Shown here one piece after another: positions 1-64,000 of a stretch of DNA of 64,000 nucleotides. Each line of letters opens with the position of its first letter. Positions within the stretch are counted from its first letter, which is position 1. The DNA lies in contig JADLDB010000065.1 in the NCBI GenBank assembly GCA_020846875.1, positions 1 to 64,000 of the forward strand, read 5' to 3'. The stretch is from Myxococcales bacterium (lineage in GTDB: Bacteria; Myxococcota; Myxococcia; Myxococcales; Myxococcaceae). The translations under genes and the position numbers were made by a program. The notes beneath the pieces are model-generated. The model saw only the letters and a program-made list of their open reading frames with translations. It did not search any database and was not told the DNA's origin.

Positions 1-496
<496 letters not shown>

Positions 497-659
497 CGGA
501 GACCACGACCTCTGGCTCGAGCTTCGGCTCTTGCTTCGAGAGGTCAGGGAAAGCTCGTCTTTCCCGTCGGTCACCAGGTCAACGGATTCGCAGGAACGCG
601 CCCGCTTCGGTGGGAAAGCGCTTGGGCTTGCTAGACGGTTTTGAGAGGGCGAACGCGCC

Positions 660-671
660 CGCTCTTTGAAC
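660..671 (+). promoter_or_regulatory. boxA-like rRNA antitermination element in the 16S-tRNA spacer
   Basis: The sequence CGCTCTTTGAAC resembles the boxA consensus (TGCTCTTTAACA) bound as RNA by NusB/S10 in rRNA antitermination. It lies in the 235-base spacer between 16S and tRNA-Ile, in which I see no other feature. A second similar motif sits before the 23S gene. The assignment rests on motif and position only. Confidence 0.5.
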
Positions 672-730
672 TGGAATGATGGAGCGTCTTCGGTCCCGAC
701 TCATGAGGACCGCTGACCATGCGAGGTTTT

Positions 731-804
731 GGGCCTGTAGCTCAGGTGGTTAGAGCGTACGCCTGATAAGCGTAAGGTCGGTGGTTCGAGTCCACCCAGG
801 CCCA
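731..804 (+). tRNA. tRNA-Ile (GAT anticodon)
   Basis: A 74-nt cloverleaf with acceptor stem GGGCCTG/CAGGCCC, a normal D arm, anticodon GAT at 765-767 in a seven-base loop, and a GGTTCGAGTCC T arm. It sits in the usual Ile-Ala order inside the rRNA operon. The 3' CCA is not encoded (CTG follows the discriminator A), so CCA must be added by tRNA nucleotidyltransferase. Confidence 0.97.
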
Positions 805-822
805 CTGCAGTCGCAGTCTTTT

Positions 823-895
823 GGGGCTGTAGCTCAGCTGGGAGAGCACCAGCTTTGCAAGCTGGGGGTCGTCGGTTCGATCCCGATCAGCTCCA
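823..895 (+). tRNA. tRNA-Ala (TGC anticodon)
   Basis: A 73-nt cloverleaf starting 19 bases after tRNA-Ile. The anticodon is TGC at 856-858. The acceptor stem GGGGCTG/CAGCTCC contains the G3-U70 wobble that is the main identity element of alanine tRNAs. As with tRNA-Ile, no 3' CCA is encoded. Confidence 0.97.
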
Positions 896-934
896 CTCTT
901 CGACTTCGTCGAGCCGTCGTGAGGCGGCCGACTC

Positions 935-946
935 GTTCTTTGAAAA
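935..946 (+). promoter_or_regulatory. second boxA-like element before 23S
   Basis: GTTCTTTGAAAA lies between tRNA-Ala and the left arm of the 23S processing stem and repeats the core of the motif at 660-671. Many bacterial rRNA operons carry a separate boxA in front of 23S. This is inferred from similarity and position. Confidence 0.45.
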
Positions 947-947
947 G

Positions 948-1000
948 CGCATACGAAGGAATACAGAATTCAATTTCGAGAGTGTAGTCTCTCGTTTCCA
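948..1000 (+). other. left arm of the 23S precursor processing stem
   Basis: This segment is almost the exact reverse complement of the segment just downstream of 23S (about 4176-4226). The block ATACGAAGGAATACAGAATT here pairs with its complement at about 4201-4221, with one base bulged, and GAGAGTGTAGTCTCTCGTTTC pairs with the GAAACGAGACACAGCTCTC region. The two arms would close a long helix around pre-23S, the normal substrate for RNase III. Confidence 0.8.
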
Positions 1001-1096
1001 ACCCGCTGCGAAGAGCAGGGGTCTGGGCCTCGATCTCGAGTTCCAACGTGTGACTTTCTGCCGTGAGGCAAAAGGTCTCCGTCAACGAGATGGAGG

Positions 1097-4070
<2,974 letters not shown>

Positions 4071-4175
4071 CTTTGTCTCGATGACGCAGGCCGGAAGGCC
4101 TGGCGCTTGAAGCTCGAGGTCGAGGTCGAGGCCCCTGCCGTGTGGCGCGTGTCTGTGAAGACCCGCCGCGGCAGT

Positions 4176-4226
4176 GGAAACGAGACACAGCTCTCTTGAT
4201 TGAATTCTGTATCCTTCGTATGACGC
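4176..4226 (+). other. right arm of the 23S precursor processing stem
   Basis: Reverse-complementary partner of 948-1000 (see that entry). The inner segment at about 4108-4132, GAAGCTCGAGGTCGAGGTCG and following, is also roughly complementary to GGGCCTCGATCTCGAGTTC at about 1025-1044, so the helix probably continues towards the mature 23S ends. Confidence 0.8.
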
Positions 4227-4236
4227 TTTGACGATT

Positions 4237-4354
<118 letters not shown>

Positions 4355-4361
4355 CTTTTTT

Positions 4362-4400
4362 GCCCCCACCCGGGAAACCGGGCTGGGGGCTTCTTTTTTT
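4362..4400 (+). terminator. intrinsic terminator of the rRNA operon
   Basis: A stem of GCCCCCACCCGG against CCGGGCTGGGGGC (one mismatch) with a GAAA-type loop, followed by TTCTTTTTTT. It starts eight bases after 5S and is the only textbook hairpin-plus-T-run terminator I see in the window. Confidence 0.92.
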
Positions 4401-4554
4401 CAGGCCTTGCGCGGGGTCGGTGTAGGCCTCTGTACCCGTAGGCTCGCCGATCGGCCCAGCGTCTGATTGACGCACCTGCCTGAAACGACTATCTTTTTTA
4501 TCTCTCTGCCCCCGCGGTGCACCCGCGGAGGCCCCGCCGTCGTCCAATCGACCG

Positions 4555-7629
<3,075 letters not shown>

Positions 7630-7686
7630 AGGGGCGGGTAGGCCACAGGCTTCAACTCCCGGCCCGGGCGTGGCAGAAGGTTGGTC

Positions 7687-9108
7687 ATGCTTTCCACCCC
7701 GCACGCCCACTCCCACGCGACGGCTTCCGGCCATACGCACGGCACCGCGCCGGCCGCGCAGCCCTTCAAGTACCCGCTGGAGCGGCAGTTCGTCGAGCCC
7801 GACTGGACCCGCCTGCCCGGCTACCAGGGCACCTCGAAGCAGGACTGGGAGAGCGCGGTGTGGCAGCGCAAGCACACCGTGAAGAACCTGAAGGAGCTCA
7901 AGGCGGCGCTGGGGCCGTTGCTGCCGGACTCGCTGGCGGAGTCGATCGAGAAGGATCAGCGCGAGCGCGCGACGATGTCGATCCTGCTCACCCCGCACAT
8001 GCTGAACACGCTGAACACCGACGATCTGTGGGCGGATCCGCTGCGCCGGTACATGCTGCCGGCCTTCGCCGATCGGCACCCGGCCTGGCCCAACCACCCG
8101 CGGGCCTCGCGCGACTCGCTGCACGAGGCAGAGATGTGGAAGGTGGAGGGCCTCACGCATCGCTACCCCACCAAGGTGCTGGCGGAGTTGCTGTCCACCT
8201 GCCCCCAGTACTGCGGCCACTGCACGCGGATGGACCTGGTGGGCAACGACGTGCCGCAGGTGGAGAAGATGCGCTTCAAGGTGACGCAGCCGGAGCGCTG
8301 GAAGGCGATGCTGGAGTACCTGCGCGAGACTCCGACGGTGCGGGACGTGGTGGTGTCGGGTGGCGACGTGGCCAACGTGCCCATCGTGCAGCTGGAGAGC
8401 TTCGTCAGCCAGTTGCTCGACATCCCCAACATCCGCGACATTCGCCTCGCGTCCAAGGGGCTGATGGGGATCCCTCAGCACTGGCTGCAGGACAACGTGC
8501 TGGCGGCGCTGGAGCGGCTGGCGGTGAAGGCCTTCGAGCGCAACGTGGACCTGGCGCTGCACACGCACGTCAACAACGCGAACCAGGTGACGCCGCTGTT
8601 GGGCAAGGCAGCCAAGAAGCTGCTGGAGATCGGCTTCCGCGACGTGCGCAACCAGGGGGTGTTGCTGCGCGGGGTGAACGCGACGTCGAAGGACCTGCTG
8701 GAGCTGTCCTTCATGCTGCTCGATCACGCGCGGATCCTCCCGTACTACTTCTACATGTGCGACATGATCCCCAACTCCGAGCACTGGCGCGTGGCGGTGG
8801 GAGAAGCGCAGCAACTGCAGCACGACCTCATGGGGTACCTGCCGGGCTTCGCCACGCCGCGGATCGTCTGTGACGTGCCGTACGTGGGGAAGCGGTGGGT
8901 GCACCAGGTGGCGGCGTACGATCGGGAGAAGGGGATCAGCTACTGGACGAAGAACTACCGCACCGGCATCGAGCAGGATGATCCCGAGGCGCTCAACCGC
9001 CGGTACGAGTACTTCGATCCGGTGTACACGCTGACGGAGGCGGGGCAGGCGTATTGGCGGGAGCAGGCCCAGGCCGCGGTGGCCTCGTCGCACGCCATTC
9101 ACGCCTGA
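7687..9108 (+). CDS. KamA-family radical-SAM aminomutase, divergent paralogue
   Basis: 473 aa. A radical-SAM protein of the lysine 2,3-aminomutase family. The [4Fe-4S] motif is CPQYCGHC (C172, C176, C179), and Lys402 in DVPYVGKRW fits the PLP-binding lysine. The segment CDMIPNSEHWR matches the family's substrate-binding loop but differs from canonical KamA. The N-terminus is unusual: residues 3-14 contain five histidines (HAHSHATASGHTHG), a possible metal-binding tail. I chose ATG 7687 because AGAAGG lies six bases upstream; a TTG at 7681 is also open. It is followed after 11 bases by a second, more canonical kamA gene, so the two are probably cotranscribed. Members of this family move amino groups on lysine, beta-lysine or glutamate; the substrate here is not certain. 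Confidence 0.85.
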   Translation: MLSTPHAHSHATASGHTHGTAPAAQPFKYPLERQFVEPDWTRLPGYQGTSKQDWESAVWQRKHTVKNLKELKAALGPLLPDSLAESIEKDQRERATMSILLTPHMLNTLNTDDLWADPLRRYMLPAFADRHPAWPNHPRASRDSLHEAEMWKVEGLTHRYPTKVLAELLSTCPQYCGHCTRMDLVGNDVPQVEKMRFKVTQPERWKAMLEYLRETPTVRDVVVSGGDVANVPIVQLESFVSQLLDIPNIRDIRLASKGLMGIPQHWLQDNVLAALERLAVKAFERNVDLALHTHVNNANQVTPLLGKAAKKLLEIGFRDVRNQGVLLRGVNATSKDLLELSFMLLDHARILPYYFYMCDMIPNSEHWRVAVGEAQQLQHDLMGYLPGFATPRIVCDVPYVGKRWVHQVAAYDREKGISYWTKNYRTGIEQDDPEALNRRYEYFDPVYTLTEAGQAYWREQAQAAVASSHAIHA

Positions 9109-9119
9109 AAGACGCCCGG

Positions 9120-10331
9120 GTGAGCCAGAAGTCCGTCAGCGGGCCGCACGAGCGCGTCCTCCCAGGCGGTGCCCTCGACCGGCGGGCCGCGCTCTTCCCC
9201 GGCGCGACCGATGGCGAGTGGAACGACTGGCGGTGGCAGATGCGGCACGCGATCCGCGACGCCTCGACCCTGGCGCGGCTGCTTCCCCTCACCGAGTCCG
9301 AGCGCGCCGGCCTCGACGAGACGGCGGCGCTCTTCCGGCTGGGGATCTCCCCCTACTACCTGACGCTGGTCGATCCGAAGCACCCGCTGTGCCCGGTGAG
9401 GATGCAGGCGATCCCCGTGCGTCAGGAGGCGCGGATCCGCCCCGGAGAGCGGCGCGATCCCCTGGGCGAGGATCCCCACCGCCCGGTCGAGGCGATCGTC
9501 CACAAGTACCCCGATCGCGTGCTGCTGCTCGCCACGGACACCTGCTCCACCTACTGCCGGCACTGCACCCGGCGGCGCCTCACGAAAGGAGGAGAGGCCG
9601 AGCTCAGCCGCGGCGCGCTCAAGGAGGCGCTGGACTACGTCCGCGCCACGTCCACGGTGCGCGACGTGCTCATCTCGGGCGGAGATCCGCTGCTGCTCTC
9701 GGACGAGCGGCTGGAAGAGCTGCTCACCCCGCTGCGCGCCATTCCCCACGTGGAGATGATCCGCATCGGCACGCGGATCCCGGTCTGCCTCCCGATGCGC
9801 GTCACCGACTCGCTCGCGACGCTGCTCCGCCGGTACGCGCCGCTCTTCGTCATCACCCACTTCAACCACCCCAAGGAGCTCTCAGCCGAAGCGCGGGGAG
9901 CCTGCGAGCGGCTGGTCGATCACGGCGTGCCGGTGGAGAACCAGGCGGTGTTGATGCGGCGGCTCAACTCCGACGCGCGGATCATCCGCGAGCTCAACCA
10001 CGAGTGCCTCAAGGCGCGGGTGCGGCCCTACTACCTGCACCAGATGGACGTGGCCCAGGGCTGCGAGCACCTGCGCACGCCGCTGGCGAAGGGGGTGGAG
10101 ATCCTCGAGGCGCTGCGCGGCTTCACCTCAGGGCTGGCGGTGCCGCACCTGGCGGTCGATCTGCCCGGGGGTGGCGGGAAGGTGACGCTGCAGCCGGACT
10201 ACGTGGTGGAGCGCCGCGCTCACGAGACGGTGCTGCGCAGCTACCGGGGCGAACGCATCGCCTACCCGGAGCCCGAAGACGCCGACTGCAGGTGTCCCTA
10301 CGACGAGGTGTGGCAGGCGCGCGCTCGCTGA
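9120..10331 (+). CDS. kamA: lysine 2,3-aminomutase
   Basis: 404 aa, close to the usual length of about 416. It interconverts L-lysine and L-beta-lysine with SAM, a [4Fe-4S] cluster and PLP. The cluster motif is CSTYCRHC (C142, C146, C149), followed by TRRR. The PLP lysine is Lys354 in LPGGGGK, and the Asp residues of HQMDVAQG and AVDLPGG correspond to the two that read the substrate's side-chain amine in clostridial KamA, which supports lysine as substrate. The reading frame is open upstream, overlapping the preceding gene. I place the start at GTG 9120, just after the neighbour's stop; the Shine-Dalgarno sequence is weak. The C-terminal CRCPYDEVW is compatible with the extra cysteines seen in this family. 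It pairs with the divergent paralogue upstream. Confidence 0.92.
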   Translation: MSQKSVSGPHERVLPGGALDRRAALFPGATDGEWNDWRWQMRHAIRDASTLARLLPLTESERAGLDETAALFRLGISPYYLTLVDPKHPLCPVRMQAIPVRQEARIRPGERRDPLGEDPHRPVEAIVHKYPDRVLLLATDTCSTYCRHCTRRRLTKGGEAELSRGALKEALDYVRATSTVRDVLISGGDPLLLSDERLEELLTPLRAIPHVEMIRIGTRIPVCLPMRVTDSLATLLRRYAPLFVITHFNHPKELSAEARGACERLVDHGVPVENQAVLMRRLNSDARIIRELNHECLKARVRPYYLHQMDVAQGCEHLRTPLAKGVEILEALRGFTSGLAVPHLAVDLPGGGGKVTLQPDYVVERRAHETVLRSYRGERIAYPEPEDADCRCPYDEVWQARAR

Positions 10332-10344
10332 CGGAGCGTCAGCG
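10326..10344. other. inverted repeat covering both stop codons of a convergent gene pair
   Basis: CGCTGACG-GAG-CGTCAGCG, a perfect 8-bp stem with a 3-base loop. The TGA stop of kamA lies in the left arm and the TGA of the facing gene in the right arm. It could act as a two-way transcription end, but there is no T run. Similar structures occur at 41913-41929 and 63196-63218. Confidence 0.5.
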
Positions 10345-10968
10345 CTTGCCCTTTCCGCCCTTGGGCTTGCCGCCGCTCTTGCCCGCCTTGCCGCCCTTGC
10401 CGGTGGGCTTCTCCGTGACGACGGGCGCTGCGTCCTGCCCCTGGCCGCCAGCCTCGGCCTGATCCAGGGTGGCGTCGGCGGGGAGGCCCTGCTCCACGGC
10501 CACGCCGTCGACCTGCTTCTCGTCCATGGTGACGGGGTTGGCGTCGGAGAAGCCGCGCTGCACGGGGATCTCCTTCCCGGCGGCCTTCTCCTGCTCGGCC
10601 TTCGCCTTCACCTCGGCCTGGCGCTTCTCGTCGAGCTGTTTCTCCAGCTCCTTCTGGGCGGCCACCTCTTTGGGGCTCTTCGCCATCTGCTGGCGGGCCC
10701 AGGTGCTCCGGTCGACGCCGTGCTTGTCGAGCACCTTCTGCTCGGCCTCGGCCTGGTCGCGGATCATCTGCTTGCGCTCGTCGTTGCTCAGCTCGCTGGG
10801 CTTCTTGTTGCCGTACTTCTTGGCCACCTCGGCCTGGGCGCTGCGCGAGTCGAGGGCGATGGCCGCGGCCTGGTCGGGTGGAATGGGCTCGGACGCCGGG
10901 CTGACGGGCGTCCGGGTGTAGGGCTCGGCCCCCAACAGCACCACCACCAACGCCGTCGTCGCGATCAT
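10339..10968 (-). CDS. secreted or anchored hypothetical protein, Lys/Gln-rich, Gly-Lys tail
   Basis: 209 aa, not recognised. A short hydrophobic N-terminus (MIATTALVVVLLGAEPYTR) suggests export or anchoring. The middle (about 45-145) is highly charged with many Glu, Lys, Gln and Ala and probably forms an extended helix or coiled coil. The last 20 or so residues are Gly-Lys-rich (GKGGKAGKSGG and similar), a strongly basic tail that could bind nucleic acid or polyanions. ATG 10968 is used; a GTG lies one codon upstream. It converges with kamA with only seven bases between stop codons, which share a palindrome. Function unknown. Confidence 0.7.
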   Translation of the reverse strand: MIATTALVVVLLGAEPYTRTPVSPASEPIPPDQAAAIALDSRSAQAEVAKKYGNKKPSELSNDERKQMIRDQAEAEQKVLDKHGVDRSTWARQQMAKSPKEVAAQKELEKQLDEKRQAEVKAKAEQEKAAGKEIPVQRGFSDANPVTMDEKQVDGVAVEQGLPADATLDQAEAGGQGQDAAPVVTEKPTGKGGKAGKSGGKPKGGKGKR

Positions 10969-11064
10969 CACGTGGACGAGCCTAGCAGGGTGCCCAGGGC
11001 GGCGCTCCGGACTCCAGGCCCACGAGCCGCACCTTCTCCAACTCGGCGAAGGCCGCGTCGGGAG

Positions 11065-11379
11065 TCACTTCGAGCAGGTGGAGCACTTCTCGTTGAAGGA
11101 CGCGCAGTCCTCCTGGCTGGTGACGCACTTCTTCTGGAAGTCGTCGCGATCTGCATTCTTCCCGGCGATGGCGCAGGCGGCGCTGGAGATGTCGCACACC
11201 TTGCCCTTGAGCGAGCAGGCGTCCTTGCAGTCGACCTCGCCGCGGGTGCGGATCTCCTCGAGCTGCGAGGCGTAGCGATCCATCTGCTCGTCGTCGGATC
11301 CCATCACCGTGGTGGTAGGTCCCTTCGGACAGGCGAACAGGCACAGCGACAGCAGGCCGGCGGCGAGGGCGGTGCGCAT
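11065..11379 (-). CDS. small Cys-rich lipoprotein
   Basis: 104 aa. A signal peptide ends in the lipobox LCLFAC (lipidated Cys17). The mature part holds eight further cysteines in VDCKDACSLKGKVC, SSAACAIAG, KKCVTSQEDC and EKCSTCSK, consistent with a compact disulfide-bonded fold in the periplasm or outer membrane. The start is well supported by AAGGAG six bases upstream of ATG 11379. I do not recognise the family. Its minus-strand neighbour on the upstream side, the membrane-bound helix-turn-helix gene, ends 48 bases away. Confidence 0.85.
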   Translation of the reverse strand: MRTALAAGLLSLCLFACPKGPTTTVMGSDDEQMDRYASQLEEIRTRGEVDCKDACSLKGKVCDISSAACAIAGKNADRDDFQKKCVTSQEDCASFNEKCSTCSK

Positions 11380-11427
11380 GCGTGGCTCCTTAAGGCCTCA
11401 GGTGCGCCGCGTCAAAACAACTGGGCG

Positions 11428-12111
11428 TCAGGTGCCACCAGGAGTCAGCGGACGGTGCGCCGGGGGAGGGGGCTGCGGGGGCTTGTGCTGCTCCTTCCAG
11501 TAGAACCAGGCGGACAGCGCGAGGATGGCGATGATCGCGAGGCGCCGCAGCCACGTCTCCCGGGCGCGGGCGGGGGAGCGGGCGGCGGCCTCCTCGGCCT
11601 CGACGAGGCGGCGGCGGACGGCCTCTTTGTGTTGGGTGAGGGCGCGGAGGTGAAGGAGGTGGACGGTGCCCGTTTCGGAGTCGATCGGCGGAGGGAGCCC
11701 GGCCGGCGCTGCGTCCGGCCCGCTGCCGGCGCCACCAGCCGATGCGGCCTGAGGAGTACCCAGCGCGTCCGTCGGCCGCGGCGACTCGGGGGAAGCGGAG
11801 GGCGAGGGGGCTGGCACCTGCGCAGGAGGCGACGGGGGCGCTCCGAAAGTGTCCAGCGCGTGGGCGAGCTTCTCGGCGAGCCGCTTCTCCTCGGCATCAG
11901 GCAGGGGCGAGGCCGGCGTGGAGCGCCCGTCGACGGCGGCGTGGAGGTCGCGCAGGCTCTGGAGCACCAGCGCCGCGGCCCCGCGGGAGTCCACCCCGTA
12001 GCGCTCGGCCACCTGGGGCAGCGTCCACCCGTCGAGGCCCAGGCGCATCACCACCTGCGCCGAGCGGGGCGGCGTGCGCGAGAGGGCGTCGAAGAGCGCC
12101 GCGTCGTCCAT
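11428..12111 (-). CDS. membrane-anchored protein with sigma-70 region 4-like helix-turn-helix
   Basis: 227 aa. The N-terminal 60 residues (LSRTPPRSAQVVMRLGLDGW, then TLPQVAERYGVDSRGAAALV) look like the helix-turn-helix of sigma-70 region 4: a growth and initiation helix followed by a recognition helix. A Pro/Ala-rich linker follows (about 90-140), then a charged helix (about 150-185), one membrane helix (about 189-205, LAIIAILALSAWFYW) and a short Pro-rich tail. The layout would tether a DNA-binding domain to the inner membrane. It is divergent from the spoIID-like gene with 61 bases between starts, so the two may share regulation. The start is uncertain: ATG 12111 or a nearby GTG, and no strong Shine-Dalgarno sequence. 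Function unknown. Confidence 0.65.
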   Translation of the reverse strand: MDDAALFDALSRTPPRSAQVVMRLGLDGWTLPQVAERYGVDSRGAAALVLQSLRDLHAAVDGRSTPASPLPDAEEKRLAEKLAHALDTFGAPPSPPAQVPAPSPSASPESPRPTDALGTPQAASAGGAGSGPDAAPAGLPPPIDSETGTVHLLHLRALTQHKEAVRRRLVEAEEAAARSPARARETWLRRLAIIAILALSAWFYWKEQHKPPQPPPPAHRPLTPGGT

Positions 12112-12172
12112 CACGTCCCGCACTCTGCCGATTTCTTGAGCGATTCTCCACGCTTCGTACACTCGCAGGCGA

Positions 12173-13246
12173 ATGGCTTCCCGACTGACGTTCTCGGTCC
12201 TCCTGCTCGTGTGCGGCGTGGCGCACGCCGCGGAGACGATGCGCATCGCGATGGGCGCGGAGGTGGCGTCGGTGGAGCTGACGGGAGAGGGCCTGTCAGT
12301 GGGCGAGGACGCCGACGGAGCGGACTTCGAGCCGCTGGGCGAGCGCGCCACGGTGACGCTGGTGGGCGGGCACCTGACGGTGGACGGCAAGCCCAGCCCG
12401 CGCGAGGCGCTGCGCTTCCGGGCGGCGAAGGCGGGGACGCTGACGGCCCTGGGGACGCGGGTGCACGGCGACGTGGTGGTGGTGCCGGGGAAGTCGAAGC
12501 TGGTGGCCGTCAACGTGCTGCCGCTGGAGGAGTACCTGGTGGGCGTGCTGGGCAGCGAGATGCCCAGGAGCTTCCCGTTGGAGGCGCTGAAGGCGCAGGC
12601 GGTGGCGGCGCGCACCTACGCACTCAACAAGAAGCTGGAGCAGTACGGCCAGCCCTTCCACCTCGGCAGCTCGGTGTTGAGCCAGGTGTACAGGGGCCTC
12701 GAGGTGGAGGACGCGCGCACTCGGGAGGCCGTCGACGCCACGCGCGGGTTGGTCCTCACCTTCATGCTGCAGCCCATCGAGGCGTACTTCCACGCGAGCT
12801 GCGGCGGGCGGACCGAGGCCGGGGCCGACGCGCTGGGCCGCGATCTGCCGTACCTGAAGGCGGTGGACTGCCCGTGCGGGCAGCTGCCGTCCAGCCACTG
12901 GACGCTGACGCTCAAGGCGAAGGAGCTGGCTGCCCTGTTCAAGAAGGCGGCGGGGCTCGAGGTGCAGGGCCGGACGCGGACCGGGCGGGTGCGGCGGGTG
13001 GCGGTGGGTCCGCGCAGCGTGGACGCCGTCACCTTCCGCGAGCGCGTCGGGTACCTGAAGCTGAGGAGCCTCGACTTCGAGGTGGAGCAGGGGAAGGACG
13101 GCTGGACGCTGGAGGGCCACGGCTTCGGCCACGGAGCCGGGCTGTGCCAGTGGGGCGCGCGCGTGTACGCGGAGAAGGGCTGGACGTTTCAGAAGATCCT
13201 CCAGCACTACTACCCGGGCACGGAGCTGCAGACGCTGTACGAGTGA
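12173..13246 (+). CDS. SpoIID/LytB-family exported protein
   Basis: 357 aa. A signal peptide (residues 1-19, ending VAHA) is followed by a SpoIID domain with the family landmarks VLPLEEYLVGVLGSEMP, the LKAQAVAARTYAL helix, the HASCGGRTE active-site segment, and C-terminal GHGFGHGAGLCQWGA. SpoIID of Bacillus is a lytic transglycosylase that cleaves peptidoglycan lacking stem peptides; Gram-negative relatives are presumed cell-wall remodelling proteins. Residue E129 in GSEMP corresponds to the catalytic glutamate position. The first gene of a run with queA and tgt, though the stop-to-start distance of about 50 bases does not prove cotranscription. Confidence 0.9.
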   Translation: MASRLTFSVLLLVCGVAHAAETMRIAMGAEVASVELTGEGLSVGEDADGADFEPLGERATVTLVGGHLTVDGKPSPREALRFRAAKAGTLTALGTRVHGDVVVVPGKSKLVAVNVLPLEEYLVGVLGSEMPRSFPLEALKAQAVAARTYALNKKLEQYGQPFHLGSSVLSQVYRGLEVEDARTREAVDATRGLVLTFMLQPIEAYFHASCGGRTEAGADALGRDLPYLKAVDCPCGQLPSSHWTLTLKAKELAALFKKAAGLEVQGRTRTGRVRRVAVGPRSVDAVTFRERVGYLKLRSLDFEVEQGKDGWTLEGHGFGHGAGLCQWGARVYAEKGWTFQKILQHYYPGTELQTLYE

Positions 13247-13298
13247 GCGGGCCGGCCGCTTGTGTTCGGCGACTGCCCCCGGTATCCGCCCGGCGGAC

Positions 13299-14381
13299 GT
13301 GCACACCGACGACTTCGACTTCGAGCTCCCTTTGGAGCGCATCGCCCAGGCGCCGCTGCCCGAGCGCGACGCGAGCCGCCTGCTGCACGTCGAGCGCGCC
13401 ACCGGCCGCCGCGAGCACCTCACCTTTCGCGACCTGCCCAAGCTGTTGCGCGCAGGCGACGTGCTGGTGCTCAACGACTCCCGGGTGATCCCCGCCCGGC
13501 TGCTGGGCAAGAAGGCCGGCACGGGCGGGCGCGCGGAGCTGCTCCTGGTGCGCCCCACGGGCGACGTGGAGACCGAGGCCGCGCTCCAGGCCGGCGCGGG
13601 CGGCACGGTGTGGACGTGCCTGGGGCAGTCCTCCAAGGGCTTTAGGCCGGGCGCGCAGCTCGACTTCGACGCTGGCCTCACCGCCCTGGTGCTGGAGGAT
13701 CGCGGGGGAGGGGAGTTTCGCGTCCGCTTCACCTCGGCCCTCGCCACGCTGGAGGAGGCGATCGCCCGCGCGGGGAGGCTGCCGCTGCCGCCGTACATCG
13801 AGCGCGCTCCCAACGCCGGCGACGCCGAGCGCTACCAGACGGTCTACGCGAACAAACAGGGCAGCGTGGCCGCGCCCACCGCCGGCCTCCACTTCACCCC
13901 TCGACTCTTCGAGGCGCTGGCCGCCCGGGGCGTGGACCGCGTCTTCGTCACCCTCGAGGTCGGGCCGGGCACGTTCCTCCCTGTCCGAGACGGCGACGTG
14001 TCGAAGCACGTGATGCACGCCGAGCGCTGCGCGGTGCCGGAGGCGACGACCCAGCGGCTGCGACGGGCGCGACAGGAAGGCGGGCGGATCGTCGCCGTGG
14101 GGACGACCGTGGTGCGCACCCTGGAGTCCTTCGCCGACGACGCGCAGGTGGTGCGCGCCGGTGCCATGGACACCCGCATCTTCATCACCCCCGGCTTCCG
14201 CTTCCGCGTGGTGGACGCGCTCTTGACGAACTTCCACCTGCCCAGGTCCACCCTGCTGATGCTGGTGAGCGCCTTCGTCGGCCGGGAGGCCGCGCTGGCG
14301 GCCTACGCGGAGGCGGTGCGCGAGGGGTACCGCTTCTTCAGCTACGGTGACGCCATGTTCATCGACGGAGGGCCGCCGTGA
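13299..14381 (+). CDS. queA: S-adenosylmethionine:tRNA ribosyltransferase-isomerase
   Basis: 360 aa from GTG 13299. QueA transfers and isomerises the ribose of SAM onto 7-aminomethyl-7-deazaguanine at the wobble position of tRNA, giving epoxyqueuosine. Diagnostic segments are FDFELPLERIAQ near the start, VLNDSRVIPARL, AAPTAGLHFTPRL, THE-type VTLEVGPGTFLPVR, and LLTNFHLPRSTLLMLVSAF. A TTG 39 bases upstream is open, but GTG 13299 matches the usual N-terminus of the family. The stop codon overlaps the start of tgt by four bases, a translationally coupled arrangement common for these two queuosine genes. Confidence 0.96.
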   Translation: MHTDDFDFELPLERIAQAPLPERDASRLLHVERATGRREHLTFRDLPKLLRAGDVLVLNDSRVIPARLLGKKAGTGGRAELLLVRPTGDVETEAALQAGAGGTVWTCLGQSSKGFRPGAQLDFDAGLTALVLEDRGGGEFRVRFTSALATLEEAIARAGRLPLPPYIERAPNAGDAERYQTVYANKQGSVAAPTAGLHFTPRLFEALAARGVDRVFVTLEVGPGTFLPVRDGDVSKHVMHAERCAVPEATTQRLRRARQEGGRIVAVGTTVVRTLESFADDAQVVRAGAMDTRIFITPGFRFRVVDALLTNFHLPRSTLLMLVSAFVGREAALAAYAEAVREGYRFFSYGDAMFIDGGPP

Positions 14382-15550
14382 GCGACGGTGGGCTGCCTGC
14401 TCCCGAGCAGCGCGGCGATCAACGCGTCGCCCCTGCGCTGGTCCGCTACGAGCTGCTCCACGTCGACGCCTCCACCGGCGCGCGGCGGGGCAGGCTGCAC
14501 ACGCCCCACGGCACCATCGAGACGCCCGTCTTCATGCCGGTGGGCACCCTGGGCAGCGTGAAGGGCGTCGCCCCGGACGATCTGGGCACGCTGGGCGCGG
14601 GGATCATCCTCGGCAACACGTACCACTTGATGCTCCGGCCCGGAGAGGCGCTGATCGGCGCGCTGGGCGGGCTGCACCGCTTCATCTCGTGGGACGGGGC
14701 GCTGCTCACCGACTCCGGCGGCTTCCAGGTCTACAGCCTGGCGGAGATGAGGAAGATCACCGAGGAGGGCGCCACCTTCCAGTCGCACGTGGACGGCAGC
14801 AAGCACGCGCTGACGCCGGAGCGCAGCGTCGAGATCCAGGAGGTGCTGGGGGCCGACGTGATCATGGCCTTCGACGAGTGCCCGCCGGCCCTCTCCGAGC
14901 GCCCGTACATGGAAGCGTCGATGGCCCGCACCACCCGCTGGCTGCACCGCTGCGTGAAGGCGTGGCACCGGCAGCGCTCCAGCCTCTTCGGGATCGTCCA
15001 GGGCGGGCTGTACGAAGACCTGCGCAAGCGGCACGCCGAGGAGGTGTGCGCGGTGGACCTGCCCGGCTACGCGCTGGGCGGCTTCGCGGTGGGAGAGGAG
15101 CCGGCCCAGATGCACGCGGGCGTGGCGCACTCGGCGGCCCTGCTGCCAAAGGACAAGCCCCGCTACCTGATGGGGGTGGGCATGCCGCTCGATCTCGTCA
15201 CCTGTGTGGGCGCGGGCATCGACCTGTTCGACTGCGTGCTGCCCACGCGCAACGCGCGCAACGGCCTGCTCTTCACCAGCGAAGGGAGGCTGATCCTCAA
15301 GAACGCGCGCTACACCCGGGACGAGCGGCCGCTCGATCCCGCGTGCGCCTGCTACACCTGCCGCACCTTCTCGCGCGCGTACCTGCGCCACCTCTTCAAC
15401 GCGCAGGAGGTGGTGGTCAACCGCCTGACGACGATCCACAACCTGTACTTCTTCCTCGCGCTGATGGCCGAGGCGCGCAAAGCCATCGAGGGCGATCGCT
15501 ACGCCGGCTTCGTGAAGGACTTCCTGGCGCGCCCCCAGACGCCGCCGTGA
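14378..15550 (+). CDS. tgt: tRNA-guanine transglycosylase
   Basis: 390 aa. It exchanges guanine 34 of Asp, Asn, His and Tyr tRNAs for preQ1, the step before QueA. The general acid/base Asp112 lies in DSGGFQVYSL and the nucleophile Asp285 in DLFDCVLPTRNAR. The zinc site is Cys323, Cys325, Cys328 and His354. The start is GTG 14378, which overlaps the queA stop as GTGA and has GGAGGG in front. An N-terminal extension of about 20 residues precedes the conserved part. No other queuosine biosynthesis gene lies in the window. Confidence 0.97.
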   Translation: MSDGGLPAPEQRGDQRVAPALVRYELLHVDASTGARRGRLHTPHGTIETPVFMPVGTLGSVKGVAPDDLGTLGAGIILGNTYHLMLRPGEALIGALGGLHRFISWDGALLTDSGGFQVYSLAEMRKITEEGATFQSHVDGSKHALTPERSVEIQEVLGADVIMAFDECPPALSERPYMEASMARTTRWLHRCVKAWHRQRSSLFGIVQGGLYEDLRKRHAEEVCAVDLPGYALGGFAVGEEPAQMHAGVAHSAALLPKDKPRYLMGVGMPLDLVTCVGAGIDLFDCVLPTRNARNGLLFTSEGRLILKNARYTRDERPLDPACACYTCRTFSRAYLRHLFNAQEVVVNRLTTIHNLYFFLALMAEARKAIEGDRYAGFVKDFLARPQTPP

Positions 15551-15883
15551 CTACTCGGGGCGGCAGGCCTTGAGCGCGGTGGTGCCGCCGGCCTCGACGC
15601 AGACGTAGTTGACGCGGCAGTCGCCGTTGGACTCGCAGATCGGGCTGCACACCTGGTTCTTGCCAAAGAAGGTGCAGATGGTGCCGCTGGGGCAGTCCTG
15701 CGTGCGGCCGGGCTCGGTGCAGCCGCGGGTGCAGAAGCCTCCGGGGGTGGGGTAGCAGTCCTGCCCGGGCAGGCAGTCCGTGCGCGACTCACAGGTGTTG
15801 CCGACCGTCACGGCGTTGCAGCCGGACAGCGGAACCAGCGCCAGAAAGCCCAGGACAACCATCAGAAACGACTGTCGAATCAT
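15551..15883 (-). CDS. small Cys-rich lipoprotein
   Basis: 110 aa. A signal peptide ends in the lipobox LVPLSGC (Cys21). The mature part has twelve cysteines in repeating CxxxxxCxxGxxC units (CESRTDCLPGQDC, CTRGCTEPGRTQDCPSG, CSPICESNGDC). These resemble the CxxDxDCxxGxxC units of the giant lipoproteins elsewhere in this window, and the family is common in myxobacteria. It probably forms a disulfide-rich surface domain. It converges with tgt (stops adjacent) and diverges from yajC. Confidence 0.85.
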   Translation of the reverse strand: MIRQSFLMVVLGFLALVPLSGCNAVTVGNTCESRTDCLPGQDCYPTPGGFCTRGCTEPGRTQDCPSGTICTFFGKNQVCSPICESNGDCRVNYVCVEAGGTTALKACRPE

Positions 15884-15978
15884 GGGGCGGGGGCCATAGC
15901 ACAGATCTCGCCGTGCGTGCTTGCTGCGTCCCCACTGGAGCGGTATACGCGCCGCCTCTCGCAACCCCTCGGCACACC

Positions 15979-16335
15979 ATGTCCCCAGCCACCATTCCCG
16001 TCGTGTTTGCCCAGGCCCTGGGCGGCGGCATGAGCACCAACATTCTGTTCTTCGGTGCCCTGTTCGCGATCATGTACTTCGTCCTGATTCGTCCCCAGCA
16101 GAAGCAGGCGAAGGATCAGCAGACGATGCACGCGTCGCTCAAGAAGGGGGACGACGTGGTCACCCAGGGCGGCATGCTGGGGAAGATCTTCTCGGTCCAG
16201 GACAAGGTCGTCACGCTGGAGGTGTCCTCGGGCGTGAAGCTGCGGGTGCTCAAGTCCAGCATCCAGGCGAAGGTGACGGTCACCGACGAGCCGGCCAGAG
16301 GCGCCGACGCTGAGATCAAGAAAGAGGAGAAGTGA
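15979..16335 (+). CDS. yajC: preprotein translocase subunit YajC
   Basis: 118 aa. One membrane helix (about residues 20-40, ILFFGALFAIMYFVLIRPQQK) with the family signature FVLIRPQQK, then a small cytoplasmic domain with VTQGGMLGKI. YajC associates with SecDF and the SecYEG channel and helps protein export. ATG 15979 fits the family's usual N-terminus; the frame is open further upstream but overlaps the divergent lipoprotein's control region. It is the first gene of yajC-secD-secF, with three bases before secD. Confidence 0.95.
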   Translation: MSPATIPVVFAQALGGGMSTNILFFGALFAIMYFVLIRPQQKQAKDQQTMHASLKKGDDVVTQGGMLGKIFSVQDKVVTLEVSSGVKLRVLKSSIQAKVTVTDEPARGADAEIKKEEK

Positions 16336-16338
16336 GCG

Positions 16339-18129
16339 ATGGATCGCACCTGGTACACGCGGCTGGCGATCGTGCTGCTGGTGGCGCTGGGCTGCCTGTG
16401 GCTGCTGGTGCCCAGCTACTACTCCTTCTTCGTGCTGGACCGGGCTGACCGCAACAACATGAAGAAGCTGGACGAGGTGTTGCCGGCGTGGTCGCCGGGC
16501 GCGAAGTACCGCCTGTCGCTGGGCCTCGACCTGCAGGGCGGCATTCACATGGTGATGCGGGTGGACACGCGCACCGCGCTGATGAAGCGCGCCGAGCGCC
16601 GCGCCCTGCAGATGGCCAGCTGGGTCACCACCAAGAAGCTGGGCGAGGTGTCGTCCTCCACGGATCCGGAGAAGCTGCTGGTCACGTTGACCGCGAAGGA
16701 TCCGGCCACCATGGACGCGATCGAGAAGGAGCTGCTCGTCACCTTCGAGGACTTCACCAAGGAGTCCCGCAACGGGGCGGCGCTGGTGCTGAGGCTGAAC
16801 GACGCGCAGGTGGACTACTTCATGAACGAGGCGGTCGACCAGGCGATGCTGGTGATCCGCAAGCGCATCGACAAGTGGGGTGTTGCCGAGGTGGACGTGC
16901 GCCGGCTGGGCAGTGACTCGATCCAGATCTCCCTGCCCGGGCAGTCCGATCCCGAGCAGGCCAAGGAGCTGATCGGCACCACCGCGCAGCTCGAGTTCCG
17001 CCTGGTGGACGAGAACCCCGAGATCTTCAAGACGCTGCACGAGTCCACCCCGCCTGACGCCGCCTCCGGCATCACCCTGGTGGCCGGCCGGCTCCCGGAC
17101 GACGACGGCAGCGCGCCGCCGGTCCCCTTCCTGGTGGGCACCGATCGCGAGGCCCTGGCCGCCTACGTCAAGGGCAAGGCGCCCGAGGGCAAGCAGATCC
17201 TGCTGCACTGCGTGGAGTCGGAGAACGGGAAGAGCTGCGTCAAGTACTACACCTTCCTGGTGGGCAAGGACGTGCCGCTGACCGGCGACTCGTTGACCGG
17301 CGCCGACGCCACCCAGAACCCGCAGGACAACTCGGTGCAGGTGAACTTCCAGTTCGACGCGCAGGGCGCGGCGGATCTCGACAACCTCACGGGCAGCAAC
17401 GTCAACAAGCGGATGGCGATCGTCCTGGACGAGAACGTGGTGATGGCGCCCACCATCCAGGAGCGGATCTCCGGGGGCTCGGGCCGCATCACCCTGGGCC
17501 GGCGCGGCAACGTGCAGGAGCGGCTGAAGGAGGCGCAGATGCTGGCGCTGGCGCTCAAGGCCGGTGCGCTGCCCGCCCCCGTCACCACCGGTGAGATCCG
17601 TCAGGTGGGCGCCTCGCTGGGAGACGAGCTGATCAAGAAGGGGGCCCTGGCCGCGGTGGTGGGGCTCTTGTTGGTGGTGCTCTTCATGGCCATCTACTAC
17701 CGGCTGTCGGGGCTGATCGCCGACGTGGCGCTGATCCTCAACGGCGCGCTGATCTTCGGCGGGCTGGCGCTGTTCGGCGCCACGCTCACCTTGCCGGGCA
17801 TCGCCGGCTTCGTGCTGACGCTGGGCATCGCGGTCGACGCGAACGTGCTGATCAACGAGCGCGTGCGGGAAGAGCTTCTGGCGGGCAAGTCGGCGCGCAC
17901 CGCGGTGGACGCGGGGTACGACCGGGCCTTCTGGACGATCTTCGACGCGCACGTCACCACGTTGATCGCCGGCTTCATCCTGATGAGCACCGGGACCGGC
18001 CCGATCCGCGGCTTCGCCACCTCGCTGATCATCGGGATCATCGCGTCGTTGTTCACCTCCATCGTCGTGACCCGCCTCATCACTACCTGGGTCGTCCACG
18101 GCCGCAACGCGCAGACGGTGTCCATCTAA
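16339..18129 (+). CDS. secD: protein translocase subunit SecD
   Basis: 596 aa. One N-terminal membrane helix (about 7-29), GLDLQGGIHMVM, a large periplasmic P1 domain (to about 400), and a bundle of five helices. The conserved IAGFVLTLGIAVDANVLINER motif holds the Asp of the proton path. SecD and SecF use the proton gradient to pull exported proteins out of the Sec channel. A GAGGAGAAG sequence precedes ATG 16339. The gene follows yajC by three bases and precedes secF by three bases, so this is an operon. Confidence 0.97.
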   Translation: MDRTWYTRLAIVLLVALGCLWLLVPSYYSFFVLDRADRNNMKKLDEVLPAWSPGAKYRLSLGLDLQGGIHMVMRVDTRTALMKRAERRALQMASWVTTKKLGEVSSSTDPEKLLVTLTAKDPATMDAIEKELLVTFEDFTKESRNGAALVLRLNDAQVDYFMNEAVDQAMLVIRKRIDKWGVAEVDVRRLGSDSIQISLPGQSDPEQAKELIGTTAQLEFRLVDENPEIFKTLHESTPPDAASGITLVAGRLPDDDGSAPPVPFLVGTDREALAAYVKGKAPEGKQILLHCVESENGKSCVKYYTFLVGKDVPLTGDSLTGADATQNPQDNSVQVNFQFDAQGAADLDNLTGSNVNKRMAIVLDENVVMAPTIQERISGGSGRITLGRRGNVQERLKEAQMLALALKAGALPAPVTTGEIRQVGASLGDELIKKGALAAVVGLLLVVLFMAIYYRLSGLIADVALILNGALIFGGLALFGATLTLPGIAGFVLTLGIAVDANVLINERVREELLAGKSARTAVDAGYDRAFWTIFDAHVTTLIAGFILMSTGTGPIRGFATSLIIGIIASLFTSIVVTRLITTWVVHGRNAQTVSI

Positions 18130-18132
18130 GCC

Positions 18133-19290
18133 ATGTTCCAGATCATCAAGGGCAGGACGACGTTCGACTTCATCGGCAAGCGCCGGATCGCCATCTACAT
18201 CAGCTCGGTGGTGAACCTGGCGATCCTCCTGGGGATCGCCCTGGTGGGCTTCGAGCTGGGCGTGGACTTTGCCGGCGGCACGCTGGTGGAGGTGAAGTTC
18301 CAGGCGGCCACCACCGCGGAGCAGGTGCGCGAGGGCGCCAAGTCCGGGGGCCTCAAGGAGCCGCAGGTGCAGGGGATCGGCGCCGCGGAGGAGAACTCCT
18401 TCATCCTGCGCATGGGCGGCGTCACCCAGCTCACCGAGGAGAGCGAGCAGGCGGCGGAGGGCGCGCTGCGCGGGCTGGGAGAGGTGGCGTCCTTGACCAA
18501 GGACCTCGACAACGGGCTCATCAACGTCCGCTACAAGGCGAAGATGGATCCCGCGGCGCTGAAGACGGCGGTGGAGCAGTCGGGCACGGGCGTGAAGGAG
18601 GTGCGCGATCTGGGCGAGGTGAGCGGGGTGTTCGACTACCAGGTTGTCTCGGCGGGCATGGCCGACAAGGTGACCCAGGCGCTCAAGGCGGGCATGGCCG
18701 GTCAGCAGTTCGAGGTCCGCCGCGTGGACTACGTGGGACCGCAGGTGGGCAAGCAGCTTCGCAACAAGGGCATCATGGCGCTCTTGTACGCGATGCTCGC
18801 CATCCTCCTGTACGTGGCGTTCCGCTTCGACCTGAAGTTCGGCCCGGGCGCGCTGTTGTCCATGCTGCACGACGTGGTGATGGTGGCCGGGTACTTCCTG
18901 ATCAGCCGCCGGGAATTCAACCTCACGTCGATCGCCGTGCTGCTGACGGTGGTGGGCTACTCCATCAACGACACGATCGTGATCTACGACCGAATCCGCG
19001 AGGAGATGGTCAAGTACAAGGGCAAGCCGCTGGCGGAGATCATCAACATCGCCATCAACGACACGCTGTCCCGCACGCTGCTCACCAGCGGCGTCACCGC
19101 GCTGTCGCTGGTCGGCCTGCTGGTCTTCGGCGTGGGAGAGATCTTCGACTTCGCCGCGGCGATGCTGGTGGGCATCCTGGTGGGGACGTACTCGTCCGTG
19201 TACATCGCCAGCCCCCTGGTGCTCTGGCTGGATCGGCGTGAGGCGGCGCGGGCGCACGGCGGCGGCCAGGTGAAGGCCCGGCCGGCCTGA
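18133..19290 (+). CDS. secF: protein translocase subunit SecF
   Basis: 385 aa. N-terminal membrane helix, the ELGVDFAGGTLVEVKF motif, a periplasmic domain, and five C-terminal helices with SIAVLLTVVGYSINDTIVIYDRIRE, the SecF counterpart of the SecD proton-path motif. It forms the SecDF complex with the preceding gene product. The length exceeds E. coli SecF (323 aa), mainly through the periplasmic domain. The last gene of the operon; a GC-rich stretch without a T run follows. Confidence 0.97.
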   Translation: MFQIIKGRTTFDFIGKRRIAIYISSVVNLAILLGIALVGFELGVDFAGGTLVEVKFQAATTAEQVREGAKSGGLKEPQVQGIGAAEENSFILRMGGVTQLTEESEQAAEGALRGLGEVASLTKDLDNGLINVRYKAKMDPAALKTAVEQSGTGVKEVRDLGEVSGVFDYQVVSAGMADKVTQALKAGMAGQQFEVRRVDYVGPQVGKQLRNKGIMALLYAMLAILLYVAFRFDLKFGPGALLSMLHDVVMVAGYFLISRREFNLTSIAVLLTVVGYSINDTIVIYDRIREEMVKYKGKPLAEIINIAINDTLSRTLLTSGVTALSLVGLLVFGVGEIFDFAAAMLVGILVGTYSSVYIASPLVLWLDRREAARAHGGGQVKARPA

Positions 19291-19358
19291 AGGGTGCGGG
19301 CCCGCCCTCCGGGGTGGGTGGCTGAATAGGTCCTGTCGGCCACCGTCCGCAGCCGGTG

Positions 19359-19877
19359 ATGCCGGCGGCCCTGTACCTCGCGGCGCTTCTACTCTCGCAC
19401 CCGCTGCCCACCTGCCTCTCGGCGTACGGGCAGACGGTGTGCGGCTTCTCCTGTGCGGCCTCGGCGGGGCAGGTGCGGTGCGCGGCCACGCCGGCGGGGA
19501 TCTGTCACAGCACGGCGGAAGGGGTGGTGTGCTTCGATCCCGAGGGCGGCTGGCGGCTGCCCAGGGCTTCGTGCCTGGTGTCGGCGGGGGTGACCGCCTG
19601 CGGCTACGGCTGCCAGGCGGTGGGCGGGGACGTGAAGTGCGCGCAGACGCCGTACGGCCTGTGCATCGCCGACTTCGGGCGGGTGGACTGCTGGGATCCC
19701 ATGCTGCCCCTGGAGCAGCCGCCGGCCGAGGTGCCCCCGGCGGAGTGCGTGCGGGACTACGGCTCTTTGGCCTGCGGCTGGGGCTGCGCGGTCGAGCTGG
19801 GCCAGGTGCGCTGCAGCCAGGTGCCGGGCGGGCGCTGCCGGGCGGACCTGGGCCGCCTCGTCTGCGACGGAGGCTGA
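19359..19877 (+). CDS. exported Cys-rich three-repeat protein
   Basis: 172 aa. A hydrophobic N-terminus (MPAALYLAALLLSHPLPTCL) suggests export. The rest is three imperfect repeats of about 45 residues, each with C-x5-Y-G-x3-CG(F/Y/W)xC, then VRC/VKC, a P-x-GxC step and a VxC end (starting near residues 18, 72 and 130). The regular cysteines point to disulfide-bonded modules in the periplasm or outside the cell. I do not recognise the family. A GTG one codon earlier is also possible; no strong Shine-Dalgarno sequence. It converges with the MscS gene. Confidence 0.75.
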   Translation: MPAALYLAALLLSHPLPTCLSAYGQTVCGFSCAASAGQVRCAATPAGICHSTAEGVVCFDPEGGWRLPRASCLVSAGVTACGYGCQAVGGDVKCAQTPYGLCIADFGRVDCWDPMLPLEQPPAEVPPAECVRDYGSLACGWGCAVELGQVRCSQVPGGRCRADLGRLVCDGG

Positions 19878-19927
19878 CGGTGGGCTTCACCGCGCCAGGC
19901 GCCGGAGCCCCACCTCACCTGGCCCCT

Positions 19928-21175
19928 TCAGCCCGGGGAGGCCCCGCCCCCGCTGGCCGGCTGGACGAGGTGCACCGTCTGGGTGGGGAAGGCGAAGCTC
20001 GAGCCAGCGGCCTCCACGACGTCCATGAAGGACAGCAGCGCTTCCTCCCGCGCCAGCTTGAACTCCTCGGCGTCCTTCACCAAAAACCAGCACAGCACCT
20101 CGACGTTGAGCGACGAGGCGCCCAACTCGACGAAGCGCACCGAGATGCTGTCGGGCCAGATCTTCGGGTGGGCCCGCAGCGCCTTCTCGACGCCGTCCCG
20201 CACCGCGCGCACCTGGGCGGCGGTGGCGCCGTAGGTGAGGGTGAGCACCGTCTGGAGCAGGAAGCGATCGCGCGCGGCGAAGGTCTCCAGGCGCAGGTCC
20301 GCCAGCTTGCCGTTGGGCACCGTCACCACGGTGCGCGCGACCGTGCGGATCCTCGTCGAGCGCAGGCCGATCGCCTCGACCGTGCCGGTCACGTCCTCCA
20401 CCTTCACGAAGTCGCCTTCGCGGAAGGGTTGATCGACGGCCAGGGCGAAGGCGCCGAAGAGGTTCTCCAGCGTCTTCTGGGCGCCCAGCGCCAGGGCGAT
20501 GCCGCCGATGCCGAGGCCGGCCACCACGCTGGAGACGGAGAAGCCCAGCTCGGCCAGCACCGCCAGCGACGCGAAGGCCGCCAGGGCAAACTGGGCGACG
20601 CGGGTGACGAGGCTGACCAGCGCCCGGCTGCCGGGGTGGGCCAGGGCCCGCTGGCTGGCGAGGTATTGCGAGGACCACGCCCGCACGCCCCGCGACAGGC
20701 CCCAGAAGAAGCCCACGCCGAGGAGCACCCGGAAGAGGCGGCCGCCCCAGGTGAGCGCCCCGTCGGGCAGGGCGAGGACGGGCAGGCCAAGCGCGCAGAA
20801 GAGGCCGAACCAGAACAGCCGAAGGGGCGCCAGGGTCCGCGCGACGACAGGCCCGTCCCCCTTCGCGTTCTTGACGAACAGCCGCACGACGAGGCGCCCC
20901 GAGAGCCGCGCGAGCAAGAGGGACAGGGCGATGGCCAGCACCAGGAGGATCGGCAGGCCCACCCACTGCCAGCGCTCGAGCCCAAGCCAGGCGGCGCTGC
21001 GCAGGGAGGGCGGCAGCGCGCCGCGCAGATCCGCCGAGGCGTCGGCCACGGCGCCCTCCGCGTCCTGAAGCGACCGGCGCTGCGGCGAGCTCGCCGCCCA
21101 GCCCCCGTCCGCCGGCCCCGCCGCCCTCCCGGGAAGACTCCACAGCGCCAAAACCACGACCCATGCGCGCCCCAT
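19928..21175 (-). CDS. MscS-family mechanosensitive ion channel
   Basis: 415 aa. A signal peptide-like N-terminus, a short periplasmic part, several membrane helices (about 70-230) and the MscS core. The pore-lining helix is recognisable in VVAGLGIGGIALALGAQKTL with its Gly/Ala packing, followed by ENLFGAFALAVDQPFREGD and the beta domain (VEAIGLRSTRIRT, VVTVPNGKLADLR). MscS channels open under membrane tension and release solutes on osmotic downshock. The extended N-terminus places it among the longer MscS relatives rather than with E. coli MscS itself. It is divergent from the yceI-like gene, and an inverted repeat lies between the two starts. Confidence 0.93.
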   Translation of the reverse strand: MGRAWVVVLALWSLPGRAAGPADGGWAASSPQRRSLQDAEGAVADASADLRGALPPSLRSAAWLGLERWQWVGLPILLVLAIALSLLLARLSGRLVVRLFVKNAKGDGPVVARTLAPLRLFWFGLFCALGLPVLALPDGALTWGGRLFRVLLGVGFFWGLSRGVRAWSSQYLASQRALAHPGSRALVSLVTRVAQFALAAFASLAVLAELGFSVSSVVAGLGIGGIALALGAQKTLENLFGAFALAVDQPFREGDFVKVEDVTGTVEAIGLRSTRIRTVARTVVTVPNGKLADLRLETFAARDRFLLQTVLTLTYGATAAQVRAVRDGVEKALRAHPKIWPDSISVRFVELGASSLNVEVLCWFLVKDAEEFKLAREEALLSFMDVVEAAGSSFAFPTQTVHLVQPASGGGASPG

Positions 21176-21235
21176 GCGACCACTTCTGCCCCAAATGCTC
21201 CGCGCCCGCCTTCAAAAGCGCGGCTCCCCGAGGCT

Positions 21236-21267
21236 CTCAATTCGAGAAGCAATGCTGTCGAATTGAG
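21236..21267. promoter_or_regulatory. 10-bp perfect inverted repeat between mscS-like and yceI-like genes
   Basis: CTCAATTCGA and TCGAATTGAG are exact reverse complements separated by 12 bases. The site is A+T-rich against a G+C-rich background and sits in the divergent intergenic region, 61 bases from the mscS-like start and 129 bases from the yceI-like start. Its symmetry is that of an operator for a dimeric regulator. A hairpin in the 5' leader is the other reading. Confidence 0.55.
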
Positions 21268-21395
21268 ATGAAGCCGTAGGACCGAAAAGGCGATTGCGTA
21301 AAGAGGACGGCCGGTTAGACCTCGGCCGCGCGCTTGCTAAAGGCGAGTCAACCACGGGCTCCGAAAGGGGCCTCAACCACTGGAGAGACGTGACC

Positions 21396-22004
21396 ATGAA
21401 GAAGCTGCTTGTGTGTGCCGTGCTGCTCGCCTCGCCGTTCGCCTTCGCGTCGACCTGGGACATCGACGCGGCCCACGCCTCGGGGAACTTCTCGGTGCGC
21501 CACATGATGGTGTCGAACGTGAAGGGAACGCTGGGGAAGGTGACGGGCAAGGTGGAGCTGGACGACGCCGACATCACCAAGTCGAAGGTGGAGGTCAGCA
21601 TCGACGTGAAGGGGATCAACACCCGGGAGCAGAAGCGGGACGATCACCTGCGCTCGAAGGACTTCTTCGACGTGGAGAAGTTCCCGGCGATCACCTTCAA
21701 GTCGACGAAGATCGAGAAGGCCGGGGACAAGCTGAAGGTGACCGGCGATCTGACGATCCGCGGCGCCACCAAGCCGGTGGTGCTGGACGTGACCCTCACC
21801 CCCGAGGTGAAGAACCCGTTCAGCAAGGCCACCACCCGCGGCGTCACCGGCACCGCGAAGCTGAACCGCAAGGACTTCGGGCTGACGTGGAACGTCGCGC
21901 TCGAGGCGGGCGGCGTGCTGGTGGGTGACGACGTGGAGATCAGCGTGGAGGCCGAGCTGGTCAAGCAGGAGGCGCCGGCGGCGCCAGCGGCGAAGAAGAA
22001 GTAG
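21396..22004 (+). CDS. YceI-family periplasmic protein
   Basis: 202 aa. A signal peptide (residues 1-18, ending AFAS) then a YceI lipocalin-like domain: TWDIDAAHASGNFSVRHMMV, VKGTLGKVTGKVELDD, LRSKDFFDVEKFPAITFKST, and DFGLTWNVALEAGGVLVGD. Members bind isoprenoid-type lipids such as polyprenyl chains in a beta-barrel. The tail ends in Lys and Ala. ATG 21396 is supported by GGAGAG eight bases upstream. It appears monocistronic and is followed by a GC-rich hairpin before a convergent gene. Confidence 0.95.
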   Translation: MKKLLVCAVLLASPFAFASTWDIDAAHASGNFSVRHMMVSNVKGTLGKVTGKVELDDADITKSKVEVSIDVKGINTREQKRDDHLRSKDFFDVEKFPAITFKSTKIEKAGDKLKVTGDLTIRGATKPVVLDVTLTPEVKNPFSKATTRGVTGTAKLNRKDFGLTWNVALEAGGVLVGDDVEISVEAELVKQEAPAAPAAKKK

Positions 22005-22032
22005 CCGCGGGGCAGGCGAGGCAGGCTTCGAG

Positions 22033-22066
22033 CGGGGCGCTCCTGGTCGTTTCCGGGGGCGCCCCG
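22033..22066. terminator. possible hairpin terminator between convergent genes
   Basis: CGGGGCGC (22033-22040) pairs with GCGCCCCG (22059-22066) across an 18-base loop, between the stop of the yceI-like gene and the stop of the facing membrane protein. On the plus strand TCGCCTTTCTT follows, a poor T run. It may stop transcription from both sides. Confidence 0.4.
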
Positions 22067-22076
22067 TCGCCTTTCT

Positions 22077-23846
22077 TCAGCGCTTCTTCTTCTGTTTCCG
22101 GTCCTTCTTGCCGTCGTCGGTCCGGGCGGGCACGCCGGCGGCGCCGGCGAAGATCACCGCGGGCTGCTGCTCGGGAGCGACGGCCGCCTCCACGCCCCAC
22201 CTGGTGAAGAGCCAGGCGATGCCCCACACCGCGAAGAGCGTGGCCAGGGTCATGGTGACGTACTGCTCGTCGAGCCAGCCGCTCATCCACGGCAGCGGGT
22301 GCCAGTTGATGACGTGGGTGAGCATGGTCAGCCCGGCGATCATCATCCCCACCTCGCGCCGCTCCGAGTGCAGCAGCGCGATGCCGGCGAGGAAGCAGTA
22401 GTAGTAGTTGGTCAGCTCCGAGCCGACGACGATGAAGCCGATGCCCAGGGCCGACGCCAGCCACAGCTCCGGGCCGCTCTGCTTGAGCGCCAGCCACACC
22501 AGGACGATCGACGCGGCGAAGACGAGCAGGAAGAGCGGCAGCGCCTGGTGCCACTTCTCCAGGCGTGTCGACTTCCACTTCGCCCAGGGATCGATGGTGC
22601 CGCCCTGCACCGTCTTCTGGCCGATGGTGTCGGGCCGCCAGGACAGCACGGTGCGCAGGCCCATGTGGTTGGTGAGCGGCGTGTTGGCGTGCTTGACGGT
22701 GTTGGTCTTGAACTTCTGCCAGGTGTCCAGCCCGCCGAAGAAGGCCAGCGACGAGCCGAACAGCACCGCCGTGCCCACCGCCCCGCCGGCGACGTACTTG
22801 AGGAAGCGCGGATCGAGCTTCTTGTGGACGCGGAAGTACTCGAAGGCGGCGATCGCCGGGCCGATGGCGACCAGCCCGGGGAACAGGCGCAAGAGCGTCG
22901 CGTACGCGAAAGCGAAGCCGGCGAGGAACGGCTTCTCTTTCTTCAACAGGCAGATCGACGCCACCAGGTAGAAGAGCCAGTCGTGGCGCAGGAAGGCGCC
23001 GCCCGTCCAATAGAAGCGGTTGGGGAAGTTGAGCCCCAGCACCAGCGCGGCCACCGCGAAGGCCCGTGGCCCGAAGGCCCACCAGATGATGAGGAGCGTG
23101 AGCGCCAGGTAGAGCGGATCGAGCAGGTTCAGCTTCGTCAACTGCGCCATCGACGCCGGCCCGGTGTTGGTCAGCGCGATGCCGGCCAGCGTCCAGACGG
23201 GGGTGGCGTTGTAGCCGTGGTCGAGGTGGATCTCTTTCCACCGCGTCTCGTTCACGAAGCCGCGGAAGGTGTTGATGTCCTGCTTGAAGGCGGCCCAGCG
23301 CTCGGGCGAGAAGTGGGCCTTGCAGGCCTGCGGGTCTGCCAGCACCGCGTCGGACTTGACGATGATGTTGGTCCGCAGATCGGTGAAGGTGCGGCGGCGC
23401 ACCTCGTCGGTGCGGCCGGACTCGGCGTCGGCCACCGCGGCGCAGTCGTAGAGGTTCTCGTAGCCGACCTCGGGGAAGTACTTCGCCCCCATGTAGTAGT
23501 GGTACGTGTCCCAGACGTGGACGAAGTTGTTGAAGTGCAGGTGGCCGAAGTTGAAGTAGCCGAAGAAGGCCGACGCCCCCAGCACCACCAGCAGCCGATC
23601 CCGCAGCACCTGCTTGTGGGCCGGCTTGCCCTGCCGCGCCAACTGGTAGCCCCAGGCCATCACCCACAGCGCCGCGCCGCCGATGGCGAACTGCAGCGCC
23701 TGCGCCGAGCTGTCGTTGTCCAGGTTGAAGGGCCGCGCGCCGACGAACTTCACCGCCAGAAGCAGCACCAGCCCCAGCGCGCCCAGGGGGCCCAGGACAT
23801 CCCAGTTGAAGTCGTCCTGCGGCTTTCGGGCGGTGGTGCTCGTCAT
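22077..23846 (-). CDS. polytopic membrane protein, possibly a GT-C-type glycosyltransferase
   Basis: 589 aa with about ten predicted membrane helices. After an N-terminal helix there is a long hydrophilic loop (about 90-230) with HVWDTYHYYMGAKYFPE followed by ENLYDC. That pattern is typical of GT-C membrane glycosyltransferases of the DUF2029/GT87 kind, where an acidic residue sits in the first outer loop. Helices such as LDPLYLALTLLIIWWAFGP and AFAYATLLRLFPGLVAIGPA support a membrane enzyme. The C-terminus ends in a very basic stretch (KKDRKQKKKR). A polyprenyl-phosphate sugar donor is an inference from the family. ATG 23846 has no clear Shine-Dalgarno sequence. Confidence 0.7.
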   Translation of the reverse strand: MTSTTARKPQDDFNWDVLGPLGALGLVLLLAVKFVGARPFNLDNDSSAQALQFAIGGAALWVMAWGYQLARQGKPAHKQVLRDRLLVVLGASAFFGYFNFGHLHFNNFVHVWDTYHYYMGAKYFPEVGYENLYDCAAVADAESGRTDEVRRRTFTDLRTNIIVKSDAVLADPQACKAHFSPERWAAFKQDINTFRGFVNETRWKEIHLDHGYNATPVWTLAGIALTNTGPASMAQLTKLNLLDPLYLALTLLIIWWAFGPRAFAVAALVLGLNFPNRFYWTGGAFLRHDWLFYLVASICLLKKEKPFLAGFAFAYATLLRLFPGLVAIGPAIAAFEYFRVHKKLDPRFLKYVAGGAVGTAVLFGSSLAFFGGLDTWQKFKTNTVKHANTPLTNHMGLRTVLSWRPDTIGQKTVQGGTIDPWAKWKSTRLEKWHQALPLFLLVFAASIVLVWLALKQSGPELWLASALGIGFIVVGSELTNYYYCFLAGIALLHSERREVGMMIAGLTMLTHVINWHPLPWMSGWLDEQYVTMTLATLFAVWGIAWLFTRWGVEAAVAPEQQPAVIFAGAAGVPARTDDGKKDRKQKKKR

Positions 23847-23957
23847 GCGCGGCGCAATGTAGGGAAAACGTGAGGCGGGGCCAAGGCCCGCGGAACTCCT
23901 CGGGTCTTTCCGCGGGGACTGTGAGATCGTCCAGCCTTCCCACGCGTTGGAGGGGGT

Positions 23958-26273
23958 ATGAACCGACTGGTCCTGGCTTTGGTCGTCCTGGCGGCGCCGC
24001 TGGCGTTCGCGCAGGGCATGCTGATTCCCACCGACACCTCGCTGGGCCCGATGGGGATCAAATACCAGCGCGTGTCGGCGCAGATCGTCGACGGCGCAGC
24101 GGTCACGAAGGTGGAGCAGGTCTTCGTGAACTCCTCCAACCGGCAACTGGAGGCGCACTTCGTCTTCCCGCTGCCCAAAGGGGCCGCGCTGCAGGACTTC
24201 TACCTGTGGATCAACGGGAAGAAGACGAAGGGCGAGGTGCTGGAGAAGCAGAAGGCCACGGAGATCTACGAGGGGATCGTCCGGCGCCTGCAGGATCCCG
24301 GGCTGCTCGAGTACATCGACACCGATGCCTTCCGCGCGCGCGTCTTCCCGGTGCCGGCCAACGGGGAGCAGAAGATCGAGCTGTCCTTCTCGCAGGTGCT
24401 GGACTTCACCGGCGGGCTCTACCAGTACCACTACCCGCTGGGCGCCGGTTCCCGCGGGGCGCCGCGCCTCAACGTGAAGCAGGACTTCGTCTTCTCCGCG
24501 TCGATCAAGTCGAAGACGCCGCTGCGCAGCATCTACTCCCCCACCCACCGGATCGGGGTGTCGCGGAAGAATGACAACGACGCGGTCGCCGGCCTGGAGA
24601 TGGGCCCCGGCACCGACATCTCGAAGGATCTCGATCTCTTCTACACCGTGTCCGACAAGGCGGTGGGCCTCACGCTGCTCTCGCACCGGCCCGACCTCGA
24701 GCAGCCCGGCTTCTTCATGGCGCTCATCTCGCCGAAGACGGACACCAAGGCGGACGAGGTGATCGCCAAGCGGATCACCTTCGTCATGGACACCTCGGGC
24801 TCGATGATGGGGGAGCGGATCAAGCTGGCGCGCGACTCGCTCAAGTACTGCGTGCAGAGGCTGAACCCGAAGGACGAGTTCAACGTGATCCGCTTCTCCA
24901 CCGACGTGGAGGCGCTGTTCGAGAAGCCCCAGGCGGCCAGCGAGGCCAACGTGAAGAAGGCGCTGGACTTCGTGAGCGGGCTGGAGGCCATCGGCGGCAC
25001 GGCCATCGACGACGCCCTGGCCCGCGCGCTCAAGGACGCGGAAGGGAAGGGCGATCGCCCCCACATGGTGATGTTCATCACCGACGGCCACCCCACGGTG
25101 GGCGAGACGGAGGAGGGCGCGATCGCCACCCGGGCGAAGTCGTCCAACAAGGGCAGCCGGGTGTTCACCTTCGGCGTGGGTGACGATCTGAATGCGCGCC
25201 TGCTCGATCGCATCGCCGAGGACGGCGCGGGCACCTCCGACTTCGTCCGCGACGGCAAGGACTTCGAGGTGAAGATCGGCGGCTTCTACGACAAGGTGGC
25301 CAACCCGGTGCTGTCGGACGTGGCGCTCGATCTGGCCGCCTTCGGCGCCTACGACGTGTACCCCAGGCGCCTGGGCGATCTGTTCAAGGGCCAGCAGCTC
25401 GTGGTGATGGGCCGCTACCGCACCCCGAAAGAGTCCACCGTCGTCCTGTCCGGCTCCGTCAACGGAAAGAAGACGGTGTTCGAGTTCCGCGGCGAGATGG
25501 TGAAGGACGGGAAGGGCTTCGACTTCGTCCCGCGGCTGTGGGCGATCCGCAAGGTGGGCTACCTGCTGGAGTCGATCCGGCTCAACGGCGAGAAGGCCGA
25601 GCTCAAGGACGAGATCGTCTCCCTCGGCAAGAAGTACGGCATCGTCACCCCGTACACCTCGTACCTGGTGGTGGAGGACACGCCGATGCCAGTGGCGCGC
25701 AACCAGCCGCCTCCGCCGCCGCGCCCGTGGGATCGCCCGATGGAGGAGGCCCGCCGCGAGGCGCCCAAGGGGGCCGGGGGCAGCTTCCTCGAGAGCCGGC
25801 CTGGCTCGTCAGCCAGCGCGCCTGCGCCGACCGCCGCCGCAGAGCCGGAGGCCGATGACTTCGCGAGCGGCTTCGGCCGGGGCGGCTTCGCCCAGTCCGG
25901 CGCCGCGAAGAAGTCGCTCGAGGCGTCCGGCGGCAAGGACGCGATCGCCGCGTCCAAGGCGGTGCGCAAGATGAAGGACGAGGAGGTGGCGGGCCGCGTC
26001 AACGAGCCGGTGCGCACCGCGTCGGGCCGCACCTTCATCTACCGCGACGGCGGGTGGATCGACTCCGAGGCCCAGGGCGGCACCGCGAAGCAGCTCAAGG
26101 TGAAGTACCTGTCCGACGCGTACTTCGCGCTCTTGAAGGCCCGGCCGGATCTGAAGGCCGCGCTGGCCCTGTCCGATCGCCTGGTGATCGTCGTGGCGAA
26201 GGGCAAGAGCGTGATCATCGATCCCGCCGGCGGAGAGACGAAGCCGGACGCGGTGGCGGCCTTCCTCAAGTAG
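23958..26273 (+). CDS. exported VIT and von Willebrand factor A domain protein
   Basis: 771 aa. Signal peptide (1-18, AFA), a VIT domain (about 20-160, with HFVFPLPKGAALQDFYLWING and YEGIVRRLQDPGLLEY), then a vWA domain (about 270-440). The metal-ion site DTSGS (Asp278, Ser280, Ser282) is intact. The rest holds a beta-rich region and a Pro-rich and Ala-rich stretch (about 575-640). Proteins with this pair of domains resemble the heavy chains of inter-alpha-trypsin inhibitor and are thought to bind proteins through the metal site. The start is well supported by GGAGGGGGT before ATG 23958. Its role in this organism is not known. Confidence 0.92.
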   Translation: MNRLVLALVVLAAPLAFAQGMLIPTDTSLGPMGIKYQRVSAQIVDGAAVTKVEQVFVNSSNRQLEAHFVFPLPKGAALQDFYLWINGKKTKGEVLEKQKATEIYEGIVRRLQDPGLLEYIDTDAFRARVFPVPANGEQKIELSFSQVLDFTGGLYQYHYPLGAGSRGAPRLNVKQDFVFSASIKSKTPLRSIYSPTHRIGVSRKNDNDAVAGLEMGPGTDISKDLDLFYTVSDKAVGLTLLSHRPDLEQPGFFMALISPKTDTKADEVIAKRITFVMDTSGSMMGERIKLARDSLKYCVQRLNPKDEFNVIRFSTDVEALFEKPQAASEANVKKALDFVSGLEAIGGTAIDDALARALKDAEGKGDRPHMVMFITDGHPTVGETEEGAIATRAKSSNKGSRVFTFGVGDDLNARLLDRIAEDGAGTSDFVRDGKDFEVKIGGFYDKVANPVLSDVALDLAAFGAYDVYPRRLGDLFKGQQLVVMGRYRTPKESTVVLSGSVNGKKTVFEFRGEMVKDGKGFDFVPRLWAIRKVGYLLESIRLNGEKAELKDEIVSLGKKYGIVTPYTSYLVVEDTPMPVARNQPPPPPRPWDRPMEEARREAPKGAGGSFLESRPGSSASAPAPTAAAEPEADDFASGFGRGGFAQSGAAKKSLEASGGKDAIAASKAVRKMKDEEVAGRVNEPVRTASGRTFIYRDGGWIDSEAQGGTAKQLKVKYLSDAYFALLKARPDLKAALALSDRLVIVVAKGKSVIIDPAGGETKPDAVAAFLK

Positions 26274-26317
26274 CGCGTGGAGGCGCGGCCGGTCTCTCTC
26301 GCGGGGGGCCGGCCTCG

Positions 26318-27184
26318 TCACACCCGCAGCGCCAGCACGTCGCACTTCGCGTGGTTGAGCAGCCACTCGGCCACGCTGCCCACGAAGAGGCGCTGCAGCC
26401 GCTTCTTCTCGTGCCGGCCCACCACCAGCAGCTCCACGTTCCGCTGGCGCACGGCCTCCAGCACCAAGAGGCGCGGATCTCCCGGCTGGGCCACGGTGAG
26501 CGCGTCGAGGCCCGTCTTCTTGAGCAGCGCGGCCAGCTCATCCTGCGCGCCCTGGAGGAAGTCCTCCCGGTAGGAGCGGGTGAGCTCGCCGGTCATCGTC
26601 ACATACTCCTCGAAGGGCACGCGGGAGGCGTGGAAGACGGTGACGTCGTTGGCCAGGGCCAGCATCGGCCGCGCCGCCTTCACCAACTCGGAAGAGGAGC
26701 GCCGGAGATCCACCGCCACCAGGGCGCGATCCCAGGGCTTGTCCGCGGGCAGTTGCGCCAGCAGCACGGGCACGTCGCCCGCGCGCACCACCTTCTGCGC
26801 GGTCGAGCCCATGAACAGATCCGCCACCGGCCGCCGGCCGTGCCGGCCCAGCACCACCACGTCCGCCTCCACCGTGTGAGCGCGCTTGATGATCTGCTGG
26901 GAGGCGTCGCCTTCCAGCACGTCGGTGGCGAGCTGCGCCGGCGACAGCCCGCGCGCCCGGGCCAGCCCCACCACCCGCGCCACCGCCTTCTCCAGGCTGC
27001 GCTCGGCTTCCTCGATGGCCAGCTTGCGCAGCTTTCCGGGGATGTCGTCGGGCAGGACGTGGATGAGGGTCAGCCTGGCCTTCGGCCCCAGCGGCAGGTG
27101 CAGGGCGCGCTCGAGCGCCTGCTGGGCTCCCGGCGAGAAGTCCGTCGGCACCACCACGCTGGACAGCGGCTTCACCCGGACCAT
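26318..27184 (-). CDS. universal stress protein with two UspA domains
   Basis: 288 aa. Two tandem UspA domains (about 5-145 and 150-288). The first has the ATP-binding type signature (VVLGRHGRRPVADLFMGSTA, then VLLA); the second has VVGRHEKKRLQRLFVGSVA and ends DVLALRV. Such proteins are made in stress and stationary phase and bind adenine nucleotides. ATG 27184 has an excellent GGGAGG seven bases upstream; the frame is open further but that part lies in the repeat and leader region. The 48-bp direct repeat 27198-27245 begins just 14 bases before this start, so it lies within the promoter region of this gene. Confidence 0.93.
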   Translation of the reverse strand: MVRVKPLSSVVVPTDFSPGAQQALERALHLPLGPKARLTLIHVLPDDIPGKLRKLAIEEAERSLEKAVARVVGLARARGLSPAQLATDVLEGDASQQIIKRAHTVEADVVVLGRHGRRPVADLFMGSTAQKVVRAGDVPVLLAQLPADKPWDRALVAVDLRRSSSELVKAARPMLALANDVTVFHASRVPFEEYVTMTGELTRSYREDFLQGAQDELAALLKKTGLDALTVAQPGDPRLLVLEAVRQRNVELLVVGRHEKKRLQRLFVGSVAEWLLNHAKCDVLALRV

Positions 27185-27197
27185 GAGTCCCTCCCTG

Positions 27198-27245
27198 GCC
27201 CCGCTTCGTAGCACCGGGACGGCCGTGGTCCGCGACGAATCCCGG
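27198..27245 (+). repeat. left copy of a 48-bp direct repeat flanking the RiPP-like cassette
   Basis: Aligns without gaps to 29103-29150 with 44 of 48 bases identical (mismatches at repeat positions 8, 12, 20 and 31). The last 17 bases, TCCGCGACGAATCCCGG, are identical in both copies. The two copies are 1905 bases apart and enclose exactly two genes. They may be a target-site duplication, an att-like duplication, or the trace of a segmental duplication. Confidence 0.9.
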
Positions 27246-27368
27246 GTCGCTCCGTCATCGACGTCTTTGCCTGCGTACGCGTTGAACCCCTGGTTCGGCG
27301 CTTCGCCAGTCACTCTGAGATTGATTGGGACTCCGCCAGCGCTGGTGCTGAAGAGCAACTCATTCACA

Positions 27369-27397
27369 TTGACTTGTTTACGTCAGGCAACTACGTT
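27369..27397 (+). promoter_or_regulatory. candidate sigma-70 promoter of the Thr-rich peptide gene
   Basis: TTGACT (27369-27374), a 17-base spacer, and TACGTT (27392-27397). The -35 box matches five of six consensus bases; the -10 box matches three. A transcript from here would have a leader of about 25-30 bases. The surrounding 27301-27420 is about half A+T by my count, far richer than the rest of the window. Confidence 0.4.
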
Positions 27398-27430
27398 CAC
27401 CGCTCATTCAGGATCGTCAGGAGGAGAGCC

Positions 27431-27790
27431 GTGGCTCGCGTCGTGACTGTGGATGAGCTGGTCGGCCGCGCGACGACCGACAGGGGGTTTGCGCAGGCGT
27501 TGTACGAATGGGCCACGGGAGTCGGCGGGCGTGTCCCAGGGGCCGAGGTGTTCGACGAGCTCCCCTCTCATCCCGGCGCGCTCGCCTTGATGCAGCCGGC
27601 GGCCCTGGCCAAGACGAAGTTTCCGACGCTGCTGACCCTTACCACGCTGACCAGCACGTTCACCGCCAGCTTGACGACGATGGTCTGCACCTTCACGACC
27701 TTCACGACGACGACCACCACGACCTCCGCGACGACGACCACCGGACCAGCGGAACCTCCGAAGGAGCCTCCCAAGGAGTCCAAGGACTGA
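27431..27790 (+). CDS. threonine-rich RiPP precursor-like peptide
   Basis: 119 aa. Residues 1-61 look like a leader: VDELVGRATTDRGFAQALYE resembles the LxxRAxxDxxFxxxL motif of NHLP/Nif11-type leader peptides. Residues 66-104 look like a core: 23 Thr and 3 Ser in 39 positions, with runs of seven and four Thr, a few Leu and Phe, and a single Cys (Cys86). A Pro-Glu-Lys tail follows (GPAEPPKEPPKESKD). Thr codons mix ACG and ACC, so this is not a simple DNA repeat. The GTG start has AGGAGG six bases upstream. The stop codon overlaps the ATG of the next gene by one base, which couples translation to the enzyme. I infer the Thr residues are phosphorylated and dehydrated by that enzyme. A secreted mucin-like Thr-rich protein is less likely since there is no signal peptide. 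Confidence 0.75.
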   Translation: MARVVTVDELVGRATTDRGFAQALYEWATGVGGRVPGAEVFDELPSHPGALALMQPAALAKTKFPTLLTLTTLTSTFTASLTTMVCTFTTFTTTTTTTSATTTTGPAEPPKEPPKESKD

Positions 27791-29124
27791 TGGGTTGGCA
27801 GGAGGAGCGCCGGCGGCTGTCTGAGGAATGGACGGCGCTGGTTGCGCAGCAACTCCCCTGCGCCCCAGAGAATTCTCCCTGGCGTTTCCGCCGCCCCCCT
27901 CAGTCCGGCGAACCGGAAGAGGGTTTCAAGCTGCACCTCTCGGCCACCGTTCGCACCGCCTCCGAGGTCTTGAGGCGGGCCGTCCGCGTCATCGACCCGG
28001 TGCAATGCAAGGCCCCTGGCACCCTCGAGCTGGTGAGCCAGCTGAATTGCGGCCTGTTCTTTGGCTACTCGCAGATTGGGAAGGTCGTCACCGTCTACCC
28101 TCGCTCGGTGGCGGAGGCGATGACGCTGGCGGAGGCGCTGCGCGAGGCGACGGCCGATGTTCCCGGCCCCGACGTACCCTTCGACAACTACTTTGGCGGG
28201 CGGGTCTTCTACCGGTGGGGCTCCTTCTCCCTTCACCTGCGGGAGGGGGACGGTGAGGTCCCGGCGATTCGAGGTCCGGACGGAAAGCCGACGCCCGACG
28301 TCAAGGCGCCAGGCAGGGCGGTGCCCCCGTTCATCGGCGATCCGTTCGCGGCCAGAGCCGCGCCGTCAACCCCTCCCTCCGCGCTGCGGCTGCTGAGGGC
28401 GTACGAGTGCTTGTCCCAACGCGGGAAAGGAGGCGTCTACCGCGCGCTGGACCTCTCGGTGGTGCCCGCCCGCGTGTGCGTCCTCAAGGAGGGCCGGCGG
28501 CACGGCGAAACGGAGTGGGACGGCACGGACGGCTTCGAGCGCCTGGAGCGGGAACGGACAGCGCTCGTGCGGCTCGAGGCGGCGGGCCTCGGCGTGCCGC
28601 GCGTTCTGGATTCCCTCGCCGTGGACGGGCGGCGCTACCTCGCGCTGGAGCACATCGCTGGACGCACTCTGGCAGAGGAAGCGGCGACGTGGGCACCCCA
28701 CGCCCGGGAAGAGGCGTCCTGTCGCGCCGGGCGCGAGCTGGCGAAGCACCTGAGCGCCATCCACGGCTGCGGGCTGGCGTGGCGCGACTTGAAACCGACC
28801 AACGTCGTGGTGTCCGAGGTCACCGGCGCGCTGGTGCCGCTTGACTTCGAAGGCGCCTGCGAACGCGACGACGCGTCGGCGCCGCCCTGGGGAACGGCGG
28901 CCTACCTGCCGCCTCGCGATCCCCCCGGCCACTGGGCCGCCCAAGACGTGTACGCGCTGGGGCTGACGGTGGCCCGCATGCTGCAACCCGAGGTGGAGCC
29001 CCCCCGGCTGCCCGAGCCGCTGGCGCCGCTGCTCGCGGCGGATCCCCTGCGGCGCCCGTCTGCCGAGGACGCCGTCGAGCTCCTGCTCACATGGAAGGAA
29101 GAGCCCCGCGTCGCAGCACCGTGA
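27790..29124 (+). CDS. class III lanthipeptide synthetase-like enzyme: lyase and kinase domains, no cyclase
   Basis: 444 aa. The N-terminal part (about 40-145) matches the phosphothreonine/serine lyase domain of LanKC enzymes: GFKLHLSAT (Lys47, His49), KVVTVYPRS (Tyr103-Arg105) and VFYRWGSFS. The kinase domain (about 200-430) has a glycine-rich loop QRGKGGVYRAL, Lys233 in VLKEG, WRDLKPTN (Asp333, Asn338, with Trp in place of the usual His) and DFEGA (Asp352) in place of DFG, a change also seen in class III enzymes. Full LanKC proteins continue with a LanC-like cyclase of about 350-400 residues; here the frame ends directly after the kinase. Predicted reaction: NTP-dependent phosphorylation of Thr/Ser, then elimination to dehydrobutyrine/dehydroalanine, with no enzymatic ring closure. 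Its last seven codons lie inside the right direct repeat. Confidence 0.82.
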   Translation: MGWQEERRRLSEEWTALVAQQLPCAPENSPWRFRRPPQSGEPEEGFKLHLSATVRTASEVLRRAVRVIDPVQCKAPGTLELVSQLNCGLFFGYSQIGKVVTVYPRSVAEAMTLAEALREATADVPGPDVPFDNYFGGRVFYRWGSFSLHLREGDGEVPAIRGPDGKPTPDVKAPGRAVPPFIGDPFAARAAPSTPPSALRLLRAYECLSQRGKGGVYRALDLSVVPARVCVLKEGRRHGETEWDGTDGFERLERERTALVRLEAAGLGVPRVLDSLAVDGRRYLALEHIAGRTLAEEAATWAPHAREEASCRAGRELAKHLSAIHGCGLAWRDLKPTNVVVSEVTGALVPLDFEGACERDDASAPPWGTAAYLPPRDPPGHWAAQDVYALGLTVARMLQPEVEPPRLPEPLAPLLAADPLRRPSAEDAVELLLTWKEEPRVAAP

Positions 29125-29150
29125 CGGCCGTGCTCCGCGACGAATCCCGG
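29103..29150 (+). repeat. right copy of the 48-bp direct repeat
   Basis: Partner of 27198-27245 (44 of 48 identical). It contains the last seven codons and the stop of the lanthipeptide synthetase-like gene, so the gene ends within the repeated sequence. Immediately downstream lies the promoter-like site of the next lipoprotein gene. Confidence 0.9.
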
Positions 29151-29154
29151 ATGG

Positions 29155-29183
29155 TTGGACTCGCTCCGGTGCGGGGGTATGGT
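29155..29183 (+). promoter_or_regulatory. candidate sigma-70 promoter of the giant lipoprotein gene
   Basis: TTGGAC (29155-29160), a 17-base spacer and TATGGT (29178-29183), about 54 bases before ATG 29237. Matches are four of six at each box. It starts five bases after the right direct repeat. Confidence 0.4.
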
Positions 29184-29236
29184 CCGCACCCACCAAGGCG
29201 TGGCCGACGCCTCGAAGCGACTGGACGTCAACCACC

Positions 29237-32200
29237 ATGGCAACGCATCGCGCGCTGTGGGCGCTCCTCGCGCTCCTGGCTCTCCCGGCCTGCTTCAGCT
29301 CCGTCCGCGAGCCCGACTGCCTCTTGGACGGCACCTGCGAGTGCAAGCAGAAGTCCGACTGCCCCGCCGGCAAGGACTGCGTGGACGGGAAGTGCTTCGA
29401 GATCCCCGACGCGGGGCTGCCGGGCGATCTCGGCTGGCCGTGCGCGCAGGACGACGAGTGCCTCTTCGGCCCCTGCCTGCCCAGAGGCCCCGGCAACGGC
29501 GGGGTGTGCAGCGCCCGGTGCGACGCCGACGGCGGTTTCTTCTGCGCGAAGGGCTGGGAGTGCAAGCAGGGCTTCGGCAGGGACAAGCTGGTCTGCGCGC
29601 CGCCCCTCCAGGCGCTGTGCCTCGAGTGTCAGACGGACCTCGACTGCAACGTGGCGGGCGATCGCTGCCTCACCATCTCCGGCGACACCTTCTGCGGGCG
29701 CGACTGCAGCGTCACCGGCGCCTGTCCCCAGGGCTACTCGTGCCGCTCGTTGATGGTGGACGGCGGCGTGGCGCGCCAGTGCGTGCCCGACTCCAACACC
29801 TGCCAGTGCAGCCTGGTGAGCGCGGGGTTGAGGCGCAGCTGCAAGCGCTCCAGCGGGCTGGGCACCTGCTTCGGCTTCGAGACCTGCCAGCCCAACGCCA
29901 CCTGGTCGGGCTGCGACGCGCCCAACGCCTCCCTGGAGCTCTGCAACGGCGACGACGACGACTGTGACGGGCTGGTCGATCAGGCGGATCCGGATCTCAT
30001 CACCAGCGGCCTGCCCGGCTACCCCAACTGCCGAAAGGGGCTGACCTGCACCGGGAAGTGGGGCTGCGGGCCGCTGGGCGACGGGGGCTTCGGCTTCTCC
30101 TGCAGCGCGCCGGATCCGCAGGAAGAGAAGTGCAACGGGGCGGACGACGACTGCAACGGCCTCACCGACGATGGCCTCATCGACGCCATGGGCAACTACA
30201 CCAGCGCACGCGCCTGCGGCAGCTGCGGCACCGACTGCTTCGAGGTGCTGGCGAACCTGCTGGAGGACGGCGGCGCGGTGGTGCCCGGCGCGGCCACCTG
30301 CGAGCTGCGCAACGGCCAGCGGACCTGCGTGCCCCGCCTCTGCGAGAAGGGCTACTACCCGTCGCTCACCGCGGCGCCCCAGGTGTGTGAGAGAGCCGTC
30401 ACCAGCCAGTGCCGGCCGTGCACCACCGCGGCGGACTGCGTGGTGCCTGGAGATCAATGCGTGTCGGTGGGCTTCGATCCCGGCACCTTCTGCGCCCAGG
30501 CCTGCGACGAGAGCACGGTCTACGCGGGCTGCACCGGGCGGGTGGGGGAGCGCGGCTGCTGTCCTGCGGACTCGACCTGCCAGAGCGTCAACGGGAGCAA
30601 GCTGTGCGTGCCCAACGGGAATTCCTGCCAGTGCACGCCGGCCCGCGCCGGCTTCGCGCGCAGCTGCTTCGTCACGCTGGGCGCCGCCACCTGCGTGGGT
30701 CAGCAGACCTGCAGCGCCCAGGGCACCTTCGGGGTGTGTGACACCTCGCAGACGTCGGTGGAGCTGTGCGACTCGCGCGACAACGACTGCGACGGGGTGG
30801 TGGACGACGGCTTCATCAACACCCGGGGCACCGGCACCTACGACACCGACGCGCACTGCGGCGCCTGCCAGAACGACTGCCGCGCCCGCTGGAGCCCCAC
30901 CATCCAGCACGCGATCGGCGGCTGCCTGCCCGGCATCGGCATGCCGCCGGCCTGCGCCATCGTCCAGTGCACGACAGAGACGGTCCCCGGCGGCGGCGGC
31001 TGCCGGCTGGACGGCGAGTGCACCAACGGGCGGATCTGCCACCCCACCTACCGGCAGTGCGTGAAGGCCTGCACCGGGCCGGCGGACTGCCAGGCGGGGC
31101 AGACCTGCGTGAACAACTTCTGCACCCGGAGCTGCAGCTCCGACGCCCAGTGCGTGACGGCCTTCGGCGCCCCGTCCTCCTGCACCGGCGGGACCTGCTC
31201 GGTGACGTACCAGTTCGTGAACGTCGACAACGAGGAGACCAACGGCTGCGAGTGCGCGGCGCAGAGCACCTCGGACGATCCGGATCTCTACGCGACGTAC
31301 CCGCAGCCCGGCCTGCCGTACCTGGATCGCAACTGCGACCTGGTGGACGGCGTGGCCTCCACCGCGCTGTACGTGTGGGCCCAGTCGGCCGCGAGCCAGG
31401 GCACGCGCACCTCGCCCTTCCGCACCATCTCCGAGGCGATCGCCGCGTTCCGGCCCGGCGTGCACTCCGCGATCCTGGTGGCCCAGGGCACCTACGTGGA
31501 GCAGGTGGTGATGAAGAACGGCGCGTCGATCTTCGGCGGCTACGCGCCCCTCTTCGCGCGGCGCGACGTGATCCAGTACCCGACGTTGATCGAAGCGGCG
31601 GAGCCGACCGGCAGCGTGCGCGGCACCGTCAACGCCGAAGGGCTGTCCTCCCGCACCGTGTTGGCCGGCTTCACCGTCCGCGGGTACGACGTGATCTCCC
31701 GGCCGCTGCCCGGCCAGAGCGCGAAGAACAGCTACGCGGTGTACGTGAAGAGCTCACCGCAGCTGGTGCTGCAGAACAACCACCTGGTGGGCGGGCGCGG
31801 AGGAGACGCCACCCCGGCCCTCCCGGGCATCGCGGGCGCCAACGGAGGTTCGGGCCAGAACGGCCTGCCCGCGCGCGAGTGCAACACGCCGACCTGCGTG
31901 GCGGAGACCCAGGCGGGCGGCCTGCCCGGCGCCAACACGGCGTGCGCGGCCGGGACCCGCGGCAACCCCGGGGCCGGCTCCGACTTGAACAACGAGCCGC
32001 AGGACTACCAGACCACCGCGGGCGGCAACGGGCGGGGCGGCTCCAACTCGATCTACTCCCACTCGGATCCGTCCCAGTCCGCCTTCTGCAAGTACGACTG
32101 CATCATCCAGGGCACGGGGCCGGCGGCGGGCGCGGCGCAGAACGGCGGTGACGGCGCGGCCAACCCCGCGGGGCGTGGCTGCGTGGTCGCCTCAGGGGCG

Positions 32201-32839
32201 ATCGTGGGGGATGACTGGGTGAGCGCTCTCGGCACCGCGGGATCCTCGGGCAGCCCGGGGCGCGGGGGCGGGGGCGGCGGTGCGGGCGGCTGCGTGCGCA
32301 ACGACAACCCCACCACCTGCACGGTGGGCCGGCGGGTGGGCGATCTGGGCGGCACCGGCGGCGGCGGCGGCGCGGGCGGCTGCGGCGGTGGACTGGGCAA
32401 CGGCGCGGCGGGGGGCGGCGGCAGCTTCGCCGTCTTCATCATCGGCCCGGCGCCCGGCATCGACGGCAACCTGATCGACCTGGGCTTCGGCGGCAACGGA
32501 GGCAGCGGCGGCGCCGGTGGCTACGGCGGGCTGGGCGGACCGGGCGGGCGCGGCGGACCCAACAACGCGGTGGCGTGGTGCGCGGGCCAGGGCGGGCCGG
32601 GCGGGCGGGGCGGCAACGGCGGCGCGGGCAGCGGCGGCGGGGGCGGGTGCGGAGGCAGCGTCTTCGGCGTGGGGGGGCAGAACATCCTCGCGGCGGGGTA
32701 CTCGGCGCGGAACACCTTCGCGCCTTCCCCGATGAACGCGCAGGGCCAGGGCGGCGTGGGTGGCGCGTCGCCGGCCGGCAACGCCTTCCGCGGCGGAGAC
32801 GGCGTGGCCGGGGTCGTCAACCAGGTGCTGTCCTTCTAG
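29237..32839 (+). CDS. giant Cys-rich and Gly-rich surface lipoprotein (MopE-like modules)
   Basis: 1200 aa. Signal peptide with lipobox LLALPAC (Cys19). Residues 20-700 are Cys-rich, with recurring CxxxxDCxxGxxC units and three acidic NGDDDDCDGLVDQ-type motifs (near 236, 299 and 512) that resemble the putative metal-binding repeats of MopE-like proteins. A segment at about 720-850 (SPFRTISEAIAAFRPG, GTYVEQVVMKNGASIFGGY) looks like a right-handed beta-helix. Residues about 855-1150 are mostly Gly with Ala, Asn and Ser. The same layout recurs in the next gene and at 55984-58638. Probably an outer-surface protein. ATG 29237 has no clear Shine-Dalgarno sequence. The following paralogue starts 10 bases after its stop. 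Confidence 0.85.
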   Translation: MATHRALWALLALLALPACFSSVREPDCLLDGTCECKQKSDCPAGKDCVDGKCFEIPDAGLPGDLGWPCAQDDECLFGPCLPRGPGNGGVCSARCDADGGFFCAKGWECKQGFGRDKLVCAPPLQALCLECQTDLDCNVAGDRCLTISGDTFCGRDCSVTGACPQGYSCRSLMVDGGVARQCVPDSNTCQCSLVSAGLRRSCKRSSGLGTCFGFETCQPNATWSGCDAPNASLELCNGDDDDCDGLVDQADPDLITSGLPGYPNCRKGLTCTGKWGCGPLGDGGFGFSCSAPDPQEEKCNGADDDCNGLTDDGLIDAMGNYTSARACGSCGTDCFEVLANLLEDGGAVVPGAATCELRNGQRTCVPRLCEKGYYPSLTAAPQVCERAVTSQCRPCTTAADCVVPGDQCVSVGFDPGTFCAQACDESTVYAGCTGRVGERGCCPADSTCQSVNGSKLCVPNGNSCQCTPARAGFARSCFVTLGAATCVGQQTCSAQGTFGVCDTSQTSVELCDSRDNDCDGVVDDGFINTRGTGTYDTDAHCGACQNDCRARWSPTIQHAIGGCLPGIGMPPACAIVQCTTETVPGGGGCRLDGECTNGRICHPTYRQCVKACTGPADCQAGQTCVNNFCTRSCSSDAQCVTAFGAPSSCTGGTCSVTYQFVNVDNEETNGCECAAQSTSDDPDLYATYPQPGLPYLDRNCDLVDGVASTALYVWAQSAASQGTRTSPFRTISEAIAAFRPGVHSAILVAQGTYVEQVVMKNGASIFGGYAPLFARRDVIQYPTLIEAAEPTGSVRGTVNAEGLSSRTVLAGFTVRGYDVISRPLPGQSAKNSYAVYVKSSPQLVLQNNHLVGGRGGDATPALPGIAGANGGSGQNGLPARECNTPTCVAETQAGGLPGANTACAAGTRGNPGAGSDLNNEPQDYQTTAGGNGRGGSNSIYSHSDPSQSAFCKYDCIIQGTGPAAGAAQNGGDGAANPAGRGCVVASGAIVGDDWVSALGTAGSSGSPGRGGGGGGAGGCVRNDNPTTCTVGRRVGDLGGTGGGGGAGGCGGGLGNGAAGGGGSFAVFIIGPAPGIDGNLIDLGFGGNGGSGGAGGYGGLGGPGGRGGPNNAVAWCAGQGGPGGRGGNGGAGSGGGGGCGGSVFGVGGQNILAAGYSARNTFAPSPMNAQGQGGVGGASPAGNAFRGGDGVAGVVNQVLSF

Positions 32840-32848
32840 GGGCCGAAG

Positions 32849-35800
32849 ATGAAGACGATCTCTCGACTCCTCCTCGTCCTCCTCCTCCTCGCCGGGCTCT
32901 TCGAGGCGTGCGGCCGCACCATCCCCAAGCCGCGCGAGGTGAAGTGCGTCTTCGACAGCGACTGCGACGCCGGCCTGCGCTGCGTGAATCAGGTCTGCCA
33001 GGTGTTGGATCTTCCCGACGGCGGCCCCAAGCGCGGCAACAAGCGCTTTGGCGAGCCCTGCGACGCCGGCCTCGAGTGCGACTCCGCGCGCTGCGTGGGC
33101 GGCCCCACCGGCGCCTTCTGCACCCTGGACTGCGGCGAGGACGCCGGCTGCCCCTACGCCTACGACTGCAAGGGCCTGGTCGACCCGGACGAGCCCGACG
33201 GCGGCGCGCGGGTGTCTCTGTGCACCATTCCCCAGCCGCTCTTGTGCCAGGGCTGCGGCGGGGATCTCGAGTGCGGTGCCTCGGGCGCGGACAAGTGCCT
33301 CGCGCTGGACGGGGGGAACTTCTGCGGCCGCGACTGCACCTTCACCGGCTGCCCGGAGCTCTTCTCCTGCGTGGCGCTGGCCGATGGCTCGAAGCAGTGC
33401 GTTCCCCAGGGCCGCACCTGCGACTGCGTCCCCGAGACGCTGGGCCTCAAGAAGTCCTGCCGCGGCGAGCCCAACGCCTTCGGCCGGTGCCTGGGCAGCC
33501 AGATCTGCCAGGCCGACGGGGGCTTCACCGCCTGCGACGCCCCGCCCGCCCTCGGGGAGACCTGCAACGGCGCCGACGACGACTGCAACGGCGCGATCGA
33601 CGACGGCACCTGGCCGGAGTGCATGAAGACGGTGGGGAACGTCACCTGCCGTGGGCCCCAGGTGTGCTTCGCCACCGCCGGGCTGGTGTGCACCGCGCGC
33701 GCCCCGGAGCCGGAGGTGTGCAACGGCGAGGACGACGACTGCAACGGGGTGGTGGACGAGGGCTTCCGCGATCCCCGCGGCCGGTACACCACCCTGCCGC
33801 ACTGCGGTGCCTGCGGGAACAACTGCGCCACCGCCATCGCGCACGCCACGTCCACCACCTGCGACTCCAGCGCCGACGCGGCCCGCTGCAGGGTGACGGC
33901 GTGCGAGCCCGGCTACTTCCCGTACGCGGACAACACCCAGTGCCTCCAGTTGCCCGACACGCTCTGCCACGCCTGCCAGGTGGACGCGGACTGCGTGGGC
34001 CCGGGCGCCCGCTGCCTCACGGTGGACGGGGAGAAGGTGTGTGGCCGTGACTGCGGACCGGGCAGCCCGTACCCGCCCGGCTGCCCCGGCGGCTACACCT
34101 GCACCGCCATGCCCGGCGGCGGAAGCCAGTGCCTGCCTTCCACCGGCACCTGCAGCTGCCGCGCGAACACCCTGGGATCCTCGCGCTCCTGCACGGTGAT
34201 GGCCTGCCGCGGCTTCGAGACGTGCGCGCAGGGCCCGGGTGGCCCGGACTGGAGCGCCTGCGACGTCAACTCCTTCAACCCCGAGATCTGCGACGGCAAG
34301 GACAACAACTGCAACGGCCAGCTGGACGAAGGCTTCCGCAACCAGGCCACCGGCCGCTACGACACCGCGCAGCACTGCGGCTTCTGCAACAACGACTGCA
34401 CCAAGTACTTCTCGCCGGTGCTGCAGCACACCACCGGCGTCTGCGACACCGCGCCCGTCATGCCCCGCTGCACCATGGGCCCATGCCTCACCGCCACGGT
34501 GGGCGGCGTCACGTACGAGTGGGTCAACGTCAACGGCGAGTCGGCCGACGGGTGCGAGTGCCGGCGGGTGCAGGGCAACCTGACCATCGATCTCCCGGAT
34601 CGCGGCCCCTCCACCACCGGCGCCGCCAGCTGGGTGGACGAGAACTGCGACGGCATCGACGGGGTGCTGGGCCACGCCGTCTTCGTCTCCGCCACCGCCA
34701 ACCCGGGCGGCAACGGCAGCCGCACCGCCCCCTTCCTGACGATCGCCCAGGGCCTCGCGGCGATGCAGAGCCAGGGCAAGCAGTACGTGCTGGTGGCCCA
34801 GGGCCTGTACCGGGAGAACGTGCGCCTCTTCGACGGCGCGCAGCTGTTCGGCGGGTACGCCTCGGACTTCTTGAAGCGCGATCCCCAGGTGCACACCACC
34901 ACCGTGAAGGGCGTGCAGCCCACCGCCACCGCCATCGCGGCGATCCACGCCGAGAGCCTGGGCAACGGCGCGGCGGAGACGGTGGTGTCGGGCTTCATCC
35001 TCTCCGGGTGGGACGTGTCCACGGCGACGCCGCAGGGGACGGCGGCCGAGGCCTCCATCGCGGTGTACCTGCGCGACGTGGGCGCGCGCTTCGTGCTCCA
35101 GTCCAACGACGTGCTGGGCGGGCGCGGCGGCGAAGGAGGGCGGGGGGCGACGGGCGCGCAGGGCTTCGGGCGGCAGGCGTCGGGGCAGCTGGCCGGCGCC
35201 AACGCCATCGACAGCCAGTTCTTCCCGGGCGGCACCTGCACCGGCGCCAACCACCGCACCGGTGCCTCCGCGGGCACCAACTCGGTGTGCCCGGCCGGCA
35301 ACGCCACCCCGGGGGGCAGCGTGATCTGCCCGGTGTACACCTTCGCCGGCAACCAGGGGCAGCAGCAGCAGTACGTCAACCCGCCCGTGACGTCGCGGGA
35401 CGGGCGCGGCGGGTGGGACTGGAGCTTCGACTCCATGTCCGGCTTCGGCTGCAGCCACGTCACCGAGTCGGGCTTCCCCTTGAGCATCCAGCAGCATGAC
35501 GGCGACGACGGCAAGCCGGGCGCGGACGGAACGGGAGGCACGGGCGGGCCGGGGGCGCCGGCGCAGGCGCGGCACGGCAGCATCTCGGGTGGGCGCTGGG
35601 TGGCGTCACCTTCTGCCGCGGCGTCGGGCGGCGCGGGTGGCTCGGCGCAGGGAGGCGGTGGCGGTGGCGCGGGTGGCGGCGTGGCCCGCTTCCCCATGGG
35701 CGGCTGCCAGGGCTGGGAGATCGGCGCCACGGGCGGCGGCGGCGGTGCCGGCGGCTGCGGGGGCACCGGCGGGCAGGCCGGCGGCGCGGGAGGGGCCTCC

Positions 35801-36292
35801 ATCGCCCTGCTGATCGTCTCCTCGGCGCCCACCACCGTCCTGCCCACCATTCGAGACAACCGCTTCCAGCGCGGCACCGGCGGTAACGGCGGCGCGGGAG
35901 GCTTCGGCGGCGCGGGCGGCCTGGGCGGCGGCGGCGGCTTCGGCGGCAACGCGGATCGCTGGAGCTCCTCGGTGGGCGGCAAGGGGGGCGAAGGCGGAAA
36001 CGGTGGACCCGGCGGCGGAGGAGGCGGCGGCGCGGGAGGCCCCAGCTTCGCGGTGCTGGCCTTCAACGTGGCGGCCCCTTCGGTGGCGCCGCCCAACACC
36101 TTCCTCACCCCCTCTGGCCTCGACACCAGCGGGCCCGGCGGCGCGGGTGGCTCCAGCCCCGGGGCGATGTCTTCGTCCGGGACGCCCGGCACTCGTGGGG
36201 CCTTTGCCAACGTCATGTGGCTGCGGGCCTGCAGCTCGGGCTGCTTCTCTGGCACCGCCTGCGACGGCAACGGGGTCTGCGTGCCGAACTGA
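32849..36292 (+). CDS. second giant Cys-rich and Gly-rich surface lipoprotein, tandem paralogue
   Basis: 1147 aa, clearly homologous to the preceding gene. Lipobox-like LAGLFEAC (Cys21). Cys-rich units with CNGADDDCNGAIDDG (near 239), CNGEDDDCNGVVDEG (near 291) and CDGKDNNCNGQLDEG (near 482); a beta-helix segment (about 620-750, SRTAPFLTIAQGLAAM, QLFGGYASDFLKRD); and a Gly-rich region (about 755-1105). The last 25 residues are again Cys-rich (CSSGCFSGTACDGNGVCVPN), which the first paralogue lacks. The purine-rich AGGGGCCGAAG precedes ATG 32849. The tandem pair is probably one operon from a gene duplication. Confidence 0.85.
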   Translation: MKTISRLLLVLLLLAGLFEACGRTIPKPREVKCVFDSDCDAGLRCVNQVCQVLDLPDGGPKRGNKRFGEPCDAGLECDSARCVGGPTGAFCTLDCGEDAGCPYAYDCKGLVDPDEPDGGARVSLCTIPQPLLCQGCGGDLECGASGADKCLALDGGNFCGRDCTFTGCPELFSCVALADGSKQCVPQGRTCDCVPETLGLKKSCRGEPNAFGRCLGSQICQADGGFTACDAPPALGETCNGADDDCNGAIDDGTWPECMKTVGNVTCRGPQVCFATAGLVCTARAPEPEVCNGEDDDCNGVVDEGFRDPRGRYTTLPHCGACGNNCATAIAHATSTTCDSSADAARCRVTACEPGYFPYADNTQCLQLPDTLCHACQVDADCVGPGARCLTVDGEKVCGRDCGPGSPYPPGCPGGYTCTAMPGGGSQCLPSTGTCSCRANTLGSSRSCTVMACRGFETCAQGPGGPDWSACDVNSFNPEICDGKDNNCNGQLDEGFRNQATGRYDTAQHCGFCNNDCTKYFSPVLQHTTGVCDTAPVMPRCTMGPCLTATVGGVTYEWVNVNGESADGCECRRVQGNLTIDLPDRGPSTTGAASWVDENCDGIDGVLGHAVFVSATANPGGNGSRTAPFLTIAQGLAAMQSQGKQYVLVAQGLYRENVRLFDGAQLFGGYASDFLKRDPQVHTTTVKGVQPTATAIAAIHAESLGNGAAETVVSGFILSGWDVSTATPQGTAAEASIAVYLRDVGARFVLQSNDVLGGRGGEGGRGATGAQGFGRQASGQLAGANAIDSQFFPGGTCTGANHRTGASAGTNSVCPAGNATPGGSVICPVYTFAGNQGQQQQYVNPPVTSRDGRGGWDWSFDSMSGFGCSHVTESGFPLSIQQHDGDDGKPGADGTGGTGGPGAPAQARHGSISGGRWVASPSAAASGGAGGSAQGGGGGGAGGGVARFPMGGCQGWEIGATGGGGGAGGCGGTGGQAGGAGGASIALLIVSSAPTTVLPTIRDNRFQRGTGGNGGAGGFGGAGGLGGGGGFGGNADRWSSSVGGKGGEGGNGGPGGGGGGGAGGPSFAVLAFNVAAPSVAPPNTFLTPSGLDTSGPGGAGGSSPGAMSSSGTPGTRGAFANVMWLRACSSGCFSGTACDGNGVCVPN

Positions 36293-36358
36293 GGCCTTCG
36301 GCCCGGTGCCCCGGCAAGGGTGTCGCACGGCGCTGGCGCGCGTTACCGTTGGCGCGTC

Positions 36359-36778
36359 ATGCCGATCGACACGAGCGAGCTGAAGACGCGGTCCGGCCAC
36401 CCGGTGCTGCGCGCGGAGTTCTCCGGTGAGGTGACGGTGGAGGAGGCGCGGCGCTACCACGCCAGCGTCTGCCCCGGCGGCCCGTATGAGCTGCACGGGC
36501 ACCTGGTGCTGGGCAAGGTGACGGATCTGTCCAGCGACGTGAGGCAGGTGCTCGGCTCGAGGAAGCCCGATCCCCACAACCCTGTGCCGGTGGCGATGCT
36601 GTTCTCCTCGACCCTGGTGCGGATGGCCGCCGGCCTGGTGCTGCGGCTCATGGGCGACGTGAAGAGCGAGACGTTCAAGAAGGAGGCGGACGCGCTGGCG
36701 TGGCTCGACGGGGAGCTGATCCGCTTCCATGCCCGGCGAGCGGAGACGGCGAAGCCCGCCTCGGGCAACGCCGGCTGA
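36359..36778 (+). CDS. small SpoIIAA/STAS-like protein
   Basis: 139 aa. The pattern ELKTRSGHPVLRAEFSGEVTVEEARRYH and then HLVLGKVTDLSSDVRQVL suggests the alternating beta-alpha fold of SpoIIAA-like STAS domains, which often bind nucleotides or act as switches; the later part (VAMLFSSTLVRMAAGLVLRLM, EADALAWLDGELIRFHARR) fits the same fold. No signal peptide, so cytoplasmic. ATG 36359 is preferred over the upstream open part. It is convergent with the next gene; the family assignment is tentative. Confidence 0.6.
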   Translation: MPIDTSELKTRSGHPVLRAEFSGEVTVEEARRYHASVCPGGPYELHGHLVLGKVTDLSSDVRQVLGSRKPDPHNPVPVAMLFSSTLVRMAAGLVLRLMGDVKSETFKKEADALAWLDGELIRFHARRAETAKPASGNAG

Positions 36779-36784
36779 CGCTCT

Positions 36785-37894
36785 TCAGTTGATCGTCACC
36801 GGCGCGCACGTGGACACGCCGGCGCCGACGATGCGCCGGCCGGTGTCCCGGCTGAGGTTGGTGACGGCCCCGGTCTGCCCGTTGAGGCGCCAGAGGGTGG
36901 TGGAGGGATCGACGTCGCGCTCGAGGAAGATCCAGAAGTCTCCGCCCCAGAAGGCGAAGGCCCAGGCCTGGGGGGAGCCGGTGAGCGGCGTGGCGGCGAA
37001 GGCCGGGGACAGCTCGCCGCCGGTGTCCTTGTCCAGTCGCACCACCCGCGGCTGGGCGGCGTCGGGGAAGAAGCCCCACAGCGTCGCGTCGCCGGTGCCG
37101 GTGAGCTCGGGTGCGCCGTCGAGGGTGCCCCGCAGGCTGATCTCGTAGGGCGGCACCGTGGAGAGCGTGCCGAACCGGGTGGACAGCAGCGAGCCGCCCA
37201 GGGGGCTGCCCGAGATGAACAGCGTTTCCTCGCGCGAGCCTGGGGCGTTGGCGACGAAGCCCATGCCGAACTTCCCTACGCTCTGCTGCGGCATGAAGCC
37301 CGTCTTCACACAGGTCAGCGGGGTGACGCGCAGGTTGACGGTGAACAACTCGCCTGAGTCGTAGATGATCCACGCCACCGCGCGGCGATCGACGGACATC
37401 GAGAAGGGCTCCGCCAGCGGCAGCGCCGGGCAAGTGAGCCGGCCCAGGTCGACGAAGGCGGCCGCCGTTCCGGCCTTGCGGGGATCGAAGCTGGACAGCG
37501 TCTTGTTCTGATCGACGACGTACACCAGCCTGGCCGCCTCGCTGCAGTCCTCCGCGCCCCCGTCGGGGCTGACGCCGATTCCGCCGCCGGTCCCTCCGCC
37601 GTTGCCCGCGCCTCCGAAGCCGCCGCCCCCTCCGCCGCCCGTCGATCCGCCGCCGCCCCCGGCGCCCTCCACGCAGCGGCCCAGGCTACACACCTGGCTG
37701 AAGCCGCAGATGGCGCACACCTTCCCGTCGAGGCCGCAGGCCTGCGCGGTCGCCTCGTTGCGGCACTCGCCCAGCTCGTCACAGCAGCCCGCGCAGTTGG
37801 AGACGCTGCACAGCCCCGTCCTCGAGGCGCCACACGAGGCGACCCAGAGGCCGGCGGACAGCCCGAGGCACAACGCCAGGATCCTGCTCAACAT
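36785..37894 (-). CDS. lipoprotein with Cys-rich head, Gly linker and beta-rich body
   Basis: 369 aa. Signal peptide ending SAGLWVASC (Cys21), then a Cys-rich segment (CSVSNCAGCCDELGECR and CAICGFSQVCSLGRCVEG, about 28-75). A Gly-rich linker (about 78-110) joins this to a beta-rich domain (about 120-369) with repeated strand patterns (VYVVDQNKTLSSFDPR, LFTVNLRVTPLTC, TTLWRLNGQTGAVTNLSRDT) that suggest a beta-propeller. The Gly linker matches those of other lipoproteins in the window. Function unknown; probably on the outer surface. ATG 37894 is chosen to give a normal signal peptide. Confidence 0.75.
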   Translation of the reverse strand: MLSRILALCLGLSAGLWVASCGASRTGLCSVSNCAGCCDELGECRNEATAQACGLDGKVCAICGFSQVCSLGRCVEGAGGGGGSTGGGGGGGFGGAGNGGGTGGGIGVSPDGGAEDCSEAARLVYVVDQNKTLSSFDPRKAGTAAAFVDLGRLTCPALPLAEPFSMSVDRRAVAWIIYDSGELFTVNLRVTPLTCVKTGFMPQQSVGKFGMGFVANAPGSREETLFISGSPLGGSLLSTRFGTLSTVPPYEISLRGTLDGAPELTGTGDATLWGFFPDAAQPRVVRLDKDTGGELSPAFAATPLTGSPQAWAFAFWGGDFWIFLERDVDPSTTLWRLNGQTGAVTNLSRDTGRRIVGAGVSTCAPVTIN

Positions 37895-38028
37895 GGAGTG
37901 GCTACGAGTTTCCCAGGCGCGCCACCGGCTGGCGCTCACGTCGAGGGCCTACGCTAACCACAACTGTTGCCCCGGCGGAAGTGTCGAGGTCCGTCCAGGT
38001 GGGACAGCGGCGCCCCAGCGGAGGCGCG

Positions 38029-38625
38029 TCAGCCCCGGGGCCGGAAGCCGTCGACGCGCTCCCAGGCCTCGACGGTGAAGACGTAGGGCTCGAGCGGCGC
38101 GCGGGACAGCTCGGCCAGGCGCGCGCGGGCGTGGCGGGAGAACTCCACGTCGCCCACCGCGTCCAGCAGCACGTGCACGTAGGCGCGCTGCAGCAGGGGC
38201 TTCTTGAAGAGGGAGTGGAGGGTCACCACCTCGTCGCCGTAGTCGCAGGCGCGGCGGTGGGCGTCGGCGTCGGCGGACCAACCCTCCCAGCCGGTGCGCT
38301 GGAGGGCCTCGCAGCGCAGCCGCACCAGCTCCAGCGTCGGGCCCTGGCCGTACACCCGCGCTCGCACCAGCGCGTCGACGCGGCGCTCGAAGTCGAGTCG
38401 CTCCTGCCGGCTCCGGAAGGCGGACTGACCTCGCGTCACCACGCCCGTCTCCGCGTCGATCTCCTGCACCTCGTGCAACTCACCCAGCGCTTCTTCCACG
38501 GCCGCGCGGGCGATCTCCGCGTCGCTCATCACCTCGTACAGCGTCACCTGGGTGGCCTGGGCGCGATCGACGTGCGCACAGCCAACTGCGGCAAAGGACA
38601 GGAGAATGAGGGGCAGCGCCCGCAT
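38029..38625 (-). CDS. small lipoprotein
   Basis: 198 aa. Signal peptide with lipobox FAAVGC (Cys16 from ATG 38625). The mature part is mostly charged helices with repeated Arg and Glu, for example AAVEEALGELHEVQEID and LDFERRVDALVRARVYGQG, and no recognised domain. An ATG seven codons upstream (38646) is possible but overlaps the divergent open frame. It is divergent from the PHP-domain gene; the starts are about 120 bases apart. Confidence 0.65.
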   Translation of the reverse strand: MRALPLILLSFAAVGCAHVDRAQATQVTLYEVMSDAEIARAAVEEALGELHEVQEIDAETGVVTRGQSAFRSRQERLDFERRVDALVRARVYGQGPTLELVRLRCEALQRTGWEGWSADADAHRRACDYGDEVVTLHSLFKKPLLQRAYVHVLLDAVGDVEFSRHARARLAELSRAPLEPYVFTVEAWERVDGFRPRG

Positions 38626-38747
38626 GGTACGTGTCAGACCCGTCATCTGTCGGTGGAGTGCAACCTGCGGTGGGCGTCACCTGGCGGCGACGGGCGGCGC
38701 GGGGCTTTCTCAAGGAGGTCAGCGGCGCGGTGGTAGCAAGCAGGCAG

Positions 38748-40289
38748 ATGCGCTCGTGCCTCTTCGCCGTGCTCTGGGCTTCTGCTGCCGCGGCCCAGCC
38801 GTTGATCCTGGAAGGCGAGCTACCGGAGGGCGGCCCCGGCTTCGTACGGGTGCCCTTCGAGGTGCCGGTGGGCACGGTGGAGGTGGAGGTACGCCACCCG
38901 GTGCAGCAGCCGCAGAACATCCTCGACTACGGGCTCGATGATCCGCTGCGCACGGTGGGCTGGGGCGGCGGCAACACCGAGGCCATCGTGGTGAACGCGC
39001 AGGCCGCGTCGCGCAGCTACCTCCCGGGGCCGGTGACGGCGGGGACCTGGAGCGTGGTGATCGGCAAGGCGAAGGTGCTGGTGAAGCCGGCGCGCTACCG
39101 GCTGGAGATCGAGCTCCGCACCAGCACGTCCCTCCCCGCCCAGCCTGAGCGGGCCCCCTACGCCCATGCGCCGGCGCTCTCGAAGGAGGCTCGCTGGTAC
39201 GCCGGCGACTTCCACGTGCACTCCCGGGAGAGCGGCGACGCGGATCCGACGCTGGACGAGATCGCCACCTTCGCGCGCGGCCGCGGCCTCGACTTCGTGG
39301 AGCTGTCGGATCACAACGTGGCCTCGCAGCTCACCTTGCTGCCCGACGCGCAGGGGCGGCACCCACGGCTGCTCCTCGTCCCCGGCGTGGAGTTCACCAC
39401 CTACGCCGGCCACGCCAACGGGATCGGCGCCACCGAGTACGTCGATCACCGCTTCGGGCTCGACGGTGCCACCTTCGAGGGGGCGGTGGCGGAGTTCCAG
39501 CGGCAGGGGGCGGTCTTCTCCATCAACCACCCGGTGCTGGATCTGGGCACGGCCTGCATCGGCTGCGCGTGGAAGCAGCCCATCCCGCGCGGCACGCTGG
39601 GCGCGGTGGAGATCGGCACCGGCGGCTGGGACAAGACGGGCGTCCTCTTCACGAAGCAGGCGATCGCCTACTGGGATCGACTGGTGGGGCAGGGCGTCAA
39701 GGCCGCGCCCATCGGCGGCAGCGACGATCACTCCGCGGGCGCGCGCATGGGCGCCTTCGACAGCCCGATCGGCAACCCGACGACGCTGGTGTTCGCGAAG
39801 GAGCTCTCGGTCCCCGGGCTGCTGGAAGGCCTGAAGGCGGGGCGGACGGTGGTGAAGCTGCAGGGGCCGGACGATCCGCTGGTGGACATCGTCTCCCCGC
39901 TGGTGGAGCTCGACACGAATTCCGACGTCGCGACGCTGGTGGGATCCGCGGTGCGCGCCCCGGTGGACAGCGTCGAGCTGGCCTTCGTGGTGAAGGGTGG
40001 GAATGTCGCGGTGCTGAAGCTGATCGTCGACGGCCAGGAGCACGAGGCGATCGACATCACCTCGGCGGACTTCACGACGACGCGCGGCTTCGCGATCCCC
40101 GCGGCGGGCGAGAAGCGCCTCCGCGCGGAGGTCTGGGTGGACGGTAACCCGCGCACGGTGTCCGGCCACGTCTTCCTCACCAGGGCCACGGAGCCACCCC
40201 AAGGTTGTGGCTGTGGCGCCTCGGGAGGCGAGCCGTTCCTGGCGGTGCTGGCGCTCCTTGGCTTGCGCCGACGGGGCGCGAGGGCCTGA
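38748..40289 (+). CDS. exported PHP-domain metallohydrolase (CehA/McbA-like) with MYXO-CTERM-like tail
   Basis: 513 aa. Signal peptide (1-17, ASAAAA), an N-terminal beta domain (about 20-140), then a PHP domain (about 147-390): YAGDFHVHSRESGDAD, GLDFVELSDHN, VEFTTYAGHANGIG and SINHP carry the metal-binding His and Asp residues, and GGSDDHSAG closes the site. PHP proteins hydrolyse phosphoesters or other ester bonds with two or three metals; the CehA/McbA type includes carbamate hydrolases. The last 28 residues, starting GCGCGASGG and ending in LLGLRRRGARA, match a MYXO-CTERM-type signal: a Cys motif, a hydrophobic helix and Arg residues. I use ATG 38748; the frame is open upstream but would lack a signal peptide. 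Confidence 0.82.
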   Translation: MRSCLFAVLWASAAAAQPLILEGELPEGGPGFVRVPFEVPVGTVEVEVRHPVQQPQNILDYGLDDPLRTVGWGGGNTEAIVVNAQAASRSYLPGPVTAGTWSVVIGKAKVLVKPARYRLEIELRTSTSLPAQPERAPYAHAPALSKEARWYAGDFHVHSRESGDADPTLDEIATFARGRGLDFVELSDHNVASQLTLLPDAQGRHPRLLLVPGVEFTTYAGHANGIGATEYVDHRFGLDGATFEGAVAEFQRQGAVFSINHPVLDLGTACIGCAWKQPIPRGTLGAVEIGTGGWDKTGVLFTKQAIAYWDRLVGQGVKAAPIGGSDDHSAGARMGAFDSPIGNPTTLVFAKELSVPGLLEGLKAGRTVVKLQGPDDPLVDIVSPLVELDTNSDVATLVGSAVRAPVDSVELAFVVKGGNVAVLKLIVDGQEHEAIDITSADFTTTRGFAIPAAGEKRLRAEVWVDGNPRTVSGHVFLTRATEPPQGCGCGASGGEPFLAVLALLGLRRRGARA

Positions 40290-40480
40290 TGGCGCCGACC
40301 CTCTCTACACGGCGGGCACGGGATGCCCAGGGTGTAGAAGCAGTTCGCCTCCGGGTGAGCCGCGACGAAATTCGCTTTGAAAATCCTCCACTTCTGCCCT
40401 GCCCGTTGACGTTTTCGGGCTGGGCCGCCCCCCGACTGCTGCCGACCATCCTGTGAAACGACGTCAACCGGAGAACCCTC

Positions 40481-41917
40481 ATGGTTTCCCGCATTTCCTC
40501 GACCACCTCGCCGCTGACGGCACCCACCCCGCGCCCGCCCGTCTCGGCGGCGACCCTTCGTGAGGCGGAGAGGTTGCTCAAGAAGGCCGGCTACCACCCG
40601 GGGAATGTGGACGGGCGCCCGTCCCCGGCCTTGACGCAGGCGCTGCGGGAGTTCCAGGGCGCGTGGGGCCTGCCGGCGACGGGCGAGGTGGACGGGCGGA
40701 CGCTCTCGAAGCTCAAGGCCACGGTGAAGTCGATCGCCGCGCACAAGAAGGACGACCTCTACGTGAACGTCGGCCAGAAGGGCGGCGACATCAAGACGCT
40801 GGAGCAGCGGCTGCGCTCGCTCGGCTACGACGTGGGCAAGGCCGACGGGGTGTACTCGCGCCAGACCGCCGCGGCGGTGAAGAAGTTCAAGCGCGATCAG
40901 CCCGAGATCAAGAATGACTCCGGCGCGCTCGGGAAGCACTCGCGGAAGGTCCTCCGGCAGGAGGTGAAGGCGCTTGCTCACGCGCCGGAGCGGCGTCGCC
41001 TCGCCCCCACCAAAGCGCAGCGCCGGGCGGACGGGAATACCGCCCAGGCGGTGGTGAAGCGGCACGCCGACGGCACGGTGGGCCTGCGCGAGGGCGATCG
41101 CGGCGGCGCGGTGAAGAACGTGCAGAAGCACCTCAAGGCGGCGGGCTTCGATCCGCAGCACACCAACGGCGTCTTCGACGAGCGGACCCGCGGCGCGCTC
41201 GAGCACTTCCAGCGCAAGGCGGGCCTGGACGTCACCGGCCGGGTAGACGCGAGGACGTGGAAGGCGCTCAAGAAGAGCTTCATCCTCTCGAAGAAGCCGG
41301 CCAGCCCGGCGCAGGCGCTGCACGAGCGCAGCGGGGCGGTGAAGGCCAGCGAGAAGCTGCTCGAGAAGCTGGGCTTCAACCCCGGGCGCCTGGACGGGCT
41401 GTTCGATCGCAACACCCAGCACGCGCTGAAGGCCTTCGAGAAGAAGCACAAGCTGAAGCGCGATGGGCAGATCAGCGCCGGCGAGCTGGCGAAGATGAAG
41501 AAGCTGGCGAAGCGGCGGGGCGGCATCCAGGTGACCGCGAAGATGCGCCAACTGGCGGCGAACTCGCGGCGCACGGCCCTGTCGATGGGCGGCTACAGCG
41601 GCCAGGGCTTCTGTGCGCGCGGGGTGCGGCTGGCGATCCTCAAGACGTACGGCATCAACGTGTGGGCCAACGGCAACACCATGGACAACAACCTGCCGCG
41701 CTCGCGCTTCCGCCAAGTGCACATGTCGCTCAAGGAGGCGCTGAAGATCCCCGGGCTGGTGCTGACGTGGGAGAAGACGCCCACGCGGCTGGGCAGCCTC
41801 TACGGGCACACGGCGATCACCCTGGGGGATGGGCGCAGCTCCGCCAGCGACTTCGTCGAGCGCAACACGGCGTACGTCACCCGCTACGGGCTGAAGATCT
41901 TCGTGCCCATCAAGTGA
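40481..41917 (+). CDS. peptidoglycan-binding protein with four PG-binding domains and an NlpC/CHAP-like C-terminus
   Basis: 478 aa. Four PG_binding_1-type repeats (about 24-85, 95-150, 205-267 and 284-343), each with ALxxFQxxxGLxxTG-like or ALKAFEKKHKLKRDG helices. The C-terminal 130 residues hold a Cys (Cys378 in GFCARGVR) and a His (His443 in YGHTAITL) with the spacing of a cysteine peptidase or amidase of the NlpC/CHAP type. The N-terminus is Ser/Thr/Pro-rich without a signal peptide, so export must go through another route. A wall hydrolase, predation factor or secreted effector are all possible. GGAGA precedes ATG 40481. Its stop codon shares a palindrome with the convergent neighbour. 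Confidence 0.8.
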   Translation: MVSRISSTTSPLTAPTPRPPVSAATLREAERLLKKAGYHPGNVDGRPSPALTQALREFQGAWGLPATGEVDGRTLSKLKATVKSIAAHKKDDLYVNVGQKGGDIKTLEQRLRSLGYDVGKADGVYSRQTAAAVKKFKRDQPEIKNDSGALGKHSRKVLRQEVKALAHAPERRRLAPTKAQRRADGNTAQAVVKRHADGTVGLREGDRGGAVKNVQKHLKAAGFDPQHTNGVFDERTRGALEHFQRKAGLDVTGRVDARTWKALKKSFILSKKPASPAQALHERSGAVKASEKLLEKLGFNPGRLDGLFDRNTQHALKAFEKKHKLKRDGQISAGELAKMKKLAKRRGGIQVTAKMRQLAANSRRTALSMGGYSGQGFCARGVRLAILKTYGINVWANGNTMDNNLPRSRFRQVHMSLKEALKIPGLVLTWEKTPTRLGSLYGHTAITLGDGRSSASDFVERNTAYVTRYGLKIFVPIK

Positions 41918-41929
41918 CGCGCCGTCACT
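41913..41929. other. inverted repeat covering the stop codons of a convergent pair
   Basis: AGTGACG-CGC-CGTCACT, a perfect 7-bp stem with a 3-base loop. The TGA of the PG-binding protein gene lies in the left arm and the TGA of the alpha-2-macroglobulin gene (at its minus-strand end, 41925) in the right arm. It resembles the structure at 10326-10344. Confidence 0.45.
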
Positions 41930-44900
41930 GCTTGCGCGCCACGTCGCTCTCCGGCGCGTCGCGCACCTCGAAGCGCATCTCATCCGCGGTGGCCTGGATC
42001 TCCGGCGCGTACATCGCCTCGACGCGGGCCGGCAGCGCGGCGAACCGGCCCGGCACCTCCGCCCGCAGCTCGTACGACAGCTTCGTCGTGCCCACGGAGA
42101 TCTCCGGCAGGAACATGGCCACCCGATCCGTCCGCAGCTCGGCGTGGGCGCAGGCGTAGTTGCACACCTGGGGACCGCTGCGGAGCTCCACCGCCTCGAA
42201 GCCGGCAGGCTTCAAGTCCTCCAGCATCACGTACTCGACGGCCTTGTTGGCGGTGATCTCCACGTCCACGCGGACGCGGACGCCGGACTCCACGGGCATG
42301 CCGTACTCGGTGGGGGCCTGGGCCTTCTCGGCGCTGGGACGGCCCAGCAGGGTGTACGTGCGCTTCACCTTCACGTCGCCACCCACGCCCTTGATGAAGT
42401 CGTTCATGTTGAAGACGTCGAAGGTGCCGGCGTAGTAGCCGGTGCCGCGGCCGTCACGCTTGACGCGCACCACGTTCTTCCCGGGCTTGAGGTCCTTGTC
42501 GGCGAGCAGCAGGGGCTCGGAGAGATCGAGCCCGCCCTTCTCGTACTTCACCCGCTTCACCTCGCGGCCGTTGATGGACACGATGAAGGTGCCCGAGCTG
42601 GCGGCGGCGCTCTCTTTCCGCGCCAGCTCCGCCAGCGCGTAGAGGGCGAAGGCGGTGTCGCGGGTGTTGCGCCACTTCCCGCCGTTGCGGCGCAGCACCA
42701 GGAAGTCCGTCAGCGGCACGATCAGCGGCGATTTCACGTCGTACCGGACGTAGGCCATCAGGGTGAAGGCCGTGGCCTCGATCGCGGCGGACGTGCCCCA
42801 GGCGGTGGTCGCGTCACCCACCGCGGCGTCCTTCCGCGCGCTGGCGGCCTTCACGACGTCGTCCAGGTTCTCCACGGCTACCCGCGCGCGCTTGTCACGG
42901 GAGTGGAGCAGGGCCAGCGCGAGCTGCGCCCGGGCGCGCGGCGTCAGCGAGGTGCGCCGCTCGAACACCTTGTCCAGCGCGGCCTTCGGGGCGCCGCCCG
43001 TCGCCGCCAGCGCGTACACCATGAAGGCGTGCGTCTCGGGGTTGTTGAGCGCCTCGCCCAGGTGGCCGGTGAGCCAACTGCGCCCGCGCTTCACCACGTC
43101 GGTGTTGACGTTGACGCCGGCCTCCCGCGCGAGCGACAGCGCGTACACCACGTACGCCGTCATCCACAGGTTGGAGCGATCGTCCTTCCACCAGCCCCAG
43201 GCGCCGTCGCTGTGCTGGAAGTCGTAGAGGCGGGCCAGGCCCTTCTCCACCATGTCGTCGAGATCGGCCGGGACGCGCGAGGCGGGCAGCTTCAGGTCGT
43301 GCACGGCGCGGCGGGCGATGGTGGCGGGCACGAAGCGGGACAGCGTCTGCTCCACGCAGCCGTAGGGGTACTGGGCGAGGAAGGGCAGGCCATCGAACAT
43401 CACCGCCAGGAGCGAGGGCGAGAGCGCCAGCTCCAGGCGCGTCAGCGCCGCCTTGCGCTTCTCGGGCAGCTCGAACTCGAAGCCGAAGGTGTCGTCGAGC
43501 CGGCCGGCGAAGAACTGCCGCTGGGGGCTGCCGTGCACGAAGGCGGGCAGCTTCCACTCCATCGCGTCGGCGGTGCCTCCGCCCTTCGCCACCGCGCGGA
43601 TGAGCCGCTCCCCCAGCTCCACCACCTTGAACTTGGCGTCCACCCGCAGCGTCTGCTCCGGCTCCACCCTCACCACGCGGTGCACGTCGGACAGGGGCTT
43701 GAAGCCGGGCGCGGAGATGGTGACGTCCACCTCGGTGGGCTTCGGCAGGTGGCTCTCCACCACGGCGGACAGCGTCACCTCGTCGCCTTCCACGAAGAAG
43801 CGGGGCGCCTGCAGGCGGACCATCAAGGCCTTCGCCGCGCGAATGCTGCCCGCCCCCTGGCCGAGGTGCGGGCCGGGCGTCACCACCGTCGCCGTCGCCT
43901 TCCAGGAGGTGAGCGAGTCCTTCAAGGACAGCGGCTGAGCCAGGCGGGCGCCGATCTTCCCGCTCAAGGCGGCGAACCAGCCGGCGGAGGTGGCGAAGTC
44001 GCTGCGCACCTTCACCGGGGGCTCGCCTGGCTGCTGGCGGGCGCCGCCCGGGGAGGCTGCCTCCTCCTCCTTCGGCTCCTCGCCGGACAGGCGCTTGACG
44101 GACTTCTCCGCCGACACCGGGGCGGGGGCGCTGGCGGGGGCGTCAGCGAGGGCCAGGCCTCCGGCGGCGGCTCCACGTCCGCTCGAGTCCTTCTTGGCTT
44201 CCAGCATCCGCTCGTCCTCCGAGTCGCGGGGCTTGGGCTCGGGCCGGGGCTTGTTGGCTGCCACCGGCTGAGGCTCCGGGCGCGGACGGTAGCCGCGCTG
44301 GTAGTGGCTGAAGGACGTGCGGGCGTAGAGCTGGCGCGGCGTGCGCCCGAAGAAGGCCAGGAAGTCCTTCCGCTCGGGCTCGATGGCGAAGAGGGACTCG
44401 TCGACGACGGTGAGCGCCACCTCCATGGCCGTCCCGGCGGGGGCGCCGGTGGCCACCACCGTGGGCGACACCTTGCTGCCCGGCTCGGCGGAGGTGCGGC
44501 CAAAGTCCACCTTCACGTCCAGCTGCACCTCGCTGCCGGCGATCCGGATCGCGCGCTGCTGCTGCTGGTAGCCGGTGTTCTCGAAGCGGGTGGCGAGGAG
44601 CCAGGCGTTGGGGGCCATGTCCGCGCGCAAGGGGATCTCCACGAAGCGGGCGCGACCCTTCAGCTCCACCACCCGAACGTCGTGCACGGACTCCGTCTCG
44701 ATGCTCAGCAGCGCGTGGCCGCCGGGCTTGTTGGTGGCCACCAGCACCCGCAGGCTGTCGCCCGCCTTGAGCGGCGCCTTGTCGGTGAGTAGCTGGAAGC
44801 CGCCGCCAGGAGGTGGAATCGGCTTGGTGTCGCTGGTGAGCCAGAAGTCGCTGGAGGCCAGCACCTTCTCCTTCTCGGAAGCGCCGTCCAGCACCTCCAC

Positions 44901-47249
44901 CCGCGCCATGCCCAGGGCGTCGGCGTCCAGCACCACCCGGCCGGTGCCGTCCTTCAGCTTCGAGCGGGTCTCGGCGATGCGGGTGGCCTTCCCGTCCTCG
45001 GCGAGGCGCATCAGCCGGACGATCACGTCGGGCGAGGCGGGGCGGCCGTTGGGATCCTCGCCGCGCAGGTCCACCGCCACCTTCTCGCCCGGCCGGTAGA
45101 GGAAGCGCGAGGTGCGCACGTCGACGAAGTACGGCTCGCTGGAAACCTTGATCGAGCCGGAGCCGGTGATCTCCCGACGGGAGGAGTCGGTGACGAAGAG
45201 CTGCAGCGAGTACTGCACGGAGTTGTAGCCCTCGGGGGCGGCGGGCAGCTCCACCTCGGCCGTGCCGTCGCTGCCCGTCTTGAAGGTGACGGTGTGGCTC
45301 GCGAGGTTGCCGTAGTACGGGGAGTAGCCGCGGCGGCCGTAGCGGTAGTCCCCCTCGTCGTCGCCGTAGCCGTAGCCGTAGGGCGAGTAGCCGGGATCGC
45401 CTTCCAGCTTCGCGTCCGGCCACGGTCCGAACTGGTGCACGTACTGGGTGATGTTGACGATCGCCCGGCCCTGCGCGTTGGCCACCGGGCCGCCGGAGTA
45501 GAAGGCGGCCTTCACCTTCACCTTCACCTTGTCGCCCGGCTTCGGGTTGCCCAGCGGCTCGACCGAGACGGTGTACTCGGGCGGCTTGTACTCTTCGACT
45601 CGGAAGGACTGGCCCGACTGCTGCCAGGAGTAGCTGCTCGAGTGGACGGATATGCTCCAGGCGCCCAGCGGGGCGTTCTTCGCCAGGGGAAGGGTGAACT
45701 GGGCGGTGCCGAACGCGCTGGTGGTGAGCTCCGGCTCGGCGATCGTCTTGCCCTGTGGATCCGAGATGCGCAGCCTCATCTTCATGTCCGGGAGCGGCAC
45801 GGACGGACCGCCCTCGCGCGTGCGCAGGAAGAGCTTGAAGCCCACCGTCTCCCCCGGCTTGTAGAGGGGGCGATCGGTCATCACGTAGGCCAGGTGCTCC
45901 TTCGACCAGGACGAGCGATACGCGTTGCCGGCCGGCGCGCCGGCGAAGAAGTTGCCGGCCTTCGTCCACACCAGCATGGAGGTCTCAGCGCCGGTGACGT
46001 CGAAGCGGGCCACGCCGTCGCCGCCGGTCTTCCCGGTGAGCTTCTGGTGGGAGTTGCTGGAGCGGTAGAGGAACACGGCCACGTCGGCGTTGGGCTTCGC
46101 CTCGCCGGTCTCCACGTCGGCGACGAAGACGTACAGCCGCTTGGCGTCCGTCTTGGTGACGACGGCGGTCTGGGTGACGAGGACCCAGGCGTCGGCGCGG
46201 TGGCCGTCGGCGTCCACCTCGAGGACGAAGGCGCCGGCGTCATTGACGGTGAGTTCGAAGCTCCTGGTGCCGGGGGCGTAGCGGACGGGCACGTCGAGGG
46301 TGCTGGTCCAGGTGCTGGCCACGGAAGTGGCGGTGCGCGCGAGATCGCTGGCCTCGTCCGGCCAGCTGCCTTCGGGTGAGGCGAGCGGATCGATGCGGCG
46401 CAAGGTCCACTTCGCGTTCTTCACGTTGCGCCAGCTGACCTGGACCAGCGGCTTCACGCCGGGGAGATCGTTGTACGGGATGGACAGGTTGACGTACGGG
46501 CGGCGGATCTCGTCGGCGCGCGACTTCGCGGACGACTTCATGTTGCTGGTGACGTCGTCGAAGCGCTTGACGATGCCGTCGTAGATGGAGAGCGCGGCCT
46601 CGTACTTGCCTTCGTTCTCGCGGCGCTCGGCGAGCACGTAGAGGGCGTCATCGGCCCACTCGGTGTTGCCTTCGCCGACGCCCTGGAGCTCCTTCTCGGC
46701 GGCGGCCACGTCCTTGCCGCCCTGCTGGAGGCGCTGGCGGCTGCGGAGGAACTTTGCCCTCGCGCGCTCGGTGTCGGTGGAGGCGTACTCGAGGACCACC
46801 TCCGACCCGGCGGTGAGGCGAGCGGGGTTCCACATGTTGCGCTCCATCTCCACGAAGCCGCCGCGGACGAGGAGGGCGCGGGCTTCCTTCGCCGCGCGGT
46901 CGTCGCCGGAGGCGGCCTGCTTGAGGAGCGGGGTGACGACGGAGAACTGCAGCTCCTGGCGCTCGAAGAGGATGAAGGCGGCGTAGGCGCGGGCGAAGTC
47001 CTTCTCGCCCTCTTTGGCCAGCTTGCGCAGCTCGTCGTAGTTGCCCTTGCCGGCCATGAGGCAGGCGGCGGCCTTCTTGGCGGACGCCTCGCGGGCCAGC
47101 GGCGAGGAGGGGTTGGCCTTCAGGAAGGCGGTGAAGCCGTCACAGGCGCGGGAGTGGGACTTCTCCTGCAGTTGCCGGTTGGCGGTGTCGAAGTCCTGCG
47201 CCAGGGCGGGCAGGGCGAGGACGGACAAGAGGGCGGCGAGGCGGGTCAT
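41925..47249 (-). CDS. bacterial alpha-2-macroglobulin-family protein
   Basis: 1774 aa. Signal peptide (1-18, ALPALA), an N-terminal helical TPR-like part (about 20-260), then a series of macroglobulin beta domains. YVMTDRPLYKPGETVGFKLFLRT and YFVDVRTSRFLYRPGEKV are the typical repeats. The thioester motif is intact: Cys1298, Val, Glu, Gln1301 in YGCVEQTLSRF. It is followed by an alpha-helical toroid rich in TTAWGTSAAIEATAF-type repeats and a C-terminal receptor-binding-like domain. Such proteins trap foreign proteases in the periplasm by covalent bonding. A Pro/Lys-rich low-complexity stretch (about 990-1060) divides the bait-like region. In other bacteria the gene often stands next to pbpC; no such gene is here. 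ATG 47249 is preferred over an upstream in-frame ATG since it gives a clean signal peptide. Confidence 0.93.
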   Translation of the reverse strand: MTRLAALLSVLALPALAQDFDTANRQLQEKSHSRACDGFTAFLKANPSSPLAREASAKKAAACLMAGKGNYDELRKLAKEGEKDFARAYAAFILFERQELQFSVVTPLLKQAASGDDRAAKEARALLVRGGFVEMERNMWNPARLTAGSEVVLEYASTDTERARAKFLRSRQRLQQGGKDVAAAEKELQGVGEGNTEWADDALYVLAERRENEGKYEAALSIYDGIVKRFDDVTSNMKSSAKSRADEIRRPYVNLSIPYNDLPGVKPLVQVSWRNVKNAKWTLRRIDPLASPEGSWPDEASDLARTATSVASTWTSTLDVPVRYAPGTRSFELTVNDAGAFVLEVDADGHRADAWVLVTQTAVVTKTDAKRLYVFVADVETGEAKPNADVAVFLYRSSNSHQKLTGKTGGDGVARFDVTGAETSMLVWTKAGNFFAGAPAGNAYRSSWSKEHLAYVMTDRPLYKPGETVGFKLFLRTREGGPSVPLPDMKMRLRISDPQGKTIAEPELTTSAFGTAQFTLPLAKNAPLGAWSISVHSSSYSWQQSGQSFRVEEYKPPEYTVSVEPLGNPKPGDKVKVKVKAAFYSGGPVANAQGRAIVNITQYVHQFGPWPDAKLEGDPGYSPYGYGYGDDEGDYRYGRRGYSPYYGNLASHTVTFKTGSDGTAEVELPAAPEGYNSVQYSLQLFVTDSSRREITGSGSIKVSSEPYFVDVRTSRFLYRPGEKVAVDLRGEDPNGRPASPDVIVRLMRLAEDGKATRIAETRSKLKDGTGRVVLDADALGMARVEVLDGASEKEKVLASSDFWLTSDTKPIPPPGGGFQLLTDKAPLKAGDSLRVLVATNKPGGHALLSIETESVHDVRVVELKGRARFVEIPLRADMAPNAWLLATRFENTGYQQQQRAIRIAGSEVQLDVKVDFGRTSAEPGSKVSPTVVATGAPAGTAMEVALTVVDESLFAIEPERKDFLAFFGRTPRQLYARTSFSHYQRGYRPRPEPQPVAANKPRPEPKPRDSEDERMLEAKKDSSGRGAAAGGLALADAPASAPAPVSAEKSVKRLSGEEPKEEEAASPGGARQQPGEPPVKVRSDFATSAGWFAALSGKIGARLAQPLSLKDSLTSWKATATVVTPGPHLGQGAGSIRAAKALMVRLQAPRFFVEGDEVTLSAVVESHLPKPTEVDVTISAPGFKPLSDVHRVVRVEPEQTLRVDAKFKVVELGERLIRAVAKGGGTADAMEWKLPAFVHGSPQRQFFAGRLDDTFGFEFELPEKRKAALTRLELALSPSLLAVMFDGLPFLAQYPYGCVEQTLSRFVPATIARRAVHDLKLPASRVPADLDDMVEKGLARLYDFQHSDGAWGWWKDDRSNLWMTAYVVYALSLAREAGVNVNTDVVKRGRSWLTGHLGEALNNPETHAFMVYALAATGGAPKAALDKVFERRTSLTPRARAQLALALLHSRDKRARVAVENLDDVVKAASARKDAAVGDATTAWGTSAAIEATAFTLMAYVRYDVKSPLIVPLTDFLVLRRNGGKWRNTRDTAFALYALAELARKESAAASSGTFIVSINGREVKRVKYEKGGLDLSEPLLLADKDLKPGKNVVRVKRDGRGTGYYAGTFDVFNMNDFIKGVGGDVKVKRTYTLLGRPSAEKAQAPTEYGMPVESGVRVRVDVEITANKAVEYVMLEDLKPAGFEAVELRSGPQVCNYACAHAELRTDRVAMFLPEISVGTTKLSYELRAEVPGRFAALPARVEAMYAPEIQATADEMRFEVRDAPESDVARKQ

Positions 47250-47317
47250 GGCGGATCTCCCCCGGGGCGTAGAGGCACGCATGACAGCATGGAACGCGCG
47301 AGGCCGACGGAAGATCT

Positions 47318-47351
47318 CTGGCCCTCTCCCTCATCGGGGGGAGAGGGCCAG
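47318..47351. repeat. REP-like palindrome
   Basis: CTGGCCCTCTCCC (47318-47330) and GGGAGAGGGCCAG (47339-47351) are perfect reverse complements around an eight-base loop. The site lies between two divergent genes. It looks like a dispersed extragenic palindrome rather than an operator: long, G+C-rich and closely spaced. A degenerate relative may lie inside the next gene at about 47863-47892. Confidence 0.7.
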
Positions 47352-47391
47352 GGAGAGGGGAAGTCCCGCTTCGCCGTGCTATGCGCGCGGG

Positions 47392-48837
47392 GTGCGTCTC
47401 GTCACGACCCTGGCGGTGATGTCGGTGGTCGTCTGGCTCACCCAATCATTCTCGGCGCTGACGGCCCCGCCCACCGGAGGCCACGCGTGGCGGGAGACGG
47501 ACGGCCTCATCGTCGCGCGGAACTACTGCGAAGAAGGCGCGCCCTTCACGCGGCCGCGGGTGAGCAACCGGGCGGACTCGGACGGGGTGACGGGGCTGGA
47601 GTTCCCCGTCCTCAACTGGATCTCCGGCGCGGTGGGGTGCCGCACGGGGGACTTCGCGACGCCGTGGCGAGTCCTCTCGCTGCTCTTCACGCTCTCGGGC
47701 GCGGCGGCGGTGTTCCTGTTCGCGAGGAGGCGGTGGGGGCAACTGGCGGCGGCGATGTGCCTGCTGGTCTTCGCCACGTCGCCGCTGGTGCCGTACTTCG
47801 GGCGGAGCACGCAGCCGGACGCGGTGGCGATGGGGCTGGCGGGGCTGGCGTTGCTTATCCCCTCGTCCCCATCGGGGGAGCGGCGAAGGGTCACAGCTGT
47901 CCTCGCGCCGCTGCTGGTCTCTTGTGCTGCGCTGATCAAGCTCCCGGCGATCGTCTACCTGTTGCCCGTCTTCGTCCTCGGGTGGAGCGCCGCCCGGAGC
48001 CGCGCGCTCTTGCTCCTCACCACCGCGCTGTCCCTGTTGCCGCCGTTCCTCTGGTACCGGTACGCGCGGGCCCTGGAACTCACGAACGGGCTGACGAACT
48101 TCGGGGTGACGCGCTCCCCGTCGCAGCTCCTGCGCGAGTGGTTGATGCCGGAGTTCTGGAGGCTGGACTTCACGCAGCACCCCTTCGACGTGTGGGTGTT
48201 CCCGCTGGTGACGGTGGTGGTGCTGCTGGTGGCCGTCGCGCGGGTGCGCGCGCGCTCGATCTCCCGGCTGATGGTGCTCTTTGGGGCGACGGCGCTGGCG
48301 TACCTCTTCCTCTGTGGGTACTCCGGAGCGCACCACGACTACTACGGGCTGATCCTCGCGCCGCTGTTCGCGCTGGGCGGCGGTCGGGCGCTGGCGGTCG
48401 CGGTGGAGTGGCTCGGGAATCACCGAGGGAAGCTGGTGCCCGCGGCGGTGGTGACGTTCGCGCTGGCGGCGATGGGGTACCAGGTCTTCCGAGGGTGGCA
48501 CTGGTGGCCGCGGCACCGGGCCCAGTGGGCGGCGTTACAGGCCTTCAGCGAGAAGACGCTGGGGCCACCGGGGCCGAACCGGGTGATGGTCTTCTCCGGC
48601 GGCTCGCCGCAGCTCTTCTGGTTTTCGCACCAGCACGGCGGCTTCGGGTTGCTCGAGGCGCCGGCAGTCCCCGCCGGCCGCTATGGCCTCGTCGATCGAC
48701 TCCGCCTCAAGGCGGACGCGGCACGCATCGAGGCGGCGCTGAAAGCCTCCGGCTGCCAGCCGCTCTTCGAGAACGACGTCGTCTTCGTCTGCGGAATGGG
48801 CCCACCAGGATTCGAACCTGGAACCAAGCGGTTATGA
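47392..48837 (+). CDS. polytopic membrane glycosyltransferase, PMT/GT39-like
   Basis: 481 aa from GTG 47392, about ten membrane helices. The first outer loop holds GHAWRETDGLIVARNYCEEG then GLEFPVLNWISG, the motif of dolichyl-phosphate-mannose/ArnT-type glycosyltransferases, where the acidic residue of the RETD is catalytic. Such enzymes move sugars from lipid-phosphate donors to proteins or lipids on the outer face of the inner membrane. The start is uncertain since the frame is open to 47041. The 3' end is unusual: the last 13 codons (MGPPGFEPGTKRL) and the stop are antisense to the tRNA gene at 48797-48868, so the coding region borrows its end from tRNA sequence. Confidence 0.8.
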   Translation: MRLVTTLAVMSVVVWLTQSFSALTAPPTGGHAWRETDGLIVARNYCEEGAPFTRPRVSNRADSDGVTGLEFPVLNWISGAVGCRTGDFATPWRVLSLLFTLSGAAAVFLFARRRWGQLAAAMCLLVFATSPLVPYFGRSTQPDAVAMGLAGLALLIPSSPSGERRRVTAVLAPLLVSCAALIKLPAIVYLLPVFVLGWSAARSRALLLLTTALSLLPPFLWYRYARALELTNGLTNFGVTRSPSQLLREWLMPEFWRLDFTQHPFDVWVFPLVTVVVLLVAVARVRARSISRLMVLFGATALAYLFLCGYSGAHHDYYGLILAPLFALGGGRALAVAVEWLGNHRGKLVPAAVVTFALAAMGYQVFRGWHWWPRHRAQWAALQAFSEKTLGPPGPNRVMVFSGGSPQLFWFSHQHGGFGLLEAPAVPAGRYGLVDRLRLKADAARIEAALKASGCQPLFENDVVFVCGMGPPGFEPGTKRL

Positions 48838-48868
48838 GCCGCCAGCTCTACCGTTGAGCTATGAGCCC
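48797..48868 (-). tRNA. tRNA with CAT anticodon (elongator Met or Ile2)
   Basis: On the minus strand, a 72-nt cloverleaf with acceptor GGGCTCA/TGGGCCC, anticodon loop CTCATAA and T arm CCAGGTTCGAATCCTGG. It lacks the three G-C pairs of initiator tRNA in the anticodon stem, so it reads as elongator Met, or as Ile2 if the anticodon C is modified to lysidine; sequence alone does not settle this. No CCA is encoded. The 3' end overlaps the coding region of the glycosyltransferase gene on the opposite strand by 41 bases. Confidence 0.93.
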
Positions 48869-48915
48869 GAATTCGCCCCTGAAGGTTGTAGCAGGAAGGC
48901 AGCGATCCTGACGTC

Positions 48916-49537
48916 GTGTCCGTGAAAGCTCGCAAGAAGCGCTCCACCTACCACCACGGCGACCTGCGCAACGCGCTCGTCCGCGCCGCGCTCGACTCCA
49001 TCTCCACCGGCAGCCCCGAGCAGATCACCCTGCGCGAAGTCTCCCGCCGCGTAGGCGTCAACCACCGCGCCGTCTACCGCCACTTCGAGGATCTCACCGC
49101 GCTCCTCGCCGCCGTCGCCGAGGAGGGCTACCGCATGCTGCTGGCCACCCTCGAGGAGACGCTCGCGCCCCATGAAGCGCGCCACCCCCGACAAGCGGCT
49201 CGAGGCGCTGGCCGTCGCCTACCTCTGCTTCGCCGTCGATCACCCCGCGCACTACCGCATCATGTTCGGCCGCCGCCTCAACGAGGACGGCCGCTTCGAC
49301 GTGCTGGAGGAGCTCGTCGAGCGCGCCTACGGCCTCCTCGCCGGGGAGCTCCGCTCCGGCCAGGCCGCCGGCCGCTTCGCCGACTTCCCTGCCCGCGAGG
49401 CCGTCTTCGCCTTCTGGTCGCTGACCCACGGCTTCGCCAGCCTCGCCCTCGTCCGCCGCATCCAGGTGAGGCGCGCCCTCCTCGAGGACTACACCCGCCA
49501 GCTCCTCGCCCCGCTTCTCGCGGGGTTGCGCAAGTAG
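48916..49537 (+). pseudogene. tetR-family regulator with a one-base frameshift
   Basis: Two frames give one TetR protein. The first (from GTG 48916) has the N-terminal DNA-binding domain: HHGDLRNALVRAALDSIS, ITLREVSRRVGVNHRAVYRHF, then LLATLEETLAP. At the CCCC run 49168-49171 the sense continues in the next frame from ATG 49172: MKRATPDKRLEALAVAYLCF to LLAGLRK. One C fewer in this run would restore a single protein of about 206 aa. The first frame runs on without stop to 49902, so the normal product would be lost. This may be a real recent mutation, a homopolymer sequencing error, or a phase-variable tract. The C-terminal part, with the HYRIMFG motif, belongs to the WHG-type ligand-binding domain. 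Probable target: a nearby gene or itself. Confidence 0.85.
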
Positions 49538-49662
49538 TCCCTGCCCGGCGCACTTCGTCCCGAGGTGTGCGAGTCCCACGGCGCTGGGTGAGATTGGAGG
49601 CGCCGCGGTGGCGCAGCGGGACGGCCGCTACGGGGCCCGCTCGAAGGAGCCCGAGCTGCGGC

Positions 49663-49842
49663 TCATCGCGAGCGCCCGCTCTTCGCGTCCACCCGCCGCT
49701 CGGTGACGGTGATGCCCTCCGGCAGCCTCGGAGCAGGAAGGGGAAGCCAGCGCATCAGCCGCACGAGCCACGCTCTGCCCACGCCTCGCGGAAGCCAGCG
49801 CGCCGCCCGGCGGAGATCCGGATGAAAGGGGCTCGGATCCAC
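49663..49842 (-). pseudogene. truncated alpha/beta-hydrolase (esterase) 5' remnant
   Basis: 59 codons from GTG 49842 to TGA 49663. The start is convincing, with GGGAGG eight bases upstream and placement 16 bases after the stop of the alkyltransferase-like gene. The product, VDPSPFHPDLRRAARWLPRG and following to RLPEGITVTERRVDAKSGRSR, matches the N-terminal cap of alpha/beta-hydrolase esterases, which normally continue another 250 or more residues. No continuation with the GxSxG motif is found in the next 120 bases. The downstream part was probably lost by deletion, ending near the frameshifted tetR gene. Recognition is by eye and tentative. Confidence 0.5.
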
Positions 49843-49858
49843 AGGTGCGCCCTCCCGG

Positions 49859-50143
49859 CTACGGGGCGCCGCGTCGCTGGATGCGCCGGCCCACCAGGCT
49901 GACGCCCTCGCGCCGCAGCTTCGGCGCCTGCCGAAGCAACATCTCCTTCGCCACCGTGCCGTCGCTCCGCACCACCCGCCACCACGGCACGTCGTCCAGC
50001 TCCCGCAGCGCCCGCACCACCGCCCGCGACGAGCCGGGCTTGCCCGCCATCAGCGCCACCTGCGCGTAGCTGGCCGTCCCGCCTCGGGGGATCGCCTTCA
50101 CCGCCGCCGCCACGCGCTGCTGCCACTCGCTCCGCCTGGCCAT
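49859..50143 (-). CDS. alkyltransferase-like (ATL) DNA-binding protein
   Basis: 94 aa, the size of the C-terminal DNA-binding domain of O6-alkylguanine-DNA alkyltransferases. The helix GTASYAQVALMAGKPGSSRAV is followed by PWWRVVRSDG. Active alkyltransferases have PCHRV here, with Cys as alkyl acceptor; the Trp means this protein cannot transfer the alkyl group. ATL proteins bind O6-alkylguanine and hand the lesion to nucleotide excision repair. The start at ATG 50143 fits the family length. It is divergent from the lipoprotein gene at 50232 and is followed by the hydrolase remnant. Confidence 0.88.
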   Translation of the reverse strand: MARRSEWQQRVAAAVKAIPRGGTASYAQVALMAGKPGSSRAVVRALRELDDVPWWRVVRSDGTVAKEMLLRQAPKLRREGVSLVGRRIQRRGAP

Positions 50144-50231
50144 GAGGAATCCGTGAAGAAACCGTGGGACCGCCGTGCTTCGCGCCGGCACCCGACATCG
50201 CATCCTCCTCCTCGTCCCACAAGGAGGGTCC

Positions 50232-51017
50232 ATGGTCCGAAACCTGATGCCGCTCGCTGCCGTCCTCTTCCTCGTCTCTGGCTGCGCCGCCCGACGCGCC
50301 GAGATGCCCAGCCTGGCGCCGCTCGTCCTCGAGGCCGCGCCCGCCGCGCCCATCCTCGAAGACAACCACTTCGCCCGCGATCGCATGTCCGTTGGGGAAG
50401 CCGAGCTCAAGCAGATCCTCGCCGCCCCCGTCTTCCTCGAAGAGAACGCGCGGATCGGCGTGCTGCCGGTCGCGTCCGGGTACGACCCGGAGGAAGGCGT
50501 CCCCCTCGGGGCCGTGCCCGCCACCCTGGTGGAGGCCTTCGAGGCGTCTGGCCTCGTCGATCTCTCCACCGAGGTGTCCACCGAGTGGCCCACCGCGTCC
50601 GGGCTGCCTGGCCTGCGGGAGCTGGCAGCGCGCTACCGCACCGAGTACCTGCTCTTGTACCGGCACCGCTTCAACGACGTGACGCACGCCAACGGCTGGG
50701 CCTGGGGCTTCCTCACCCTGGTGGGCGCGCTCTTCCTGCCCGGCACCAGCTACGAGTCCGCCGGCGTGCTGGAGGCCACGCTCTTCGACGTGAAGACCGG
50801 CACCATCCTCTTCACCGTCCACGAGCGCGTGCGGGGAGCGGACAAGGCCGCCCCGCCCAACGTGAAGGAGAACCTCGAGGCTCTGCACCGGAAGTTGATC
50901 GGCGAGGCCAGCAGGAAGCTCGCGGAGCAGGTGATCGCCCGGTGCCACCGGCTGGTGGCCACGCGCCCGGGGAAGACCGAGCAGAGCGCGAGCGTCGTCG
51001 TCGCGCCGATGCCCTGA
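50232..51017 (+). CDS. lipoprotein of unknown function
   Basis: 261 aa. Signal peptide with lipobox LVSGC (Cys17). The mature part has an alpha/beta pattern: RIGVLPVASGYD, VPATLVEAFEASGLVDL, LAARYRTEYLLLYRHRF and VLEATLFDVKTGTILFTVHER. This resembles periplasmic domains in lipoproteins such as the GNA1162/DUF799-type, which sit on the inner face of the outer membrane. The ATG 50232 start has GGAGGG five bases upstream. It is convergent with rpoD (17 bases between stops). Confidence 0.75.
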   Translation: MVRNLMPLAAVLFLVSGCAARRAEMPSLAPLVLEAAPAAPILEDNHFARDRMSVGEAELKQILAAPVFLEENARIGVLPVASGYDPEEGVPLGAVPATLVEAFEASGLVDLSTEVSTEWPTASGLPGLRELAARYRTEYLLLYRHRFNDVTHANGWAWGFLTLVGALFLPGTSYESAGVLEATLFDVKTGTILFTVHERVRGADKAAPPNVKENLEALHRKLIGEASRKLAEQVIARCHRLVATRPGKTEQSASVVVAPMP

Positions 51018-51034
51018 GGGGAGACGTCAGTTGG

Positions 51035-53251
<2,217 letters not shown>

Positions 53252-53300
53252 GTTCAGTTCTCTCCCAGCAGCAGGGGGGCCGGCACGAATCGAGCGGCCG

Positions 53301-53330
53301 CTGTTACTCCAGATGACGGCCGTCTTTCAA
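53301..53330 (-). promoter_or_regulatory. candidate internal promoter upstream of rpoD
   Basis: On the minus strand TTGAAA (53330-53325), an 18-base spacer and TAACAG (53306-53301), in the 94-base gap between dnaG and rpoD. The -10 box is poor (three of six). Separate promoters for the sigma gene within this operon are known in other bacteria. Confidence 0.3.
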
Positions 53331-53345
53331 ATAACCAGTGAGACT

Positions 53346-55100
53346 TCATTTCTGTGACAGCAGCCGCCGCTTCAAGTCGAGCAGCTGCCCTCGCTCTTCG
53401 AGGAGGTCCCGGGCGTCCTGGGTCAGCTCGCTGGAGGCCCCGGGGACCTTCGCCGTCTCACGAGCGATGCGCTGCAGGCGGTCTTCGATCGACCGCAGTT
53501 TCAGCCTCCGACACACCGTCCCGAAGGCCTGTTCCAGTGCCTGAGGATCCGCGGGCAGGAAATCCGAGGCCTTCTGCAGGGCGGTCTTCAGCCCCTCGGA
53601 GGCGTCGAACAGCGCGTCCTCCACCCCCTTTCCATGCTGAATGCTCGACATAAACGCCCGTAAACCCATGTGTTTCAGCTCATCCACCACGCGGTGCTCG
53701 TCCCTGGTCAACAGTCCCCTATCGCGGAGGACGGCGGCCGCCCAGGTCGCCTCCAACTGATCGGGCGGGCTCTCCGAGGCAGCCTGGGGTTTGGGGGCGG
53801 CTTTGACGGGCGCGGCGGCCTTCGAGCGCAGGGCGGCTTCGAGCTCCTGGGCGGGCAGCCCGAAGTGGCGGGCCATGGCGCCGAAGAAGGCGGAGCGGGT
53901 GAGGCCCACGGGGATCTGCGCGGTGATGGGCTTGAGGCGCTCGAGGGCCGCCATCTTGTCCTCGAAGGTGGCGGCTGGGCCGTCGGGCAGGAGCGTCTTG
54001 AAGAGGTGCTGGGTGAGGGGCGGGGCGTCCTTGACCAGGGACTGCACCACCTCGGCGCCGGCCTTGCGGGCGAAGGTGTCGGGATCCTCCCCCTCGGGCA
54101 GGACGGCCACCCGGCAGTTGGCGCCGGCGTTGAGCAGGGCCCCGGCCAGGCGCTCCACGGCCTTGCGCCCCGCCTCGTCGCCGTCGAGCAGCAGCACCAA
54201 TTCCTTCGCCTCCAGCCGGTGGAGCAGCTGCAGGTGCCCGGGCGTCAGCGCCGTCGAGCACAGCGCCAGCGCGTTCCTCACCCCCGCCTGGTGCAGCCCG
54301 ATGGCGTCGAAGTAGCCCTCCGCCAGCACCGCGGACTTCTTCTTGCGGATCTCGTCGCGCGCCTGGTCCGTCGCGTAGAGGACGGAGGACTTGTCGTAGA
54401 GCCGGCTCTCTTTCGAGTTGAGGTACTTGGGCCCGTCGTCTCCCTCGAGCAGCCGGCCGCCGAAGGCGATGGTGCGGCCTTCCGGGCTGCGGATGGGGAT
54501 CATCACCCGCCCGCGGAACATGTCGTAGTAGCCGTCGCCGCGCTGCCGGGGCGCGACCAGCCCCGCCTTCTCCCCGAAGGCCAACAGCCCGTGCTCGCGC
54601 AGCTTGTCGGCCAGGCCCGTCCACTCCAGCGGCGCCCAGCCCAGGCCGAAGGCGCGCATCAGCTCCTCGGTGAGGCCGCGGCTGCGCAGGTACTCGCGGG
54701 CGTGCTGACCCACGGAAGGTTCCCACAGCCGCTCCTGGAAGTGGCGGGCGGCGAAGTCGGTGGCCTCCTTGATCTGCTGCTTCTCGCGCTGGCCGGGATC
54801 GACCGCCGCCTCCAGATCGATGCCCAACTCCTTGGCCAGATCCTGCACCGTGTCCACGAAGGTCTTCCCCAACAGCCGCTGCACGAAGCTGATCGCGTCC
54901 CCGCCGGCCTGGCAGCCGAAGCACTTGAAGCGCTTCTCGTCGGCCCAGACGTAGAAGCTGGGCGACTTCTCCCCGTGGAAGGGGCACAGGCCCTTGTAGC
55001 TGCGGCCCGACTTCTTGAGCTCCACCCCGTGGCGCTGCACCAGCGCGATCATGTCGACGCGCTCGCGCACCTCCTGGATCTTCGCCTCGGGGATCAGCAT
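53346..55100 (-). CDS. dnaG: DNA primase
   Basis: 584 aa. N-terminal CHC2 zinc domain with Cys39, His42, Cys60 and Cys63 (CPFHGEKSPS, then RFKCFGC). The catalytic core has MIPIRSPEGRTIAFGGRLL and a TOPRIM domain (AVLAEGYFDAIGLHQAG, ELVLLLDGDEAGRKA) with Asp and Glu for metal binding. The C-terminal helicase-binding domain (about 440-584) is present. It makes RNA primers for Okazaki fragments with DnaB. The gene is 19 bases from yqeY and 94 bases before rpoD. Confidence 0.97.
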   Translation of the reverse strand: MLIPEAKIQEVRERVDMIALVQRHGVELKKSGRSYKGLCPFHGEKSPSFYVWADEKRFKCFGCQAGGDAISFVQRLLGKTFVDTVQDLAKELGIDLEAAVDPGQREKQQIKEATDFAARHFQERLWEPSVGQHAREYLRSRGLTEELMRAFGLGWAPLEWTGLADKLREHGLLAFGEKAGLVAPRQRGDGYYDMFRGRVMIPIRSPEGRTIAFGGRLLEGDDGPKYLNSKESRLYDKSSVLYATDQARDEIRKKKSAVLAEGYFDAIGLHQAGVRNALALCSTALTPGHLQLLHRLEAKELVLLLDGDEAGRKAVERLAGALLNAGANCRVAVLPEGEDPDTFARKAGAEVVQSLVKDAPPLTQHLFKTLLPDGPAATFEDKMAALERLKPITAQIPVGLTRSAFFGAMARHFGLPAQELEAALRSKAAAPVKAAPKPQAASESPPDQLEATWAAAVLRDRGLLTRDEHRVVDELKHMGLRAFMSSIQHGKGVEDALFDASEGLKTALQKASDFLPADPQALEQAFGTVCRRLKLRSIEDRLQRIARETAKVPGASSELTQDARDLLEERGQLLDLKRRLLSQK

Positions 55101-55119
55101 GCGTGCGGCCTGCTCCCGC

Positions 55120-55578
55120 TTAACCGAGCTTGCCGAGCTGAGCCTTCACCTCGTCGCTGATCGCCTTGCCTTCGGCCTGTCCCTTCAGCCGGGGGGTGAT
55201 GATCTTCATCACGCTACCCAGGTCCTTGATCGACTTCGCGCCGGCCTCGGTGACGGCCTTCGCCACCTCGCTGGACAGCTCGGCGGGGGTGAGCTGCCTG
55301 GGCAGGTAGCCCTGGAGGATCGCGATCTCCTTCGCCTCCTTGTCGGCCAGCTCGGTGCGGCCCGCCCTGGTGAACTCCTCGATCGAGTCGCGGCGCTGCT
55401 TCACCATGCCGGTCAACACGCCGATGATCGCGGCCTCGTCCAGCACCTTCGCCTCGCCCTCGACCTCCTTGTACTTGATGGCGCTCTTCACCGCGCGAAT
55501 GGTGTCCAGCTTGAGCTGATCCTTCGCCCGCATCGCGTCCTTGAGATCCGCGTCGAGGCGCTCACGAATGGTGGCCAT
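55120..55578 (-). CDS. yqeY: GatB/YqeY domain protein
   Basis: 152 aa, the size of stand-alone YqeY proteins. Features: IRERLDADLKDAMRAKDQLKLDTIRAVKSAIKYKE, IGVLTGMVKQRRDSIEEF, LADKEAKEIAILQGYLP, and a C-terminal QLTPAELSSEVAKAVTE helix. It resembles the tail domain of GatB of the tRNA-dependent amidotransferase. Its function in this setting is unknown. It lies between rpsU and dnaG, a conserved arrangement in many bacteria. Confidence 0.95.
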   Translation of the reverse strand: MATIRERLDADLKDAMRAKDQLKLDTIRAVKSAIKYKEVEGEAKVLDEAAIIGVLTGMVKQRRDSIEEFTRAGRTELADKEAKEIAILQGYLPRQLTPAELSSEVAKAVTEAGAKSIKDLGSVMKIITPRLKGQAEGKAISDEVKAQLGKLG

Positions 55579-55664
55579 GGGCTGACTCCTCCTCCAGAAA
55601 ACGAAACCGGAGGTCCGCGCAAGAGTCGCCGACCTCCGGAAAAACCTGACGCGGGGCGCCAGCC

Positions 55665-55856
55665 TTAGAACTTGCGGGTCTTCTTCACCGCGCGCTTCTT
55701 CGCCGCGATCGCCTTCTTCTTCTTCCGAACGGAAGGCTTCTCGTAGTGCTCGCGCTTGCGGATCTCAGAGAGGATGCCGGCCTTCTCGGTGGCCTTCTTG
55801 AACCGCTTCAGGGCCGCTTCGATCGACTCGCCGTCCTTCACTCGTACCGTCGTCAT
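55665..55856 (-). CDS. rpsU: 30S ribosomal protein S21
   Basis: 63 aa. [20 protein letters not shown] is the S21 signature, followed by a basic C-terminal helix ([20 protein letters not shown]) that reaches towards the 16S 3' end. S21 helps to base-pair the anti-Shine-Dalgarno end with mRNA. ATG 55856 is decided by an extended Shine-Dalgarno sequence (see separate entry). First gene of the rpsU-yqeY-dnaG-rpoD operon on the minus strand. Confidence 0.96.
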
Positions 55857-55864
55857 GTGCGCTG

Positions 55865-55874
55865 TCACCTCCTT
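55865..55874 (-). promoter_or_regulatory. extended Shine-Dalgarno sequence of rpsU
   Basis: AAGGAGGTGA, eight bases before ATG 55856, is a perfect 10-base complement to the 16S 3' end seen at the start of this window. Such long pairing is rare here and decides the start. It fits high-level expression and possible autocontrol of S21. Confidence 0.85.
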
Positions 55875-55983
55875 CCGGGAAACGTGGGGTGGGCGCTTGG
55901 CACACTCGGTGGCCCGGCGCAACGCCGTCAAACCAGGCCCCTTCTTTCCCTCGGCGCCTCATGGGTGCCATCCTTGGCAGACC

Positions 55984-58638
55984 GTGACTGTCCGGTCAGC
56001 CCTCCTCCTCGTGGCGGTGTCAATCATCTCTTGCGGCGAGCGCGTCAACGTGTCCGACGGCGCGCCCTGCGGCAAGGCGAAGGAGTGCGTCAGCGGAGTG
56101 TGCACCGGCGGCACCTGCACGCCCGCCACCTGTGAAGACAAGGTGAAGAACGGGCTGGAGACGGATCAGGACTGCGGCGGCGGCACCTGCCCCAAGTGCT
56201 TCGAGGGGCGCGGCTGCGCCGGGGCCTCCGACTGCGTCAGCGGGGTGTGCACCGACGCGACGTGCCACCCGCCCGCCTGCTTCGACGCGAAGCTGGGCGG
56301 CTCCGAGACGGACGTGGACTGCGGCGGAGGTAGCTGCGAGCCCTGCCTGGACGGGAAGAAATGCCTCTTCGCCTCCGACTGCGTCAGTGGGGTGTGCACC
56401 GGCGGCACCTGCCAAGCCTCCACCTGCGCCGACGGGGTGAAGAACGGCGCAGAGACGGACGCGGACTGCGGCGGGCCCTCCTGCGGACCGTGCGCCGACG
56501 GGAAGGTGTGCGCGGTGCCCGGCGACTGCACCAGCCGGGTGTGCATGGGCGAGCGCTGCGTGCCGTCCACCTGCGCCGACGGGATGCTCAACGGGCTGGA
56601 GTCCGACGTGGACTGCGGCGGGCCCTGTCCACCCTGCGGGCCGGGCAAGGCGTGCCGCTCCTCCCCGGACTGCGCCAACCAGGTGGCCTGCACCAGCAAC
56701 CGCTGCCAGGGCTGCACCACCGGCTACACCGACTGCGATCTCGACGGCGGCTCGGGCTGCGAGGTGCACACCCACGAGGATCCGCTCCACTGCGGCGCCT
56801 GCAACGCGGTCTGCTCCTCCAACCACGTGGCCTCGGCGGCGTGCGCCCTGGGCCAGTGCAGCGGGGTGTGCGAGGTGGGCTGGGACGACTGCAACGCGGA
56901 CAAGCGCAACGACGGCTGCGAGCAGGACGTGCGCGCCGACGTGCTGCACTGCGGCTCCTGCACCAACGCCTGCAGCTTCCCCAACGCGGGCGCCGGGTGT
57001 GCCGACGCGGGCTGCGTTTTGGGCCCCTGCACCACGGGCTTCGAGAACTGCAACGGCGTGGCCAACGACGGCTGCGAGGCCCAGCTGGCGGTGGACGTGA
57101 ACAACTGCGGCGGCTGCGGGACGTCGTGCGCGGCGCAGATCCCCAACGCGATGACGGCCTGCAACAGCGGCACCTGTGACTTCGTGGCCTGCCAGGTGGG
57201 CTTCTACAACTTGAACGGGGTGCTGACCGACGGCTGCGAGTACGCCTGCACGGTGACCGGCACCACCGACGCGCCCGACGACACCTTCACCGACTCGAAC
57301 TGCGACGGGGTGGACGGCGACGCTTCCTCGGCCATCTTCGTGGACGAGCTGGGCAGTGACTCCAACCCGGGGACGATGGCGTCGCCCATGGGCACGGTGA
57401 TCGGCGCGCTGACGCGGGCGGCCAGCACCGGGAAGACGGCCGTGTACGTGTCCGAGGGCACCTACCTGGGCCGCGTGACGCTGGCCAACGGCGTGTCGAT
57501 CCACGGCGGCTACTCGCGGATGAACAACTGGCGGCGCTCGGCCTCGTACGTGGCGACCATCTCCTCGACGGCCCTGTCGGGTGGGCGCGTGGCGGCGATG
57601 GAAGGCAGCAGCATCACCACCGCCACCCTGCTCGATCGCCTCACCATTCGCGCGGGCAGCACCTCCGCGGCGGGGGCGAGCAGCTATGGGCTGGTGTGCG
57701 ACGGGTGCACGGCGCTCACCGTCAGCGCGTGCGTGCTGGAGGCCGGCTCGGGCGGCAACGGCGCCGGCGGCACCAGCGGGCTCCCGGGCGGCAACGGCTC
57801 GGTGGGGTACAACGGAGGCACCGGCAGTTGTGACGGCTCGGGGTGGGGACCTGGCGGCTCGGGCGGCAGCTCGTCCTGCTCGCGGCTGGGCGGCGCGGGC
57901 GGTCGCGGCGGCACCGAAGGCTCGAACTCGGGGGTGGCGGGCGGGACGGGCGTCAGCGGGGTGCTGGGCGGCCCGGGCGGGGGCGGCGGCGATCCCGGGC
58001 GGCGCGGCGGGGACGGGGCGACCTCCACGGTGGTGGCGAGCGCGGGGAACAACGGATCGGCGGGCAGCGCCGGCACCCTGGTGAGCGGCTTCTGGCTGAG
58101 CGGCGCCGGCGGCACCGGGGTGATCGGCTCGCACGGCAACGCAGGCGGCGGGGGCGGCGGCGGCGGCGGCCAGGGCGGCACCTGGGTCGACGACGGCTCG
58201 GGTAACGGAGGAGGTGGTGGCGGCGGCGGCGGGTGCGGTGGCAGCCCGGGCAGCGGCGGCGCGGGCGGGGGCGGCTCCTTCGGCCTCTTCGCGCGGAGCA
58301 GCACCATCACTGCGCGCAACTCCATCATCCGCAGCGGCTCGGGGGGCGCGGGCGGCGCGGGCGGCGCAGGAGGCCCCGGAGGCTCCGGCGGCAACGGCGG
58401 GCTGGGCGGCACCAGTTGCACGGGCGAGGTGGGGGCCGGCGGTAACGGCGGCCAAGGCCGCGCGGGCGGGCGGGGCGGGCACGGTGGCGGCGGCGCCGGA
58501 GGCCCCACGTACGCGGTGTTCCGCTCGGCCAGCACGGTGACGCTGATGGGCTGCACCCTGGTGCACGGCACCGGCGGGGCGGGCGGGGCCTCGCAGGGAA
58601 ACGCCGGCCTCACCGGCGCGGCGGCCGACCTCTACTGA
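55984..58638 (+). CDS. third giant Cys-rich and Gly-rich surface lipoprotein
   Basis: 884 aa, from GTG 55984. Signal peptide with lipobox VSIISC (Cys17). Residues about 25-240 hold six CxxGxxCxxxxxC units that start SGVCTGGTC or similar, each with an NGxETDxDCGG motif (a repeat also seen in myxobacterial and plant-pathogen surface proteins). Residues 240-420 have Cys-rich units of another type (CGACNAVCSSNHVASAAC). A beta-helix segment follows at about 455-580 and a Gly-rich block at about 585-875. It is the same domain order as the tandem pair at 29237-36292, 20 kb away. The start GTG has no strong Shine-Dalgarno sequence. It is divergent from rpsU. Confidence 0.82.
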   Translation: MTVRSALLLVAVSIISCGERVNVSDGAPCGKAKECVSGVCTGGTCTPATCEDKVKNGLETDQDCGGGTCPKCFEGRGCAGASDCVSGVCTDATCHPPACFDAKLGGSETDVDCGGGSCEPCLDGKKCLFASDCVSGVCTGGTCQASTCADGVKNGAETDADCGGPSCGPCADGKVCAVPGDCTSRVCMGERCVPSTCADGMLNGLESDVDCGGPCPPCGPGKACRSSPDCANQVACTSNRCQGCTTGYTDCDLDGGSGCEVHTHEDPLHCGACNAVCSSNHVASAACALGQCSGVCEVGWDDCNADKRNDGCEQDVRADVLHCGSCTNACSFPNAGAGCADAGCVLGPCTTGFENCNGVANDGCEAQLAVDVNNCGGCGTSCAAQIPNAMTACNSGTCDFVACQVGFYNLNGVLTDGCEYACTVTGTTDAPDDTFTDSNCDGVDGDASSAIFVDELGSDSNPGTMASPMGTVIGALTRAASTGKTAVYVSEGTYLGRVTLANGVSIHGGYSRMNNWRRSASYVATISSTALSGGRVAAMEGSSITTATLLDRLTIRAGSTSAAGASSYGLVCDGCTALTVSACVLEAGSGGNGAGGTSGLPGGNGSVGYNGGTGSCDGSGWGPGGSGGSSSCSRLGGAGGRGGTEGSNSGVAGGTGVSGVLGGPGGGGGDPGRRGGDGATSTVVASAGNNGSAGSAGTLVSGFWLSGAGGTGVIGSHGNAGGGGGGGGGQGGTWVDDGSGNGGGGGGGGGCGGSPGSGGAGGGGSFGLFARSSTITARNSIIRSGSGGAGGAGGAGGPGGSGGNGGLGGTSCTGEVGAGGNGGQGRAGGRGGHGGGGAGGPTYAVFRSASTVTLMGCTLVHGTGGAGGASQGNAGLTGAAADLY

Positions 58639-58784
58639 TCTTCAGAGATCACCTGGGTTGAACCCGTCGAACGGATCTCGTCGTCGCTCGACGATTTCCG
58701 CTCCCCTCCTCGCTTCTCGATCTCCGGCCGGGGATCAGGAGGTCCTCGGCGCCGCGTCGCGCTCAAGGCCGCGAGCCACCTGCG

Positions 58785-61700
58785 TCAGTGCGCGTGGGAC
58801 GCCTCGCGCCACCGGCGGATGATCTCCGCCTCCTCCAGTGGCCCGGGCTCCTGCTTCTTCTCGCCCGACGCCTTCCTCGGGCCCGGCGACGGCCTGGTGG
58901 GCCGGAATGGCGGGTGATCGTACCCGTTGCCGTCCGCGTCGATCAGCACCGGGTTGGTGAAGGCGAAGGGCCGGGTGGCGGCGGCGTTGTACGCGTACAG
59001 CACCGGCGCCAGGCTCTTCGTGCCGTACACCATCGCCACCAGCCAGTTGTCCGCGGTGGGCGAGGGCAGCCGGAAGGTGACGCGCTTCCGGTAGCGCCGG
59101 TACTGCACGCCGCCCTCGGTGGCGACCGTCTCCAGATCGCCAGGCGTCAGCACCACCGGCTGGCTGGCGGTGACGCTGGTGGCCGGCCAGTTGGTGTTCA
59201 TCACCCCCTCGCACGCGACGCGCGTGGTGCGGGCGATGGGGCTCATCGGATCGAGCGGGCAGGTCGCGTCGTCGTCGGGCACGTGCATGAAGAGCTCCAC
59301 CCGCGTCACGTCGAGGTACGACGGCACCTGCACCTCCACCTCCACGCCGAGCTCCCTGCTGTCCGGGGGCACCGTCCCGCCGATGCCCACCGGCATCGTC
59401 ACCATCGCGCCGCCCGCGTCCACCCGGTAGGCGCGCAAGGTGACGAACGGCCCGTTGGAGGTGACGGCCTTGAGCGCGTTGAGGCGCTCGCTCAGCACCA
59501 CCGGCGAGAAGGCCGCGGGCGTGTCCACGCCGACCTCCACCCAGGTGCGCCAGCCGGTGGCGAGCAGCGAGTAGTGCGTGTCGGACACGCCGGTGCCGGC
59601 CACCAGCTTCCCGCGCGAGAGCAGGGTGAACCAGTCGTTGAAGCGGCCGTGCGCGGCGGTGCTGGCGCCGTCGAAGTGATCCTCCCCGGGGCTCAGGATC
59701 TCCATGCTGTCGAAGCCGGTCGAGATCAACTTCGTGTCGTCCGCCGTCGCGCCGGGCTGCGGCGCCATGCGCAAGAGCAGCGGATCGATGTGCGTGGCCA
59801 GGGTGTCCGTGTCCACCTGGAGCAGGGTGAAGCCCCCCAGCGGGCCGCGCGGGTGGTTCACCTGGGTGGTGAGCGCGCCCTTCCTGCGGAACTCGGTGAA
59901 GATCTCCCCCACCGTGAGCGCCGGCCCTTCCCCTCCGGCCCAGTCGATCGCCCCCCGGCTCACCGGGTCCGCCGGGTCGATCGCCAGCGGGAAGGCGTTG
60001 TAGTGACCCCACTCCATCGGTGACGCCTCCTGCCCGATGACCGACGCCAGGAAGGGCGCCAGCCCCGTCTGCTGGATGATCGGCCCGTAGTCGGTGACGA
60101 CGTCGTGATCGGTCGAGACGATCACGTCCAGCCCGTCGCCCGCGAAGGTGAGCGCGCGGGTGGCGTTGTCCACGATCGAGTCCGGGCTGTTCACCGCGTG
60201 CACGTGGAAGTCGGCGCTCATCCACCCGGTGGTGTCCAGCACGCGGGCCAGCACCGCGTTCACCGTCGCGTCGGCGGCGCGCAGGTCCACCGCCTGCCCG
60301 GGCTCGGTGGGGTAGTCGTTGGGGAAGACGGAGTACTCCGGGCCGCGGCTCACCAGCACCACGTACTGGTCCGGGGGAAGCAGGAAGCTCGCGCTGCCTG
60401 ACGAGCCCACCCAGCCGACGTGGGCGATGAAGTCCAGCAGCTTGTCCTTCGGGGTGTCGGTGTAGCGCACGAGCTGATCGCGCTGGACGGCGCACGGCCC
60501 GTTCACGCACAGCACGGTCACCTTCGCCGGCATCGGGCCGCCGTTGGCCTCCCGCACGGTGACGGTGAGGCGGCGCGGCGCGGTGAGGTCGAAGGTGAGC
60601 GCGCCGGGCTGCTGCTGCGTCAGGGTGATCGCCTGCCGCGCGGTGGGAGGCCGCCCAGGTGCCCACGCCGTCACGTCGTAGCTGCGCGTCTGCAGCCGGC
60701 CAAGAGCGCGCCCATCGCTGCCGGTGAGGAAGACGGCGCGGCCCGCGGGCTCCTCGAAGACGACGCGCGCGCCCTCCACGGGAGCGCCGCCCTGCCGCAC
60801 GGTGACGGTGAAGGCGCCCAGCGCGGAGCCGGTGAGCGCGGCCCGGCTGTCCTCGATCAGGTTGGAGACGGCGCCCAGGTCCGCGGCCACGAAGAAGTCG
60901 CGCGCCATCACCCCGAAGCCCTGCGGCGGAATCCGCAGCTCTCCCGGGCGCGGTCCGGTGGACGGCCTCACCCACGTGCCCAGGCCGATCAGCCCGTTCG
61001 CGCCCAGCACGCTGCCGGTGATCCCCGCGACGGAGAGGATCGCGTTCTGGCCTTCGGCCACCGTGGGCGAGCCCGGCCGGTACCCCGCGTAGCCGTAGGC
61101 GATGCCCTGGCCCTGGTAGCCGTACCAGCGCATGCGATCGAGCCCCACGCACGGCCCGCCGAAGCCGAACCCTCCGGTGCAGGACTGCGGGTTGAAGAAC
61201 TCCAGCACGTAGCCGGGATCGGTCATGTCCCCCACCGCCAGGCCCAGCTCCTCGGTGCGGTGCGTGCTGCAGAACGCGGTGACGAAGCGCACCCGCTGCT
61301 CGTGCGCGTTCAACACGAAGTAGTTGGTGATCCGCAGGGGCAGCTCGACGTATGGATCGGCGTACGGCACCCGGCCCAGGGATGACTCGAGGGTGTTGCG
61401 GATGGACAGGTAGTCGTTGGGCGCGTCCACCCCGCTCACCGCGATGATCGCCGCGTGACCGTCGCTGCCGTCGGCCAGCACCTCGAACTGATCCGGCCTC
61501 ACCGTGCGGCCGAAGTTGTACAGCAGGCCCAGCTCGCCGAACTGATCGTCGCCGCCGCCGATGAGCGCCGCGTCGAGGATCGTCCCGCCGTACGGCAAGG
61601 GGCCGAAGAGGCGCCCCGGGCCCTGGATGATCACCCGCAGCTTCTCGTTCTCGAGCAGGAAGTCCCCGACGCGCCCCTGGGCGTTGGGGCCGGCGATCAG

Positions 61701-61931
61701 CTCCGCGGCGGCGGTGACCTGCCGGCCGCGCACCTGCCCGGAGGCCCCGGTGACGAAGGGCGAGAGATCGACGTCGCAGCGGCCCGTCGGCGCGCCTCCC
61801 CCCCCACCGGCGCCGCCCCCGAGACCTCCCCCCGCGCCGCCGCTACCCCCGTCCGGCTGTCCGGTCGTGCCGCAGGTGCAGCTTGCGAAGAAGAGGAGCG
61901 CCGTGACGCAGGCGGTGCGGCTGGGTGACAC
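58785..61931 (-). CDS. large PHP-domain lipoprotein
   Basis: 1048 aa from GTG 61931. Lipobox-like LLFFASC (Cys17), a Gly-rich linker (about 25-47), a large beta-rich region (about 50-560, with a first strand set GRVGDFLLENEKLRVIIQGP), and then a PHP domain (about 568-800). In this domain WMSADFHVHAVNSPDS, VIVSTDHDVVTDYG and TTQVNHPRG carry the metal-binding His and Asp residues. The 38748-40289 gene has the same type of catalytic domain, so two related exported hydrolases lie in the window. The C-terminal 200 residues are beta-rich and end in a charged helix. The start is uncertain, as no Shine-Dalgarno sequence is evident. Confidence 0.78.
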   Translation of the reverse strand: MSPSRTACVTALLFFASCTCGTTGQPDGGSGGAGGGLGGGAGGGGGAPTGRCDVDLSPFVTGASGQVRGRQVTAAAELIAGPNAQGRVGDFLLENEKLRVIIQGPGRLFGPLPYGGTILDAALIGGGDDQFGELGLLYNFGRTVRPDQFEVLADGSDGHAAIIAVSGVDAPNDYLSIRNTLESSLGRVPYADPYVELPLRITNYFVLNAHEQRVRFVTAFCSTHRTEELGLAVGDMTDPGYVLEFFNPQSCTGGFGFGGPCVGLDRMRWYGYQGQGIAYGYAGYRPGSPTVAEGQNAILSVAGITGSVLGANGLIGLGTWVRPSTGPRPGELRIPPQGFGVMARDFFVAADLGAVSNLIEDSRAALTGSALGAFTVTVRQGGAPVEGARVVFEEPAGRAVFLTGSDGRALGRLQTRSYDVTAWAPGRPPTARQAITLTQQQPGALTFDLTAPRRLTVTVREANGGPMPAKVTVLCVNGPCAVQRDQLVRYTDTPKDKLLDFIAHVGWVGSSGSASFLLPPDQYVVLVSRGPEYSVFPNDYPTEPGQAVDLRAADATVNAVLARVLDTTGWMSADFHVHAVNSPDSIVDNATRALTFAGDGLDVIVSTDHDVVTDYGPIIQQTGLAPFLASVIGQEASPMEWGHYNAFPLAIDPADPVSRGAIDWAGGEGPALTVGEIFTEFRRKGALTTQVNHPRGPLGGFTLLQVDTDTLATHIDPLLLRMAPQPGATADDTKLISTGFDSMEILSPGEDHFDGASTAAHGRFNDWFTLLSRGKLVAGTGVSDTHYSLLATGWRTWVEVGVDTPAAFSPVVLSERLNALKAVTSNGPFVTLRAYRVDAGGAMVTMPVGIGGTVPPDSRELGVEVEVQVPSYLDVTRVELFMHVPDDDATCPLDPMSPIARTTRVACEGVMNTNWPATSVTASQPVVLTPGDLETVATEGGVQYRRYRKRVTFRLPSPTADNWLVAMVYGTKSLAPVLYAYNAAATRPFAFTNPVLIDADGNGYDHPPFRPTRPSPGPRKASGEKKQEPGPLEEAEIIRRWREASHAH

Positions 61932-62106
61932 GGCGGTGATTCTGGCCGAGGCCGCGATCGGAAGGCGAGCGCAACCGCGCACGCGCGGCCGCCGGTGTAG
62001 GCCCGTGGAGGACCATGAGGGTCCGCCCCGCTCGTCCTGTCCGGCCTGGTGGCGATCGGGAGAACGTCCTCGCCTCCGTGGTGAAGCTCCGTACACTGCG
62101 CAGCCC

Positions 62107-63204
62107 ATGACGGCCTTCGACCTCGACGCAGAAACCAGACGTTCGTTGGCTCTCTACGGCTTCGAGGAGCGCGCGCTCCAGGCCTTCGTCGCCCGGCTGG
62201 CCGCCGCGCCGAGCAACGCGGTGAGGGGCACGCTGACGCCCCCCTCACCTGAGGACGTGAAGCCGCTGCCCGCGCTGGGCACCAAGGAGCGGCAGGCGCT
62301 GCGGGAGAAGGGGGCCGCGGCGATCAAGCGGGGCGAGGTGGCCTCGGTGATCCTCGCCGGCGGCATGGCCACCCGCTTCGGCGGCGTGGTGAAGGCGGTG
62401 GTGCCGGTGCTGGGCGATCGCAGCTTCCTGCAGCTCAAGCACGACGATCTCGCGCGGCTGAGCGGGGACGGCGTCGCCATCCCCACCTGGGTGATGAGCA
62501 GCTTCGCCACGCACGAGCGTATCGAAGCGCACGTGAAGGAGAAGGGGCTGTCGAGGCCGCCGGTGACGGTGTTCCCGCAGTTGGTGTCGCTGCGGCTCAC
62601 GCCCGAAGGGGGCTTGTTCCGCGAGGCTGACGGCTCGCTGTCTGCGTACGCGACCGGCCACGGCGACCTCACCTTCGCCCTGCGCAAGAGCGGGCTTCTG
62701 GGGAAGTTCCGCGCGGCCGGCGGGAAGCTGGTGGTGATGTCCAACGTGGACAACCTGGGCGCCACGCTCGATCCGGCGATCATCGGCTTTCACCTCGAGC
62801 ACGGCGCGCAGATCACCGCGGAGGTGGTGCGCAAGGAGAAGGGCGACAAGGGCGGGGCGCCCGCGCGGCTCGACGGCGTGCCGCAGATCATCGAGGGCTT
62901 CCGCTTCCCGAAGGACTTCGATCAGGACTCGATCCCCGTCTTCAACACCAACACCTTCGTCCTGGACGCGGCGGCGATCGATCGCGACTTCGAGCTGCCC
63001 TTCTACCGGGTGGAGAAGAGCGTCGAAGGGAAGACGGCGATCCAGTTCGAGCGGCTGGTGGGCGAGCTGACCGCCTTCCTCCCGAGCCGCTTCGTGGAGG
63101 TGCAGCGCGAGGGGCCCGACGGGCGCTTCCTGCCCGCGAAGGATCCGGAAGAGCTCGCGCGGCGCCTGAGGATGATCGAGCTGGTCCTCCAGTCGAAGCG
63201 CTGA
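62107..63204 (+). CDS. UDP-sugar pyrophosphorylase family (UTP-sugar-1-phosphate uridylyltransferase-like)
   Basis: 365 aa. A nucleotidyltransferase with the N-terminal LAGGMATRFGG loop, QLKHDDLARL, HGDLTFALRKSGLL, VMSNVDNLGATLDP and a C-terminal NTNTFVLDAAAID plus IQFERLVGELTAFLPS. These match the eukaryotic-type UDP-glucose/UDP-GlcNAc pyrophosphorylases rather than the GalU type. It would make UDP-glucose or UDP-GlcNAc from the sugar-1-phosphate and UTP for the cell envelope. Exact substrate not decided. The start is ATG 62107, 175 bases from the divergent PHP gene. It converges with the methyltransferase gene; the stops share an inverted repeat. Confidence 0.85.
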   Translation: MTAFDLDAETRRSLALYGFEERALQAFVARLAAAPSNAVRGTLTPPSPEDVKPLPALGTKERQALREKGAAAIKRGEVASVILAGGMATRFGGVVKAVVPVLGDRSFLQLKHDDLARLSGDGVAIPTWVMSSFATHERIEAHVKEKGLSRPPVTVFPQLVSLRLTPEGGLFREADGSLSAYATGHGDLTFALRKSGLLGKFRAAGGKLVVMSNVDNLGATLDPAIIGFHLEHGAQITAEVVRKEKGDKGGAPARLDGVPQIIEGFRFPKDFDQDSIPVFNTNTFVLDAAAIDRDFELPFYRVEKSVEGKTAIQFERLVGELTAFLPSRFVEVQREGPDGRFLPAKDPEELARRLRMIELVLQSKR

Positions 63205-63218
63205 TCGCTTCAGCGCTT
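63196..63218. other. inverted repeat at the stop codons of a convergent pair
   Basis: AAGCGCTGA-TCGCT-TCAGCGCTT, a perfect 9-bp stem with a five-base loop. The TGA of the UDP-sugar gene is at the end of the left arm; the TGA of the methyltransferase gene begins the right arm (minus strand). It is the strongest of three such structures. Confidence 0.5.
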
Positions 63219-63911
63219 GCTCACCACCCGCCAGGCGGCCGTCCACAGCCCGGCCTCCTTCTTCGTGAGCCGCGCCCGCGTCAGCGCGACCATCAGATCG
63301 TCCACCGCGTGGCGATCGTCGGACTCGGCGCGCAGGAACCCCGCGGCCGCCAGGCCCAGCTCCATCGACGTGCGCACCTGCCGCAGCGCCGCGTCGTCGG
63401 CCAGGGCCTGCGCGGGCACGTACACCGTCCCCCGCCGCGCCATCGCCAGCTCGTAGCCGTACACCACCACCGCCTGCGCGAGGTTGAGCGACGGCTGCTC
63501 CTCTGAAGAGGGGATGAAGGACAGCGCGTGGCATTGCTCCACGTCCCCGGTGACCAGCCCGTTGCGCTCGTCGCCGAACACCAGCGCCCACGTCTCGTCG
63601 CTGCGCTGCTGCGCCGCCTCGGCCAGCTCCCGGGGCGTCAGGCGCCGGCGGCCCTCGATGAGCCGCATCGTCGTGCCCACCACCCACGAGCAGTCGGACA
63701 CCGCCTCGGCCAGCGTGTCCACCCGGCGCACCGTCTCCAACAGGTCCCCGGCCTTCACCGCCAGGCGGTTCATCCCCGGCACCTCCAGCAGCTTCGGGTT
63801 GGGGCTCACCACCACCCAGTCGGACAAGCCGAAGTTCTTCATCGCCCGGGCGACGGCCCCCAGGTTGTCTGCGTTGCGCGGGCGGAGCAGGACCAGGCGA
63901 GGCGGACTCAT
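63210..63911 (-). CDS. TrmJ/SpoU-family RNA 2'-O-methyltransferase
   Basis: 233 aa from ATG 63911. The SPOUT domain shows LVLLRPRNADNLGAVARAMKNFGL at the N-terminus, ALVFGDERNGLVTGDVEQCH (the SAM knot region with Glu) and SLNLAQAVVVYGYELAM, the three motifs of the SpoU class. TrmJ members methylate tRNA at position 32; the ordinary size is about 240-250 aa. The C-terminus holds an extra alpha-helical segment (VDDLMVALTRARLTKKEAGLW). The reading frame is open further upstream to 63983, but ATG 63911 matches the family start. Confidence 0.9.
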   Translation of the reverse strand: MSPPRLVLLRPRNADNLGAVARAMKNFGLSDWVVVSPNPKLLEVPGMNRLAVKAGDLLETVRRVDTLAEAVSDCSWVVGTTMRLIEGRRRLTPRELAEAAQQRSDETWALVFGDERNGLVTGDVEQCHALSFIPSSEEQPSLNLAQAVVVYGYELAMARRGTVYVPAQALADDAALRQVRTSMELGLAAAGFLRAESDDRHAVDDLMVALTRARLTKKEAGLWTAAWRVVSKR

Positions 63912-64000
63912 GGGGACGCTGATATAGACCCGAGCGCGAATGACCGCTGCCGTCTCAGCGCCTGCGAAGGGCCTGGCGATCATCTCGCCTGCGCAGGACT

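Follow-up and report, generated by a model that had tools for sequence, protein, structure and literature searches.

We conclude that a foreign two-gene unit probably entered the intergenic region between two divergent genes of this Myxococcaceae genome in a single insertion that duplicated the target, and that it most likely did so through the repair or recombination of the cell itself. The analysed stretch of DNA, referred to here as the window, is 64,000 nt long. On the left of the insertion lies a universal stress protein gene, usp (minus strand, 26318-27184, with its ATG at 27184; PF00582, E = 1.5e-43), divergent from a gene for a Cys-rich lipoprotein-like protein on the right (plus strand, 29237-32839). 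Direct repeats lie between these neighbours and, as the preliminary description had it, they enclose a peptide gene and an enzyme gene, the only two plausible genes between them. The peptide gene (plus strand, 27431-27790) encodes a precursor with an NHLP-like leader and a Thr-rich core. The enzyme gene (plus strand, 27790-29124), whose start overlaps the peptide stop (TGATG), encodes a RamC_N phospho-Ser/Thr lyase joined to a Ser/Thr kinase, with no LanC. Upstream of the peptide gene is a G+C-poor region (0.55; plus strand, 27246-27430) with an AGGAGG ribosome site and a weak promoter-like sequence, recognised by eye only (TTGACT-N17-TACGTT, 27369-27397); a scan of the region for consensus promoters and terminators found no site.

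A repeat search of the window recovered exactly the 48-bp direct repeats described earlier, at 27198-27245 and 29103-29150, spaced 1905 bp apart and identical at 44 of 48 positions (92%). In a seeded scan across all offsets this was the one non-tandem pair of the 64 kb to reach 44/48, and a 35-nt degenerate pattern derived from the repeat had two real matches, against zero expected in shuffles. Just these two copies of the 48-mer are present in the genome; a search of 194 other Myxococcota genomes turned up no copy. The scan, the shuffles and the two genome searches rule out a chance repeat; the lack of a third copy in the genome itself or in the 194 others rules out a dispersed element, which had been raised as a possible identity of the sequence. 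Gapped alignment showed that homology resumes for eight more bases (TCGCTCCG) past a 9-nt indel, which would extend the copies, both read on the plus strand, to 27198-27254 on the left and 29103-29168 on the right. This extension is based on a short match, although just 25 of 20,000 shuffles produced an 8-mer match there. The left copy, with a 9-nt deletion between its 48-bp core and TCGCTCCG, is judged to be the native one. The right copy overlaps the end of the enzyme gene, as reported; the overlap, previously given as the last seven codons, is six sense codons (PRVAAP) and the stop, and the TGA depends on one of the four mismatches, the right copy reading CCGTGA where the left has CCGGGA. 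The repeat did not fold better than shuffled sequences. Near-tandem repeats of a GAGCCGAAGCCGGAGCCGAAG motif, with spacings of 45 and 57 bp, occur elsewhere in the window, at 7195-7344.

Comparison of the usp-lipoprotein junction among related genomes, the check put forward in the preliminary description, showed it to be closed and free of the cassette in 13 relatives from three genera (G016, G031, G064, G065, G066, G004, G025, G035, G116, G117, G118, G119 and G001). In these closed sites the two genes are 88-206 bp apart, compared with 2052 bp here; removing 1905 bp from the present locus leaves an intergenic region of 147 bp. All of the closed-site relatives belong to other genera, and a near-identical single-copy version of the 48-mer site was seen in none of them. 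The lipoprotein gene has orthologues in 17 other genomes of the family, and usp adjoins it in 13 of the 17. The remaining four (G013, locus L112; G005, L116; G009, L117; G010, L118) are uninformative on the empty site, since usp is absent within 1.4 kb upstream of the lipoprotein gene. The left side of the lipoprotein junction thus varies across the family. No other genome examined carries the cassette at this junction.

The empty sites also bear on the ancestry of the repeat. The sequence TTCGTAGCAC, at 27205-27214 in the left copy, is shared with the empty sites of G016, G031, G064 and G065, and with that of G066 at one mismatch; in all five of these genomes, which make up genus g17 in our set, it lies near the usp start, as it does in the left copy. 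Aligned to the five g17 empty sites, the left copy scored 101, compared with 75 for the best of 40 control 57-mers from the cassette, and the shuffle p was 0.0005-0.001. The right copy reads GTCGCAGCAC and gave no stand-out score, with a marginal p of about 0.06 against the empty sites of genus g5. No significant match was found in the empty sites for the repeat outside the TTCGTAGCAC stretch. Ancestral status is therefore statistically shown for the TTCGTAGCAC part of the repeat, and the position of the remainder suggests the same for it. On the other side of the cassette, the native right flank contains the apparent promoter of the lipoprotein gene, read by eye (TTGGAC-N17-TATGGT, plus strand, 29155-29183), and this sequence, with the same 17-nt spacing, is kept in the g5 empty sites of G035, G025, G117 and G119. 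The nine bases absent from the left copy carry TTGGA, most of the -35 element of this promoter. Since the sites are closed in relatives, TTCGTAGCAC is ancestral and the promoter-like site of the right flank is conserved, an insertion that duplicated its target is the most likely explanation. The 13 closed sites and the non-dispersed 48-mer thus fit one of the two origins proposed in the preliminary description; the other, segmental duplication, does not fit, because a second copy exists in the genome for the repeat only and not for the cassette.

The cassette itself looks foreign, judging from codon usage and enzyme phylogeny. GC3 is 0.85 in both cassette genes (0.81-0.85 for the enzyme gene), whereas nearly all other genes predicted in the window have 0.91-0.97; the codon fit of the enzyme gene is -1.06 to -1.14, compared with -0.52 to -0.97 for other predicted genes. 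The codon fit of the cassette is the worst among plausible window genes; one open reading frame, at 49094-49579, is worse and is probably not a gene. In the same part of the window, a frame at 48916-49902 begins like a TetR-type regulator (STYHHGDLRNALVRAAL) and seems to continue in another frame (49172-49537), with a tRNA-Met nearby at 48797-48868. The enzyme is closest to a protein encoded on a plasmid of the alphaproteobacterium Salipiger sp. CCB-MM3 (42% identical), with which it forms a clade supported at 100/99 in a tree of 29 sequences that is thinly sampled and in which the window enzyme has a long branch. Homologues from Myxococcaceae are only 27-39% identical, and most of them, LanKC-like proteins with fused or separate cyclases, fall apart from this clade. 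A scan of genome contigs with the enzyme gave just a 30% match to the kinase domain, and all matches in the genome that held it lay in the kinase region. No relatives of the enzyme were found in viral contigs, and the single phage match was weak and covered the kinase only. A role in defence was set aside, since anti-phage kinase models match the kinase domain alone.

We propose that a two-gene unit of foreign origin, about 1.85 kb long, entered a control region of approximately 147 bp common to the divergent usp and lipoprotein genes. Insertion would have duplicated 48-66 bp of this region, leaving the upstream sequence of both neighbours in place. Afterwards the copies would have decayed at different positions, the left keeping the usp-side part and the right the lipoprotein-side part, each losing what was no longer needed. 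As the route, we infer homology-facilitated illegitimate integration, template switching or joining to a staggered break rather than the action of a site-specific recombinase. The first of these routes is an established way for foreign DNA to integrate (see the discussion in PMC2884548). The present case resembles it in that foreign DNA would have integrated without mobile-element genes, and differs in that a long target duplication is not a defining outcome of that process. Ku is encoded in the genome, so end joining could have taken place, although the presence of Ku does not demonstrate it. The duplication is far longer than the usual target duplications of transposons and is diagnostic of no single repair route.

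Mobile-element routes fit the locus poorly. Nothing between the repeats resembles an integrase or a transposase, as already remarked from the sequence, and no inverted repeat at the cassette ends was among the repeat pairs found. A DNA transposon or insertion sequence was rejected, given a duplication of at least 48 bp with neither a transposase nor terminal inverted repeats. The repeats could instead be attL and attR of a small cis-mobilisable element, moved by a recombinase of the tyrosine or serine type acting in trans; we consider this unlikely. A compact foreign unit between 48-bp direct repeats is what such an element should look like, and the genome has eight matches to the tyrosine integrase family PF00589, but all are elsewhere: a search limited to PF00589 found none on the 121-kb contig (C65), and there is no tRNA at the insertion site. 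The same two observations speak against an integrase-dependent genomic island. Further points against an att site are that the sequence has no third copy in this genome or the 194 others, that the Salipiger relative has no flanking repeats, and that the left copy resembles ordinary intergenic DNA conserved in empty sites. Contig C177 of G000 holds four tyrosine-integrase-like matches within about 3.1 kb (201-3269). We favour host-mediated capture with a duplicated target, ranking it well above att-site integration and taking the repair routes together.

Homologous recombination could also have delivered the cassette, either from a donor whose usp-lipoprotein junction already carried the cassette and the duplication, or as a circle that bore one copy of the 48-mer and integrated through a single crossover. 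Flanking homology would explain the clean edges, and one crossover of a circle carrying the 48 bp would yield the same structure; yet no examined genome has the cassette at this junction, and the donor version merely shifts the original insertion to another genome, and we regard this history as slightly less likely still than an att site. Direct repeats also permit precise loss, such that an ancestral cassette might have been deleted in other lineages by recombination between them. This seems very improbable given its absence from all 13 relatives of three genera, the atypical codon usage and the closest kin on an alphaproteobacterial plasmid, which indicate import. Least credible of all is that the repeats are no insertion scar but a shared regulatory element selected twice: each copy does have a gene start or a promoter-like site just downstream of it, but the genome has no further copies of the 48-mer and the right copy is partly coding.

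The enzyme encoded by the cassette has the two catalytic domains expected of a lyase-kinase. The lyase domain matched PF25816 (E = 2.2e-28; 99.5 bits, cut-off 27) and the kinase domain PF00069 (E = 1.6e-9), with the kinase motifs VCVLKE (containing the Lys), WRDLKPTN and DFEG all kept. Eight residues have been reported to be conserved in the lyase of ThurKC (PMC10604976). Six of the eight are identical here: K47, H49, K74, K98, D132 and R142, corresponding to K65, H67, K94, K117, D152 and R163 of ThurKC. At the other two positions R191 is replaced by Lys and K108 by Gly; the Salipiger enzyme and the solved relative 8car lack Lys108 too. The protein ends after the kinase with no LanC-like cyclase (PF05147), and no PF05147 match was found anywhere in the genome, which is 100% complete. 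Consistent with this, the match of the enzyme to the class IV LanL model NF038150 is confined to its first half (positions 6-391 of 851), with 240.8 bits against a cut-off of 650. Relative to the Salipiger enzyme, it is about 40 residues shorter at the C-terminus and is missing a 26-residue segment of the kinase C-lobe; it now terminates within duplicated host DNA, about 40 residues before the end of its nearest relative. Because these parts are missing, it is possible that the enzyme is reduced in activity or starting to decay.

The last 59 residues of the precursor include 24 Thr, 4 Ser and 1 Cys. Its leader matched the Os1348/NHLP-type model NF038399 with E = 0.009, compared with 0.024 for the Salipiger precursor, both under the 40-bit cut-off; the two leaders align with each other (shuffle p = 0.008), and the Salipiger precursor ends in seven Thr followed by SA (TTTTTTTSA). 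We suggest that the kinase phosphorylates Thr and Ser of the precursor and that the RamC_N domain eliminates the phosphate, giving dehydrobutyrine and dehydroalanine. Ring formation would not be enzymatic. With no LanC and a single Cys in the core, the product would stay mainly linear; it is predicted to be a dehydrobutyrine-rich peptide.

Class III and IV lanthipeptide synthetases (LanKC and LanL; for example ThurKC, PMC10604976) share with the window enzyme a RamC_N-type lyase followed by a Ser/Thr kinase, a DFE-type kinase motif and an adjoining small precursor gene, but the window enzyme has no C-terminal LanC-like cyclase, and its precursor is NHLP-like and Thr-rich. The closest parallel is the Salipiger sp. 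CCB-MM3 cassette (WP_193789577.1, plasmid NZ_CP014600.1), in which a precursor with an NHLP-like leader lies upstream of a two-domain, cyclase-less enzyme. That enzyme differs in being about 40 residues longer at its C-terminus and in having the 26-residue C-lobe segment; its cassette differs in having a methyltransferase gene downstream, and no direct repeats were found flanking it. The methyltransferase (class I, SAM-dependent; L076:8735-9565) is encoded after the other two genes of the cassette and could act on the same peptide. A locus on Planococcus lenghuensis plasmid NZ_CP019641.1 is similar in having RamC_N and kinase pieces with the same GKGGVY and KEGR-x2-GET motifs, no cyclase annotated nearby, and an NHLP-like small gene upstream; in contrast to the window, the small gene is not Thr-rich and ABC transporter genes lie downstream. 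The cyclase-less RamC_N-kinase gene of this plasmid (L077:5001-7307) is split by an IS630 transposase gene. In class V lanthipeptides (PMC9486802), as proposed here, dehydration takes place without a class I-IV lanthionine synthase; the window differs in encoding a fused RamC_N-kinase. In several genomes of the family (L062, L063, L064, L066, L067 and L068), the lyase-kinase frame is only 516-545 codons long, and short upstream frames of the MKKILDLQKL type resemble class III precursors. At L063 the cyclase appears to be a separate gene, because a LanC-like frame follows the lyase-kinase frame.

As an event the insertion is nothing out of the ordinary except for the unusual length of its duplication; novelty lies more in the cyclase-less cassette, which could be new. 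In the open literature that we searched, no LanKC or LanL that lacks the cyclase and is paired with a Thr-rich precursor is described, although this does not prove novelty. We tentatively raise the possibility, which we hold at somewhat less than even chances, that the cassette represents an unrecognised type of RiPP system, in which two genes, for a Thr-rich precursor with an NHLP leader and a cyclase-less lyase-kinase, yield a linear poly-dehydrobutyrine, and which is plasmid-borne and captured by chromosomes without site-specific recombinases. If this is true, genome mining that relies on LanC would miss such RiPP units. The cassette itself points to a cyclase-less branch of class III/IV lanthipeptide enzymes, which would go unclassified in lanthipeptide surveys keyed to LanC, such as PMC7268733. 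The product, if it is poly-dehydrobutyrine, would be chemically unusual. The locus offers a clear, checkable case of a small peptide-modification system reaching the chromosome without mobile-element genes, with the scar still readable and the control regions of both neighbours apparently preserved after insertion.
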